A stretch of DNA of 64,000 nucleotides, taken from the NCBI GenBank assembly GCA_019913005.1, contig JAIOHL010000124.1:95107-159106 (forward strand), read 5' to 3'. This document shows positions 1-64,000 of the stretch, in pieces. Numbering within the stretch: the first letter of the stretch is position 1; the number at the start of each line of letters is the position of its first letter. A model generated the notes under the pieces. That model was not told the DNA's origin. It was given only the letters and a program-made list of their open reading frames with translations, and ran no database searches. This DNA is from Anaerolineae bacterium (lineage in GTDB: Bacteria > Chloroflexota > Anaerolineae > Aggregatilineales > J027). A program made the position numbers and the translations under genes.

Positions 1-914
1 AAGAAACCCTGCCGAATGGTCGCATCCGTCCGATTTTCTGGTTTCAAGTTGAGGGGGAAGACATAAATGGCAATACAGTAACGGGCTGGGTCAATCAAAA
101 GAGTGTATTTATCGAAAACCGCCGCACCTCCGAAACAGCGCGGGTGGTTGCAGGTGAACCCACCAAAGAATGGACAACCGACTTTGCCGAACGCATGTTT
201 AATGATTATCGTTTTAAGCGGGCATTGATTACGACACTGATTTTGATTGTGTTGATCCTGCCACTGCAATTTACCCTCGCTATTATCATGGGTTTGATTA
301 TTCAAAGCCGGATTCGCGGCAGCAATATTTTTCTCTATATCTATGCCATTCCTCTCGGCGTTTCTGACCTTGCATCCGGTATTTTGTGGTATTCGATTTT
401 TACCCAACGTGGCTTTCTCAATTCGTTTTTGGATACAGTGGGGCTGATTGATAAGCCCTATATCTTTATTCAGGCCAGCAACCGCGAATGGATGATTGCG
501 GCGATTGTCTTGGCGGAGGTTTGGCGGGCGACTTCCATCGTCATGGTAATTGTCGTTTCGGGCCTCCAAGCCATCTCACGCGATTACATGGAGGCGGGGG
601 AAGTCTTCGGCGCGACCTTGTGGCAGCGCATTCGTTACATCATCTTGCCCTTATTGAAGCCGAGTTTACAAGTGGCCCTTATCCTCCGCACGATTTTAGC
701 GTTTCAGGTTTTCGCGGTGGTTGTGGCGATTACGGGCGGTGATGTGCTGACGGTGTTGGCAAACGAAACCTATCGCTGGTATGACCCGGCCCGTTATAAC
801 AACGCCAACGTTGCGGCTGTCTATGCCTTATTTATTATGGTGCTGTCGCTAGGGATTTCCCTGTTCTATTTGCGAGCCGTGCGTAGCCAAGAAGAGGCAT
901 CGAAAAACCTATGA
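1..914 (+). CDS. ABC sugar transporter permease (MalF-like), 5' truncated by window edge; frame open from base 3
   Basis: Multi-TM protein with EAA loop (YMEAGEVFGATLWQRIRYIILPLLKPSL); the listed GTG start at 144 is internal because the frame continues upstream to the window edge. Confidence 0.85.
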   Translation, partial: ETLPNGRIRPIFWFQVEGEDINGNTVTGWVNQKSVFIENRRTSETARVVAGEPTKEWTTDFAERMFNDYRFKRALITTLILIVLILPLQFTLAIIMGLIIQSRIRGSNIFLYIYAIPLGVSDLASGILWYSIFTQRGFLNSFLDTVGLIDKPYIFIQASNREWMIAAIVLAEVWRATSIVMVIVVSGLQAISRDYMEAGEVFGATLWQRIRYIILPLLKPSLQVALILRTILAFQVFAVVVAITGGDVLTVLANETYRWYDPARYNNANVAAVYALFIMVLSLGISLFYLRAVRSQEEASKNL

Positions 915-1804
915 CCACCCTTGAAACACCCATGAACTCGACTACTACCCGTCCAAGTATGGAAGCGACGGCGGCAGATCGCAACCGGGCCAAACGACGC
1001 CATTCGATTCGCCGGGGTAGCATTTATGTTTTGGCCTGTCTCATCGCGCTGTGGATTTTGGTGCCGATTTGGTTGATTGGCACGATGGCATTCAGCACCC
1101 CCGAAGATGTGCGCAATTACCCTAAGCATTTTGCCCCTATCCCGGCCTCCACTGAAACAATGGATTTCTTCCTCAATACAGATGGCATTCAACGAGCGGC
1201 GCGTAATAGCATCGTGGTCGCCATCATCACGCTGATTTTATCAACCCTATTGGCGATTCCGGCGGGTTATGCCATTGCGCGGTATCTGTTTCCGGGGCGT
1301 GATGCCATTCGCTTGGGGATTTTGTCGGTACGTGCTTTCCCGATTGTTGTCCTTGCTGTGCCGTTGGCGATCACCTTTATTAAATGGGATATGTACGACA
1401 AGGTGTACAGTCTGGCCCTGATGCACACCGCCCTTACTCTACCAACAACAATTTTGGTGGTGGCGAGTGTTTTTGCTGGCGTGCCCTATGAATTGGAGGA
1501 AGCAGCGCGGATTTTTGGCTGCACCCCCGCCAAAGCCTTCTGGAAGGTGGTTTTGCCGCTTGCCATGCCCGGGATTGCGGCGGCGGCGATTTTGACATTC
1601 GTGCTATCGTGGAATGAAGTCTTTGCGGCGATTTTGCTGACTCTGACTAATCGCACCCTGCCAGCCCAAATTTTGTATACACTGGATAAATCAGGCGACC
1701 CCTTCAAATTCGCGGGTGGGTTCTTCATGCTTATCCCGTCGCTGATCTTCATTTTTTTCATCCGGCGCTATCTCTTTAACATGTATGGGCAGTTGAATAA
1801 ATAA
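911..1804 (+). CDS. ABC sugar transporter permease (MalG-like)
   Basis: TM pattern and EAA loop (EEAARIFGCTPAKAFWKVVLPLAMPGIAAA); 4-nt overlap with upstream permease. Confidence 0.9.
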   Translation: MTTLETPMNSTTTRPSMEATAADRNRAKRRHSIRRGSIYVLACLIALWILVPIWLIGTMAFSTPEDVRNYPKHFAPIPASTETMDFFLNTDGIQRAARNSIVVAIITLILSTLLAIPAGYAIARYLFPGRDAIRLGILSVRAFPIVVLAVPLAITFIKWDMYDKVYSLALMHTALTLPTTILVVASVFAGVPYELEEAARIFGCTPAKAFWKVVLPLAMPGIAAAAILTFVLSWNEVFAAILLTLTNRTLPAQILYTLDKSGDPFKFAGGFFMLIPSLIFIFFIRRYLFNMYGQLNK

Positions 1805-1827
1805 TCCCCGCTTTTAGGAGAACAATT

Positions 1828-2940
1828 ATGGCTGAAATAGTCGTTGAAAAAGCAATTAAGCGGTTTGGCAAATTTGTGGCGGTGGATGAAGTGGATTTGA
1901 CGGTGAATGACCGCGAATTTGTGGTGCTGCTGGGGCCATCTGGCTGCGGAAAGACGACCCTACTGCGGGCCATTGCCGGGTTGGGGATGCTGGATGAGGG
2001 CCGCGTCATGATCGGCAACCGCGATGTCACTTATCTGCCTCCCAAAGACCGTAATATCTCAATGGTGTTTCAAAATTACGCCATCTTCCCGCATATGAAA
2101 GTCTACGACAACATCGCCTTTGGCCTGAAGATGCGGAAATCACCCAAAGAGGTAGTGGAAGAACGGGTGCAGAACGCGGCAAAACTGCTGCACATCGAAA
2201 ATATGCTGGATCGCTACCCCGGTGCGATGAGTGGCGGTCAGCGGCAGCGGGTGGCGGTGGCAAGGGCCATCGCGGTGGAATCCGAAGTGCTGCTGATGGA
2301 TGAACCCCTGAGCAATTTGGATGCCCTATTGCGCTTGGAGATGCGGGCCGAACTAAAATCCCTATTGGCGCGATTAAAAGCCACCACTATTTATGTCACC
2401 CACGACCAGATTGAGGCCCTCAGCATGGGGGATCGTATCGCGGTAATGAAACAGGGCCAGATTTTGCAGTTTGATAACCCAACCCGTGTGTATGATTTGC
2501 CCGCCAATCAATTTGTTGGCAGTTTTATCGGCAACCCACCTATGAATTTTTTGCGTGGACAGGTACAGCGTGATGATGGGGCAATCAAGGTTAATATTGG
2601 GGATTTCCATCTATCCCCACCCGCCGAAATGAATGAGCCACTGCGGGCTTATGAGGGCAAGTCCATTTTTGTGGGTATTCGTGCCGAAAATATGGAGACG
2701 TTGGCCTCCCCCGCTCCCGATGCGCTGGCAGTAATGGTGGAAGTCGTTGAGCCGTTGGGGTCACAAAACTTACTGACCATCCGCATTAGTGAGGATATTT
2801 TGAAGGTTTCGACCCATCCCGATTTCAAAGTCCATGCCCATGAAACCGTCTATATTCGCTTCCCGCCCGCCAAAATTCGCTGGATGGATCGAGATACCGG
2901 ACAGGCCATCGCACCGAGTTTGGATAAGGTACTCGCATAG
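1828..2940 (+). CDS. ABC sugar transporter ATP-binding protein (MsmK/UgpC/MalK-type)
   Basis: Walker A GPSGCGKTT, signature SGGQRQRVAVARAI, Walker B VLLMDEPLSNLDA, C-terminal TOBE-like region. Confidence 0.93.
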   Translation: MAEIVVEKAIKRFGKFVAVDEVDLTVNDREFVVLLGPSGCGKTTLLRAIAGLGMLDEGRVMIGNRDVTYLPPKDRNISMVFQNYAIFPHMKVYDNIAFGLKMRKSPKEVVEERVQNAAKLLHIENMLDRYPGAMSGGQRQRVAVARAIAVESEVLLMDEPLSNLDALLRLEMRAELKSLLARLKATTIYVTHDQIEALSMGDRIAVMKQGQILQFDNPTRVYDLPANQFVGSFIGNPPMNFLRGQVQRDDGAIKVNIGDFHLSPPAEMNEPLRAYEGKSIFVGIRAENMETLASPAPDALAVMVEVVEPLGSQNLLTIRISEDILKVSTHPDFKVHAHETVYIRFPPAKIRWMDRDTGQAIAPSLDKVLA

Positions 2941-2986
2941 ATAGTCCATTTTTTAATCACTTCAGCGCGACAGGATAATCAGCCAA

Positions 2987-4894
2987 ATGGCACGAGTTTT
3001 ACTAGATCAACCGCAATCTTTGACCGAACGGCCCGAAAATTTTAAACCGCTGGATTTTGGGGCAAATGGGATTAATGGCAGTCTCGATTGGAATGGACGA
3101 ATTATCGCGCTGAATTGGTATCACCCTCAACATGGCTATGTCACGCTGACCTCCGCCGATCCGTTCCATGAAGATCAACGGTATAACCCATCGGCGGTGC
3201 GGGCCTATCGCGCAGGATTGGCACAATTAGAGGGGTTTGGGCTTGTTTTTGATGACCCTATTCTCAAGCGAGAGGTCATTGTCGGGCCGAGTTTTTGGAC
3301 TACTCTCGTTTTCACATTCGAGGATAACTCTACGGCTAGAGTCTCGACGTTTGTACATGGAAATTTAGTCGTACAGGTGTGGCAGAGTGATAAAAAACAG
3401 CCTCGTTGGGCGGGTAAAATTTCTCTCCAAAGATGTGCCTATACTCAATTGACGGAGGGGGGACCAATCCCACAGTCCCTCGTTTCGACGCAAGCTTCAA
3501 TCAAAGACGGTTTGATAGTTATCAAAAACCCGGTAATTGGGTCAAAGGTTAATATTTGGGGTTTGCCCAAAGAGGAACGTTTTGAGAGAGAAGAATTTGG
3601 CCCCATAAATATTCTGTTTGAAAACAATGTTATGAAAGATTCAATGGATCTTCTCGACAGTGGGTCATATCTTATTAACGGGCCATATCCGGGATTTTTT
3701 CAAATGTTTGTTTACGACTTCAGTCCAGAGAACACCGATATCCGGATTGACAGTTATAAATCTCCAAGGGGTCTCACGGTTGGAGTTTTGCTAGAGCTTT
3801 TGGATAAGTGGCATGAACGCTGGCACGGCATAGAAGATGAGCTATTGTTACGGCGGGGGCTATTCTATGCTGTGCGGATGGCCGTCCCAGTAAATCATGG
3901 CATTTGTATCATTACCGATCATATGCTGCTGCCGCTCTCGTGGAATCGGGACGCCTATTATGTGGCACGGGCGCTACTTAGTTGGACAAAGGAAATGCAC
4001 GATATTGTTCGGCGGCATCTGATTTGGATGTTTGAAATCGCCGAGCGACTCGGCGGCGTATGGGGACGGTGTTATCTCGCCAATGGCAGGCAAAAAGACC
4101 CCGCTTTCCAACTCGATCAGCAATTATGGCCGCTCTTGGAATTTGCCGAATACGTTCAAGAAACAGGCGACCATGCCACATTTGAACGCCTCCAATCGCA
4201 GGTCAGCACCATTTTGGATACCTTGCTGGCCCGCAGAAAAAATCCCGATGGGTGGCTGTTCCCGACGGATGAAACCCCCGCCGATGACCCCATCGCGTTG
4301 CCCTATCATCTTTCGAGCCATATTTTGTTCTGGCGCACCCTGATGAAACTCGCCAATGTGTTTTCGGGTGACAGCGAGAAGCAAAAAACATTCCTCATGT
4401 GGGCCGACCATATCCGCGCTGCCATTCAACAATCTTTCGTCGCCGAGCATCCCCCATTTGGGCCAATTTATGCTTATGCCACCGACGGCGAAGGCCACTT
4501 TCATTTTTATCACGATGCCAACGATTTTCCACTGGTGCTTGCGCCGATCTGGAAATTTTGTGGCGCGGATGACCCAGTTTGGCGTGCAACCATCCAGTTC
4601 GCATGGTCGCCGGAAAACGAGGGGGGCTATTATGCAGGACGGCTTGGTTCAGTGCATACCCGTGCGGCATGGCCTTTAGGCGATGTGCAAGAACTGATTG
4701 TGGCACAGGTGCTTGGTGATGCTGACCGCGAAAAAAAGGCACGGGAAAATCTGATGTCGGCGGCTCAATGGGATGGGGCACTACCGGAGGCGGTTGACCC
4801 TATAACGAATGCGGTGGTATCACGGCATTGGTTCGCTTGGCCTAATGCAGCGCTGGCCTGCGTTGAGTTAGAGACATTTCAATTGCAGGGCTAG
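2987..4894 (+). CDS. (alpha/alpha)6-barrel glycoside hydrolase, possibly GH125-like
   Basis: Motifs SWNRDAYY, LDQQLWPLLEFAEYVQETGD and RHWFAWPNA recall GH125/amylo-glucosidase-type barrels; inside a mannoside-gene cluster. Confidence 0.55.
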   Translation: MARVLLDQPQSLTERPENFKPLDFGANGINGSLDWNGRIIALNWYHPQHGYVTLTSADPFHEDQRYNPSAVRAYRAGLAQLEGFGLVFDDPILKREVIVGPSFWTTLVFTFEDNSTARVSTFVHGNLVVQVWQSDKKQPRWAGKISLQRCAYTQLTEGGPIPQSLVSTQASIKDGLIVIKNPVIGSKVNIWGLPKEERFEREEFGPINILFENNVMKDSMDLLDSGSYLINGPYPGFFQMFVYDFSPENTDIRIDSYKSPRGLTVGVLLELLDKWHERWHGIEDELLLRRGLFYAVRMAVPVNHGICIITDHMLLPLSWNRDAYYVARALLSWTKEMHDIVRRHLIWMFEIAERLGGVWGRCYLANGRQKDPAFQLDQQLWPLLEFAEYVQETGDHATFERLQSQVSTILDTLLARRKNPDGWLFPTDETPADDPIALPYHLSSHILFWRTLMKLANVFSGDSEKQKTFLMWADHIRAAIQQSFVAEHPPFGPIYAYATDGEGHFHFYHDANDFPLVLAPIWKFCGADDPVWRATIQFAWSPENEGGYYAGRLGSVHTRAAWPLGDVQELIVAQVLGDADREKKARENLMSAAQWDGALPEAVDPITNAVVSRHWFAWPNAALACVELETFQLQG

Positions 4895-5047
4895 ATTGTG
4901 TTGGCTAGATATTTATCGGCCACATCGCCGCCCCCTAGCTGGCTATCACGCGCTAGGCCCGCCAGAACTAGATCAACGATATGACCGATAAACCCAGATT
5001 GGGGTGGAGTTAGTTTTTTGTCGAATGTTGTATCCCCCTTTTGGCCT

Positions 5048-6103
5048 CTAGACTTCCGAATTCGCCTTGATGAAAGCTATGAGTTCATCCACCTGTGTAA
5101 ATGCCAAGCCTGTGACCGTATCGGCAGCACCATAATAAATCGTAATGCGGCCTGTATCCGGGTCATGCAGGGCTGCACATGGAAACACCACGTTTGGTAC
5201 ATCTCCTACACATTCGTACAACATCTGTGGTGACATCAGATACGGCGCAGCGCGATACATGACCTTCCATGGCTCATCAAGATCAAGCAAGGCGGCCCCC
5301 ATGCTGTAGACGAAGCCATTACATGAGGTCAACACGCCATGATAAATCAGCAACCAGCCTTCACTGGTTTCAATTGGAATCGGCCCCGCCCCAATTTTGG
5401 TACTTTCCCAGCGCCAGCCTTTGGGTTTCATGACAAAACGATGCCGTCCCCAATGTATCATATCCGGGCTTTCGCTGTAGAAAATATCACCAAAGGGGGT
5501 ATGTCCGGTATCACTGGGACGGCTCAACATCGCATATTTACCATTAATTTTGCGAGGGAATAACACACCATTGCGGTTATAAGGCAAAAATGCGTTTTCT
5601 AAAAAATGAAATTCCTCAAAATCATAGGTATAACCAATGCCAATGGTTGGGCCATGATAACCATTGCACCATGTCACGTAATAACGATCTTCGAGCCACA
5701 CCACCCGGGGATCATAGCGATGCACAAACTCACCGAGTTCTTGATCCTCAAACTTCCATTCAATCGGCTCTGGTTGAATATGCCAATGGATACCATCGGA
5801 ACTGTGCCCCGTGTGCAAAGTCATAATTCTTCGAGTGTCGTCTACTCGAAAAACCCCTGCATAACCACCATTAAATGGCACCGCCGCGCTGTTAAAAATA
5901 CTGTTAGATGTTGGCGTAGCGTGCCGAGGAATAATTGGATTATTGCTATAGCGCCAAACCACCGCATTTGAATCCAAAGGGCGATCTTCCCAAGGGATAT
6001 TGGGCAGCGGATTGCCAAGCATCGACACTTTGGGTAAAGCAGCATCTGTAACCATCGGGGAGTCTCTCCAATACCTTTTCACCTGAACAATTTGACACAA
6101 CAT
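5048..6103 (-). CDS. GH130 family beta-mannoside phosphorylase/hydrolase
   Basis: Five-bladed propeller GH130 motifs: [83 protein letters not shown]; start may be at an internal Met. Confidence 0.88.
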
Positions 6104-6120
6104 TAAAAATAGATTAACAT
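6092..6120 (+). promoter_or_regulatory. sigma70-type promoter for the lacI-family gene
   Basis: TTGACA (6092-6097), 17-bp spacer, TAACAT (6115-6120). Confidence 0.5.
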
Positions 6121-6163
6121 ATAAAAAGTTTTAGAACAAGTTCGATTTGTTTTATGGACGCTT

Positions 6164-7198
6164 ATGACAAAAAATCCTACCATGCGAGAAATCGCTAAAA
6201 TAGCAGGGGTATCGCTGAGTAGTGTGTCGCTTGTGCTAAATAACAAGCCGAACGTTACCCCCGAAATGCGTGAACGGGTCCTCGATGCAGCGTCCACGCT
6301 CGGTTATCGCCCCAGAATAGCGGGCAATTCCCCCCTTGCCACATCCCTCTCTACAGTTGGCTTGTTGACTAAACGCCGTCAAGACGATCAGTTAATTGTG
6401 AACCCATTCTATTCACATATCATCGTCGGGGTTGAGCGTGAATGTCAGCGCAACAATATCAACCTCATGTATGCCAATGTGGAAGTGGATGAGCGAAACC
6501 ATACCTTAAGCTGGCCTGCCATGCTGCTTAACGATCTGGTAGATGGGGTCATCATCGTGGGGGCATTCCTCGAACAAGCGATTTCCGACATTAGTATGCG
6601 ACTGGGCAGAAGTATCGTTCTGGTAGATGCCTATACCTCGGTCAACACGATGTTCGATAGTGTGGTGATTGATAATCTAGGTGGGGCAATCAAGGCCGTT
6701 TCGCATCTTATTGAAAACAATCATCGTCATATTGGGTTGATCGGCAGTAATCCCGAATCCTATCCCAGCGTCCTCGAACGACGACAAGGTTATTTGGTGG
6801 CTTTGGCCCAAGTGGGCATTCATGATACTTATATCGAAGATGGATATTTGACTCGGCAAGGAGCCTTTGAAGCGACCATTCGGCTTCTTCACAAATCTCC
6901 AGAGATTACAGCCATTTTTGCATGTAATGATGAGACAGCACTCGGTGTGATCAATGCCATACGACACATCGGGTTGCGTGTACCGGAGGATGTCTCAATC
7001 GTTGGATTTGATGATATTGATCTGGCACAGGAAGTCATTCCCCCCTTAACCACCATCCATGTGGATAAAGTCTTGATGGGGACAATGGCCCTGCGCCTGC
7101 TGCGAGATCGCATGGATGATGCGGATAAAGCAGCTATCAAAACCGTCGTATCAACCCAACTCATTACCCGCAGTAGCGTTCGCTATCTTGAGGATTAG
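6164..7198 (+). CDS. LacI-family transcriptional regulator
   Basis: N-terminal HTH TMREIAKIAGVSLSSVSLVLNNKPNVTPEMRERVLDAASTLGYRP plus periplasmic-binding-protein-like domain. Confidence 0.95.
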   Translation: MTKNPTMREIAKIAGVSLSSVSLVLNNKPNVTPEMRERVLDAASTLGYRPRIAGNSPLATSLSTVGLLTKRRQDDQLIVNPFYSHIIVGVERECQRNNINLMYANVEVDERNHTLSWPAMLLNDLVDGVIIVGAFLEQAISDISMRLGRSIVLVDAYTSVNTMFDSVVIDNLGGAIKAVSHLIENNHRHIGLIGSNPESYPSVLERRQGYLVALAQVGIHDTYIEDGYLTRQGAFEATIRLLHKSPEITAIFACNDETALGVINAIRHIGLRVPEDVSIVGFDDIDLAQEVIPPLTTIHVDKVLMGTMALRLLRDRMDDADKAAIKTVVSTQLITRSSVRYLED

Positions 7199-7327
7199 CA
7201 CCACGCCCGGTGATTTTCCAAACGCATGAGAGAGCTAGAGTGAAAGGAAGGAGCGGACTGATCTGATAGCTGTATATCTATAGGTTAACTTCATTTCGTA
7301 AATTGTTCAATATGCAGGAGAACTATT

Positions 7328-8572
7328 ATGAAAATGCGTCTTTCGATTCTCGTAGTCGCAGCAGTATTACTATCCTTTGTTCCCGCCCCCAAGACGCCCG
7401 TTGTACATGGACAAGATGGCATTACGTTCTGGCTGACAGGTGATGACACAGGTGCGGCAATTCTTCAAGAAGTTGCCGATAAATGGACTGAGACCTCCGG
7501 CGTTCCAGTGACAGTAACTGCAGTTGGCTGGGGTGATGCGTATGCCCAATCCCTCGCCGCTGTTGCCGATGGCTCCGGCCCGGACATCATCTCAGGTGGT
7601 ATGAGTTGGGGTATTTCGTTGGGTTCGCTCGGAGGTATGGTTGATCTTGGTGAACGCTATCCCGAAGAAATCGCGCATATTGCTGAAATCAGCAACCCCG
7701 CCTTCTATAACGCGATTTTGACGACGGAAGGCAATGTCTATTACATCCCCTATAACCTCGACATCATGCTGATGTACTATCGCACGACCACTTTCGAAGA
7801 AGCGGGTCTCGCTGCTCCTGCGACTTGGGAAGATGTTGCTGCCGCCGCTGACGCAGGTCTAAAGGGTGGTTGGAGTTGGGGGAATACCTCATGGATTGGC
7901 TTCCAAGGCATTTTGAAAGAGGCTGGTGCGGATTGGTATACCGAAGACTGCTCGGCTGCCGCGATTGACAGCGATGAGGGCCTCGCCGCGTTGGAATTCT
8001 ACACCGCTCTGTATGAAGACTATGGTTTCCCGGCGGAACAGGTCAATATCGCGGACGGCTTCGAGGCTGGTGCACTCGACTATGCCTTCAGTGGTGAATG
8101 GGAAGCGACTGGTATCAACGTTGCTCACCCCGATTTGGAAGGCACTTGGTCAGCCGCCCCAGTACCCGCTGGCCCAACTGGTAGCTTCAACGCTTTCATC
8201 GGTGGCAAGGGTATGGGTATCTTCTCCTATTCTGAAAATGTGGATGCAGCGTTCGAATTCATGATGTATCTCAGCACTCGTGAAGCCCAAGAAATGTTGA
8301 CCGAACTGTCCATTTCCAATGCAAATTCGATTCACGTTCCGCCCCAAGTTGAAAACTACGACCTGATCAAGGGTGGCGATGATGTTCAGGCCGCTATAGC
8401 AACCCAATTGACTGACGCCTCTGGTCCGCCCATTTGCCCCGGTTGGGAGGAAAGCAATGCCGACGTTGACTTGGTGCTGCAATCGGTTCTGTTTGAAGAA
8501 AAAGATTTCGAAGATGCCCTAGCCGAGATTTCGGACATTCTCAACGCTGGCATCGAGGAATATGGTGGTTAG
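7328..8572 (+). CDS. ABC sugar transporter substrate-binding protein (extracellular solute-binding family 1)
   Basis: Signal peptide, ITFWLTGDDTGAAILQEVADKWTETSGVPV..., SBP fold; directly upstream of two permeases. Confidence 0.92.
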   Translation: MKMRLSILVVAAVLLSFVPAPKTPVVHGQDGITFWLTGDDTGAAILQEVADKWTETSGVPVTVTAVGWGDAYAQSLAAVADGSGPDIISGGMSWGISLGSLGGMVDLGERYPEEIAHIAEISNPAFYNAILTTEGNVYYIPYNLDIMLMYYRTTTFEEAGLAAPATWEDVAAAADAGLKGGWSWGNTSWIGFQGILKEAGADWYTEDCSAAAIDSDEGLAALEFYTALYEDYGFPAEQVNIADGFEAGALDYAFSGEWEATGINVAHPDLEGTWSAAPVPAGPTGSFNAFIGGKGMGIFSYSENVDAAFEFMMYLSTREAQEMLTELSISNANSIHVPPQVENYDLIKGGDDVQAAIATQLTDASGPPICPGWEESNADVDLVLQSVLFEEKDFEDALAEISDILNAGIEEYGG

Positions 8573-8596
8573 TTAACGATTCATCAGAATTTTAGG

Positions 8597-8626
8597 CGGA
8601 AGGTCAGAGGGTTCTCTGACCTTCTG
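8597..8626 (+). terminator. strong intercistronic hairpin (attenuator or mRNA-stabilising stem) between SBP and permease
   Basis: GAAGGTCAGAG-ggtt-CTCTGACCTTC, perfect 11-bp stem at 8599-8624, no T-tract. Confidence 0.55.
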
Positions 8627-8655
8627 TTCTAAGCAATACCGATTGGAGAGGAACC

Positions 8656-9849
8656 ATGAGTACAAAAGCGGTCTCCGTCACCGCCCCGCCTAAAGTTCTA
8701 AAAAAAACTTCGGCGTCATCGGTATGGATACGGGCATGGCGGTCACGAGTTTCCTATATTATGTTATTGCCAATGTTCATTCCCTTTTTTGTTTTTATAA
8801 TCGTGCCCGTTTTTCAATCCGCCAACGTCAGTTTTAAAGACTACAGCGCTGTTTCGACTGACGAATCGAAGTATATTGGCTTTGATAACTATACCGAATT
8901 ACTAAGTCTGCAAATCCGCGAACAAACTCCGTTGTATGATGAAGAAAGCGGGGAGCGCATGTACCAATGTGGCCGCCGCAAACGCCCCGAAAGTGAAGTC
9001 GCCGCATATGAGGCCGAAGAAGGCAAACAGTGTACCGTAGCTTTTGTCTCGTCCCGCGATCTCCTCGGCGAAGGCTATCGGGAATGGAAAACCTATGACC
9101 TTTTTGGCAATAATTATGTCATCGGTGCTCGTGACCCTCGCTTTTGGACGGCGATTGTCAATACCCTCTACTTTGTGGCCTATACAGTAGTGGGCAAGCT
9201 CGTTCTGGGTCTGTTAGTAGCGTTAATCTTACGGAAACAGTCTCGGGTAAATTATTTCCTACGCATGGTTTTTTTCCTGCCATCCGTTACTGCCAGCATT
9301 GCTGTCACGGTCATTTGGGGTTGGATTTTTAGAGGACAATCCTATGGCCTGCTCAATAATATGCTGATCGAAAACGGCATTGTGAGTCAGCCCATCTCAT
9401 TTCTCAATGACCCCGGATGGACAATGCCTGTTTTGGTAATTATGGCGATTTGGGGGGGATTCGGCTACAACATGATTCTCTTCCTTGCTGGCCTGCAAAA
9501 CATCAACCAAGAACTTTACGAGGTGGCTGCGATTGACGGGGCGGGCCCTTGGGCTTCGTTCCGTCGCATTACGTGGCCTCTCTTACGCCCAACCACCCTC
9601 TATGTTGTGATTACGAGCATTATCGGTGGTTTCCAAGTTTTCGATTCGATCTACATTCTCTATGCGAATTCGGAGGGTCTGGGTGGCCCGCTGGATTCCG
9701 GCTTAACTGTTGTTCCGTATCTCTATGACAAGGGTTTCCGGCTGTTCCAAATGGGTTACGCTTCCGCAATTGCGTGGGTACTCTTCATCGTCATTTTCTT
9801 CTTTACGCTAATCAACCTCCGGGTTGGGCGAGTGAATGAGGCTTATTAA
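8656..9849 (+). CDS. ABC sugar transporter permease (MalF-like) with enlarged extracytoplasmic loop
   Basis: TM pattern, EAA loop YEVAAIDGAGPWASFRRITWPLLRP. Confidence 0.92.
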   Translation: MSTKAVSVTAPPKVLKKTSASSVWIRAWRSRVSYIMLLPMFIPFFVFIIVPVFQSANVSFKDYSAVSTDESKYIGFDNYTELLSLQIREQTPLYDEESGERMYQCGRRKRPESEVAAYEAEEGKQCTVAFVSSRDLLGEGYREWKTYDLFGNNYVIGARDPRFWTAIVNTLYFVAYTVVGKLVLGLLVALILRKQSRVNYFLRMVFFLPSVTASIAVTVIWGWIFRGQSYGLLNNMLIENGIVSQPISFLNDPGWTMPVLVIMAIWGGFGYNMILFLAGLQNINQELYEVAAIDGAGPWASFRRITWPLLRPTTLYVVITSIIGGFQVFDSIYILYANSEGLGGPLDSGLTVVPYLYDKGFRLFQMGYASAIAWVLFIVIFFFTLINLRVGRVNEAY

Positions 9850-9851
9850 CC

Positions 9852-10745
9852 ATGATCAACAGAAGCCGCAACACAATTCTATTGGAGCGCACGGGTCTCG
9901 TATTTGCCCTGTTTGTCGCTGTGTTTACCCTCATTCCCTACTATTGGATGCTGCTGGGGGCATTTAAGAGTGTTCCCGAACTTAACCGCATTCCACCGAC
10001 GTTTATCGTGGAGAAACCTACCCTTAATAGCTTCTATGATGCCAAAGGAGAACTCCCCCCCGACCATACACGCGGGTTATTCCAAATTTATCCCGGTACA
10101 GAGTTTGGATTTTTCCGTTACTTGTTTAATAGCGTGTTCATTTCGGCGTCCATCACCGTTGCATCCCTCATGATCGCAGCGTTGGCCGCATTTGTGCTTG
10201 CCAAACATAAATTCCCCGGACGCGATTTCTTCTTCCTGATGTTTATCGCCTCCATGATGATTCCTTGGCAAGTAACCATCATCCCCAACTTCCTCAATGT
10301 GAGTGATTTTGGGTGGATAGATTCGTATTGGGCCTTGCTGATTCCCGCCCTGCCCAAAGCCTTCGCGCTGTTTTTCCTACGACAATATATGCTGTCTTTG
10401 CCAGACGAAATGTTGGAAGCAGGACGCTTGGATGGGGCAAGTGAATTTCGGATTTTCCGAAGTCTGGTACTGCCACTGGTTGGGCCAGCCCTTGTTTCGA
10501 TGGGTCTGTTTATCTGGCTCAATGAATGGAACAATCTTGTATGGCCGCTCATTGTCATTCGTTCCGAAGAACTACGTACACTGCCATTGATTATGACCAC
10601 AATGGTAGACCCATTCTCTGGTGCGACTAAACAAGGGGTGGCGATGGCCGCCGCATTGTTGACCTCGATTCCGACCCTGATTCTCTTCATCGCATTCCAA
10701 AAACAATTTATTCAAGGGATCGCCGTCACCAGCGTTAAGGGATAG
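9852..10745 (+). CDS. ABC sugar transporter permease (MalG-like)
   Basis: TM pattern, EAA loop LEAGRLDGASEFRIFRSLVLPLVGPAL. Confidence 0.92.
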   Translation: MINRSRNTILLERTGLVFALFVAVFTLIPYYWMLLGAFKSVPELNRIPPTFIVEKPTLNSFYDAKGELPPDHTRGLFQIYPGTEFGFFRYLFNSVFISASITVASLMIAALAAFVLAKHKFPGRDFFFLMFIASMMIPWQVTIIPNFLNVSDFGWIDSYWALLIPALPKAFALFFLRQYMLSLPDEMLEAGRLDGASEFRIFRSLVLPLVGPALVSMGLFIWLNEWNNLVWPLIVIRSEELRTLPLIMTTMVDPFSGATKQGVAMAAALLTSIPTLILFIAFQKQFIQGIAVTSVKG

Positions 10746-10755
10746 GCGAATAGAT

Positions 10756-10792
10756 AAGCCCCTGCCTGCAATGGGGGCTTTTATTTCTATTA
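10756..10792 (+). terminator. Rho-independent terminator
   Basis: AAGCCCC ... GGGGCTT stem followed by TTATTTCT directly after the permease stop. Confidence 0.65.
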
Positions 10793-10798
10793 GAAGAA

Positions 10799-13117
10799 AT
10801 GGAATACATCATGCGAAAAAAGCTTTGGCTATTTTTGTTGGGGTTTTTGCTGCTCTTTTCATTTGGAAAATCACCCAAACTATCACCAACGGTGCGGGCA
10901 CAAGACCCCACTCAGGAAAATGTCGCGCTCGGCAAACAAGCCATCTCCTCGACGATTGAAAACGGCGGGTATTTGCCTGAATACGCGGTGGATGGCCTCG
11001 ACAACACACGCTGGTCAACCGAATATGCCGACGAACAGTGGTTGGCGGTTGACTTGGCAGGTGTGTTCAAAATCACCCAATTCATTCTCACATGGGAAGC
11101 AGCCTATGGGGGAGAGTACGAATTGCAGGTCTGGGATGGGGCAGCATGGCAAACTGTGTTTAGTGAAACCACTGGCGACGGTGGGACAGATGACATCACC
11201 CCCTCAGAAGCGGCAACTGCACGTTTTGTCCGTATGAATGGGATCAAGCGGGCAACGAGTTGGGGATATTCACTGTGGGAATTTGAGGTGTACGGAACAC
11301 CCGCCGAAAACCATGACCCCGCCCTCGAAAATGCACCGGATATTTTTAGCGCAACAGATACCCCAATTGAATCCACGCCAGTTCCAACGGAGGAAGCACC
11401 TGTCGTTTCAGACGGGACATCTGAAGTTCGCGCCATCCAAAATGTGTCACCACTGACATCTGAGGTTGGCTTGTATGAAAAATTTGAACTCGAAGTGACC
11501 CTCGATGCGACCTTTACCAACCCCTATGACCCCACCGATATTCGGGTCGAAGTCCAGTTTGAAGCGCCATCGGGTCGGGAAATTACCATCCCCGCCTTCT
11601 ACTACCACGATTTTAGTGAAGACACAGGCCGGCCTATCGCTACCAATAATTTTGCGTGGCGGGTGCGCTTTACCCCCCAAGAAATCGGCGAGTACCGCTA
11701 TCAAGTGATGGCCTCCACCGCCACCAGCAGTCTACAAAGTGAAACAGGTACTTTGGTGGCAGGTGAATCAAGTTTGCCGGGGTTTGTGCGGGTGGATAAT
11801 CGGAATCCTCGCTATTTTGCCTTTGATGATGGTTCTCCCTATTTCCCGGTGGGTCTCGATGTGGCATGGAGCAATGGCGACACTATTTCCGACTACACCA
11901 CATGGTTGGATGCTCTGCAAGCCAGCGGGGGTAATTTCATCCGCTTGTGGATGGCCCCTTGGAATATGACCATTGAGTGGACGGATACGGGCTTGGGAAA
12001 TTACGACAAACGCCAATTCCGTGCCTATGAGCTAGACCGGGTGATTGAACTAGCCGAGGAACGCGGCATCTATATTATGTTGACCCTATTGAATCACGGC
12101 CAGTTCAATACGAGCGTCAATCCAGAGTGGGATCTCAATCCCTATAATGCGGAAAATGGCGGCCCGTGCGAGACCCCTGAATGTTTTGCGACTAATCCCG
12201 AAGCCATTCGTTTTTGGGAACAGCGGCTGCGTTACATCGTGGCACGGTGGGGCTATTCACCGAATATCATGGCATGGGAATGGTGGAATGAAATCAATTG
12301 GACGCCCCTTTCCAGCGAAGAAATCCTCACCCCTTGGATTGAGCGCAACACGGCACTATTAGATAAAATTGACCCCTACCATCATCTAGTCACGCATTCC
12401 GGTTCACCTGTCGCGCTCGAAGGGGTGTGGTCGCCGCTCGATTTTGCCCAAGATCATTTTTATGACCGCGATGATTTCCCGCGCACCTTTGGCAATGCGC
12501 TTGAGGAGTGGTCTGCTGCCTATCCCGACAAGCCCTTCTTGGTCGGAGAGTTTGGTCGTAACAGCGGAGCACTGATCTATGATCTTCAAGGGGTAGAAAT
12601 GCACCTTGGCATTTGGGGAGCGCCGATGACCGGAGCAGCAGGCACGGGCATGAGTTGGTGGTGGGACACTTACATTCATCCCAATAATTTGTGGAATCAA
12701 CTCTATATGGGTATATCGGCCTTTTTTAAAGATGAAGACCTTGCCGCCTATCAGTGGTCTAAACCGAACGCCGATTTTGCTGAACGTACCAAAGCACGGA
12801 TACTGGGTCTACAAGCTGAAGATACGGCCCTGCTATGGGTGGTCAACCGCGATTATTCGGCCCAATATCTCGAAAAAGCCTATCTCAAAAATCTGCGGGA
12901 TAAGGTTGAAGACCCTTATGCGATTACCTTCCCCGAAATTGAAGGGGCGGTCTTGGAGGTGAGTGATTTACCAACCGGGGCATATCAAGTAGAGATATGG
13001 GACACCCTTGCCGGAACCATCCTGCAATCCGAAGTTGTCGAGAGTGCTGATGGCGTGCTGACCATCCCACTCCCCACTTTTAGCCGTGATTTAGCCATCA
13101 AGGTCAAACCCGCATGA
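10799..13117 (+). CDS. Secreted glycosidase: signal peptide, F5/8C (CBM32-like), DUF5060-like domain, GH5-like catalytic domain
   Basis: CBM32-like NVALGKQAISSTIENGGYLPEYAVDGLDNTRWSTEYADEQWLAVDLAG; catalytic motifs AWEWWNEINW and FLVGEFGRNSG. Confidence 0.8.
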   Translation: MEYIMRKKLWLFLLGFLLLFSFGKSPKLSPTVRAQDPTQENVALGKQAISSTIENGGYLPEYAVDGLDNTRWSTEYADEQWLAVDLAGVFKITQFILTWEAAYGGEYELQVWDGAAWQTVFSETTGDGGTDDITPSEAATARFVRMNGIKRATSWGYSLWEFEVYGTPAENHDPALENAPDIFSATDTPIESTPVPTEEAPVVSDGTSEVRAIQNVSPLTSEVGLYEKFELEVTLDATFTNPYDPTDIRVEVQFEAPSGREITIPAFYYHDFSEDTGRPIATNNFAWRVRFTPQEIGEYRYQVMASTATSSLQSETGTLVAGESSLPGFVRVDNRNPRYFAFDDGSPYFPVGLDVAWSNGDTISDYTTWLDALQASGGNFIRLWMAPWNMTIEWTDTGLGNYDKRQFRAYELDRVIELAEERGIYIMLTLLNHGQFNTSVNPEWDLNPYNAENGGPCETPECFATNPEAIRFWEQRLRYIVARWGYSPNIMAWEWWNEINWTPLSSEEILTPWIERNTALLDKIDPYHHLVTHSGSPVALEGVWSPLDFAQDHFYDRDDFPRTFGNALEEWSAAYPDKPFLVGEFGRNSGALIYDLQGVEMHLGIWGAPMTGAAGTGMSWWWDTYIHPNNLWNQLYMGISAFFKDEDLAAYQWSKPNADFAERTKARILGLQAEDTALLWVVNRDYSAQYLEKAYLKNLRDKVEDPYAITFPEIEGAVLEVSDLPTGAYQVEIWDTLAGTILQSEVVESADGVLTIPLPTFSRDLAIKVKPA

Positions 13118-15168
13118 ATTACACATACACCAATCCAATTCTCGGTGTTTACTACTACCCACGCGCCAACTGGACACCCCAGCAAATCGAGCGTGACTTG
13201 GATGTCTTCAAAGCATGTGGGTTGGCCTGTATCTGGCTGTTTTTTGACCCGTTTTATGATGCCAACAATCCGGCAGGATTGAGTGGCCTGCTTGACCATG
13301 CGTATAAAATCGGCCTATCTGTCGTCCCGGCACTGGGTCAGTTTTTGCAATTGAAAGATCACCCCGAAGTCAAAATTGTCAATGCCGATGGTACGACCTC
13401 CGATGACCCGCGCTATTGGAATATGGGGTGTTTTCGGCACCCCACCCTGCTGGGGTTAGCCACTAATCGGGCCGTCGGGTTTTTCCGCGATTTTGGCGAC
13501 CACCCAGCCCTCTATCGCATTGAAGGTCAGCCATTGATGAATTTCGTCCACGAGGCCTACTACCGCAACAGTGTGCCGGAGTTCGGCGGTGGGCATATGA
13601 AACCCAACTGCTATTGTGATTATTGCAAGGCGGCATGGCGAGAATATCTGTCCGCGCATCAGCTAAATCCCGATACCCCCCCTCCGGTAGATGACCGCGA
13701 CCCAGTAGTCTGGCAGCAGTGGTGGGATTGCCACGCCAACGCCATTCCTGATTTTTTGAATCAGGTTATACAAGCGACCAAAGCGGTACACCCTGTCTGG
13801 GCAACCCATGAATGCAATGACTTCTATCCGGCGTCATGGCAGTCGGTTTATACGGGTAATGATTGGTGGCGCATGGGGACAGTCTTGGATTTTGGGCATG
13901 AAGATATGTATCCACTGGAGTTCGATACGCGCTATGTCTGCTATGTGTACGACTACGCCAAAGATGTCATGCGGAGCGCGATGGGTTTTCAGGGTTTAAT
14001 TACCGCCAATGGGCAGGCGTTTAATAGCTGGCTAGGGTATCAACTGCCCGAAAACAGCATGAGTGAGCAAATCTACTCGGCGTTAGCACACGGGGCATTA
14101 GGCTTAGTGTGGTGGACGGAACTACCGGGGATTGTGGGGAACACTGATTACCACATGAAACGCCCGCTAGAACAGGCCGACCTTGACCAAATCCGCTATC
14201 GCATGATTCGCAAGACCACCCAAGCCAACGCGGAATATGCCGCTCTTGTCAAAATGCTAGAAGGGTATCGCCTTAGCCAAGCCAAAATCGCTTTGTTGTA
14301 TTCATGGACGACGATGAGCGCAGAACTCGAAGACAACCATACCTATGACACGCTGTTGATGTATCAATTACTGGTACAGCTAGGCTACCCGGTAGATATT
14401 GTCTCCGAAACACAGGTGAGCAATGGCATTTTGGCCCAACGGATTTATCAGGCACTGTTCGCGTTGGGGTGTGCTGCATTACCCCAATCTGTTCACGATG
14501 CACTGCTCGATTTTGCAGAACGTGGTGGTTTGCTGATTGCCGATCATGCGCCTCATATCAACGACGCCTATCCCCCATTATTTAGCCAATGGCGCACGAA
14601 TCATCCACAACCGCGTATCTATAGCCTGCCGGATGGTATACCCGTACCTGTTTATTTACGGGCCGCACCGCTGTATGTGCCGGAAGATACCGAGGTCTTG
14701 GCCCACTTTGAACACGGCACACCTGCTATCTGTCGCATTCCACAAGGGAAAGGCACGATTATCTTGGCAGGCAGCTATCTCGGCTGGGATTACACCCCCT
14801 ACCCCGGCTATTATGACCTCGGCAAAATGTTCCCGTTCCATGTTCGGCAAGATGCGGCCCTACGCCAATTTATCAGTGACCTGTTGATCGAAGCGAATAT
14901 TCACCCTCCCATAACTTCGTCACACCCCGATGTTGAAGTGGCTGTATGGTCGAAATCTGATGACAGCGCCCATATCGTGCTGGTTATCAATCACCTGCAA
15001 TCAAGTGAAGAAACGACTGTCACCCTACCTGTGAGTGGCACCAATTGGCAGGTATGCACGGTTCTCGATCAGCAATCCGTATTCATCATACAAGCGGAGC
15101 AAGGCATCACTTGGAATATCAGCCTCGAACGGCTTCAAGGTTGTGCGTTTTTGGTTCAGCGCCCATAA
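13114..15168 (+). CDS. GH42-superfamily-like (clan GH-A) putative glycosidase, cytoplasmic
   Basis: LGVYYYPRANWTPQQIERDLDVFKACGLACIWLFFDPF start, TIM-barrel then trimerisation-like domain; ATGA overlap with upstream gene. Confidence 0.55.
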   Translation: MNYTYTNPILGVYYYPRANWTPQQIERDLDVFKACGLACIWLFFDPFYDANNPAGLSGLLDHAYKIGLSVVPALGQFLQLKDHPEVKIVNADGTTSDDPRYWNMGCFRHPTLLGLATNRAVGFFRDFGDHPALYRIEGQPLMNFVHEAYYRNSVPEFGGGHMKPNCYCDYCKAAWREYLSAHQLNPDTPPPVDDRDPVVWQQWWDCHANAIPDFLNQVIQATKAVHPVWATHECNDFYPASWQSVYTGNDWWRMGTVLDFGHEDMYPLEFDTRYVCYVYDYAKDVMRSAMGFQGLITANGQAFNSWLGYQLPENSMSEQIYSALAHGALGLVWWTELPGIVGNTDYHMKRPLEQADLDQIRYRMIRKTTQANAEYAALVKMLEGYRLSQAKIALLYSWTTMSAELEDNHTYDTLLMYQLLVQLGYPVDIVSETQVSNGILAQRIYQALFALGCAALPQSVHDALLDFAERGGLLIADHAPHINDAYPPLFSQWRTNHPQPRIYSLPDGIPVPVYLRAAPLYVPEDTEVLAHFEHGTPAICRIPQGKGTIILAGSYLGWDYTPYPGYYDLGKMFPFHVRQDAALRQFISDLLIEANIHPPITSSHPDVEVAVWSKSDDSAHIVLVINHLQSSEETTVTLPVSGTNWQVCTVLDQQSVFIIQAEQGITWNISLERLQGCAFLVQRP

Positions 15169-15178
15169 GGATAAAAAT

Positions 15179-16606
15179 ATGCGCCTTTTACGACAACAAA
15201 CCGTTATTTTGACTTTGATTCTCCTATTGGTGGTCGGTATTGCACCCGCGAAAGCCACCGACCCCGGCAATTACAGCACCTACGATCAATCGCTGTTCTT
15301 GGACGTGGATTGGTATCACGCAAACCTGATTACCACCGCTGACCTCTGGAACGGGGGTTTAGATGGTGAATCCGGCATGGGGGTCTATCAAGATGACTTC
15401 AACGGCTATTTCCATGTGCAACTCGATCAGCGCTGGCGGCAGGAGCGCCTTGAGGCCAGTACCAGTATTGCCCAGAGTCGCGCCATTTACATGAATGTTG
15501 AAGCCTATCGCGCCGCCGGGCCGGAAGACGGTGAACGTTTTCTAAAGGCAGTCAATCTTGGGGTAGAGTTTCTGCTGACTAACTTTTGGGATGACACCTA
15601 TGGCGGTTTTTATTGGCTGGTGAATGCAAAAGGTGACACCGTTGACCCTATGAAACAGGGCTATGGCAACGTACACCCCATTTTTGCATTGGCTCAAGCC
15701 TACAGTGTTACTCAAAATCCCGATCATCTCGCGGCTGCGCTGGAACAACTTGATGTATTCACCACCGAATTTCTTGACCCCGCTTATGTCTGTGCCATCG
15801 CCCCCGGTTTTTCGCGCGATTTCAGTGAAGTAATTGGTGTCAACAATGTGGACGTATTCACCCATTTCTTTGAAGCCCTGCTCAGTCTGCATGATGTCAC
15901 GACGGGAGATACTCAAACCGAAGTAGATGGTTGGATTAATCAATGCGGCGATTTTTTGGTCGGCACACTGTATCATGACCAAGAGGATTTTTCAGATCGA
16001 GGCTATGTGGCCTATAACTATGATGAAAATTGGCAACCCGCCCAAGCCCCCTACAGCCGCGAAACACAGTGGTCAGGGGCACGCCACGCCACCACCGGGC
16101 ATAATATCGAACTGGCCTATTTGCTGAGTCGGGCCATCGAACGTGGTTTTAATCCGGAATGGTTGGATACGGCCTATAAGCTGCTGGCGTTCTGCGAAGC
16201 CTACTCCATTGACCCGACTACGGGTGGAATGCTGCATGAAATCACCGATTATGATGGGCAACCACTTGATGGCAATCCCGACAACCCGTTCTATATTTGG
16301 TGGGCGCAGGCCGAAACCGCCCGTGCGCTCCTGCATTTCCTCATTGTGCGCGGGGAAGACCGATATGCCGAGATGTTCAAAAATGTCGAGTACCTGTTTA
16401 ACGCCTTGCTCACCGATCAGGAATATGGGGGTCTGTTTGATTCGCTCGACAGTCGAGATGACTTGGCCCCGGTTGGAACTTGGAAAGCCAATATCTGGAA
16501 AGTGAACTATCACTACAGCATGTTTTTTGCCGAGGTGCTGCGTCTGCAAGCGATCTATCCCGAACGTATCGCTGAACTCAATGCAGAGTGTATTACGTGC
16601 AGTTAG
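15179..16606 (+). CDS. Secreted AGE-superfamily (N-acylglucosamine 2-epimerase/mannose isomerase-like) protein
   Basis: ATG at 15179 gives signal peptide MRLLRQQTVILTLILLLVVGIAPAKA; AGE-like FLLTNFWDDTYGGFYWLVNAKGD, HTTGHNIELAYLL. The ORF-track start at 15035 lies inside the upstream gene. Confidence 0.65.
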   Translation: MRLLRQQTVILTLILLLVVGIAPAKATDPGNYSTYDQSLFLDVDWYHANLITTADLWNGGLDGESGMGVYQDDFNGYFHVQLDQRWRQERLEASTSIAQSRAIYMNVEAYRAAGPEDGERFLKAVNLGVEFLLTNFWDDTYGGFYWLVNAKGDTVDPMKQGYGNVHPIFALAQAYSVTQNPDHLAAALEQLDVFTTEFLDPAYVCAIAPGFSRDFSEVIGVNNVDVFTHFFEALLSLHDVTTGDTQTEVDGWINQCGDFLVGTLYHDQEDFSDRGYVAYNYDENWQPAQAPYSRETQWSGARHATTGHNIELAYLLSRAIERGFNPEWLDTAYKLLAFCEAYSIDPTTGGMLHEITDYDGQPLDGNPDNPFYIWWAQAETARALLHFLIVRGEDRYAEMFKNVEYLFNALLTDQEYGGLFDSLDSRDDLAPVGTWKANIWKVNYHYSMFFAEVLRLQAIYPERIAELNAECITCS

Positions 16607-16660
16607 GTGAGATTGTGGGCATAATTTATTGGAAGGCAGAATCTTTCAAGGGCTTATAGT

Positions 16661-19132
16661 ATGCACAAGATCACTCTCAATGGGGCATGGTCATTATTCA
16701 AAAAAGGGGATGGCACCCCGATCCCTGCGACGGTACCGGGTTGTGTCCATACCGATCTGTTGGCAAATGGATTATTGGAAGACCCATTTTATCGTACCAA
16801 TGAACTCAGCCAAATGTGGATTGGGGAAACAGATTGGCGATATACGCGATCTTTCGTCGTCTCGGCAGATATACTGGCACATGACCGGGTACTGCTGCGC
16901 TTTCATGGCTTAGATACGCTGGCAACCGTGCGTGTGAATGGTATCGAACTTGGCCGAGCCGAAAATATGTTCCGCTCATGGGAGTTCGACATCAAATCCG
17001 TTTTGCGGGTAGGCGAAAACTTGCTGGAAGTTGACCTCGCCGCCCCAATGCCCTATATGCGTTGGATGGATGCCGAAAAAGGGGCAATGGCGGGTTGGGT
17101 CGAACCAATGCGAATCAGCACAGGTGCATGGCTTCGCAAAGAACCCTGCAATTTCGGTTGGGATTGGGGTCCCAAAATGGTTACGAGCGGCATTTGGCGG
17201 GATGTCGAAATCGTGGCCTATAACACCGCCCGCCTGCAAGATTTATCTATCCTGCAAAACCATGTCCCAAATCAGGTAACTTTGAATCTTCAAGCTACTG
17301 TTGAGGGGGTAGACACAAAATCGCTTTCAATCAAGGTGGGGGTTTCGTTCAAGGGGAAACGGGTGGCGCAGTCGGAAGCGGTGACACAAGAAGATAACAC
17401 AGCACAACTGACCCTGCCCATCGCTGAACCAGAATTATGGTTTCCCCACAACATGGGCGCACAACCCCTGTATGATCTCGAAGTGACTTTGTACGATCAG
17501 CCCGGCAATGTCTTAGATACGCAGACACGGCGTATAGGCCTGCGGACACTCACTCTTGAACGTCACCATGACGCATGGGGTGAATCGTTCTATTTCGCTT
17601 GCAATGGGGTGCCGTTTTTTGCAAAAGGGGCGAACTGGATTCCAGCCAGCCCCTATCCCGGGCAAACTAGTCCTGCTGAATATGAACGGTTGATTCGTGC
17701 TGCCGTAGACGCCAATATGAATATGCTGCGGGTATGGGGTGGCGGTTTCTATGAAAGCGATATTTTCTATGACCTGTGTGACCAATATGGTATTACCGTC
17801 TGGCAAGATTTCATGTTTGCCTGTGGCACCTATCCTAGCCGCGATGAAGCGTTTGTCGCCAATGTGATGGCCGAAGTGCAAGAAAATGTGCGCCGTATCC
17901 GCCACCATGCGTGTATCGCGTTGTGGTGTGGCAACAATGAAATTGAACAGGGACTTTCCCATCCGGACTGGCTTACCGCGATGAGTTGGGAGGAATATAG
18001 CCATCTCTTTGATACCCTAATTGGCGACCAAGTACGGGAACTTGCCCCACAAACCGCCTATTGGCCGGGGAGTCCCCACAGCCCCTACGGAGATCGCAGC
18101 GACCATATGAATCCAGCATGGGGAGATACCCACTTATGGAGCGTGTGGCATGGGAAAGAACCATTTGAATGGTATCGCACCCGCTTAGATCGCTTTTGCA
18201 GCGAATTTGGTTTCCAATCCTTCCCCGAACCCGCAACGGTTTATGAATTCACCTTGCCAGAGGATCGCAATATCACCAGTTACGTGATGGAGCATCATCA
18301 GCGCAGCGGCATTGGCAACAGCACCATTATTCATTATCTGTTGGATTGGTTCCGCCTACCCACGTCTTTTGAGAAAACGCTGTGGTTAAGCCAGATATTA
18401 CAAGGCATGGCGATGAAATATGCCGTCGAACATTGGCGGCGTAATATGCCACGCACCATGGGGACGCTCTATTGGCAACTCAATGATATGTGGGGTGCGC
18501 CGAGTTGGTCATCATTGGATTGGAAGGAGAATTGGAAGGCCCTACATTATATGGCCCGGAACTTCTATGCCCCCTTGTTGATTTCCGGCTTAGAAAACAA
18601 CCAAACCCAGACGGTTGAAATTCATGTCACCAGTGATTTAGGCGAGACAACACAAGGCACGGCACGTTATCAGGTGACTACTGCGGCGGGGCAATCACTT
18701 CTTCAAGGGGAATTAGCAGTCACCATCAATCCCTGTTCGACCCAATGTATCGAAGTCATTGACCTAACCTCCTATGTAGACGAGTATTCGCCGCGTAATC
18801 TGCTGGTATGGCTGGAATTACGGGTAGGCAATGAAAAGGTTTCGGAAAATCTGGTGACGATCAGCCGTCCCAAGCACCTTGAACTAGCAACACCGCATAT
18901 TCAACAAGAGATACATCTAAATTCCGATACAGAAGGGCAAGTCACCTTGCGATCAGATGTCGCTGCCCTATATGTCTGGTTAGACCTTCCCGGAGCTAAA
19001 TTCTCCGATAACTTCTTCCATCTGCGGCCAAATCAACCCCGTACAGTACAATTGACACTTGATACCCCCCTGCAAGAAGAAACTTTATATCAAAATCTGA
19101 GGGTTTATTCGCTTGTAGACACGTATGCCTAA
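16661..19132 (+). CDS. GH2 family beta-mannosidase
   Basis: N-terminal LNGAWSLFKKGDGTPIPATVPGCVHTDLLANGLLEDPFYRTNE typical of beta-mannosidase; WCGNNEIEQG acid/base region; RFCSEFGFQSFP nucleophile region. Confidence 0.93.
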   Translation: MHKITLNGAWSLFKKGDGTPIPATVPGCVHTDLLANGLLEDPFYRTNELSQMWIGETDWRYTRSFVVSADILAHDRVLLRFHGLDTLATVRVNGIELGRAENMFRSWEFDIKSVLRVGENLLEVDLAAPMPYMRWMDAEKGAMAGWVEPMRISTGAWLRKEPCNFGWDWGPKMVTSGIWRDVEIVAYNTARLQDLSILQNHVPNQVTLNLQATVEGVDTKSLSIKVGVSFKGKRVAQSEAVTQEDNTAQLTLPIAEPELWFPHNMGAQPLYDLEVTLYDQPGNVLDTQTRRIGLRTLTLERHHDAWGESFYFACNGVPFFAKGANWIPASPYPGQTSPAEYERLIRAAVDANMNMLRVWGGGFYESDIFYDLCDQYGITVWQDFMFACGTYPSRDEAFVANVMAEVQENVRRIRHHACIALWCGNNEIEQGLSHPDWLTAMSWEEYSHLFDTLIGDQVRELAPQTAYWPGSPHSPYGDRSDHMNPAWGDTHLWSVWHGKEPFEWYRTRLDRFCSEFGFQSFPEPATVYEFTLPEDRNITSYVMEHHQRSGIGNSTIIHYLLDWFRLPTSFEKTLWLSQILQGMAMKYAVEHWRRNMPRTMGTLYWQLNDMWGAPSWSSLDWKENWKALHYMARNFYAPLLISGLENNQTQTVEIHVTSDLGETTQGTARYQVTTAAGQSLLQGELAVTINPCSTQCIEVIDLTSYVDEYSPRNLLVWLELRVGNEKVSENLVTISRPKHLELATPHIQQEIHLNSDTEGQVTLRSDVAALYVWLDLPGAKFSDNFFHLRPNQPRTVQLTLDTPLQEETLYQNLRVYSLVDTYA

Positions 19133-19208
19133 ATAGGTTCTATCTGAAATTCTGCCTCGATACAGTGGCTTGGTTATGGCATTTGAGGCCATCATATTCC
19201 AATGAAAC

Positions 19209-19241
19209 CATTTAACGAAGATTTAAGGCACATTTGAGTCA
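19209..19241 (+). promoter_or_regulatory. three 11-bp direct repeats, candidate OmpR/PhoB-type response-regulator site
   Basis: CATTTAACGAA / GATTTAAGGCA / CATTTGAGTCA at exact 11-bp spacing upstream of the 19322 gene. Confidence 0.5.
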
Positions 19242-19321
19242 ACGTTAAAAACACCCTTCAGAGAATTCCTTATCCTAATGACATGTTGAGTGGATTAAAG
19301 GAAATCTGAAGGGATTTAGAT

Positions 19322-19729
19322 ATGACACCCGCACGACGTTTTATTGTACGGACTTCACTGGTAACGGGCAGCACCATTGCTACCATCGTAGGCGCACAAA
19401 GTTTAGCCCTATTGGATTTGCAGGCAACTACTCAGGCCGACGCCGTTGCCGAACCTACACAGGCGGTCAATACAGAAGTAGTCAATGTTGAGCCGACTAT
19501 CATCACCGAAAGCGCACCTTCCATCACGATTATTCGTCGGCCTGCCAATCAAACAACGGCCAATGTCGCGCCTGCTGTTTCTTCCAATCCATCATCAGTC
19601 AATACAACGGCTTCTGGCAGCACCCCGACGAATCAAGTGACGTCCCAGATTATGCCGCCCAATCCCATACAGTCCCAACCCGTCACGATTTCGATGCCCC
19701 AACAACCTACTACGAGATCATCCCGTTAA
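19322..19729 (+). CDS. small exported/anchored hypothetical protein, Ser/Thr/Pro/Gln-rich
   Basis: N-terminal hydrophobic segment; stop overlaps apbE start (TAATG). Confidence 0.55.
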   Translation: MTPARRFIVRTSLVTGSTIATIVGAQSLALLDLQATTQADAVAEPTQAVNTEVVNVEPTIITESAPSITIIRRPANQTTANVAPAVSSNPSSVNTTASGSTPTNQVTSQIMPPNPIQSQPVTISMPQQPTTRSSR

Positions 19730-20658
19730 TGGCTACCTTGCGACTGTATCACCGCAACTTTCGAGCGATGGGCTGCCAAGTCAATGTTTGGCTTGAAGCA
19801 GATGCCAACGGGGAAGCGATTTTGCAGCATATCCCAGAGCAGTTTGAGGGCTACGAGGATATTCTGTCACGTTTTCGGCCCGACAGTGAACTTTCGCAGT
19901 TAAATCGGCGGGCCGGTCAGTGGGTCAAGGTCAGCCCCATCCTGCTCGAAAATCTCCATGCGGCACGTCAGGCAGCTCGTTTGACGGAGGGCTTGTATAA
20001 CCCGTTGATTCTGGAGGCGTTGATAGCAGTAGGTTATGACCGACCCTTTGCCCAAATGCAGACCCAACCTGAAATCAAAGGGACATTAGAGGCAGTTCAT
20101 ATTCCAGCGTGGGATCAGTTTGAAGTGGATTTAACCAAACAGATGGTGTGGCTACCTGCTCACAGTCAAGTGGATTTGGGGGGTATTGCCAAAGGATGGG
20201 CCGCCGAGATGATTGCCAATCAGTTATCCAAATGGGGATCCTGTTTGGTGGATGTCGGTGGTGATCTGGTCGCACGTGGACGGGCATGGGATGTAACCGT
20301 CGCAGAGGCGGGGGATGCCGAGGATGTCCCCGCATTGGTCAATCTCAAAATCACCAACGCCAGTGTCGTCACAACAGGCATAGACTATCGCCATTGGATT
20401 GTCAACGGGCGGACGCAGCATCACATCATTGACCCACGCACCGGACAACCCGCCGATACCGATGTACTCACGGTCACGATTATTCATCCACATGCCCCTA
20501 CCGCTGAAGCCTTTGCCAAAGGCGTGTTTCTACTGGGTAGTGATGCCGGATTGGAATGGCTGCATCATCAATGGCAGGGCGCGGGCTTGGTCACACGCAA
20601 TGATGGCACGGTTCTTGCAAGTTCCCGATTTCTACAACATCTCACCGAAAGTTTATAA
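19729..20658 (+). CDS. apbE: FAD:protein FMN transferase (ApbE family)
   Basis: FRAMGCQVNVWLEA, DLGGIAKGWAAEMIA, LVDVGGDLVARG, HHIIDPRTGQPA motifs. Confidence 0.92.
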   Translation: MATLRLYHRNFRAMGCQVNVWLEADANGEAILQHIPEQFEGYEDILSRFRPDSELSQLNRRAGQWVKVSPILLENLHAARQAARLTEGLYNPLILEALIAVGYDRPFAQMQTQPEIKGTLEAVHIPAWDQFEVDLTKQMVWLPAHSQVDLGGIAKGWAAEMIANQLSKWGSCLVDVGGDLVARGRAWDVTVAEAGDAEDVPALVNLKITNASVVTTGIDYRHWIVNGRTQHHIIDPRTGQPADTDVLTVTIIHPHAPTAEAFAKGVFLLGSDAGLEWLHHQWQGAGLVTRNDGTVLASSRFLQHLTESL

Positions 20659-20671
20659 GGAGAATTTCTCG

Positions 20672-21859
20672 ATGAAACGGTTTTCGTATGGATTGATTCT
20701 CAGTTTGCTGCTCGTCGTCTTCGCTGTAGCAAGTGGGGCAAAGGTACAGCACGCTGCTGCACAGGGCGACCCGAATGTCATTACCCTTAACGATGCGACC
20801 CCCGGTATTGACGTGGTGATTACCATACCACCGGATACGACGGGGGCGGTTGCGCTGGAATTATCAGGTGCGTCCGTCACGGTGACGGATAACGCGGGGA
20901 ATGTCGTCTTTTTGATGAATGATGCCCGTGTTCATGCACTTGAACTACATTTCGCCCCCAACGCTGCCCCCCATACCCTCTCAGTTGAACGACTAGCAGG
21001 TATCACGGAAGGGTATGTCAAGATAACGTCGCAAAACGACTTGACAATGGATTCAGGCTTGGCGCTTATAGATGGCGAGATGATTGCTCCCGGTCAAGAA
21101 TTGGATACATTTCTTGATAGCACCAATCCCAATTCAGTCGTGTCCGTTTCCCTACCTGCCGATGGGAATGCCAACACTGTTACGGCGTCCTTTCCGGGTG
21201 CGCCTGTGACAGCTCAATTGGTAGATGGCGAAGGCGTCGCAGTCGCCACTGTTTATGCTGGCTCGATTGATGGGATGCGCCTTTCAATGGACGGCGGTGA
21301 CTACCAATTAACCATGCTCAATACCAATCCCAATCAACACACGATGGCCGCCGTAACGGTTGTTCCCGCCAATCCGTCAAGCCTGCCTGTTGCAGTTGCC
21401 ACCACACCGACCACCGACACGACTACCACCGTTGCACAGAACTCACCCGACCAAACAAGTGGGCAATCCGCGAGTGCAGTTGAGGCTTGTACACTCACCA
21501 TTGATGTGAGTTCGGCCAATCTTCGTAGCGGCCCCGGCACTGGCTACAGCGTTTTGGATTATGGTTTCCGCAATGAGGTCTATCCGGTGGGTGGCACAAA
21601 CACCGAACAAAACTGGTTGCTGATTGGGCTGCCGAATGGCTCGGCATGGCTAGATCGCTCATTGGGGACATTGAGTGGGAGTTGCGACAGCCTAACCATC
21701 TTCAACATCCCACTGCGCATGACCTCATCCGTACCACAAATCGCCCTACAACCCGCATCATCTGGGTCAGGCTATTACGATGATGACGACGAATACGAGC
21801 ATGAGGAACATGAAGACCACGACGACGATGGTGGTGACGATGGTGAAGATGACGATTAG
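20672..21859 (+). CDS. Exported protein with SH3b-like domain and Asp/Glu/His-rich C-terminal tail
   Basis: ATG at 20672 with SD AAGGAGA gives signal peptide MKRFSYGLILSLLLVVFAVASG; SSANLRSGPGTGYSVLD...NGSAWLDRSLG SH3b; tail DDDDEYEHEEHEDHDDDGGDDGEDDD. Confidence 0.8.
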   Translation: MKRFSYGLILSLLLVVFAVASGAKVQHAAAQGDPNVITLNDATPGIDVVITIPPDTTGAVALELSGASVTVTDNAGNVVFLMNDARVHALELHFAPNAAPHTLSVERLAGITEGYVKITSQNDLTMDSGLALIDGEMIAPGQELDTFLDSTNPNSVVSVSLPADGNANTVTASFPGAPVTAQLVDGEGVAVATVYAGSIDGMRLSMDGGDYQLTMLNTNPNQHTMAAVTVVPANPSSLPVAVATTPTTDTTTTVAQNSPDQTSGQSASAVEACTLTIDVSSANLRSGPGTGYSVLDYGFRNEVYPVGGTNTEQNWLLIGLPNGSAWLDRSLGTLSGSCDSLTIFNIPLRMTSSVPQIALQPASSGSGYYDDDDEYEHEEHEDHDDDGGDDGEDDD

Positions 21860-21882
21860 TTGATGAGTTTCCGTTGTAACCC

Positions 21883-21920
21883 AATTTCCCCTACCACTTG
21901 ACAGATAGGGGAAATTTTTT
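21883..21920 (+). terminator. Rho-independent terminator between the SH3b gene and the ferric-reductase-like gene
   Basis: AATTTCCCCTA ... TAGGGGAAATT perfect 11-bp stem followed by TTTT. Confidence 0.75.
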
Positions 21921-21950
21921 ACACCTGTAACAAGAAAGGAATTTTGAGCA

Positions 21951-22634
21951 ATGGTCAAGCCAGCACGGTGGATGGATACCCTCTCAATTATCTTCAGTAT
22001 GGCGGTTGTCCTGATTTCAGCCGCATGGGTATGGCAGCGCGGCACATTCAATATCTCTTTAGCGGGCGATACCACCCTCAATTGGCACTTGGTACGCTCG
22101 GCAGGGTTATCAGCCTATTTCCTGATGACAATTGCGATGGTCTGGGGTCTGGCGGTGAGTAGCCGATTGGTGAAGGATTGGTCACCGGGGGTGCTTTCGA
22201 TGCTCCTACACAGCACCATCTCCTATTTATCGCTGATTTTCGCGGTGGGACATGCGTTGCTGCTGCTGCGTGACGATTATTATGTCTATCATATCCGCGA
22301 TTTGGTTGTTCCGTTTGTTGGCCCCTATCGTCCCTTTGCGGTGGGACTCGGAGTGCTGGCATTCTGGGTAGGCTTAATCGTCGCGCTAAGTTTTTCCATC
22401 AAGAAGCATATTGGGCATCAGAACTGGAGGCGACTGCACTACCTCAGCTATGGCAGCTATGGTTTAATCACCCTCCATGCTCTATTGGCGGGTACAGATG
22501 CTCACCTACTCGGCTTCAAAGTAAGCATGGCGGTGGGTGTGCTGGCCGTAAGTGGGCTATTGGTCTATCGTCTAGGCAAAACAGGCGGGGCACCCAACAA
22601 AGCAACCAAACAAGCAGGAGCTAAACGACCTTAA
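21951..22634 (+). CDS. Ferric-reductase-like transmembrane cytochrome b protein
   Basis: Six-TM pattern with paired His (MLLHSTISY, AVGHALLLL, RLHYLSYGSYGLITLHALLAG). Confidence 0.75.
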   Translation: MVKPARWMDTLSIIFSMAVVLISAAWVWQRGTFNISLAGDTTLNWHLVRSAGLSAYFLMTIAMVWGLAVSSRLVKDWSPGVLSMLLHSTISYLSLIFAVGHALLLLRDDYYVYHIRDLVVPFVGPYRPFAVGLGVLAFWVGLIVALSFSIKKHIGHQNWRRLHYLSYGSYGLITLHALLAGTDAHLLGFKVSMAVGVLAVSGLLVYRLGKTGGAPNKATKQAGAKRP

Positions 22635-24055
22635 GTTGTTGAAGGCGCTTCCAATGGCAATTGGATGGTAAACGTCGCGCCCTTGCCCACCCCCGAACTA
22701 TTCGCTTGAATTTGTCCACCATAATGCTCAACGATTGTTTTGACCACTGCCAGACCTAAGCCTGTTCCCGATACCAAACGACCATTAGGGCGATCTACCC
22801 GATAGAAACGCTCAAATAGCATGGATTGGTGTTCGGGGGCGAATCCCTCCCCATTATCTGACACCTGAATATGCAGGTGGGTATCGCTGGATACCTCCAA
22901 TTGAATTGTACCTTCGGCGGGGGTGTATTTCATGGCGTTGCTCAAGAGGTTATCCAGCACAATCCTCAGATCATTCATGCCGATTGCCACGTCCGGCAGG
23001 CTATCGGGCAAAGTGGCACGAAACTGTTGACGATGCTGACGGGCTTGGATGTTAGCCTGACGTGCGGCATCACTGAAAAAAGCCGATACATCAAATGGCT
23101 CAAGGCGTCGTTCATGTTTGCCTTCATCTATCCGGGCCAGAATCAGCAAATCCGTGACCACTGAGGCAAGGCGATTGACCTCCGAATCAATTTCTTGTAA
23201 GTAAGTGGTTTTCTGGTCATCCGGCAAATTTTCGGTCAATAGGGATTGGGTGCGAAGTTTGAGACTCATCAGCGGGGTGCGGAGTTCGTGGGCGGCATTG
23301 CTGACAAAGCTACGCTGTGTGTTCAATAGATTGTTGACTTGCGTCGCCATATAATTGAATGCCTCCCCCAACTGCCCGATTTCATCTTTGGATTTTATGA
23401 TGATGCGCTCATCGAGTGCACCGTTTGCTATGTGTAGGGCCGAGGCGTGTAATTGGCGGATTGGGCGGGTGATGGTTTGGCCCAACCACAAACTTACCGC
23501 CAAACTTAGGAGCAGGATAACACCTGCCTCAACGATTAATTCGGCCCAACGCTCACGGGCATCCTCATACGCGGGCTGCATTGGGGCAGCGACCTGAATT
23601 ACACCCAAAATATCGCCTTCATAGAGGACAGGGGCAGCAGCATAGGCTAATTCTTCTTTTCCGGTGTAGCGAATATTATGTGCTGTGTGTGACTGTAAAG
23701 CCGCTACGATCTCAGGACTGTAAAGCCGCAACCCAAGTGGAACAGAGTCATTGGTGCTGGCAATCACTCGTCCCTCATTGTCCAACAAGGTCAGTTGGTG
23801 GCTGGCAAGCGTTTGACGACGAGCGAGCCAAGCATCGAGTAGGGCCGGGTCATGGCCTTCTTCCTCCTCCAAAATCCCCTGCGTTACCCCAGCAGTCAAG
23901 AGCGCTTCAGATTCAATATCGTGCAGATAAAATTCGATGGTGGCATCATTCAGTTGACGGCCTGTCAAAAAAAATAGGGTGGACAGACCCAAGATGATGA
24001 TCAGTGTTGAGGTTAAGAGCAGACGGCGGCGAATACCGGGTTTCCACATCATCAT
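22631..24055 (-). CDS. Sensor histidine kinase (HAMP, HisKA, HATPase)
   Basis: FVSNAAHELRTPLMSLKLRTQ H-box; DNLLSNAMKYTP; GTGLGLAVVKTIVEHYGGQ. Confidence 0.95.
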   Translation of the reverse strand: MMMWKPGIRRRLLLTSTLIIILGLSTLFFLTGRQLNDATIEFYLHDIESEALLTAGVTQGILEEEEGHDPALLDAWLARRQTLASHQLTLLDNEGRVIASTNDSVPLGLRLYSPEIVAALQSHTAHNIRYTGKEELAYAAAPVLYEGDILGVIQVAAPMQPAYEDARERWAELIVEAGVILLLSLAVSLWLGQTITRPIRQLHASALHIANGALDERIIIKSKDEIGQLGEAFNYMATQVNNLLNTQRSFVSNAAHELRTPLMSLKLRTQSLLTENLPDDQKTTYLQEIDSEVNRLASVVTDLLILARIDEGKHERRLEPFDVSAFFSDAARQANIQARQHRQQFRATLPDSLPDVAIGMNDLRIVLDNLLSNAMKYTPAEGTIQLEVSSDTHLHIQVSDNGEGFAPEHQSMLFERFYRVDRPNGRLVSGTGLGLAVVKTIVEHYGGQIQANSSGVGKGATFTIQLPLEAPSTT

Positions 24056-24762
24056 TCACCCACACTTCCTTTGGCGGGATCGTCAAAGCGGTAGCCAATT
24101 CCACGAATGGTTTGTAAATAAACCGGATTGCCGGGGTCATCTTCAATTTTGGTACGCAGCCAACGGATATGCACATCCAGTGTGCGCGTATCCCCTAGCC
24201 AATCTGTTCCCCAAATCTGATCAAAAATTTCGCCGCGTGTGACAACCTTGCCAAGATTGGTCATCAGCAAAATCAAGAGGTCATACTCTTTTTGGCGCAG
24301 CACCAACGCAACCCCTTGACGACTGACAGTGCGTGCTTCTAGGTTGACTTCAAGGTCGCCAATTCGTATGACTTTCTTGGTCGGGTCTACGCCCGTGTCT
24401 AAATTGACCCGCCGCAGCATGGCTTTGATATGAGCCAATAGTTCCTGAAAACCGAAGGGTTTGACCAAATAATCATCCGCCCCAAGTTCCAGCCCTCGAA
24501 TACGATCTACGCTGTCGTCTAGGGCGGTTAACATAATAATCGGTACAGTGCTGTGTTCCCGGATGGCCTCACAAACTTTCCAGCCCGTTAACCCCGGCAT
24601 CATCACATCTAACACAATTACATCGGGTTTGTTGACAAGGGCCATACTCAATCCGGTATGTCCGTCATTAGCGACGGAAACCGTATAATTGAGACGCTCA
24701 AACGAAGCACGTAATGGGCCAGTGAGCATCACATCATCATCAATCAATAAAATATGGGTCAT
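24052..24762 (-). CDS. OmpR-family response regulator
   Basis: ILLIDDDVMLTGPL receiver, VIVLDVMMPGLTGW, winged-helix C-terminus. Confidence 0.96.
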   Translation of the reverse strand: MTHILLIDDDVMLTGPLRASFERLNYTVSVANDGHTGLSMALVNKPDVIVLDVMMPGLTGWKVCEAIREHSTVPIIMLTALDDSVDRIRGLELGADDYLVKPFGFQELLAHIKAMLRRVNLDTGVDPTKKVIRIGDLEVNLEARTVSRQGVALVLRQKEYDLLILLMTNLGKVVTRGEIFDQIWGTDWLGDTRTLDVHIRWLRTKIEDDPGNPVYLQTIRGIGYRFDDPAKGSVGE

Positions 24763-24970
24763 AACAACACCCTCTCATGCAGTTCAAAAATTTGACCGAT
24801 GGTCTCTTTATCTATTATAAAGATGCTCGTTCATATGGGGGTCAAGCGCATTTAGGTTTCTATTCATTTCATCAGATCAAAATAGGACGTTTGTGCTATA
24901 ATAATTTTTCAAGCAGTCTAAATCATCCCTCATCAGTTTTTTTTAGACACACGGACGGTAGCAAAACAAC

Positions 24971-25813
24971 ATGGACTTAAACGGTGAGGAAAGGTTATCC
25001 GATTCGCCATTCGTCGAAACGATTTGGCGCAGTCAAAGTGAAGATGCTGGTGATTTTATCTCGATGGCCGGAATTCACTATAACATGGTCGTGACGAAGC
25101 ATCGAGGTACGACAACCTTCACCGTGCGCGGGCCAGAGATTCGGGCGACTCCTGCCTACTGTCCCCCGGATGCCGAATTTATGGGCATTGTATTTAAACC
25201 CGGCACATTTATGCCCCATCTACCACCCACAAGGGTCATGGATCGCCAAGATGTGAATTTGCCGGAAGCAACTAGTCAATCCTTTTGGTTGAATGGCTCG
25301 GCTTGGGAATTTCCCGATTTTGAGAATGCCGATACTTTTGTAGACTGGCTAGTACAGGATGGTTTACTAGTATATGATCCACTTGTGGATGCTGTGCTAC
25401 AGGGTCAGCCCGTAGAGGCAACACTACGCACTGTACAGCGCCGTTTTGTACAGGCGACTGGACTCACACAAACCGCTATCAATCAAATTGAGCGTGCCCG
25501 CTATGCCACCAACCTCCTCAAGCATGGCACATCCATTCTCGATACTGTTTACATGGCAGGCTATTTCGATCAACCGCATCTGACTAGGTCGTTAAAACAC
25601 CTCACGGGGTTAACACCCTCTAAAATCATGGATACCCATAGAGTTGAGCGATTGTCACTTCAATATGAGATGGTACCCCCTTTGTTGAAATATGACCCCA
25701 ATATTGGCTTATCAACAAAGGAAAACCAAAGACAGGAAATCGCTGCACTGAATGGAATTCCTTCCACTAGAATTACGCAACAGGTAATTGCAGCTATTGC
25801 CCCATCACCCTAA
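24971..25813 (+). CDS. AraC-family transcriptional regulator
   Basis: C-terminal double HTH YATNLLKHGTSILDTVYMAGYFDQPHLTRSLKHLTGLTPSKIM. Confidence 0.9.
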   Translation: MDLNGEERLSDSPFVETIWRSQSEDAGDFISMAGIHYNMVVTKHRGTTTFTVRGPEIRATPAYCPPDAEFMGIVFKPGTFMPHLPPTRVMDRQDVNLPEATSQSFWLNGSAWEFPDFENADTFVDWLVQDGLLVYDPLVDAVLQGQPVEATLRTVQRRFVQATGLTQTAINQIERARYATNLLKHGTSILDTVYMAGYFDQPHLTRSLKHLTGLTPSKIMDTHRVERLSLQYEMVPPLLKYDPNIGLSTKENQRQEIAALNGIPSTRITQQVIAAIAPSP

Positions 25814-25841
25814 CGCTTACCATCGGCATACATTAGGGTGA
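25805..25841. terminator. bidirectional hairpin between convergent genes
   Basis: TCACCCTAA ... TTAGGGTGA, 9-bp perfect stem overlapping the AraC stop codon. Confidence 0.45.
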
Positions 25842-25861
25842 CGCCATTTTTGCGAACCAGA

Positions 25862-27493
25862 TTATTCGTCGCTTGGGATTTCTTCGATAGGAACAAGGAA
25901 TTCAATCGTATCAGCTTCTACCCAGTAGCGTGAACCTCGCGCATCCTCCACATGAATCCATGCGCTGTTACCCGTTCGCCCGACGGTCCACAAATATTGA
26001 CCAGCAGATAAGGTGCGGGCCGAGGAATAACCCGCGATAGGTTCATAGCGCAGTTCAGTATCCGCAACGGTCTTTATAGAAGGCGGATCCTCAAATAGAC
26101 CGACCTGCGAAGGCGGCCCCCAAACCACAAAAACATTATACGATGGCTGCACCAGCCAATCCCATTCCGGCGTGAGATAGTAATAATCGGAGAGGGTGGG
26201 GATGCTGCCCAATTGTTTTCCAGTGGTCAGGTCAAAAATATCTACCGAGTATAATACCCCATCAAAAGCAGCCGCAATCAATCCGTCCGGGCTAATTTCC
26301 AGATAATCGTGCTGCCAACGCGCTTTCCAAATCACCTCGCCTGTTTCAAAATCGGTGGCAACAAATGCCTCATTGCGATCTTCGGGTTCAAGCTCAACCC
26401 AATTGTCATCAGTTTGCAGGAACAAAACGCGATCTGGTTGGATCACAGGCCGCCCTGTGATATTGACCTGACGCAGCAGTTTGCCAGTACGCATCTCCCA
26501 CACAAACATGGTCGTGCCATTGTGATAAAGTAGCCGCCCCTGCAAAACATCAGGCCAGAAAATCCCCAGTGGCGACGGCAAATCCAACACGGCGCGGGTA
26601 TTGCTGAGGATGTCCCACACAATCGGCGGGTCGCCATAGGGTCGGTGAATCAGCACATGGGTCGTATCCAGCCAAGCATAGTCGGCAACTTCATCTTCCG
26701 ATACCGATATAAGTTCACCCGTCAGAAGGTCATAGGCAGCCAGTTGGCGATAGGCGCTATAGGTATTGGCGTGCGGCTCTGGCACTAACATATAAAGGCC
26801 ATCAGAGTTAACGGACCCACAGAGGGTATCTTTTTCCCATAACAAATTTGCCAGCGCCATCTCCCAGATGCCACATTGAGGGGCTTCGGTACGGCGATAA
26901 TAGCTGACTATCACATGATTCCCATCGGCGGTATAGTGCGACTCGGCATAGAGGCCCTGCGGCAAATCACCGGGGATGATGGGTGCATTGATGATGTCAA
27001 TATTCCCCGTCTGGCTGATAATCTCACCCGTCGCTGCGTCATAAAAAGTCAGGCGCACTTCTTCTTCGTTAGGGTAAGGAAGGGTCGTTTGTACCATAAT
27101 CGTGGTACCATCGGGAGAAAATTCAATGCGCTCCCAATTGCGGTCAGGTAGTTGCACACTCCACACGATTTTGCCACCGCGAATATCCCACATGGTCAGC
27201 ATCCGAACGTAGACGGATTCTTGGTCAGTTGAATCGGTTTCATCCGAAGCGTCCGTAGTCTCATCTTCGGCGGGGGGTTCTTGCAGCACTTCTTGAAGGC
27301 CGATGATGTGATACCCATCCGGACTATAAACCAATTCATTCGCATTGATGGTGAAACGACCTAACGGGCGAAAATCTGTCGGGTCATAGGGAGAAGCATG
27401 GCCCCCGCCTTGTGCCATGACTGGGAGGGTTAACACCATCAGGAGTAGACTGGCAATTCCAATAATGCAGGATTTATGCAGGGTCAGCATCAT
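25862..27493 (-). CDS. Exported beta-propeller (WD40/quinoprotein-like) protein with C-terminal SH3b-like domain
   Basis: Signal peptide, repeated propeller-blade sequences, C-terminal DTELRYEPIAGYSSARTLSAGQYLWTVGRTGNSAWIHVEDARGSRYWVEADTIEFL. Confidence 0.8.
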   Translation of the reverse strand: MMLTLHKSCIIGIASLLLMVLTLPVMAQGGGHASPYDPTDFRPLGRFTINANELVYSPDGYHIIGLQEVLQEPPAEDETTDASDETDSTDQESVYVRMLTMWDIRGGKIVWSVQLPDRNWERIEFSPDGTTIMVQTTLPYPNEEEVRLTFYDAATGEIISQTGNIDIINAPIIPGDLPQGLYAESHYTADGNHVIVSYYRRTEAPQCGIWEMALANLLWEKDTLCGSVNSDGLYMLVPEPHANTYSAYRQLAAYDLLTGELISVSEDEVADYAWLDTTHVLIHRPYGDPPIVWDILSNTRAVLDLPSPLGIFWPDVLQGRLLYHNGTTMFVWEMRTGKLLRQVNITGRPVIQPDRVLFLQTDDNWVELEPEDRNEAFVATDFETGEVIWKARWQHDYLEISPDGLIAAAFDGVLYSVDIFDLTTGKQLGSIPTLSDYYYLTPEWDWLVQPSYNVFVVWGPPSQVGLFEDPPSIKTVADTELRYEPIAGYSSARTLSAGQYLWTVGRTGNSAWIHVEDARGSRYWVEADTIEFLVPIEEIPSDE

Positions 27494-27496
27494 CTT

Positions 27497-29155
27497 TTAC
27501 CTTTGATATAACTCATCCAAGACCCAAAACAACCATTGATCGGGGGTCGGCGGGTCGCCATAAATTTCGCCACGTATAATTTCGTCCGGGCAGGCAGGCG
27601 GATCTGCCCCTTCAAATTTGCGCTGTGTGATGACTTGCCCTGTTTCATAATTGACCAGTTGTACGGTGTCATCGGTGCGGTAACGGATATAGATATAGGA
27701 ATAGTTGCCGGGGCCGAGATAGTGGCAGTTTTCGATACGCAGCGTCGAGTAGGCATGGCAAATGATGACATCAATACCTGTTTCGAGGGTGGATTGCACT
27801 TCAGCGGGTAAATCATCCGGCGGGTAGGCGGTGTAAGGGAGATTGCCTGTGGGCCAGCTACCGCCTGCAACCGGATTTGCACAGATGGCCTCGTAATTAT
27901 TGATGCGAACCAAAGTTGACTGAGGTGGGACAGATGTAATTCCGGGTAATTGGATTGCAGGGCCAACACCCCAAATTATCACATCATTATCCTCTCCACC
28001 TGCTGAAGCTAACAATGTTCCATCAGGGCTAAAGGTTACAAAAATACTTGATCCGGTATGCCCATGTAAAACCGTCAGTTCCTCAAAGGTCTGTGTATCC
28101 CATAGACGAATCGTGCCATCTAAACTTGCTGAAGCCAACAATCTTCCATCCGGACTGAATGCAATACTATGCACGGTGTCGGTGTGCCCAAGTAAAACAG
28201 CATATTCCTCTCCAGTCACTGCATTCCACAAGCTAATGGTTTTATCGCCACTTGCTGTTGCAATCATTAAACCATCCGGATGAAAAGCTAAATCTCGTAT
28301 CAAATCTGTGTGGCCCTCCAAAACCGCAATCGTGGAACCCGTTTCTTCCCGGATTACTTTGTCAATAAGTTTGACTTCAACGCTAGAATCATCACTCACG
28401 AATGCAACAAGTGAACTATCAGGACTGAACGCAAGAGGCGGTTGGCCGGGAACAACAATCTGTTGATTTGATTGAGTATTGACCTTCCAAAAACGAATTT
28501 CATTGATAGAGTCATCTGCCGAGCGATTGGATGCAGCTAAAATGCTGCCGTCTGGGCTAAAAGATAGAATTTGGGACGCTCCTTCAAAACCACGCAAGAT
28601 AACAAGTTCTGTTACGTTTTGCACATCCCAGATTCGGACTGTACCATCTTCACTGCTAGACGCGAGCAAGTTACCATCAGGAGGCACAAATGTTAATTTT
28701 TGGATTTTGCCCTGATGCCCTTTGAGTTCAGGTAAAGCTGAATTAGTGAGGATTATGTTTCCGAAACCATATGCAAAGCTGACAGGCGACTCGTGCAACC
28801 CAAAAGCAATCGGATATGCACCTTCATCCAGCTTGAGAATTTCCGCAAAATAGCTTTCATCTCCTGTCGAAATATCCCAAAGTTTTGCTGTATTGTCCTT
28901 ACTATGGGCAGCCATCAACAAGGGATCATTTTCAGGGGCGAACACGATTTCAAATACGGGCGCAGCGTGATCTTCAAAAATCATCAGTGGGTTTATTTCG
29001 AGTGCATTTTCTGGCGTAATCCGCACCCGTTCACTGCTTTGGCGCGATGGGCTGCTGCTGGTCGGCGGCACAACGACCAACGACAGGATGAGTGTACAGA
29101 TGAGGGGGAGTAATTTGGATTTCATGGACTTATTCCTCCTCGGCTTTATAGCCAT
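27497..29155 (-). CDS. Exported WD40-repeat protein with distinct C-terminal domain
   Basis: Canonical blades such as LEGHTDLIRDLAFHPDGLMIATASGDKTISLWNAVTGEEYAVLLGHTDTVHSIAFSPDGRLLASASLDGTIRLWDTQTFEEL. Confidence 0.9.
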   Translation of the reverse strand: MAIKPRRNKSMKSKLLPLICTLILSLVVVPPTSSSPSRQSSERVRITPENALEINPLMIFEDHAAPVFEIVFAPENDPLLMAAHSKDNTAKLWDISTGDESYFAEILKLDEGAYPIAFGLHESPVSFAYGFGNIILTNSALPELKGHQGKIQKLTFVPPDGNLLASSSEDGTVRIWDVQNVTELVILRGFEGASQILSFSPDGSILAASNRSADDSINEIRFWKVNTQSNQQIVVPGQPPLAFSPDSSLVAFVSDDSSVEVKLIDKVIREETGSTIAVLEGHTDLIRDLAFHPDGLMIATASGDKTISLWNAVTGEEYAVLLGHTDTVHSIAFSPDGRLLASASLDGTIRLWDTQTFEELTVLHGHTGSSIFVTFSPDGTLLASAGGEDNDVIIWGVGPAIQLPGITSVPPQSTLVRINNYEAICANPVAGGSWPTGNLPYTAYPPDDLPAEVQSTLETGIDVIICHAYSTLRIENCHYLGPGNYSYIYIRYRTDDTVQLVNYETGQVITQRKFEGADPPACPDEIIRGEIYGDPPTPDQWLFWVLDELYQR

Positions 29156-32100
29156 ACATCGTCACGTTGGAACCCGAAGCCACCGCCAAAATCGCTGGGC
29201 AATCGGATGTCCAGCAGGTGGGATGCCAATCCGCGTCGGTAAAGCCGTTGATATTTTGCAAGGGGTAGAAGGTGGTGAAATCCAGAATCTGACTCTGGGC
29301 CAGCAAGACATTGCCATCAGATCGCATTAGGGTCCCGGCGGGCAGACCGCCTTGCTCAATATAGGTCAGTTCGCCGCTGTTCAACCCAAGAGTGCCATGC
29401 CCAGTCGTTGTCCAGAAATTGAGAACATTGTCGCCCCAGACGGTCAAGGCCATTTCGCGCCCAATGTCGGTATGGGTCGCCAAAATCACGCCTTCTGGCC
29501 CGGTCAACTCCCACACGCGCAGGCGTCCGCCATAAAACGCAGCGAGGCGCTGGCTGTCGTCTGACCATGACAAGTTAAATGGTTTGACATTCCAATACCA
29601 AATGTAATCATCCCAATCGAGGGAAAGTTGTTGTAGGGCCGCCCCGGTGGTCGCATCATGTACCCACACCAATGAAGTCGAGGTATAAACGCCCATATTT
29701 GGGTCAGGATAGGCACCAAAGGCAATACGTGTGCTATCTGGACTCCACCATGCCCCGGCCCGTTTCCACTGATTTTCAATGCGGGTAATGAGTTCGCCCG
29801 ATGTGCCATTGAGGATTTCGACGGCATCCTCAGTTAAGTCGAGTAACAATTTTTCGCCATCGGGACTCCAATTCATCTGGCGAATTTCTGGCCCAGTGGC
29901 GCGAAGAGTAACTCGTACATTCCCCGTGAGAGCATCTAACAGAATCACGCTACCATTGCTGCGAGCAACCGCCAGATAGTCCCCACTCGGATGCCATGCG
30001 AGATAGGTAATGGAGGGCATATGGCGGCGTTCGGCTTTCAGCACCGACGCACTGGCGAAATCAAGGATACGCACGACAGCGTCCGCGCCAATGACCACCA
30101 GTTGGTCTCTTTCGGGCGACCAGTCGAAATCACCGCCCCCGACACCACTGAATCGCCGTGTTTCGGCTAGGGTATAGGAATCGAGTACATACAAGTCACT
30201 GCCTGCACTGATAAGCAGGGTATCAATCTGTGTTCCCCATTGTAACGCACGGATAGGGGCACGGGTTTCATGCTGCCAGCGGGCGATTTCTTCCCCGTCC
30301 GTGTTCCACATTCGCACACTACCATCATCGCTGGTGGTGATAATCTGCCCGGTGATCGGATGCCAGAATAGGCTGGTGATGTCATCGGTATGCCCGATTA
30401 GACTGTGATAGAGAACGTGTGTATCCGCCGACCAGAGTTGACCACGCCCTCCCGAACCGTAATAGCTCATCGTCGCGGTAGCAATCCAGTTCCCGTCTGG
30501 AGATATTTCAATTTGATTATAGGGCGGATTGCCTCCACCCCAATAGGTGATAAATCGGCCACTCTCGCTGTTCCATTCACGCAACCAACCCGTTTTGGTA
30601 TTTGGCCCGCCGATGCCTTCTGCTGTGAAAAGACGTCCGCCATCGTCACTGACGGCCACATCGTACACGGTGTCCCGCCCAACATAAGGGTAGTTTTCGC
30701 CGCTGATGGGTGTATCAGCACACCCTGCATCATCAGGGTATTCATCTAACAACTTCAGATTCGCGTCGTAGATATAACCGCTGACCGAGATGGCACATTT
30801 TTCCCATGAAACCCAACGCGCCGCTGATCGCCCAAAAGTTTCGGTCTCGGCAACATACGTCCAAAGGGGTTCAAGTGCGCCATAATCAATCGCCGCCACA
30901 GGCAAATCCAAAGATGCTTCGGCAGGATATTCGGGCAGGTTTAGCACCACTTCCGTTCCATCGGGCACACCCCATAACACCACCCGCCCATCCGCATCGG
31001 ACGAAACAAACATATAACGACAGACGGCGATGTTTGTATAATCGCAAGCCGGGTTCCAATCCATGCTCAAAATATCATTGTGATGCCCGCGCAGGATGGT
31101 CAAGCGTTTCTGTGTTGGGATTTCATAGATCAGGATGGCATCATTGTCGCCGCCAATCGCTATCCGTTGGTAGTCATCGCTCCACAAAATCAGCGGATAG
31201 GTGTTGCCAGTGTACGCCTCTAGCAGCAACTCACCCGAAACCGAATCGTAGGCATAGACCGTACCCGACCCATCCACAACCGTAAAACGGGAATTGTCGG
31301 AGGTATAGCGCATAGAATTGCGATCAGCAGGCACGGTTTCATAGAGCAGGCGACCCGTGACCGGATCAAACGCCTTGAAGCGCTGGTCAGTGTCATAGGC
31401 ATAAATGTGATCCCCATGTGGGCCAAACCAGACTTCCCGCCATTCATAGCGATTGACTTCGAGGCGGGTCATCTCGCGGGTGCGGAGGTCAATGATTTCA
31501 TCATCTCCAATGGACACGAACCGGGTTGTCCGCAAAAGATTAAAGTAGGTGTTGCCATTGGCGCGTTCATTCGCATTTTCAAGGTCATAAAGCCATGCCG
31601 TTTGTTCACCAAGATTGGTGCGTTCCTCTAAGCGCTGTTTTGAGGGAATATCCCAAATGATATACCGCTCTTCTGGCGGCTCTTCGTCTTCATATTCGGG
31701 TGTACCCGGATACTCAATATCCTGCTCATAGGTAATGACGAGTCCCCGATCAGCATAAACCTGCTCAACATGCCACTCATAAGGCGGGGCATTATAATCC
31801 CATGTAGCAGGATTTGGCTCCAAAAACCTAAGATCAACTGGCGGTGAGGCAGGAGGGCGTGGGGCAACACTCACATAAGTGGGCAGTACCCCCGCAACAT
31901 CCCATAAACCACCTGCTGCGACCAACTGCGTGCCATCATCCGTCCAGAAAGTCTCATTGGTGCTGCTGATATAGGCGCGTAGGCTGTTGACAATTTCTCC
32001 ATTGGCGGCTTCAAATACGGTTAGGGTACGATCACGCGAGGTCGCAAAATAGGCTCCATCTGGCGACCACGAAACATAACCAACCTGCTGAAGTGGCCGT

Positions 32101-33404
32101 TCCAGATTGGAAAAATTTTGCATCGGCTGGTGTGATTCCAAATCCCAAACCCCCATGCCAACCTCTACCCAACGTTCTTGTGTGGGACCGGTAGATTGAA
32201 TCGGATTGGTCGGGGATAGCGAGGCAGTGCCAACAGAAGCGCTACCTGTTTCAATTAAATGACGGGCGCGTTCCAGATCATTTGCTTGGGCAGCGTGATA
32301 AACCTCTTCGATAAGGCGCAGAGCCGAGCTAACATTGTCCCCTTCAGTTGCCAATAACACATCCACTAGGTTATTGAGCAGTTCACCCGACTCATCCACC
32401 TCAAAGGCCCATAACACAATCTCATCAATCATAATTTGAAGGTCTTCGGCATCCTCCGCCGACATGTCTTCTCCTGAATCTGATTGGGAGGGCGTTGGGG
32501 AGGTTTCTTGGACAACCAAAGTGCCGTCTGATTCTGGCTCCCAGCGCCTCAAATAAGCGGCAATATATTGACCGTTCGGGCTGATGGCAACAAAATTATC
32601 CGCGCCATGACGACTGCCGGGGATGCCTGCCGAGAACGTATCATAAGTGGCGACAATTTCCCCTGTGATGGCATCCATTCGCACCAGATCATACAGAATT
32701 GGCTCATGCTCATAATCAAAATCGGGTGGTAGCGGATCTTTGAGGCCGATGATGGCGAACCATTTGCCATCAGCACTCCAATCAAAATCGCGGATTGTAT
32801 CGAAGGGGTGGATTCGCACAATGTCGCCTGTGTCGGTACGAATCATCACAATCGCACCGGGACCAGCGACAGCGACGACGGCGCTATCAGGACTCCATTG
32901 CACCGCGCCCCCATTGCTGATTAATTCATCTATCTCAAGAGTGACCTCGGCTCGCTGTACATCCCAGAACCGCAGGGTGTTGCCTGCCCAGACCGCCAGA
33001 TAACGACTGTCTGGACTCCACGAGGGAGAGCCAAATTGACCGAGCGCCAACACGGGTGCCCAGTCACGGGTTTGGCGGATAATCAGTCCACCATCCTGTT
33101 CGACAGCGACGTATCGCATATCAGGGCTAAAGAGTACCGGCCCAAAAGCGGGTTCGTCAAAACGCCGTTCGCCTTCGAGTTCAAGGTTTTCGTTCCAAAA
33201 CTGGAAGCCAGTTTCGCTCGCTGCCGCCAGTTGACCACTCAGCGGTGACCAATAGACCGAAAGTAGCCCGCCGTAACCAAAACTAGCACGCGGCACGATC
33301 TGCGACCACGCATCATTACTCTGGGCCGTTGTGTCCTCTGGAAAGATAAAAATGGAGATTGAAAAAAGGGCCACCAACACGAACAAACTAATGATTTTTC
33401 GCAT
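29130..33404 (-). CDS. Large exported multi-propeller WD40 protein (1424 aa)
   Basis: Signal peptide MRKIISLFVLVALFSISIFIFP and many blades (LIGHTDDITSLFWHPITGQIITTSDDGSVRMWNTDGEEIARWQ). Confidence 0.88.
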   Translation of the reverse strand: MRKIISLFVLVALFSISIFIFPEDTTAQSNDAWSQIVPRASFGYGGLLSVYWSPLSGQLAAASETGFQFWNENLELEGERRFDEPAFGPVLFSPDMRYVAVEQDGGLIIRQTRDWAPVLALGQFGSPSWSPDSRYLAVWAGNTLRFWDVQRAEVTLEIDELISNGGAVQWSPDSAVVAVAGPGAIVMIRTDTGDIVRIHPFDTIRDFDWSADGKWFAIIGLKDPLPPDFDYEHEPILYDLVRMDAITGEIVATYDTFSAGIPGSRHGADNFVAISPNGQYIAAYLRRWEPESDGTLVVQETSPTPSQSDSGEDMSAEDAEDLQIMIDEIVLWAFEVDESGELLNNLVDVLLATEGDNVSSALRLIEEVYHAAQANDLERARHLIETGSASVGTASLSPTNPIQSTGPTQERWVEVGMGVWDLESHQPMQNFSNLERPLQQVGYVSWSPDGAYFATSRDRTLTVFEAANGEIVNSLRAYISSTNETFWTDDGTQLVAAGGLWDVAGVLPTYVSVAPRPPASPPVDLRFLEPNPATWDYNAPPYEWHVEQVYADRGLVITYEQDIEYPGTPEYEDEEPPEERYIIWDIPSKQRLEERTNLGEQTAWLYDLENANERANGNTYFNLLRTTRFVSIGDDEIIDLRTREMTRLEVNRYEWREVWFGPHGDHIYAYDTDQRFKAFDPVTGRLLYETVPADRNSMRYTSDNSRFTVVDGSGTVYAYDSVSGELLLEAYTGNTYPLILWSDDYQRIAIGGDNDAILIYEIPTQKRLTILRGHHNDILSMDWNPACDYTNIAVCRYMFVSSDADGRVVLWGVPDGTEVVLNLPEYPAEASLDLPVAAIDYGALEPLWTYVAETETFGRSAARWVSWEKCAISVSGYIYDANLKLLDEYPDDAGCADTPISGENYPYVGRDTVYDVAVSDDGGRLFTAEGIGGPNTKTGWLREWNSESGRFITYWGGGNPPYNQIEISPDGNWIATATMSYYGSGGRGQLWSADTHVLYHSLIGHTDDITSLFWHPITGQIITTSDDGSVRMWNTDGEEIARWQHETRAPIRALQWGTQIDTLLISAGSDLYVLDSYTLAETRRFSGVGGGDFDWSPERDQLVVIGADAVVRILDFASASVLKAERRHMPSITYLAWHPSGDYLAVARSNGSVILLDALTGNVRVTLRATGPEIRQMNWSPDGEKLLLDLTEDAVEILNGTSGELITRIENQWKRAGAWWSPDSTRIAFGAYPDPNMGVYTSTSLVWVHDATTGAALQQLSLDWDDYIWYWNVKPFNLSWSDDSQRLAAFYGGRLRVWELTGPEGVILATHTDIGREMALTVWGDNVLNFWTTTGHGTLGLNSGELTYIEQGGLPAGTLMRSDGNVLLAQSQILDFTTFYPLQNINGFTDADWHPTCWTSDCPAILAVASGSNVTMYGYKAEEE

Positions 33405-33641
33405 CTGAGGTCTTCCTAAATATCATTGCTGCTATTTCAATTTTAGGATGGCTTAGATACGGAATCAATCAACGCGAATTAGAGGGTTGCCCTACTATGC
33501 CTACGCCTAGTTCATAAGCAATTGACAGAATCCTGACGCAACCTGACGAGGTAAAAATCCCAATTTCTGCCAACTGTGAGGAAATGCGAGAGGGTATCCC
33601 CAAACACTTTCAGAGATACCCCTATCATCAGTGTATTGTTT

Positions 33642-33764
33642 CTACATACCGTGCATCTCTTTGAAAGTTTCGAACAACCAACTCCCGCCAAAATGAAGCG
33701 TCAAAAGGAGGAGCACAATCGCAACGAGGATGAATCCGATACGAACGGCTTTTGTGTGAGTCAT
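33642..33764 (-). CDS. 40-aa single-TM microprotein, third gene of the ABC exporter operon
   Basis: Manual translation MTHTKAVRIGFILVAIVLLLLTLHFGGSWLFETFKEMHGM; SD CTGGAGAA just upstream of ATG; begins 15 bp after the FtsX-type permease stop; below the ORF-track size cut-off. Confidence 0.7.
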   Translation of the reverse strand: MTHTKAVRIGFILVAIVLLLLTLHFGGSWLFETFKEMHGM

Positions 33765-33779
33765 GATGTATTCTCCAGA

Positions 33780-36155
33780 TTATTCGTAGGCTAAAACGTC
33801 ACGGACAGTTAAACGAGTGGCGCTCCGAGCAGGTGGCAGACTCGCCGCAATTGAAAAAAGCACAACTACCCCCAACCAAAGTACAAAACCAATCGGGCTG
33901 ATGGCAAAATCCAGCGAGGTGTTCAGCATGGTTTCGCCCAACGACTGGGACAGGATATAGCTAATGGGGGTGGCGATCACCGCCGCCAATATCCAACTCA
34001 GAATCCCGGTGAGCATGGCTTCGATGAGGATGATTTTGAGTAGGGCGGTGTTGGATGCACCGATGGCTCGCATGACGCCAATTTCTCGGGTGCGCTCTAA
34101 AACATTAATACTCATGGTGGTCATCAAGCCTAATCCACCGACAATCGTGCTCATCACAGTTGCCAATAACAGAAAACTCGTGATGAGCATGGCATGGTTT
34201 TCCATAATCTGGCGACGCTCAAAGCTGTTTTGATTGGTCGTAATCGAGACGTTTTGAGTCGCAAAGGCATCTTCAAGTTGCTGCTTAAGAGTCTGTAGGC
34301 TGACCTCATCATGTTGTTCGGTGACAAGATATAGACTTTGGGCATAGCCGGTTTCACCTGTCACACGCGCGAAATCGGTATAGGCGACATAGGCGAGAGG
34401 GGGGGCAATCGGCTCCCGTACAAAGCCAATTACCTGCCATGTGCTAGGGTGGTTGTTGAGATTGAGGGTGATTTTATCCCCTATGTTAATATCAGGGTAT
34501 TCAACCAGCAGATTGTGATTTAGCACAATCCCGTTTTCTTGCGACAGCCACTGTCCCTCAATCAGCATGGGATCAATCAGCTTAGTTGCCACTGGAGGGG
34601 CAAGCAGAACAAAGGCATTGCCTGCGATTCCATCTTCGCTAATGATGGCGGCTGAACCACGCCCCCAACTCTCGGCAGACACGACCCCCGGTACACTGGT
34701 GGCTGTAGTTTCAATTGCCTCGATTGGATAGGGTTTGTCGAAGGCGAGATTTAGATCATAGTGAAGACCTTCATATCGCAAATCAATTGTCCTAAATAGC
34801 GAAGCCCGTACATTGAGGGCAGCCATGAAAACCGCACCCCCTATCGCCAATGTGCTGAAAGTGAGTACAAGACGTGCGCGGCGGCGAAATGTATTGCGGA
34901 TAGCTAGCATCAAAGGTCGGGCTAAACCCTGCAACCGTACTAACAGGCGGTCAAACCAACTTTCTCCAAATTGGCTTTGAGCAATCCCATAGTCGCTGAG
35001 GGCTTCACGAACTGTAAGGCGTGTACCTCTGTAAATCGGATAGGCTGAGGCCAATAGTGGAATACCCAAGCCCACTCCCAGTTGCAGCAGAATCACCAGA
35101 TGTGGGATGCGATAACTCTGGATATTGAAATTCAGCATGAAGGCCATGAAATCAGCAATCCCGCGCCCCACCAATATCCCCAAAGGCAAGGCGATAATGG
35201 CTGCTGTACTGCTTAGGAGCAATACCATGCCAAAATATAAGGTAGTGACCTGCTGGTGGCGGGCACCAATGGCCTTCATTACAGCGATTTGGCGAACTTG
35301 TTGGGCAAGGAGAGCACCGATAGTATTGCCAATCAGCACCGCACTCAGCAAAATTGCCATCGCACCCAGCGCCGCCAACAATAGCAGGGCGGAGTCCATT
35401 TGAGATTGTAGTGGGTGTTCGTTGGGCATTGGGATTTGCACACGATAGACCGGATGACCCTGAGTTTCCATCCAATCGGTGGTCTGCTGGCTGACTTCGC
35501 GGATATGCTGCTCATCGGAAGTATCGCCCGTCACCACAATGCGAATTTCATTTAGCCGAGGCGTGATACCAAGTTCGGTGACCGTTTCGATGGTGACATA
35601 GCCATAGATCATCTCCTCTTGCCACGCGGGGGCAAGGTTGATGTCATGGAGTGTTCCCGCGATTCGGAGTGACGCTTGGGGCTGACCGGGAATTTGGATG
35701 AGAAGGCTGTCACCTATTTCCGCATCCGCCACCGACAAGGCCATGCGTTCCAGCACTATTTCGCCATTGGGAGGTGGATAGTCGCCATCTTCAGGTGCAA
35801 GTTGGTTGATACGGATGTGTTCAAAATCCTGCCGAACAAAGAGTTCTAGAGTTTTCCATTCCCCTTCTATCCAAACACGACCTGAGATGCTTTCCATTGC
35901 CTCGGCTTGGGCAATATTAGGAAGATTTTCAAGGCCCTGCATCAGTTCCGGGCTAGTCGCATCGGTGTATAAAATGGCCGATGCTGGATTCGTATCAAGA
36001 TAGTTATCATGCAGTTCGCGGGAGAGAATGCTGTAGACACTGGAAACCCAAGAGATGCTGAAAATTCCCACCACGATAGCGCCTATGGTTAACCCGGTAC
36101 GCCCCCTATTTTGTTGAATGTCGCGCAGCACCTTACGCCAGCGTGGGTTGAGCAT
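33780..36155 (-). CDS. FtsX/MacB-type ABC transporter permease
   Basis: Two FtsX-like modules with [16 protein letters not shown] and [18 protein letters not shown] motifs. Confidence 0.93.
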
Positions 36156-36888
36156 AGCCTCCCCTTTCGGGCATCACGTCACTGAGGATTGCGCCGTCAG
36201 CCAACGTAATAGTTCGATTGGTATACTGCGATATATTGGGTTCGTGGGTAACCATCAAAATCGTTTTACCCTCTTGTATCAGGGAGGCAAACAATTCAAG
36301 GATGATTTCGGAGGTGTGGCTATCCAAATTTCCAGTGGGTTCATCGGCGACAATAATGGATGGATCATTGGCTAAGGCACGGGCAATAGCTGCCCGCTGC
36401 TGTTGCCCACCAGAGAGCGCATTTGGTAATTTATAGGCTTGTGACTCAATCCCGACTAGGGTTAAGAGTTCCATCGCACGGGCTTTGCGCTGTTTGCCGG
36501 TCAGATGACCAGCAAAATCCATTGGGAGCATCACATTTTCAATGACCGTCAGCGTCGGCAGCAATTGAAAGAATTGAAAAACGATCCCTATAGTGCGTCC
36601 CCGCCAAATAGCCAATTGATTTTCATTGAGGGTATGCAGGGCAGTGTTATTGACCCATACCTCGCCTGATGTAACACGATCAATTCCTGTAATGACATTG
36701 AGGAGGGTTGATTTCCCACTCCCCGACTTGCCTACCACTGCCACAAATTCACTAGGCTGAATGTTCAGATCAATAGTTTTAAGGGCGTGAAAACTTCCCG
36801 CGCTGGTTTCATAGGTTTTGGAGACTTGCTTGAGCCGCACTACGTCGGTTGCTGGCGCACGGCTGCCATTATTACGTTGATTCCCCAT
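36133..36888 (-). CDS. MacB/LolD-type ABC transporter ATP-binding protein
   Basis: Walker [13 protein letters not shown], signature [15 protein letters not shown], Walker [13 protein letters not shown]. Confidence 0.95.
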
Positions 36889-36916
36889 CTTCGATTCCTT
36901 ACACTCTATTCGATAA

Positions 36917-36945
36917 TGAACACATTGTTCGATTTGTAGTATAAT
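36917..36945 (+). promoter_or_regulatory. tetR promoter with overlapping dyad operator
   Basis: TGAACA-17 bp-TATAAT; dyad GAACA-cat-TGTTC at 36918-36930 overlaps the -35 hexamer. Confidence 0.5.
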
Positions 36946-37018
36946 GGGATTGAGGAATGGGATTCAATCAACAAAAAGCGCAAAATATCCGCTATTGAAC
37001 AGAAAGCGCAAAGTGTCT

Positions 37019-37591
37019 ATGAAAAACACAAAAAATGACCGCCGATCTCAGCGGACTCGTCAGTTGCTTACGACGGCCCTGCTCGAACTGATGTTAGAAA
37101 AGAACTATGAGTCCATTACGGTGCAGGACATCATTGACCGTGCAAACGTGGGCCGATCCACGTTTTATGCCCATTATTTGGATAAAGAAGATTTGCTGAC
37201 CAGCCAGTTTGAGGAAGTGGGGCGACATCTGGGGGAAGCAGCTTATCAAGACGAATATACCCTGTTTCCCACCCTAAAAGTGTTCCAACATACCCAAGAA
37301 AACCATCATCTTTATAAGGCACTGGTCTGGGGCAAAGGGATTGAAGTGATTTTTAAGGCATTTGAGGCACACTTAAATGCCCACCTCGAGGCCGAGCTTA
37401 AACAGAAACTGGGCGAACGTTCATCTCCAATTCCCCTGCCGATTGTGACCCATTACATTACGGGCGCTTTCCTAACTTTGCTGAAATGGTGGTTGGATAA
37501 CAACATGCCTGTCACGCCGGAGAAAATGGACGCTTATTTTCGCCAACTGGTTACGCCAAGCATTCAAAGTACATTGAATATCGAGTTTTAG
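37019..37591 (+). CDS. TetR-family transcriptional regulator
   Basis: N-terminal HTH RRSQRTRQLLTTALLELMLEKNYESITVQDIIDRANVGRSTFYAHYLDKEDLL; ATG at 37019 preferred over 36944, which overlaps the promoter. Confidence 0.92.
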   Translation: MKNTKNDRRSQRTRQLLTTALLELMLEKNYESITVQDIIDRANVGRSTFYAHYLDKEDLLTSQFEEVGRHLGEAAYQDEYTLFPTLKVFQHTQENHHLYKALVWGKGIEVIFKAFEAHLNAHLEAELKQKLGERSSPIPLPIVTHYITGAFLTLLKWWLDNNMPVTPEKMDAYFRQLVTPSIQSTLNIEF

Positions 37592-37762
37592 ATAAACTCA
37601 CGTTTAGCTTTTGTCCCCAGCAAATACGGCACAATTCGCTCGATGTATTTGAAGATGAACATTATTGGAGGAGTTAATTGCCATTGTCGAGCGTCGGGGC
37701 CAACCTAGAGGGCTGTCAAAAATCCTATATCGAGCGGCAATGTCCTCCATAACACTAGTGAC

Positions 37763-37792
37763 AAAAAAGAGCAGATGGGAAATCTGCTCTTT
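37763..37792 (-). terminator. Rho-independent terminator of the 37820-38653 gene
   Basis: AAAGAGCAGA-loop-TCTGCTCTTT perfect 10-bp stem; on the minus strand followed by a T run (CTTTTTTGTC). Confidence 0.8.
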
Positions 37793-37819
37793 AGTCTTTC
37801 GTGTGTGTTGGTGGCGAAC

Positions 37820-38653
37820 TTAGAAATCAGGTTCAACGACTATATCGGCACAGAAGCTGGTTAGCTCATCCAGCGTAGGGTTGGCAGTGGGCCAGCCTTC
37901 GGGATTGGGCCAGTCGGCAGGCGCACCATAGGCCGGGACTTCAGCGCCGATGGGGTTGGCATAACCGAGGCATATTTGTGACTTTAGGTTGTTGCGTTGC
38001 TCCTCCGACAAATTCAACAGGCTACCGTCAAGATTTAGGATATAGCGTTTGACCTGATATTCACGGCCAGCCGCCCAACGTTCAGACTCAGCAATCGTGG
38101 TTACTTGGATACGTTGACCACCACGACCATTGGTTTCATAGAGATATTCTTGCCACGAATGACCAGTTTCTTCAATGAAGGTCGCCAGTATGTCATCGGC
38201 ACTGCGAATCACGACGGTACCATCGTCCTGTCGGGTCGTAAAGAAGGAGCGTCCAAACCTCACAGTGGTTTCTTGTGCCCAGAATTCGTTGGCACAGGTT
38301 TCTTTGTCAACGCCCACTTTGGCGTTTTTGCTGCCCGTGCAAGCGCTGGGTAATTCATCAAAGTCAATGACGGCACCGCGTATTTGGCGCGACATAAAGG
38401 GATCAAAGACCACCGTATCGTTTGGGGCGGGAGCAAAGCGACCCAATGCGTAGGCGACTTCACTGATTTGCACAACTGCCGTTTGACCATCACCCTGCTC
38501 GACCATGTTTACCAAATCTTCGACGTTGACGTCTTTGAGGTTTGGCCCGACTGCCATCACATGCAGGTGCTGGCCTGTAACGATGACGACCAACAAAACG
38601 AGAATCGCTTTCCAAATCAGGCGCTTGGTGTAGAATGTGTGAAACTGGAACAT
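37820..38653 (-). CDS. hypothetical exported/membrane-anchored protein with degenerate metalloprotease-like motif
   Basis: N-terminal hydrophobic segment; TFIEETGHSWQEYLYE segment; four Cys in the mature region. Confidence 0.6.
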   Translation of the reverse strand: MFQFHTFYTKRLIWKAILVLLVVIVTGQHLHVMAVGPNLKDVNVEDLVNMVEQGDGQTAVVQISEVAYALGRFAPAPNDTVVFDPFMSRQIRGAVIDFDELPSACTGSKNAKVGVDKETCANEFWAQETTVRFGRSFFTTRQDDGTVVIRSADDILATFIEETGHSWQEYLYETNGRGGQRIQVTTIAESERWAAGREYQVKRYILNLDGSLLNLSEEQRNNLKSQICLGYANPIGAEVPAYGAPADWPNPEGWPTANPTLDELTSFCADIVVEPDF

Positions 38654-38720
38654 GGTGGCCTCCGCTCATTACTCAATGCTGAAAACAGCATAGACAAGGG
38701 GCATTCGGTCACTGTGGAGA

Positions 38721-41720
38721 ATGCGTACCAATAACGTTCGAGAAATATTCGACCAGACCAAAGCAGGGGGTCGTGCGATGGATTCCGCTCAAATGGCGGT
38801 CAATACGCTGGGTGGCTTGCGGGTGTCTATCAACGGTCAGGAGGTGGCCTTTGAGACCCGTAAGGATGCGGCTTTATTAGTCTATCTGGTGGCGACAGGC
38901 CGACCACATCCGCGTGAGACACTGGCTGAGATGTTTTGGGAGGGGTATTCCCAAGCAGATGCCCAGCGCAACTTCCGGCGAATGTTGAGCAATCTGCGGC
39001 AGACCTTTGGGGATTTCATTGTGGCTCCACGTGGCGACTTTGTAGCGGTGGATTTTGCCGAGATCGTTCAGTTTGATTTCGCGGAGTTGGAATCGCAATT
39101 AGTGTCTGGGAATGAACTACTGGATGATGAACAAGCGATTGAACTTGAAGGGATTATCAGACGTTATCAGGGCAACTTCCTTGAGGGATTCTATGTAGAT
39201 AGCCCGGAATTTGAGCGGTGGGCCACGGGGGAACGTGAACGCTTATTGCGGCGAGTCCTGAATGGCCTGCGATTATTGGTCAATTATCATCTTAAGCAAG
39301 GGCGTCTTGAGCGAGGCATCGAAATTGTCAACAATCTATTGAAACTTGATGAACTAGATGAAGAAGCCCATCGCCTGTATATGATCTTCTTAACCCTTTC
39401 CGGTCAAAGGGCAGCAGCCCTAAAGCAATATCAGGGCTGTCGTCAACTGCTCCTAACGGCATTTGGTATTGAACCTGACCAAACGACAACCGCCCTGTAT
39501 GAACGTATTCGCGCAGGCGACCCGCTCACGGAATATGTAGCCCAACCAACCAGCACCTCTATTACCTCCATTTCGAGTCTCATCCGCAGCATTCCCAATA
39601 ATCTACCCAGCCACTTGACACCCTTTGTAGGGCGCAGAACTGAACGAGCAGAAATCCGGCAACTGCTTGAACAGTCCGATGCACGTCTTATCACCATCAT
39701 TGGGCTTGGGGGAATTGGCAAGTCCCGCCTAGCGCTAAAGGTCGCGGAGGAAGTGATGGCCTTGTTCCCGGATGGGGTCTATTTTATTCGCCTAGCTGAC
39801 TTGACGTCGGTCAATCAAATTGTGCCAAGTATTATCACTACACTGGGATTGGAATCATATTCGGATGATCGGGTATCCGCAACCTTGGGGGATTATGTCG
39901 CGGATCAGAGGATGTTGTGGATTCTCGATAATTTTGAGCATCTGTTGGATGGTGCAGAATTAGTCACGGAGTGGCTTGCCGATATGCCCCATCTGCATAT
40001 CCTAGTGACCTCCCGCGAGATGCTGTATTTACGGGGCGAGACGCTTTTTCCTCTCGACGGCTTAAATTTCAGTCCACCAGAAAATGGCGTGACCAGTGAT
40101 GCAGCGGAATTATTTGTGCAAAGTGCGCGACGTACCGATGCCGCGTTCCGGGTGGTAGAAAGCCAAGAGGCCGCGATTGATGAAATTTGTCGTTTGGTGC
40201 GTGGAATGCCCCTCGCCCTCGATCTTGCCGCCAGTTGGGTATCGGCGCTGACTCCCAGTGAAATCCGCGACGAAATCCGGCAAAACCTTGACCTGCTTGA
40301 AGTGCGACAGGTGGATGTCCCAGCGCGGCATCGTAGTATCCGAGCAATTTTTGATAGTACATGGGGACGACTTAATGAGGCCGAGCGGGAGACCTTGCTG
40401 CGATTGGCGGTTTTTCGCGGAGGGTTCACACGATCAGCCGCCCAACAAGTCGCCGGGGCTGGCCTCCGAATGTTGAATCTGTTATTGAGTAAATCGCTTA
40501 TCTACCGCATCGGTCAGCGTTATACTATCCATGAGTTGTTCCAGCAGTATCTTATCGAAAAGTTACAGGCAGACCCCGACTTTATTAGGCAACTCGAAAC
40601 TATCCATGGTCAATATTTCGCAGGTTTCCTGATGGAGCATGAATCCGAAATTGTTGGCGGAATGCCGCAGGTGGCGTTGGAAGATTTTGAGAATATTCAG
40701 CAGGCATGGCAGATCGCACTTTCGAACCGCGATTTTGAGACGATGAACCGACTGCGCGAGGGCTTGTGGGCATTGTTCGATGCCCGGAGTTGGCTGCAAG
40801 AGGGAATGAACACCTTTCGATCTGCCGTGCAGGTCTTGGAGGGTCAAACCGAAGGTGAGGCTGGAGTTAACTATGGGCGGTGTTTAGCACTCTATGGCTA
40901 TTTCTTGGGTCGGACGGGACAGCGAGAAGCGGGCTACAAAATGACCCGCCAAGGGGTTTTGTTGTTGGCCGACCTCGATGCCCATGATGCCCATATCTTG
41001 TCAGCAGGGTTGTTAGCAGAACTGGCCTCTACTGATACCCAGCGCCTTGAAGCACGGCAGTTGATTGAAGCCAACTCCCCTCTGTTGGATGAAGGCTCGA
41101 TCTCGCGGATTGACAGTGTGATCTGGCGTTATGCCAAGTTGTTGAATGACATGGGCCATGAAGACCAAGCTGAGGATGTACTGAAAAAGCTACCTGAGCA
41201 ATCGCAAGGGGACATTCGTCCACGGGGCCAAGCCAATCTTGATTGGCAGCGGGGGCAGATGCATCAGCACCGGGGTCAGCATGTGCAGGCCCATGAACGG
41301 CTGCTCAAAAGCCTTCGGGAATATCAGGCTTTAAACTATGAACAGGGTATTGCGTGGGCGCAAGCCTCACTTGGCAATAACGCCCTTCAGATGGGCCTTA
41401 TGAATGACGCCACCTCTTATTTTCTTGACGCGCTGGATACGGCTGAAAATGCCAACTTGCCCCTCATTGCCCTTGATACGCTGGTCGGGCTAAGTGAAAT
41501 ATTGGGCCAATTCGACCATCCGCGTGAGGCAGTGGTGGTGCTTAGTTTTGTGCTGCATCAACGCGCCCTTGCTCCCGAAACGAGAGCCAAGACCCAGATG
41601 CTATTGGACACCTACAAGGCCCAATTCGAAAATGATGCTTTTGAGGCTATGCAGACTCGTGGGCAAGCTGCATCCTTCGCCGAAATGGTGGCCCTTGTAA
41701 AAAATATTCTGAAGACCTGA
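38721..41720 (+). CDS. BTAD-containing (SARP/AfsR-like) regulator with NB-ARC ATPase and TPR-like C-terminus
   Basis: N-terminal LGGLRVSINGQEVAFETRKDAALLVYLVATGRPHPRETLAEMFW, BTAD region, P-loop ITIIGLGGIGKSRLALKVA, GMPLALDLAASWV; start may be at 38778. Confidence 0.9.
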   Translation: MRTNNVREIFDQTKAGGRAMDSAQMAVNTLGGLRVSINGQEVAFETRKDAALLVYLVATGRPHPRETLAEMFWEGYSQADAQRNFRRMLSNLRQTFGDFIVAPRGDFVAVDFAEIVQFDFAELESQLVSGNELLDDEQAIELEGIIRRYQGNFLEGFYVDSPEFERWATGERERLLRRVLNGLRLLVNYHLKQGRLERGIEIVNNLLKLDELDEEAHRLYMIFLTLSGQRAAALKQYQGCRQLLLTAFGIEPDQTTTALYERIRAGDPLTEYVAQPTSTSITSISSLIRSIPNNLPSHLTPFVGRRTERAEIRQLLEQSDARLITIIGLGGIGKSRLALKVAEEVMALFPDGVYFIRLADLTSVNQIVPSIITTLGLESYSDDRVSATLGDYVADQRMLWILDNFEHLLDGAELVTEWLADMPHLHILVTSREMLYLRGETLFPLDGLNFSPPENGVTSDAAELFVQSARRTDAAFRVVESQEAAIDEICRLVRGMPLALDLAASWVSALTPSEIRDEIRQNLDLLEVRQVDVPARHRSIRAIFDSTWGRLNEAERETLLRLAVFRGGFTRSAAQQVAGAGLRMLNLLLSKSLIYRIGQRYTIHELFQQYLIEKLQADPDFIRQLETIHGQYFAGFLMEHESEIVGGMPQVALEDFENIQQAWQIALSNRDFETMNRLREGLWALFDARSWLQEGMNTFRSAVQVLEGQTEGEAGVNYGRCLALYGYFLGRTGQREAGYKMTRQGVLLLADLDAHDAHILSAGLLAELASTDTQRLEARQLIEANSPLLDEGSISRIDSVIWRYAKLLNDMGHEDQAEDVLKKLPEQSQGDIRPRGQANLDWQRGQMHQHRGQHVQAHERLLKSLREYQALNYEQGIAWAQASLGNNALQMGLMNDATSYFLDALDTAENANLPLIALDTLVGLSEILGQFDHPREAVVVLSFVLHQRALAPETRAKTQMLLDTYKAQFENDAFEAMQTRGQAASFAEMVALVKNILKT

Positions 41721-41835
41721 TTTGCGATCTTATATAGCAAATATAGGAGATTGACATCAAATCTACATGCTCCTTTTTGTGGCCTTCACGCCGTCTCGAT
41801 CCAAAAAATCTGAGATTGGCCCAATTCCCAAATGT

Positions 41836-44800
41836 TCAATCAGTAACATTGTTCACCATAAATACATATCTCCCTCCGGCCCCCGTACTCCCCGGTTGCA
41901 GTAAGAATATGTAAGTACCCGTTTCAGGCAGGCTTATAGAGTCTATATCGGAGGTACTTTCAATGAGCAAGGTCCGACTAGGAGTGTAAATGGAAATGAG
42001 TAAGTCGAGATTGCCGTTACTGATTTGGATTGTCTGACCAACCGAACCTTCAAACGTCCACACATCTCGGGACATAGTTTCTTTAGAACGCCCAGAAACT
42101 ACCCCCATCGCTTGAATTCCAAGTGTGATACTACCTCTAGGAACAGGTGTCATGGTCGGAGCCAGTGTATTTACAACCGGCGTGTTCGTGGGCTGTAGGG
42201 TCCATGTTGGTGTTAGAGTTGTACGTGTGGTATCCAAAGTAGGCGTCGCACTTAGAACAGGGCTTGGCGTGAGGGTGGGATAGGGTGTGCGTGTAGGGAA
42301 ATATCCGTGAGAATCGCACCGAGGCGTAACATCATAACGCTCACGTTCGGTACAGGTTAGATCGCGCACATAACGATTGTTTTGCGCCCAAGCGATAATC
42401 TCTTCTGGGGTATCCGACAGCCGCCACAAAATCAACTCACCGCGTTCACTGCCCGACAGAGCATAGCGTCCATCCGGGCTGAAAGCGACATCGGTCACCC
42501 ATCGCTCATGCCCTTCAAAACGGCGGATTTCTGTGCCTGTGGCAACATCCCATAGAATCAAACTACGGTCTTCTGAGCCTGATAGGGCATAAAGTCCATC
42601 GGGGCTAAATTCGACATCACTGACTCGCATACTGTGACCTTCAAAGCGGCGGATTTCTGTGCAGGCTATTAAGTCCCGCAACACTACCGAGCGGTCCCCC
42701 GAACCCGAGAGGCCGTAACGCCCATCAGGACTGATAGCAACGTCCCAAACGCTCCCCTGTTGATCTTCAAAAACACATTTTTGTTCGCCGGTTGACAAAT
42801 CCCAATAGCGAACGGAGTTATCCTCAGAGCCAGTCAGTGCATAGCGCCCATCAGGGCTGATATCTACTCCATATATGAGGCTTGTATGCCCTCTGAGAAC
42901 CCGGACAATTTCGCCGGTAGTCATATCAACATAAGCTGGGGCAACATCCGCTGGAGTCTGTACAACAGTTCCACTTCCGGCGGTTGCTGATAATCCATAA
43001 TGTCCAGCCGTATCAATGTCGCAACCCCAACTTCTAACGTCAATTGAGATTGGCTCTGCCTTTTCCTCGCCTGTTTGAGCATCCCATTGTCTGAAAACAC
43101 CGCCATAATCACCTGAAATGATCGTTTTGCCATCGGTGCTCACCCAAACACAGTTCACGCCACTGGCATGTCCATATATCCTTCGAATTTGGTCTCCTGT
43201 TTCAACATTCCAAATAAATAACTCTCGTCCACTACCTCCCGAAACGGCTTGCCGTCCGTCTGGGGTGAACTGAATGTCAATGACCCGCCCACTGTGCCCT
43301 GCAAACTGCCGAATCTCTGCACCGTTGCGAATATCCCATAGGCGAATGGTGCCGTCTGACGAAGCGGACAACAGATGCTCACCATTCGGGCTAAATTTTG
43401 CACTCGTGATATAAGACGAATGTCCTGATAGACGCTGTACCGCTTCTCCTGTCTCAACGTCCCAAAGGATAATCAATTGGTCAGCAGCTCCGGTGACGAT
43501 CAAATGTCCATCTGGACTAAACCCGGATTCAGCAATGGGCATAAAACCATGCCGAAAACGTCGGATCTCTTGCCCGGTTTCAAGGTCAAACAACATGGCG
43601 TAGGAGCTACTAAGCCCTTGACCAAATGTGTTCGGCATTGGTTCGAATCCAGTTAACAGAACATAGCGACTGTCAACCGGATTGAAGGCGATATTTCGGA
43701 TGGGCATACTCAAATTGAAGGCACGTATTACCTCGCCTGTCTGAAAATCAATGAGCTTAATACCTCCGGAAGTGGCATAGCCCAATGGCCCCAATCCGAT
43801 AGCTGTATAGCGACCATCGGGGCTAAAGGCTATGCTCCAAATATAGTGAAACGAAGTGGTTTCTTCCGCAAACGTGCTAATTTCATAGATCAAGCGATTA
43901 TCTGGGATATTCCACAGGGCGATCACATCTCGTTGTTCACCCGCCAGCAAGTGTTGTCCATCGGGGCTAAAGGCTATGCTATGAACTTTATGTACCGTCT
44001 CAAAGCGTCGAAATTGCTCACGTGTCTGAACATCCCATATAATCACGGATTTGTCAGCCGACCCGGAGGCCACATAACGTCCATCGGGACTGAAGGCTAC
44101 TGAAAAAATCGTGTCGGTATGACCTTCAAAACGCTGTATTTGCTCACCTGTTTCTAGGTTCCATAGACGAAGACTGTAATCGTAGATATTATCGGGGAAC
44201 AATATACTTACCCCTCTAACTTCGTCAAATGACGGTCTCCCCCCACCAGAAACCGCATATTTACCGTCAGGGCTAAAGGCAACATCATTGACAGAATCCG
44301 CGTGGCCTGTCAAAACACGACGTGTGCCGGGTGCATAGATAGCAGCAGCCAGCGCTTGTTCTGCCTCGATAGGTGGATTTGGGATAGCGATGGCTTCTAA
44401 GGCTAGGGCGATGGCAAGATCAGTATCATTGCTTGCAAGAGCATCTTTGGCATTCGCGGCAAGCGCTAGGCTTCGTCTAACCTCGGCTGCACGTTGGGCT
44501 TTATCTCGTTCTTGTTGTGCGTCCGAGCGTGCATTCAGCGCCAACAGTGCCAAAACGGTCATAATCAAGGCAATTGCCGCAGATGTAATCATCAGTGCGT
44601 TCCGTGATCGCCGCCGATTTATTTTCTGCCGATTATCCTCAAGAATACTGGTTTCTAGAAATCTGTGTTCATCTGGCGTTAAGGCGATATGGGTCTGACC
44701 AACCCAGCCTTCAAATTGGGCCAACCGCGAACCCGTCAGAAGGTAGCTTTTGTCACGTTTAACACCATCCCACTCCTGTGCGGCAGCAGCAAGCAAGCGC

Positions 44801-46881
44801 TGTTGACGGATGTCGTAACGACTGTCATCTAACCATGTTCGCAATCGTCGCCACTCTCGAATCAGGGCCTCATGCGCGACCTCAGCCGTCGGTTCACGGG
44901 TGATCGGTTCACGGTCAAAGGTGAGCAATCGCGCCTGTCCAAAGGGTTCCAAGACCTCCAACAACGCAGTGGAGTCGTCAACAAGAGCCAATAACTCGGA
45001 TTGCCGTACCCGGCGCCGTGTATCTTCCACCCCCTCTCCCAACGTCACGAGACGCATGAACAGTTGGCGAATCAGGCCTTGCTGGGAAGCGGGAAACTGC
45101 TCAAAAATCTGGTCAGCCCGCTGGGCTAAAGCCCCTGACAAGCCACCCAACTGCTGATAGGCGGCCAAGGTCAAGGCATGGTTGTCGCGTTGTTCAAATA
45201 GTTCGGTCAGGGTGTATTGCAGCAGAGGTAAGGCGCCCGGCTCATCTTGCACATCCGCCACAATCGCTGTCACCAAGCCGGTTTCAACGTGTAGCCCAAC
45301 TTGTTCGGCTGGACAGGTAATAGCCTGCCCCAACTCAGCGGGGGATAACGGCAGTACATATTCGATGCGCTGTTTAAGCAAATCACCGAACTCCAAATGC
45401 TGCAAAGGCCGATCCATGAAGTCGGCTCGTAAGGTGATGAGGACACGCACACCACTGGAAGCATCGTTGACGGCTACCCGCAGCACTTCCAAAAACTGGG
45501 CTACCTCGTCATCGTCTACACTGGTGGTAAACAGCTCCTCAAATTGATCTACCACCAACACTAGCCGCGCATCCTCACTCAATAGGCTTGCCACCGCCCA
45601 GATCAACCCCCGCCGATCTGCCTGTAGTTGTTCCGAAATCCGCGAAATCGGCTTGGTCGCCACACGGTTGAGGGCATTGGTCAGTTCTTGGAGCGGGTGT
45701 TCGCCGGGGGACATTTCGACTGTGAACCATTCCTGCGACCCCGGTAGGTATCCGGCCCGTAAAGCCGGGAGGAGTCCGGCCTTGACCACACTCGACTTAC
45801 CGCTGCCGCTCGGCCCCACGACTGCCAAAAAATGCTGATAGGGGTGATCGTCTTGGAGTCGGGTCAGAAGTTGGTTGACCAGTGACTCACGGCCAAAAAA
45901 GTCGCCCGCGTCCATCAGTTCAAAAGCGTGCAGACCTTTGTAGGGATTTCGCAATACAAGGTTGCCCATTGTCGTGGGCTGCTCTTCTACAATGGCACGC
46001 CCTACTCCAGTGCTTGTCTCTTCCGCCACAGTCGGCATGGCGACTCGAAAGGCTTTGGCGAATTGTAGAGCATCGCTATAGCGGTCAATCGGTTGCTTGG
46101 CAGTGGCTTTTTGCAAAACCGCGTTTAGCTCTATCGGGAATTTGAATTGCGGGGGCAAATCGGGCAGGGGTTCATTGAGATGTTTGACAATCATAGCGGC
46201 TGAACTCAGGCCCTCAAACGGATGCTGGCCGACCAAGACCTCGTAGAGCATTACACCCAGACTATAGATATCGGTTTGGGGTGAGACTACTTCGCCACGC
46301 GCTTGTTCGGGGGCGATGTAGGCCACCGTGCCTTTCATAATATGGCTGCCTGTCATCGCCCGGCTCAACAAATCTTTGGCGATTCCAAAATCGGTCAAAT
46401 AATAGTTGTTCTGATCATCTAACAAAATATTGCCCGGTTTGACATCGCGGTGAATCACCCCCTGACGATGGGTAGCCGCCAGCGCATCGGCAACCTGATC
46501 CAATAAGTGGAGGGTTTCGGTGAGCGTCAATGGGCCTTGTTGCAAGCGAGTCTTAAGTGTATGGGGTAGCCAGCGCATGACCAGATATGCCCCATGCGGA
46601 TCACGCCAGTAGTCATACACCGGCACGATATGGGGGTGCTCCAAGCGGGCCACACGCTGCGCTTCGGCTTCAAAATTACGGACAAAGTCGGGTTCATTGG
46701 CAAAACGGGGTAGGATGAATTTGATGGCAACATCACGACCCAACAACGGCTGAGTGGCGCGATACACTACCCCGAAACCACCGCTTTCAATTTCTTCGTG
46801 TACCACATAGCCTTGAATCGTGGGGAGGGTTGCGGTTCCCATAGAGGCCTCCAATCCAGTCAACTGATAGGTGACAGTCAA
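41836..46881 (-). CDS. Ser/Thr protein kinase - STAND NTPase - TM - WD40 repeats - T/P-rich linker - C-terminal beta domain
   Basis: Kinase IHRDVKPGNILLDD...LTDFGIAKD; Walker A GPSGSGKSSVVKAG; Walker B LVLVVDQFEELF; TM ALMITSAAIALIMTVLALLAL; canonical WD40 blades. Confidence 0.92.
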   Translation of the reverse strand: MTVTYQLTGLEASMGTATLPTIQGYVVHEEIESGGFGVVYRATQPLLGRDVAIKFILPRFANEPDFVRNFEAEAQRVARLEHPHIVPVYDYWRDPHGAYLVMRWLPHTLKTRLQQGPLTLTETLHLLDQVADALAATHRQGVIHRDVKPGNILLDDQNNYYLTDFGIAKDLLSRAMTGSHIMKGTVAYIAPEQARGEVVSPQTDIYSLGVMLYEVLVGQHPFEGLSSAAMIVKHLNEPLPDLPPQFKFPIELNAVLQKATAKQPIDRYSDALQFAKAFRVAMPTVAEETSTGVGRAIVEEQPTTMGNLVLRNPYKGLHAFELMDAGDFFGRESLVNQLLTRLQDDHPYQHFLAVVGPSGSGKSSVVKAGLLPALRAGYLPGSQEWFTVEMSPGEHPLQELTNALNRVATKPISRISEQLQADRRGLIWAVASLLSEDARLVLVVDQFEELFTTSVDDDEVAQFLEVLRVAVNDASSGVRVLITLRADFMDRPLQHLEFGDLLKQRIEYVLPLSPAELGQAITCPAEQVGLHVETGLVTAIVADVQDEPGALPLLQYTLTELFEQRDNHALTLAAYQQLGGLSGALAQRADQIFEQFPASQQGLIRQLFMRLVTLGEGVEDTRRRVRQSELLALVDDSTALLEVLEPFGQARLLTFDREPITREPTAEVAHEALIREWRRLRTWLDDSRYDIRQQRLLAAAAQEWDGVKRDKSYLLTGSRLAQFEGWVGQTHIALTPDEHRFLETSILEDNRQKINRRRSRNALMITSAAIALIMTVLALLALNARSDAQQERDKAQRAAEVRRSLALAANAKDALASNDTDLAIALALEAIAIPNPPIEAEQALAAAIYAPGTRRVLTGHADSVNDVAFSPDGKYAVSGGGRPSFDEVRGVSILFPDNIYDYSLRLWNLETGEQIQRFEGHTDTIFSVAFSPDGRYVASGSADKSVIIWDVQTREQFRRFETVHKVHSIAFSPDGQHLLAGEQRDVIALWNIPDNRLIYEISTFAEETTSFHYIWSIAFSPDGRYTAIGLGPLGYATSGGIKLIDFQTGEVIRAFNLSMPIRNIAFNPVDSRYVLLTGFEPMPNTFGQGLSSSYAMLFDLETGQEIRRFRHGFMPIAESGFSPDGHLIVTGAADQLIILWDVETGEAVQRLSGHSSYITSAKFSPNGEHLLSASSDGTIRLWDIRNGAEIRQFAGHSGRVIDIQFTPDGRQAVSGGSGRELFIWNVETGDQIRRIYGHASGVNCVWVSTDGKTIISGDYGGVFRQWDAQTGEEKAEPISIDVRSWGCDIDTAGHYGLSATAGSGTVVQTPADVAPAYVDMTTGEIVRVLRGHTSLIYGVDISPDGRYALTGSEDNSVRYWDLSTGEQKCVFEDQQGSVWDVAISPDGRYGLSGSGDRSVVLRDLIACTEIRRFEGHSMRVSDVEFSPDGLYALSGSEDRSLILWDVATGTEIRRFEGHERWVTDVAFSPDGRYALSGSERGELILWRLSDTPEEIIAWAQNNRYVRDLTCTERERYDVTPRCDSHGYFPTRTPYPTLTPSPVLSATPTLDTTRTTLTPTWTLQPTNTPVVNTLAPTMTPVPRGSITLGIQAMGVVSGRSKETMSRDVWTFEGSVGQTIQISNGNLDLLISIYTPSRTLLIESTSDIDSISLPETGTYIFLLQPGSTGAGGRYVFMVNNVTD

Positions 46882-47225
46882 TGGAAGTGCAGTGGAATAG
46901 CCTTCACGCTAGACTTATTCAGACCACAACACAAGTGAAATTTGTCCCGATTTCTATTGACATTCTCCCCCCTGTAACGAGCAAGCGGTCAACGATAGTG
47001 GAGACAAATCAACTGATGCGGTTTTGATTATGGTGACGAATGAAAAGCAGAGACCGTGTGTGTGAGGGATTGCTGTATGAAAAAACCCTTTGTTGGAGAT
47101 TTTCTAATAAATAGTTTTTCCGATAACGAGGTTGTGTTACCGTAGATGATCTAATATTATACACACAAACATGAATTATATACTTTGTTTACAAGTTACC
47201 TAAAAAACATAAGGAATTTTCGATG

Positions 47226-47924
47226 TTATTCTTCCAGCAGTAGCCGATAGCCAACTCCCGGCTCTGTCATAATGTATTGTGGCTGGTTCGGGTCAGGCTC
47301 AATTTTACGACGCAAGTTGCTCATATGAACCCGCAGAAGATGGCTGTCATCTTGGTAATCTGTGCCGCGTACTTCCCGCAGGAGTTGGCTGTGAGTTAAG
47401 ACTTTACCAGCATACTTGACCAGCACCCGCAGTAAATCGTACTCGGTTGGCGTAAGCTGAATTTCTTCTCCTGTCACTTTTACAATCCGGCTCACCACAT
47501 CAACTTCAAGGCCACCGCTCTTGAAGATAGGATCGGATATATTGGTAACCACATGGCGCATTGCAGCACGCATTCTTGCCATTAGTTCACCAATTCCAAA
47601 TGGTTTGGTCAGGTAATCATCTGCGCCTGCATCAAGTGCTCGAATTTTGTTACCTTCATCCTGAATTACAGAGAGAATAATGATAGGAACTTGTGTCCAT
47701 TCCCGCAGGCGGCGTGTGACTTCCACGCCATCCATCCCCGGTAGCCCCAAATCAAGAATGATGAGATCGGGTGTACTCTGAACAGTGGCTGTAAGCGCTT
47801 CCTCCCCGGTGGCTGCCTCCGTAATATGGTAACCTTGGGCTGAGAGCGATGTGCGCAGGAAGCGTCGGATAGCACGTTCATCATCAACAATCAAAACATG
47901 ACCACCCTGCTTGTCCATGCTCAT
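47226..47924 (-). CDS. kdpE: KdpE-like OmpR-family response regulator
   Basis: HVLIVDDERAIRRFLRTSLSAQGY, DLIILDLGLPGMDGVEVTRRLREWTQVPIIILS typical of KdpE. Confidence 0.88.
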   Translation of the reverse strand: MSMDKQGGHVLIVDDERAIRRFLRTSLSAQGYHITEAATGEEALTATVQSTPDLIILDLGLPGMDGVEVTRRLREWTQVPIIILSVIQDEGNKIRALDAGADDYLTKPFGIGELMARMRAAMRHVVTNISDPIFKSGGLEVDVVSRIVKVTGEEIQLTPTEYDLLRVLVKYAGKVLTHSQLLREVRGTDYQDDSHLLRVHMSNLRRKIEPDPNQPQYIMTEPGVGYRLLLEE

Positions 47925-48009
47925 TCCCTCATCAGGCTACTTTCAACCGGATTCAGATCCAAACCTCACCTTATCGCTAGATGTCTCCATAGTAGCGCAA
48001 ACCAAAGTC

Positions 48010-48042
48010 CTTGCAAAAGCCTTGATACTTTCTTGATACTTA
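48010..48042 (+). promoter_or_regulatory. 11-bp direct repeats, candidate KdpE-type site
   Basis: CTTGCAAAAGC / CTTGATACTTT / CTTGATACTTA, exact 11-bp period, between divergent kdpE and the KimA-like gene. Confidence 0.5.
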
Positions 48043-48138
48043 TCAGATGATTCTTGCCACCTTTTTGACTCCAAATTTTCTACACTAGCAAGCAGCAAAT
48101 TTTGATTTAGACCCATGCACAGGACATGCGAACCATTC

Positions 48139-48393
48139 ATGACTGTTTATGAAGATATCTATAAAGCACTAAGCCCGATTTCTCGGCGAAAAAACAAAAA
48201 TCAACCAGCCATTAGGCAGAAATCGCACCAAGCCACTCCGTGGTGGCAGGTTTATCTACTGACAGCCATTTCCCTATTCGTCCTATTCGCTATACCGTCG
48301 CTAAAAGTCAGCAAAAATATTGGAAATTATAATTACTATATTTTATTACGCAATAGTTATGCACTGGGTATAAGCGGCATGAAGCAACTTTAA
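48139..48393 (+). CDS. possible 84-aa single-TM small protein
   Basis: MTVYEDIYKALSPIS...PWWQVYLLTAISLFVLFAIPSL..., a TM-like segment between kdpE and the transporter; weak ribosome-binding site. Confidence 0.35.
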   Translation: MTVYEDIYKALSPISRRKNKNQPAIRQKSHQATPWWQVYLLTAISLFVLFAIPSLKVSKNIGNYNYYILLRNSYALGISGMKQL

Positions 48394-48463
48394 ATCAGGA
48401 AGGGATTGGAGATTCAAAACTGACCAATCTTTCGTATCAATCACGCCAAAGGGATCACAAACG

Positions 48464-50506
48464 ATGAATTTCTATGATGTCCATGAGCGTATCGGGAAAG
48501 CCCTACTAGGTCAAAGATTAGAAACCGATGCGATCCAGCACCAGACCGCGCCTAATTTTATTGCCTTAGCGGTGCTGGCGAGTGATGCGTTATCGTCAGT
48601 CGCTTATGCCACCGAAGAAATTCTGATCATCCTAAACACAGCGGCGATTGGCTCATTTGTCCTGCTTGGTTTTCACGGGGGTGCTATCTCCATTCCAATT
48701 GCCCTTGCCATTGCTACGCTGATCGTGATCGTGACGATTTCCTATCGGCAGACCATTTTCTCCAATCCCGCCGGGGGTGGTGGCTATCGCGTCGCCAAAG
48801 AAAATTTGGGTGAAGAGTTTGCCCAAGTTACAGGTGCAGCACTTCTAACCGATTACATCTTGACTGTCGCCGTGAGTATTAGTGCTGGGGTAGCAAATGT
48901 AATCAGCGTTTTCCCTCAACTCGTTACCTATCGAGTTGAGATAACCATTCTCATTATCGTGTTTATGGCTTTCCTCAATTTGCGTGGTGTGAAGGAAAGT
49001 GCCCGTCTCTTTGCCATGCCCACATACTTCTTTCTTATTACCATCTTTCTCATGCTTGGGCTAGGCTTTTTCAAGCTGGCAACAGGCACACTGGATACAG
49101 TTCATAATGTCGAAGCCATTCAGCATGATGTTCTAACCCCCATCACCTTGCTCCTGCTCCTGCGAGCGTTTTCCTCCGGGTGCGCGGCGCTGACAGGCAT
49201 TGAGGCGATCTCGAATGACACGCAGTTGTTCCGCCAGCCGAGAGCTAAAAACGCCGCAAATACACTCGTGGTGATGAGTATCCTGCTCGTCACACTGTTC
49301 TTGAGCATTACCATCCTTGCGAACGCGATTGAAGCTGTTCCTTCCCACGAAGAAACAGTGATCAGCCAGATGGCACGTGCCGTCTACGGGGAGGAAGGAA
49401 TTGGCTATCTAGCCTATATCCTGACCATCGCAGGCGCTTTTGCTGTATTGTTTATGGCCGCTAATACGCCCTTTGCTGATTTTCCCCAACTTGCTGCACT
49501 ACATAGCGGTGATGGCTTTCTGCCCCGTCAGCTTACCTATCGAGGCCGCCGTCTCGTTTTCACATGGGGTATCCTGACACTGGCTATCTGCTCTATTGTG
49601 ATTGTGCTTGTGACTAGAGCAGTTGTAACGCGGTTGATTCCACTCTATGCAATCGGGGTGTTTCTGGGCTTTACCATCAGTCAGGCCGGCATGACGCGGC
49701 GTTTCTGGCGGGCAGGTCGGCTTAAACCGGGGCAAGTTGCACACGGGCTTGAGACCGACATCACCTATGATCCGCACTGGCTACCCAAACTGCTCATCTC
49801 CGGGACAGGCTCAAGCGTAACCTTGATTGTGATGTTCGTCTTCATCATCACCAAGTTCACCAGCGGTGCATGGTTCATCGTCCTGTTAATTCCTTCACTA
49901 GTCTGGGTCTTTTTCCGCATCCATCGCCATTACAAAGAAACGGCTGCACGACTGCATCTGGATGAAGTTCCCATTTTTGAAGAAAAGCCACAGGTTTTTG
50001 ATCCGGCTATCCATAAGGAACTGGCAATTTACTTCTGTGATACGTGGTCAAAGCTGGCGGTCAACGTTGCAGAAGCCATTTTACAGCGCAATCTACCTCT
50101 CTATATCATCCACATCAATGTGAACCCCAAACGAGCGACAACCTTCCGGGAATGGTCTGATAGAATATTAGCGAAAAACGGATGGAATCCACAGATTGCA
50201 AAGGTTGTGGAGGAGCCTTACCGAGATTTGTATGCGAGTGTCGCCCGTGTTTTGCAGGAACTCCGCGAACAATACCCGAATGTCTATTTTCAGGTCTATA
50301 TTGGGGCATTACGTACCCGTTTCCCTTATAACTGGTTACATATGTCCACCGATAAATTCCTGCGGGATGCGATGATGGAAGTTGAAAATGTAGCGTTGAA
50401 TATCAAACAGGTAAATCTAGACAGCTTACCGCTACCACCCGGATTCAAAGTTACGTTTGAACATTCGACAGATCACCATCATCAGGTGTCTCACGCCTCA
50501 TCTTAA
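48464..50506 (+). CDS. APC-superfamily transporter similar to potassium importer KimA
   Basis: LASDALSSVAYATEEILIIL, YRQTIFSNPAGGGGYRVAKENLGE, LLTDYILTVAVSISAGVANVISVFPQL, LLLRAFSSGCAALTGIEAISN resemble KimA (recalled). Confidence 0.8.
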   Translation: MNFYDVHERIGKALLGQRLETDAIQHQTAPNFIALAVLASDALSSVAYATEEILIILNTAAIGSFVLLGFHGGAISIPIALAIATLIVIVTISYRQTIFSNPAGGGGYRVAKENLGEEFAQVTGAALLTDYILTVAVSISAGVANVISVFPQLVTYRVEITILIIVFMAFLNLRGVKESARLFAMPTYFFLITIFLMLGLGFFKLATGTLDTVHNVEAIQHDVLTPITLLLLLRAFSSGCAALTGIEAISNDTQLFRQPRAKNAANTLVVMSILLVTLFLSITILANAIEAVPSHEETVISQMARAVYGEEGIGYLAYILTIAGAFAVLFMAANTPFADFPQLAALHSGDGFLPRQLTYRGRRLVFTWGILTLAICSIVIVLVTRAVVTRLIPLYAIGVFLGFTISQAGMTRRFWRAGRLKPGQVAHGLETDITYDPHWLPKLLISGTGSSVTLIVMFVFIITKFTSGAWFIVLLIPSLVWVFFRIHRHYKETAARLHLDEVPIFEEKPQVFDPAIHKELAIYFCDTWSKLAVNVAEAILQRNLPLYIIHINVNPKRATTFREWSDRILAKNGWNPQIAKVVEEPYRDLYASVARVLQELREQYPNVYFQVYIGALRTRFPYNWLHMSTDKFLRDAMMEVENVALNIKQVNLDSLPLPPGFKVTFEHSTDHHHQVSHASS

Positions 50507-50571
50507 ATTATCCAGCGCGAACGGGCTGCTAAAATAGGACTGGATGTCCTAGTACCGTTTAGCGAGACATA

Positions 50572-53235
50572 ATGAACCCATTACACTCTGAGTCCGATGC
50601 GATGCCAAGGTATGGGCACCCGAAAGATGGGGAGCGTTTACGAGGCAAGCTCAAAATCTTTCTTGGCTATGCTGCCGGGGTTGGGAAAACCTATACAATG
50701 CTGGAAGCCGCACAGCAACATCTTGAAGAAGGGGTTGCTGTTGTGGCAGGCTATGTTGAGACACACGGGCGTGCCGAAACCGATCTCCTTGCCCGTGATC
50801 TCGTATTTATCCCGCGCCAGATGATCCACTATCACGGCATCACCCTCCCAGAAATGAATCTGGATGCCATTCTGAAGCGTCTTCCGGAACTGGTTCTAAT
50901 AGATGAGCTTGCCCATTCTAATTCACCGGGTATGCGCCATACAAAACGCTATCAGGATGTAGAAGAACTTTTGAATGCGGGGATTGATGTCTACACAACG
51001 CTCAATATCCAAAATCTTGAAAGCCTGAATGATATCGTTGCACAGATTACTGGAATTGTAGTACGGGAAACAATTCCAGATCGAATTCTCGACCTAGCGG
51101 ATCAAATCGTGCTGGTTGATCTGCCACCAGAAGAATTGATCCAGCGTTTACATGAAGGCAAAGTTCATATCCCGGAACAGGCTGCACAAGTCACACAGAA
51201 ATTCTTCCGGCAAGGCAACCTGACTGCATTGCGTGAAATTGCTTTACGGCGAACGGCCCGGCGTGTGGATGAACAGATGAATACCTATATGCAGCAGCGG
51301 GCGATCAGCGGCCCTTGGGCAGCCGGGGAACGCCTGCTTGTTTCAATCAGCCCCAATCCCCTCAGCCAGCGTTTGATTCGGACTGCCAAACGTTTGGCGA
51401 AGGAACTTGATGCCGAATGGCACGCCGTTTATATTGAAACACCTGCGGACGCCCAACTTGGCGCAGAAGACAGTGCTCAAATTGCCAATAACCTGCGGCT
51501 GGCGGAGGAATTGGGCGCGAAGCTGGTCACACTGCCCGGCGACAATATTGCTGAGTCGCTGATGCAGTACGCCAACACCCATAACATTACCAAAATCATC
51601 GTTGGCAAACCGCTCAAACCACGCTGGCTGGAATTCTTCAAGGGGTCAATCGTAGATCAGCTTATTCGTAGAAGCGGCCATATTGATATTTATGTGATCA
51701 GCAGCGCCGCTCCGGTTGAACTGTCGTCGCCCCTTATTCGCCCGGCTGGTAGGTTGCATCTTAAGCGCTATCTGGCGGCTATTGGCCTCGTTTGCATGAC
51801 CTCCGTACTGGGACTGCCCCTTGCACCATTCATTTCACCTACCAATTTAGTGATGTTTTATCAGTTGGTGGTCTTGATGGCCGCCATTCGCTATGGACGC
51901 GGTGCAGCGACACTGACGGCGGTTTTGAGCGTTTTTGCGTTCAACTTCTTTTTCGTGCCACCGCGCTGGACATTTCTGGTTCACGATGCTGGCTATCTTT
52001 TGACCTTTGCAGGGCTGTTAATCGTGGGGTTGGTGAGCGCGAGGCTTGCCGCACGTGTACGAGAACATGCCAGAGCCGCCGAACAACGTGAATTGCAGGC
52101 GATGGCTCTCTATGCTTTTAGTCGTGATCTTTCTGCCAGCGTTGAGCTTAATGCGGTACTTCAAAGTGTCCTTGCTCATACCAGCCAGACATTTAATGCG
52201 GATGTGGTGATCTGGTTGTATGAACACAACACACTCGAATTGAAAATCATGACCGACCACTATCCTTTAACCACTGGCGAGGCCACCACCGCGCAGTGGG
52301 TGTATGCTCACAAGCAACCTGCTGGACACGGTACCCACACACTGCCTGCTACTGCTGGTCGTTATCTGCCACTCAAGACTGCTCAGAGTACCATTGGAGT
52401 GCTGGGAGTCCGTTTCCGGCAGGAGAAAGAGCCTACGCCAGAACGCAACCGTCTGTTAGATGCTTTTGCAAGTCAGGCTGCATTGGGGATTGATGCGACT
52501 CTACTTGCCGAAAAAGCACAGCAGACCCAACTGTTACACGAAGCTGAAAAGCTCCAGTCAGCACTGCTCAATTCGATATCACACGATCTAAGAACGCCAC
52601 TGGTATCTATCGCGGGGGCATTAAGCAGTCTGCGTGATCAAGCCAATTTTCTCGATGAAACTGCTAAATCCGAATTGATTCAAGGGGCATGGGAAGAAAC
52701 AACCCGATTAAACCAACTGGTTGGGAATTTGCTAGATATGACTCGCTTGGAGGCTAATGCAGTGTCGCTTCGCCAATCCCCCTCCGATGTCCAAGAGATG
52801 ATCGGTGTTGCGCTGTCTCATATGAAGGAGCGGTTACTCAACCACAAAGTTCGCGTTGATATTCCGCCCGACTTGCCATTGGTCTCTGCCGATTTTGTGT
52901 TGATTGTGCAGGTGATGGTCAATCTGTTGGATAATGCCGCAAAGTACACACCGCCCGGTTCGCTGATTGAGATTCAAGCCAGTGCCGACAGTTTTATCAC
53001 TATTGCCGTCATGGATCATGGAAGTGGAGTCTCACCGGAGGAGTTACCCCGAATTTTTGATAAGTTCTATCGCTCAGAAGGGGCATCCCAAGTAGCAGGT
53101 GGAACAGGTTTAGGGCTTTCGATCTGTCGAGGAATTATTGAAGCCCATAAAAACTATATCTGGGCAGAAAATCGAGAGGGGGGAGGGATGATCGTTCGAT
53201 TCACCCTGCCCATTGCCCGGCACCCAATTGGGTAA
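50572..53235 (+). CDS. kdpD: KdpD-type sensor histidine kinase with Usp domain
   Basis: LKIFLGYAAGVGKTYTMLEAAQ, GYVETHGRAET, DELAHSNSPGMRHTKRYQDVEELL; HisKA SISHDLRTPLVSIAGALSSL. Confidence 0.94.
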   Translation: MNPLHSESDAMPRYGHPKDGERLRGKLKIFLGYAAGVGKTYTMLEAAQQHLEEGVAVVAGYVETHGRAETDLLARDLVFIPRQMIHYHGITLPEMNLDAILKRLPELVLIDELAHSNSPGMRHTKRYQDVEELLNAGIDVYTTLNIQNLESLNDIVAQITGIVVRETIPDRILDLADQIVLVDLPPEELIQRLHEGKVHIPEQAAQVTQKFFRQGNLTALREIALRRTARRVDEQMNTYMQQRAISGPWAAGERLLVSISPNPLSQRLIRTAKRLAKELDAEWHAVYIETPADAQLGAEDSAQIANNLRLAEELGAKLVTLPGDNIAESLMQYANTHNITKIIVGKPLKPRWLEFFKGSIVDQLIRRSGHIDIYVISSAAPVELSSPLIRPAGRLHLKRYLAAIGLVCMTSVLGLPLAPFISPTNLVMFYQLVVLMAAIRYGRGAATLTAVLSVFAFNFFFVPPRWTFLVHDAGYLLTFAGLLIVGLVSARLAARVREHARAAEQRELQAMALYAFSRDLSASVELNAVLQSVLAHTSQTFNADVVIWLYEHNTLELKIMTDHYPLTTGEATTAQWVYAHKQPAGHGTHTLPATAGRYLPLKTAQSTIGVLGVRFRQEKEPTPERNRLLDAFASQAALGIDATLLAEKAQQTQLLHEAEKLQSALLNSISHDLRTPLVSIAGALSSLRDQANFLDETAKSELIQGAWEETTRLNQLVGNLLDMTRLEANAVSLRQSPSDVQEMIGVALSHMKERLLNHKVRVDIPPDLPLVSADFVLIVQVMVNLLDNAAKYTPPGSLIEIQASADSFITIAVMDHGSGVSPEELPRIFDKFYRSEGASQVAGGTGLGLSICRGIIEAHKNYIWAENREGGGMIVRFTLPIARHPIG

Positions 53236-53284
53236 GGCAACTGGCATCTCAGGTGCAAAAGCAACTCATAGCCAGCAAGATACC

Positions 53285-53762
53285 CTACCAACCCCCATGC
53301 AACAAAAGTGGCCTGCCCAAATTGGCGATCAAAATCCAGAGTGCTGATATGTTCGTGCCGAGCGCCAACATCCAAATCGAAAGACGTGCAGCCCTTTGCG
53401 AAGTTTATTCCACCCAAAAATCCAAATGCCTAAAAAGGTGGATTCCAAAAAGAAAGCTATTAACGCTTCAATCGCCAACGGAGCACCAAAAATATCCCCC
53501 ATAATACGGTCATATTCCGACCAGTTCATGCCGAACTGAAACTCCATGACAATCCCGGTCACGACCCCCATCGCAAAATTGATGACAAGCAGTCTGCCCC
53601 AGAACTTTGTCATATTTTCGTACTCTTCTTTGCCTGTACGCGCATAAGCCGTGTGCATAATGGCGACCAGAGTTGTGAGTCCTAACGAAAGCGGTACAAA
53701 AAAAAGAAATGATAAATTGTGGTGACAGTGAATTGCAGCCTAGAGAGGTCTAATGTATCCAT
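53285..53762 (-). pseudogene. cydA: cydA relic (cytochrome bd oxidase subunit I), frameshifted and 3'-truncated
   Basis: Start with [28 protein letters not shown] [frameshift at A8 tract 53698-53705] [108 protein letters not shown] [frameshift near 53376-53380] [19 protein letters not shown], then sequence lost. Confidence 0.88.
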
Positions 53763-53832
53763 CCAACTCCTCCTTACTGTAAGGTTCTGCCTATTCTTAC
53801 TTCATAGATTGGACAATCAAAGTAAAGAAAGT

Positions 53833-53868
53833 ATGATATATTATGATAAATATCACAAAATATATCAT
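53833..53868. promoter_or_regulatory. nested dyads including FNR/CRP-like core TGAT-N4-ATCA
   Basis: Outer arms ATGATATATT/AATATATCAT; inner TGATaaatATCA at 53844-53855; upstream of the cydA relic. Confidence 0.4.
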
Positions 53869-54062
53869 TTCATATCAAGTTTGATTGATTTCATGTCATT
53901 GCCGTATCGAGAAAACGGGTGGAAGAAAAGCGGAATCCTCGTTTTGCATTAACAAGCAAGATCGCAGATTATTACCCTAAATCAAACTTATATCATGGAG
54001 TAAACGAATCAATATCTGAATGGCAATGTAACGGGAGATAAACTGTTTTACACATCCTAAAT

Positions 54063-55412
54063 TCAGGCAGTAGGGAGGATAAAAACAAAGGTCACCCGAT
54101 TGTCGCTGCTTTCAACCACCATTGACCCGCCGTGCAAGACAACGATTTCGCGGCTGATGGCTAATCCCAAACCACTGCCAGCACTATCACGTTCAACAGC
54201 GGCATCGGCTCGCCAGAAAGGTTGAAATACCCGCACTGCATCGGTATCACTAAGCTGACTGCCCGTATTGCTCACACTGAAACGGACTCCACTAGGCACA
54301 GTTATCACTTGAAGGGCGATTTCACCCTCAGCAGGAGTATGGCGTAGGGCATTAGTGAGCAAATTGGATAATACTTGGCGTATGCGGGTGAAATCGGCCT
54401 TTACAGATGGGAGATTGGGAGCAATTTCATGGGTAAGATGGATATTGCCATCAAGGGCAAGCGGTTCAAAGGATTCCATCATTTGGCTGATAAATACGGT
54501 GGGGTCAAGTTGTGTAAACTCAAGCGGCAGGCGTTTGGCTTCGGCAAGGGTCAATACGCGCAAATCTTCGACCAACTGGGCAAGATGGATGACTTGATCG
54601 TGGGCCACCGCAATATGGGGAGTATCGAGAGGATATACTCCATCTAACATCGCCTCCAAATAACCACGCAGCACTGTGACAGGGGTACGCAGTTCATGAG
54701 CCACATCCGCTGCCATGCGCTGACGGAGTGTTTCGGCCTCAGCGAGCGCCTGTGACATCGTATTAAACTCGGCTGCCAATGTTTCCACTTCAACTGTGCC
54801 GCGTGTTTGTACTTGGCGTCCTAACTGCCCGACAGAAAGATCACGGGCAGCATAGGTCAATTCACGCAGGGGGCGGGCCAATGTCCATGCAAACACACTG
54901 CCAACTACTAGGGCCAAAAGAGTTGCTCCGACCCCTGCAACCGTGAGCCAGCGATTCGATTCCTCCAAAAAAGCAACCTCGGCTGACCCCAGCGCCTGCG
55001 CACCGGGGGTTTGACGGAATAACCAGCCGACTTGAGTATCTTCTTGCATCAGAGGAAATGCCTTCTCAAGCGTGTCATCTGAGAGGTGCTTCCCCACTTG
55101 GGTCGGATCAGTTGAAGCCATAACGATGCCATTCTGGTCGGCGATGGAAAAAGTCGCCCCACGTCCTGAGCCACCACCATTGCCAGAGCCACGCCCGCTC
55201 AGAACGGTTTCTACTCCCTCCCATGAATCGTTGGTCACATAGTAGTTTTCAAGGCGGGTGATTTGTTCAGGGTCGGGTTCATTCGCGCGGGTATTGACAT
55301 ACTGACGGAAACTGGCATCAACCGTGCGTTGTACGGACAGCACCATCGCCCCAATCCCAACCCATGCCGAGAGAAGAAATGCCAATGAGAGGCGCACTGA
55401 GAGCCGTTTCAT
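54063..55412 (-). CDS. Sensor histidine kinase (HAMP, HisKA, HATPase)
   Basis: MAADVAHELRTPVTVLRGYLEAML; LTNALRHTPAEGEI; GSGLGLAISREIVVLHGG. Confidence 0.95.
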   Translation of the reverse strand: MKRLSVRLSLAFLLSAWVGIGAMVLSVQRTVDASFRQYVNTRANEPDPEQITRLENYYVTNDSWEGVETVLSGRGSGNGGGSGRGATFSIADQNGIVMASTDPTQVGKHLSDDTLEKAFPLMQEDTQVGWLFRQTPGAQALGSAEVAFLEESNRWLTVAGVGATLLALVVGSVFAWTLARPLRELTYAARDLSVGQLGRQVQTRGTVEVETLAAEFNTMSQALAEAETLRQRMAADVAHELRTPVTVLRGYLEAMLDGVYPLDTPHIAVAHDQVIHLAQLVEDLRVLTLAEAKRLPLEFTQLDPTVFISQMMESFEPLALDGNIHLTHEIAPNLPSVKADFTRIRQVLSNLLTNALRHTPAEGEIALQVITVPSGVRFSVSNTGSQLSDTDAVRVFQPFWRADAAVERDSAGSGLGLAISREIVVLHGGSMVVESSDNRVTFVFILPTA

Positions 55413-56098
55413 TTTCCCTCCCGCATCCGATAGCCTACACCAAAGACGGTCTCAATGTACTGCGGTTCGCGCGGGTCGGTCTCGATCTTGGCCCGCAGAT
55501 TTTTGATATGTACGTCAATGGCCCGTTCAAACGCGGCAAAACTTTGTCCTTGTAAGCGATCTAGCAGTTCCACGCGAGAAAATACGCGCCCCGGTCTGGC
55601 AATCAGCGTCGCCAATAACTCAAATTCGGTAGGCGTTAATTCGATGCGTGTGCCAGCACGTGTGACGGTATGGGTTTCGCTGTTGACTTCCAATTCGCCC
55701 ACACGCCAAACCGGGGCAACATTACCCAGTTCACCATAGGTGCGTCGCAGCAAAGCCCGCACATGAGCGACCAATACACGCGGGCTAAATGGTTTGGTGA
55801 TATATTCATCCGCACCGATTTCCAAACCAGTCACATGGTCAATGTCGTCTACTCGCGCGGTCAAAAATAGCAGCGGAACTTGACTTTCCTTACGAATTAG
55901 ACGGGCGGCTTCCCATCCATCCATCTCCGGCATCATTACATCCAAGATAACAAGGGCCGGGTTTTCATGACGGAAGGCAAAAACCGCCTCCCGTCCATTT
56001 TTCACCGTGACGACCTGCAAACCCGCCTCCATTAGATAGGCTCTCACGGTATCCAATATCGTCTGTTCATCGTCGGCGACCAATATTTTATGTACCAT
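55409..56098 (-). CDS. OmpR-family response regulator
   Basis: MVHKILVADDEQTILDTVRAYLMEAG from ATG at 56098; LVILDVMMPEMDGWEAARLIRKES; winged helix. The ORF-track start at 56236 overlaps the cytochrome gene. Confidence 0.95.
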   Translation of the reverse strand: MVHKILVADDEQTILDTVRAYLMEAGLQVVTVKNGREAVFAFRHENPALVILDVMMPEMDGWEAARLIRKESQVPLLFLTARVDDIDHVTGLEIGADEYITKPFSPRVLVAHVRALLRRTYGELGNVAPVWRVGELEVNSETHTVTRAGTRIELTPTEFELLATLIARPGRVFSRVELLDRLQGQSFAAFERAIDVHIKNLRAKIETDPREPQYIETVFGVGYRMREGK

Positions 56099-56136
56099 CC
56101 CACTGTCCTTTCTGGCACAGCCATTATTATACGCGG

Positions 56137-57198
56137 CTAGGGCTGTGCGGGTGCGACAATCGGCGCGGTTGGCGCTAGGCTGCGTAAATAGGCTGTAATC
56201 GCGGCAATATCGGCGTCGGTCAGATAGCCTCCCCATGCAGGCATGTTAGTTCCTGTTACTCCACCTGCGATGATTTGCTGAATGGCGGCATCTGGGGTCT
56301 GATTGAGGAAGGTCTGATTATTCAGAGCAGGGGCAATCGCCGAACCATAGCCATCTATCCCATGACACTGGGTACACAACAAATTGAATAACTGCTGTCC
56401 TTTAGCGGTGGCTTCGGGGCTGGTATCCAATGGCGCGGTTTCGATGACAGGCAAGTTCACCCCAATCGTATTGAGTTCACCCCACCCACTGATCAATGCA
56501 ACAACGGCCTGCTGTTGATTGACATCAAGGGCGCTAGTCCATGAAGCCATAAGTGTACCCGGTACACCCTCTTGGATAATCCGTGCAATGTCGGCATCGC
56601 TCAATCGCATCCGTAATTCATCGGTATTGAGGGCGGGGGCGAGAGTTGAACCCTCCCCATTTGCACCGTGACAGGCTGCGCAGTTTTCTGCATAGATTGT
56701 TAACCCTTCGGCAAGTACATCCCCATTGGGTAACACCTGCACCATTGCCAACGTTTCGGCAGGAATCTCAGCGACCACAATTTTCGGCGGCGTCAAATCA
56801 AGTTCCGCCACTCGTGTCGCAACCGTATCCCATGTATCCGCTCGCAACATGGCGACTAGACTTTCAATTTGCATGGCGGTGAGAGTACCCCCCTCTTCAA
56901 CCCCAAAGGCTGCCATTGCGGTGTTATAGCGTCCACGTTCGACGGTATTGAAGATGGTTCGCTCGTCCATGCCAACTACCGCAGTGAGTGGAGGATAGGC
57001 CGCGATGCCTTCACCGCTTGCCCCATGACAGGCTACGCAGTTCACAGCATAGAGGTCTGTGCCTTCCGTGACCATGGCCGCCTGCAATTCTGCTGCTGCA
57101 TCCGCCTGACGATCTGATTCGCGGGCCAGTGCGATGCTAAATGCCGCCGAAATCATCAACGTCCCAATTAAGGCAATCCACATCGTTTGCCGAGTCAT
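56137..57198 (-). CDS. membrane-anchored triheme cytochrome c
   Basis: N-terminal hydrophobic anchor and three CXXCH motifs (CVACHG, CAACHG, CTQCHG). Confidence 0.93.
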   Translation of the reverse strand: MTRQTMWIALIGTLMISAAFSIALARESDRQADAAAELQAAMVTEGTDLYAVNCVACHGASGEGIAAYPPLTAVVGMDERTIFNTVERGRYNTAMAAFGVEEGGTLTAMQIESLVAMLRADTWDTVATRVAELDLTPPKIVVAEIPAETLAMVQVLPNGDVLAEGLTIYAENCAACHGANGEGSTLAPALNTDELRMRLSDADIARIIQEGVPGTLMASWTSALDVNQQQAVVALISGWGELNTIGVNLPVIETAPLDTSPEATAKGQQLFNLLCTQCHGIDGYGSAIAPALNNQTFLNQTPDAAIQQIIAGGVTGTNMPAWGGYLTDADIAAITAYLRSLAPTAPIVAPAQP

Positions 57199-57716
57199 GC
57201 CACACCTCCTGCGTAAACCAGATCGTCCGCACTCGTTTTGTCTCGGCTAATCGCTTTCCCGGTATCCACCTTCACCATACCGTCCTCAATCGTGACCACA
57301 AACCGATCCAATGGGCGCGGCGCAGGGGGATTTATCACCGTGCCATCCCTCTCGAAGGCAGATGCATGGCAGGGGCAGACAAAACGCCCCTCCGCTGGGT
57401 TCCAAGGCACCGCACAGCCAAGATGGGTACATTTGCGATAGAGTGCCAAAAATCCACCGTCCGACATCCGCACCAGATAAAACCGTCCCTGTGTAAATGG
57501 CGTGACACTCCCGACAGGGAATGAATCCACCAACCCGGCCTCAAAACCCCCCCCGAACTCGCCCTCTACGATACGCGGGGCAAAGAAACTCAAACCAACA
57601 CCCGCCGCCTCGACCAGTGCCAACGCTCCGGCTGCCCCCCACGCAATTTTAAGGAAATCACGGCGTGACACCGTATTTTCAACATGTACCCTATCCGTCA
57701 TCACTGCACCTCCCAT
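57195..57716 (-). CDS. Rieske [2Fe-2S] protein of cytochrome bc complex
   Basis: CTHLGCAVPWN ... CPCHASAFERDG cluster-binding motifs; N-terminal anchor. Confidence 0.95.
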   Translation of the reverse strand: MGGAVMTDRVHVENTVSRRDFLKIAWGAAGALALVEAAGVGLSFFAPRIVEGEFGGGFEAGLVDSFPVGSVTPFTQGRFYLVRMSDGGFLALYRKCTHLGCAVPWNPAEGRFVCPCHASAFERDGTVINPPAPRPLDRFVVTIEDGMVKVDTGKAISRDKTSADDLVYAGGVA

Positions 57717-59116
57717 GGGGCCATCAATGTCATACCTTCACCTCGAAACGCGACACCGATGACGGTCAACACAATAAAAGACATCACCAGAAGGACAAAA
57801 ACACTCTGCCGGGTTTCGCACGCTGATGCCTTGAAAAATCGCTTCATGCCATCATAATAGGTGATGAGCATCAGCAGGAGCGCTGCCAGCGGAATCCAGC
57901 CGTTGCTGATAGCAGTGGGCAGATTCGGAAATGTCCCCGGTAAATCTAGGTAATATTCATCCAGCAGCACCAACAGCGGCACACCAACTATGCCTGTTAT
58001 TGCTCCAACATAGGCCATCCATCGCCCTTTTTGAGAGCGAAACCAGACCCCCTCGGCGCTCAAGTCAAAGCGTTGATAGGGCAAGAATGCCAGCATCCCC
58101 AACCCAAGTAGTGGAATAACTATCGCGCCGAATACTGGATGAAAATGCAGTAAGAGTTCTTGCAGGCCCATAAAATACCATGCGGCTTTGGCAGGATTAG
58201 GGCTGTGATCTGGGTTTGCGGCGGTCTCAAGTGGTGCATCCACCCAGACCGACCACAACAGAATTGCGCCTGTCATCACCAGCGCAAAAGCCAATTCACG
58301 CGAAACCAGATGAGGCAGCGTGGTGACTTTTTCGATCTGATGCCCTGTCGCGCCATCTATTGAACCATCCAGTCTATGGGGGATACTCAGACCATCTTTC
58401 CGCACCCGCCAAATATGAAACGAGATAACACCCATGAGTGTAAGAGGGATGATCGCCACATGCAGTCCATAAAAATTGGTGAGCGTCGCGGCGCTGACTT
58501 CTGGCCCACCGAGCAAGAAATTACGTAATCCTTCGCCAATTAGGGGTACGAAACTCAATAGACTTGAGCCGACGGTCACAGCCCAATACGCCAATTGATC
58601 CCACGGTAGCAGATAACCGGTAAAGTTCGCGGCGATAACCAGCAATAGTAGCGAGAGACCCAATATCCAGTTGAATTCACGCGGGGTACGAAAACCGCCT
58701 GTAAAAAACACCCGCAGCATGTGGAGAAAGGCAACAATAACGAGCAGGTTGCCGCTCCAATGATGGACATTGCGAATAAACTGGCCGAAACGAATTTCGG
58801 TTTGTAAACTGAGCATGTCTTGATAGGCAGTGTCAGGGGAGGGGGTATAGACAAACATCAGCATCACCCCCGTTAGGGATAACAGCATAACGAGTAACAA
58901 AGCCAGTCCGCCCAAGCCCCATGTATAGGTAAATTTGAGGCTCGCTTTAGCAACTTTGCTTGGATGCAGGTGTAGCACAAGGTTATTCATTACGACGCGC
59001 ATTCGTCCACGATCATCGCGGGGAGGGAGTTCATCCCGCTGGATGGACTCCCAAACACGCTGCTTCAGGTCTTCAGGTCGGGGATCAAGTGGATCGGTCA
59101 TGAGGTTTCGCTCCAA
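57701..59116 (-). CDS. cytochrome b of bc complex
   Basis: VHHWSGNLLVIVAFLHMLRVFFTGGFRTPREFNWILG, LPWDQLAYWAVTVGSS, PDHSPNPAKAAWYFMGLQELLLHFHP; listed ORF may start at the internal MTDPLD. Confidence 0.95.
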   Translation of the reverse strand: MERNLMTDPLDPRPEDLKQRVWESIQRDELPPRDDRGRMRVVMNNLVLHLHPSKVAKASLKFTYTWGLGGLALLLVMLLSLTGVMLMFVYTPSPDTAYQDMLSLQTEIRFGQFIRNVHHWSGNLLVIVAFLHMLRVFFTGGFRTPREFNWILGLSLLLLVIAANFTGYLLPWDQLAYWAVTVGSSLLSFVPLIGEGLRNFLLGGPEVSAATLTNFYGLHVAIIPLTLMGVISFHIWRVRKDGLSIPHRLDGSIDGATGHQIEKVTTLPHLVSRELAFALVMTGAILLWSVWVDAPLETAANPDHSPNPAKAAWYFMGLQELLLHFHPVFGAIVIPLLGLGMLAFLPYQRFDLSAEGVWFRSQKGRWMAYVGAITGIVGVPLLVLLDEYYLDLPGTFPNLPTAISNGWIPLAALLLMLITYYDGMKRFFKASACETRQSVFVLLVMSFIVLTVIGVAFRGEGMTLMAPWEVQ

Positions 59117-59140
59117 AGTTTAGGGGGCTTCAGCATTCGG

Positions 59141-60004
59141 TTACTGATTTGCCTCGGTGGTTGGGATGGGGGTAGTGTGTTGTCCAGCCCCTTGTCCTTG
59201 CCCACGTCCCGGCCCTGCCCATAAGGGGCGTCCATTGGGGTCACGCAGTAGGATACGTTCACCTGTCGAGACTTTCGTTACCTGACCGGGATTGAATTGA
59301 TCCCCTTGCCAGAAACCGAGCATTGAAATAGCGTCTCCGACCTCAAAGACGATGCTCTGGATCTGCCAGAAATCGGCCCGTCCGAATGAAATAGTCAGAG
59401 CGTGAGCATCTGGTGTCTGTATAATCACGCCATTGTTGGTTAGCGCGGTCACACTACCTTCAACTGTCACCCATTGATCGGCAGGAATTTGCACCTGCCC
59501 CTGTCCACCAAATTCTCCTGTGCCACTACTTGTATTTCCACCCGACCACAGGGGTTGTCCGGCCTCATTACGCAACGAAAGAATTGCCCCATCGGAAGTG
59601 GTTACTGTGCGAGCGTGATAATCTGTGCCGTTGAAAAAGCCGTCTACCGTGACGATGCCGCCAGCATTCAGAGTGATGTCCTGTGCCTGCCAGTATTCAG
59701 GTGATCCTAATTCGACATACACTTCACTTCCGTCATCTAATGCTAATGCCATGCCAACGGTGGTCAATTCCAGAATCGTCCCACGGCCACTCCACACTTC
59801 CCCTACATTGCTCACGGATGCTTGGACTGGTTGAGGCGTACCGTTGATTTGGCCTGTAGCCGGCTCATTTGTTTCGGTTGGGGAAATTACTTTTGATGTT
59901 TCCAATGCGGTGCTTTTCTCCTCAGCCAACAGCGCGTATGCTCCTGCACCAACGATGGTCAAAACGAGTAGTCCGACAATGATTTTCTTCAACATGAGAT
60001 TCAC
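59141..60004 (-). CDS. exported protein with two OB-like (DUF5666-like) repeats
   Basis: Signal/anchor segment; two homologous segments ending in GQPLWSGG and GRPLWAGPG. Confidence 0.6.
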   Translation of the reverse strand: MNLMLKKIIVGLLVLTIVGAGAYALLAEEKSTALETSKVISPTETNEPATGQINGTPQPVQASVSNVGEVWSGRGTILELTTVGMALALDDGSEVYVELGSPEYWQAQDITLNAGGIVTVDGFFNGTDYHARTVTTSDGAILSLRNEAGQPLWSGGNTSSGTGEFGGQGQVQIPADQWVTVEGSVTALTNNGVIIQTPDAHALTISFGRADFWQIQSIVFEVGDAISMLGFWQGDQFNPGQVTKVSTGERILLRDPNGRPLWAGPGRGQGQGAGQHTTPIPTTEANQ

Positions 60005-60230
60005 TCCTCAAATATTCGTTGTTCATGTTTGAAAGAATGCCGGAAACTTGTGTAGAGGTCATGAAGAAAGCGTTTTGAATATGTGTAGTTAAAAACGTTG
60101 ATTTAGGGTAGTCACTTGAACCGCCTAATTTTGTGACACGAAATTCGACGTATGTAGATTCGCTAAGTGGTAAGACAAAAGTGTTGGGAACTTATGAGGT
60201 TTCTACTCTGGAAACTATTCGCCCTGCTAG

Positions 60231-60271
60231 AAAACACAAAATCCACCGAACCTAGCTTGGATACGGTGGAT
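60231..60271 (-). terminator. terminator downstream of tRNA-Asp
   Basis: ATCCACCG ... CGGTGGAT stem followed on the minus strand by TTTTGTGTTTT. Confidence 0.65.
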
Positions 60272-60289
60272 TCTGCATTTTTACACAGA

Positions 60290-60362
60290 CGGAAGCGACG
60301 GGATTCGAACCCGCGGTCTCTGCCTTGACAGGGCAGCATGTTAACCGCTACACCACGCCTCC
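60290..60362 (-). tRNA. tRNA-Asp(GTC)
   Basis: Folded by eye: acceptor GGAGGCG/CGCTTCC, anticodon stem CTGCC-CTGTCAA-GGCAG with GTC, T-arm CGGGTTCGAATCCCG. Confidence 0.93.
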
Positions 60363-60476
60363 TGATTATTAAAGCGAGTATAAGTATAGCAAAAGCTAAC
60401 CCCAATGTCAATATAGTTTTTCGGGTAGAGATGGGTCTATGGAAAAAACAGCCACAATCCCACCAGTCCGCTTAGT

Positions 60477-62672
60477 TTACCGCAAAAAGGCTTCGTGCAA
60501 CCCACCATCCACGCTGAACACTTGACCAGTTGTCTTGCTAAAAGCCGGGCTAATTAACAAATAGGCAACTTCGGCTTGATCTTCAGGCGTAATGGCTTGT
60601 TTGGTCAGAGTACGCTGGGCGTAGAAATTGGCGAGTTTAGAGCGCAATGCTTCCGTGCTTTCACTTTCATTGTGGCTTATATTGTATTTGACCAATGAGC
60701 TAATCACTCGGTCACGCGGGAACATGGTACTACCCTCCACCACCGTCGCTGGGGCAAGGCCATTGACCCGAACCAGTGGGGACAATTCGATTGCCAATTC
60801 CCGCACCAAATGGTTAGCGGCGGCTTTGCTGGTGTCATAGGCCAACGAGCCTTTCTTGGACACGGTGGCATTGACACTGGTCGTCAATACCAAACTACCT
60901 CGTAACCCCTGTGCTTTCCAAATGGCCCATGCCTCATCCGCCGTGATATAGCCACCCATGACATTAACATCAAAGGTAAAACGCCATTTTTCATCCGAAA
61001 TGTGCCCTTCTTTATCTGGCGGCACAAACACTCCGGCAGTGACAATCACATCATCCAACCCACCATAGGCTTGCAAAATGGTCTGATAAAACTGGCGGAC
61101 ACTCTCACGTTTGGTGATGTCAACCGATAAACCAATTGCTGGCCCACATCCCGAAATACCAGTTCCTGCCACTCCAATGCCCATCCCATATTTGGCAGTT
61201 AGCTCGTTGGCAGTGGTTTCGGCTGAAGCCAAATCCAAATCGGCACACACCACATGCGCCCCCTCTTTGGCAACCCGTTGGGCGGCAGCCTTGCCAATGC
61301 CACTGCCCGCACCGATCACTACCACCACCCGCCGCGCTAAAGTGGCTTCAGGAGGCATCCGGCGCAGTTTAGCTTCTTCCAGCAGCCAATATTCAATATC
61401 AAAGGCTTCTTGGCGGGGCAAGGCCACATATTGACCAATCGCTTCTGCACCCCGCATGACATTGACCGCGTTGCTATAAAATTCCGCCGTCACTCGTGAT
61501 TCGCTTTTGTTTTTCCCCCATGCCACTGCGCCGATCCCCGGTATCAAGATTACACTGGGGTTGGGGTCACGCATGGCAGGGGAATCAGGCTGCTTGCAGG
61601 CTTCGTAATACGCGGTGTAATCCAGACGATATTGCTCAATACCTGCCGTCAATTTGTGCATCAGGATGGCGGTATCTTCCGTTTGCGGATTCCAATCCAC
61701 ATACAGCGGCTTAATCTTCGTCCGCAAAAAATGATCGGGGCACGAAGTCCCTAATTCAGCCAATCGTGCGGCATCGTGGCTGTTGACGAAGCGCAGCATA
61801 GCATCAGTGGCCTGAATCGTGCCGATAAACCGATTCTTTTGTGAAACCAAGCCGCGCAATTGAGGTAAAACTTCACCAAGCACCTGATTACGCCGTTCAT
61901 CGGGAAGGGGCTGATAATTAAACCCGCCATAAGTCGCCGCACCTTTATCATGGTCAGCTAAATAACGGGCAGCTTTTTCGATGAGGGTCAGGGAGAGTTC
62001 ATAACATTCCTTGTCATCATTAGCCCAATTAATCAGGCCGTGTCCCCCCAAAATGATGCCTTTGATGCCGGGGTGCTGCGCGATGGTCGCCTGCAATTTC
62101 AGCCCAAGATCGAAGCCGGGGCGCTGCCAGTCCACCCAAACGACCTCATCCCCATAGATGGCTTTGGTGAGTGCCTTACCATCGCTGCACGCTGCAATCG
62201 CTATTACCGCGTCGGGGTGGGTGTGATCCACATGTTTATAAGGGACAAAGGCGTGAAGCGGGGTATCAATCGAAGTCGCCGCCGGGTTGAGATTAAACGT
62301 GGTATGTGGATACATGCCGACCATTTGATCTTCAATCGGCGTCTTAGCCCCCTTCACTTCCGCCGCGCCATAGATGCCTTGCAGGGCCATCAACTTCGAC
62401 ATATACAGCGAAGCGAAGTTGGCGCGTTTAGCGGTGCGGAGATCACCCCCCGATCCCTTCACCCACATCACCTCAACCTGTTCCCCAGTTAACGGGTCGG
62501 TCATCATAATTTTGGAGGACGTGTTGCCGCCTCCTGTGTTGGTGATGCGCTGGTCGCTGCCTAAGATATTGGAGCGATAAACCAGCCGATCAACCGGGTC
62601 AAGTTTAGCGGCGTGGGCATCATCCCACAGATAATTCACATGACGGTATTCATCAGGGCGATAAACAGACAT
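60477..62672 (-). CDS. bifunctional rhamnulose-1-phosphate aldolase / short-chain dehydrogenase
   Basis: N-terminal class II aldolase (TNTGGGNTSSKIMM, VDHTHPDAVIAIAA, LGGHGLINW) fused to SDR (VVVIGAGSGIGKAAAQRVA, YDTSKAAANHLVRELAIEL). Confidence 0.9.
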   Translation of the reverse strand: MSVYRPDEYRHVNYLWDDAHAAKLDPVDRLVYRSNILGSDQRITNTGGGNTSSKIMMTDPLTGEQVEVMWVKGSGGDLRTAKRANFASLYMSKLMALQGIYGAAEVKGAKTPIEDQMVGMYPHTTFNLNPAATSIDTPLHAFVPYKHVDHTHPDAVIAIAACSDGKALTKAIYGDEVVWVDWQRPGFDLGLKLQATIAQHPGIKGIILGGHGLINWANDDKECYELSLTLIEKAARYLADHDKGAATYGGFNYQPLPDERRNQVLGEVLPQLRGLVSQKNRFIGTIQATDAMLRFVNSHDAARLAELGTSCPDHFLRTKIKPLYVDWNPQTEDTAILMHKLTAGIEQYRLDYTAYYEACKQPDSPAMRDPNPSVILIPGIGAVAWGKNKSESRVTAEFYSNAVNVMRGAEAIGQYVALPRQEAFDIEYWLLEEAKLRRMPPEATLARRVVVVIGAGSGIGKAAAQRVAKEGAHVVCADLDLASAETTANELTAKYGMGIGVAGTGISGCGPAIGLSVDITKRESVRQFYQTILQAYGGLDDVIVTAGVFVPPDKEGHISDEKWRFTFDVNVMGGYITADEAWAIWKAQGLRGSLVLTTSVNATVSKKGSLAYDTSKAAANHLVRELAIELSPLVRVNGLAPATVVEGSTMFPRDRVISSLVKYNISHNESESTEALRSKLANFYAQRTLTKQAITPEDQAEVAYLLISPAFSKTTGQVFSVDGGLHEAFLR

Positions 62673-62684
62673 AAGATTCCCTTT

Positions 62685-63971
62685 TTAGCGTTGCAGAAAT
62701 TTCTTTTCTAAGGCTTGAATATCGCGTTCCTCAATCGGCACTACACTGCCAATCGGCACAGCATAAATCAATGAACGAGCGGTAAATTCCACCACTTCGA
62801 GTCGGTCAAAGGCTTGCAGGATATTTTTGCCCACCGTCAGCACACAGTCATTTTGCAGCAACAGCACCGGATGTTGTTCCGAAATGGCCTCTGCGATGAC
62901 CTGCCGATCTGTAAACTGCACTCCATAGGGCAATTTGGGAACATCTTGGAGCAAGATATAACTTTCGGGGATAGTCTTGGTATCAAATGGATGCAGGCCG
63001 ATAGCATAGGCGGTGGCATACGGGGATTGGGCCGTAATAATGCAGTTAACTTCTGGGTGGCATTGATAAATTTTGATGTGGAGTTCAACTGCCCGACTCG
63101 GATTTTTACCCTGTTCGCGCTGCCCATTTTGGATCAATACCACATCTTCATACCCGATGCTGCGCCGATCCATACCCGTCGGGGTAATCAAGAACGTGTT
63201 GCCTTCGACCCGCGCTGACATGACCCCCTCGGTGCTAATCATCAAATGCCGTTCACACGCACGTCCGACTAAATCGGACATCTGATGGCGCAGTTCGCGT
63301 TCGTGGCTGCTGTGATAGGTCGGGGTAAATTCGGGCAAATGGTCAGCCCAATTGTCAAATAAGGCAATCTGCTCATCGGTCAGGGTGGATATATCGCCTA
63401 ATGTTTGGGCATAGAGTTGGGTACGGGCGCAAAAATCGAGCGTTTCAAGACGTTGGAATGCCTCTAATAGAGTGCTGCCGGAGGTCGCCACACCATGATT
63501 TTCGAGCAACACCACATCAAACCCCTGTGCGAACGTACCTGCGATGTTTGCCCCTAATATTTCGCTCCCCGGCAAGGCATAGGGCGCATACCCGACATGC
63601 CCACATACACGACGAGCCTGTGGAATCAAACGAGTGTCGGGAATTTGGCGCACAATGCTAAACGCCACTAACGCAGGAGCATGGGCATGGACGACGGCAC
63701 GTACATCGGGCCGTTGGGCATAGATAGCGCGATGGAAAGGTAGTTCGGAGGAGGGGGGATGTAGGCCAATCGCTGTGCCGTCTGGTTGCACACACACCAT
63801 ATCGGCAGGTGTCAGGTTGCCTTTATCAATGCCAGCAGGCGTAATCCAAATATTGCCCTCGTCATCCAATGTCGAGAGGTTGCCACCAGAAAGCGTGGTT
63901 AAACCCCCATAATAGATGCGGTTGATAATTTGCACCAATTGTTGGCGCGGATGTTGAAGCGTGAAGGTCAT
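62685..63971 (-). CDS. tandem-duplicated class II aldolase/adducin-domain protein
   Basis: First copy SGGNLSTLD, SSELPFHRAIY, VVHAHAPALVAFS, LLENHGV; second copy homologous from about SSHERELRHQMSDLVGRACERHLM. Confidence 0.85.
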   Translation of the reverse strand: MTFTLQHPRQQLVQIINRIYYGGLTTLSGGNLSTLDDEGNIWITPAGIDKGNLTPADMVCVQPDGTAIGLHPPSSELPFHRAIYAQRPDVRAVVHAHAPALVAFSIVRQIPDTRLIPQARRVCGHVGYAPYALPGSEILGANIAGTFAQGFDVVLLENHGVATSGSTLLEAFQRLETLDFCARTQLYAQTLGDISTLTDEQIALFDNWADHLPEFTPTYHSSHERELRHQMSDLVGRACERHLMISTEGVMSARVEGNTFLITPTGMDRRSIGYEDVVLIQNGQREQGKNPSRAVELHIKIYQCHPEVNCIITAQSPYATAYAIGLHPFDTKTIPESYILLQDVPKLPYGVQFTDRQVIAEAISEQHPVLLLQNDCVLTVGKNILQAFDRLEVVEFTARSLIYAVPIGSVVPIEERDIQALEKKFLQR

Positions 63972-64000
63972 GTAAATCCTGTTCTCTTAATTCTTCTCAG

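Follow-up and report, generated by a model that had tools for sequence, protein, structure and literature searches.

The window, by which the whole 64,000-nucleotide stretch under analysis is meant, belongs to a 7.6-Mb, 365-contig assembly of an Anaerolineae bacterium; among public records, its close relatives are MAGs of Chloroflexi. Its minus strand carries an ABC ATPase of the FtsE/LolD/MacB type (36133..36888) that overlaps the start of a 791-aa permease (33780..36155), followed by a 40-aa microprotein with a single predicted transmembrane (TM) segment and a C-terminal MHGM tail (33642..33764). The permease matches PF02687 (FtsX) twice and PF12704 (MacB_PCD) and, with its separate FtsE/LolD-type ATPase, falls into the type VII systems, in keeping with the FtsX/MacB type proposed in a preliminary description of the locus.

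The microprotein ORF runs from 33764 to 33642 on the minus strand, starts with ATG, ends with TAG and encodes MTHTKAVRIGFILVAIVLLLLTLHFGGSWLFETFKEMHGM; translation of the same interval on the plus strand gives a different peptide. The permease stop codon TAA occupies 33780-33782, and the spacer of exactly 15 nt, TCTGGAGAATACATC, contains the Shine-Dalgarno (SD) sequence CTGGAGAA (core GGAG; 33771..33778, minus strand). An SD-like match precedes the start of all 18 small ORFs (smORFs) examined. TM segments were predicted from hydropathy, and a Kyte-Doolittle peak of 2.5 over 19 residues points to one TM segment in the microprotein. The preliminary description, which gave no strand, was thus right about the 40-aa ORF, its single helix, its good SD and its start 15 bp behind the permease stop. 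Scans of Pfam, NCBIfam and PHROG returned no family above its cut-off or right in kind for the microprotein, and PDB sequences gave no match to it.

Directly 3' of the microprotein stop lies a strong hairpin with a terminator-like stem and no clear T-run (33584..33629, minus strand; -21 kcal/mol, z -3.9) that went uncalled in a strict terminator scan. Hairpins of differing sequence stand at the same place in L212, L079, L197, L205 and L207, and across the window, G003, G004 and three distant relatives the z values of the post-stop hairpin range from -3.1 to -6.9. Two large WD40 beta-propeller proteins of 1424 and 552 aa, encoded in overlapping frames (27497-33404, minus strand), start 238 nt past the microprotein, and the same pair is present in G003 (L212 9870-15735).

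Orthologs of the microprotein occupy the same position in three of four congeners (G003, G004 and G002, 93%, 90% and 67% identical) and in a second genus (G005, 52%); each has an SD and comes immediately after the gene of the orthologous permease. Both this permease (best match 29%) and the microprotein are missing from the fourth congener, G001. A lack of conservation of the reading frame or of the SD behind orthologous permeases had been named beforehand as what would refute the preliminary description; frame, SD and position, as well as start, length and C-terminus, are kept in all close orthologs, and the permease-microprotein spacer varies among close relatives (15, 13, 14 and 9 nt). The most conserved part is the C-terminal tail and not the TM helix: TFK[ED]MHGM is invariant but for one E/D change. 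Between G000 and G002 the substitutions at the three codon positions number 8/5/21 with a dN/dS of about 0.1, and on this pattern the microprotein is under strong purifying selection; the comparison with G005 gives higher values of lower certainty, third positions there being near saturation. Past the stop codon DNA identity falls and gaps appear, and the alignment is poor except between G003 and G004. Judged from these sequence comparisons, the microprotein is a real, conserved protein-coding gene missed by standard annotation, and its translation may be inferred.

DNA 3' of homologous permeases from the class was inspected for small TM ORFs. Such an ORF occupies the downstream slot of seven diverged permeases that had been located solely by similarity of the permease; the C-termini are ...VIKRMHGG (G173), ...VIKLHGG (G329), ...FLRGLHGG (G386 and G059), ...LMQTLHGTG (G429), ...FLRAHGMG (G414) and ...MLRVHHLR (G239). 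A profile built from these seven microproteins retrieved G437 (...LRVHGMG; E 1.8e-10) and G471 (...IQKLHGG; E 3.3e-8) and, as weak matches with E 0.01-0.05, G406 (...LAAHGM), G455 (...LAAHGL) and G434 (...IHVPPPH); an extended profile gave a weak match outside the class, G800 (...QGMHGMR). All of these lie directly 3' of a permease, and where the E-values of relatives are weak their assignment rests on context. The diverged relatives are spread over several families and reach beyond the class. A phylum-wide profile search yielded many weak matches inside long proteins, and only short ORFs behind a permease were accepted. Two small-ORF matches next to no permease were discarded: that of G416 and that of G222, which is probably secE because it stands just before nusG-like and ribosomal-protein-like genes. 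Outside the class, the nearest permease retrieved, that of G626, is followed 17 nt downstream by a small TM ORF, MHRALIHAAVVVLLAAFAVAAHTADWPGILRAVNPHA, which ends in ...RAVNPHA.

Among 119 nonredundant permeases, 18 have a TM ORF of 28-70 aa in the slot, and 16 of these 18 end in HG plus 0-2 residues, an ending found in about 1% of shuffled sequences; six of the 18 loci were retrieved by profile, so that for these the tail is no independent evidence, and the remaining 12 came in via the permease or as close orthologs of the window gene. In the permease-driven survey, which covered more than 100 homologs, each of the small TM ORFs found to occupy the slot ends in a C-terminal His motif. All relatives have one TM helix and nearly all the His-Gly tail, with G239 (VHHLR), G434 (IHVPPPH) and G626 (NPHA) as exceptions, and a histidine is almost always present no more than about 5 residues from the C-terminus. 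The window microprotein shares the features of this HG-tail family, namely a single TM helix after a basic N-terminus, a His-Gly pair no more than about 4 residues from the C-terminus and a place directly behind a type VII permease. These counts refer to genome searches centred on Chloroflexota, beyond which a single contig scan found only 3 close loci, and to assemblies throughout, a good number of which are fragmented (a contig end truncates the L198 permease). A plasmid search gave only weak permease matches, none covering most of the query.

The gene follows the phylogeny of the permease. On a tree of 118 permeases, the microprotein trait requires 2 changes against a shuffled-label mean of 16.1, and the gene is present in 13/13 members of clade 1, which includes the window, and 4/4 of clade 2. 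A second permease tree under a mixture model agrees and places G626 in clade 1; with L240 (G800) added from the first tree, clade 1 has the gene in 14/14. About 100 related permeases lack the microprotein, and a third of those have an HlyD/MacA-type adaptor gene in the slot: on the 118-permease tree HlyD fills it at 33 permeases without the microprotein and at 0/17 with the smORF. At many homologous permeases, microprotein and adjacent adaptor are both absent, and no small TM gene of this kind was found at 21 other permeases checked with G626 (L273, where only 21 nt follow, was not judged). One permease of each kind is held by G800 (L240, L249). Divergence of microORF and permease is correlated (r 0.51, 13 nonredundant pairs, Mantel p 2e-4), which could come from the shared ancestry of linked genes alone. 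The order permease, microprotein, ATPase, HlyD at L203 (G239; 2779-7527) is the only case seen with both microprotein and HlyD. The L240 locus (464-2822), which comes from outside the class, has a permease fragment of 494 aa next to a TetR gene, together with the microprotein and the operator motif described below; no matching ATPase is present on that strand, and either a truncated gene or an assembly fault is at hand.

A TetR-family regulator (TetR_N and TetR_C_8; 36944..37591, plus strand) is encoded divergently from the ATPase. Its listed start overlaps a -10-like box at 36940-36945, which makes the internal ATG near 37019, that of MKNTKNDRRSQR, the probable true start. Between the two genes a perfect palindrome, GAACACATTGTTC (36918..36930), overlaps both divergent promoter-like sites. 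The window contains a single copy of the motif GAACANNNTGTTC (0.02 expected). The motif is a good candidate for the TetR operator because among 275 fetched loci it is confined to the smORF-bearing loci of clade 1; imperfect versions are seen at L207 and L209. A divergent TetR gene is present at ten smORF loci, and at many others the upstream DNA is too short to judge. The TetR control assumed in the preliminary description is supported by this conserved candidate operator unique to clade 1. Systems of clade 2 (L196 4245-6157, L204 6509-8421, L203 7482-9466) are each accompanied by a protein of about 425 aa and a response-regulator-like protein, not TetR, which suggests a different control circuit.

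For structure prediction, the permease was read through its TAA into the in-frame microprotein, a modelling device that makes no claim of read-through. AlphaFold2 predicts the permease with a mean pLDDT of 81.7 and a pTM of 0.79, with 8 TM helices and two extracytoplasmic domains. The microprotein appears as one helix of low confidence (pLDDT about 45-60), and the model therefore does not support its docking on the permease. The best solved-structure match of the permease is Escherichia coli YbbAP (9ge6; E 4.7e-24), followed by LolE, MacB and the Streptococcus pneumoniae structure 5xu1. The window genome has one HlyD_D23 match, on another contig, so an adaptor acting in trans is possible.

We consider it probable (about 0.64) that the microprotein serves as a dedicated accessory subunit in an ABC exporter of type VII (MacB/LolCDE/YbbAP-like) that is under TetR control and lacks an adjacent HlyD/MacA adaptor gene. 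The gene is the last of the ATPase-permease-microprotein unit and is inherited with one permease lineage, and the dedicated role is favoured because every member found of this permease branch carries the gene behind the permease. A role as subunit is suggested by analogy, since partner proteins define and classify type VII ABC systems (PMC12646458) and the small protein VraH binds the FtsX-family permease VraE (PMC5985334). Following the positive-inside rule, the basic N-terminus would be cytoplasmic and the tail outside. The helix might lie against the TM bundle of the permease, with the short amphipathic tail ending in His-Gly near the extracytoplasmic domains. From there the microprotein would act on the permease by stabilising it or by adjusting coupling or the choice of substrate, the partner role held by the adaptor in related operons. 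Of the small regulatory subunit first proposed, the association with a permease lineage stands, and binding to the permease and an effect on transport are what we infer.

A more far-reaching version is tentative and, in our estimate, rather doubtful: an undescribed microprotein family would be the defining partner of one type VII exporter lineage and replace HlyD/MacA as a minimal 'adaptor'. Its conserved His-Gly tail, lying outside the membrane, would engage the outer domains of the permease and so couple or gate the cycle of mechanotransmission.

A gene right behind the permease and retained with it is also what would be seen if the microprotein were a stability or assembly factor, its helix serving membrane insertion or protection from FtsH-type proteolysis and leaving transport itself unaffected; MgtU and MgtS offer precedents (PMC10710835). 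This is unlikely, since conservation of the C-terminal extracytoplasmic tail above that of the TM helix suggests a function outside the membrane. FtsX/MacB-type exporters handle peptides, and leaderless bacteriocins are typically short basic-hydrophobic peptides. The peptide could accordingly be cargo, a small hydrophobic signal or bacteriocin-like product exported by its own pump; strong purifying selection, co-inheritance with the permease across large distances, the lack of a leader or processing site and the last place in the unit make this quite improbable. The near-invariant C-terminal histidine, together with the HrtBA heme exporters among the fold relatives of the permease, brings to mind a ligand or metal/heme site in the His-Gly tail of a substrate-presenting or sensing subunit, an idea given little credence here, as a single histidine is present and a second conserved ligand is absent. 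Finally, the window ORF lies in frame with the permease 15 nt beyond its stop, which could hint at a split-off tail, but the frame relation is lost in relatives with other spacers, dN/dS is low and each relative possesses a start and an SD of its own, so that a leftover of the permease 3' end is extremely improbable and a chance ORF is ruled out by the conservation data.

If the microprotein is indeed a dedicated exporter subunit, there is an entire lineage of permeases whose partner is small enough to be commonly overlooked by gene finders, and exporters of poorly cultured Chloroflexota gain a named, testable third component. Searches guided by the permease recover microprotein families that profile searches miss. 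The system could also serve as a minimal model of a single helix tuning a mechanotransmission ABC transporter.

Several known systems invite comparison. Homologous permeases (30-48% identity) and ATPases form the MacB-MacA/HlyD exporters of Chloroflexota, many of which have an HlyD adaptor gene directly downstream in the microprotein's stead; the hairpin, lipoyl and beta-barrel domains of HlyD/MacA adaptors are absent from the microprotein, which has 40 aa and no Pfam match. YbbAP-TesA of E. coli, the closest solved permease fold, likewise has two FtsX halves in one polypeptide and two extracytoplasmic domains, but YbbP has 10 TM helices and a soluble partner, TesA (PMC12646458), whereas the window permease has 8 predicted TM helices and a putative 40-aa membrane partner. 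AcrZ of AcrB (PMC10710835, PMC7267776) and KdpF of KdpFABC, to which the preliminary description likened the microprotein, are also single-TM proteins of fewer than 50 aa associated with transporters. They associate with RND pumps or P-type ATPases and not with a type VII permease as here, and no AcrZ or KdpF family model matched the microprotein in the library scans; the comparison holds as a functional analogy, and VraH, whose partner is an FtsX-family permease, is nearer. In the VraDEH system of Staphylococcus aureus, which has no adaptor, VraH is a small membrane protein that interacts with VraE and modulates VraE function (PMC5985334, PMC5786555). It crosses the membrane with two TM helices, so that its termini are both cytoplasmic, and it ends in the basic sequence YYKRREEKGK (PMC5985334, PMC5786555), in contrast to the one TM segment and MHGM ending of the microprotein; no curated family shared by the two was found, and it is by its description that VraH is set apart. 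By analogy of function, VraH is the nearest precedent for the microprotein.
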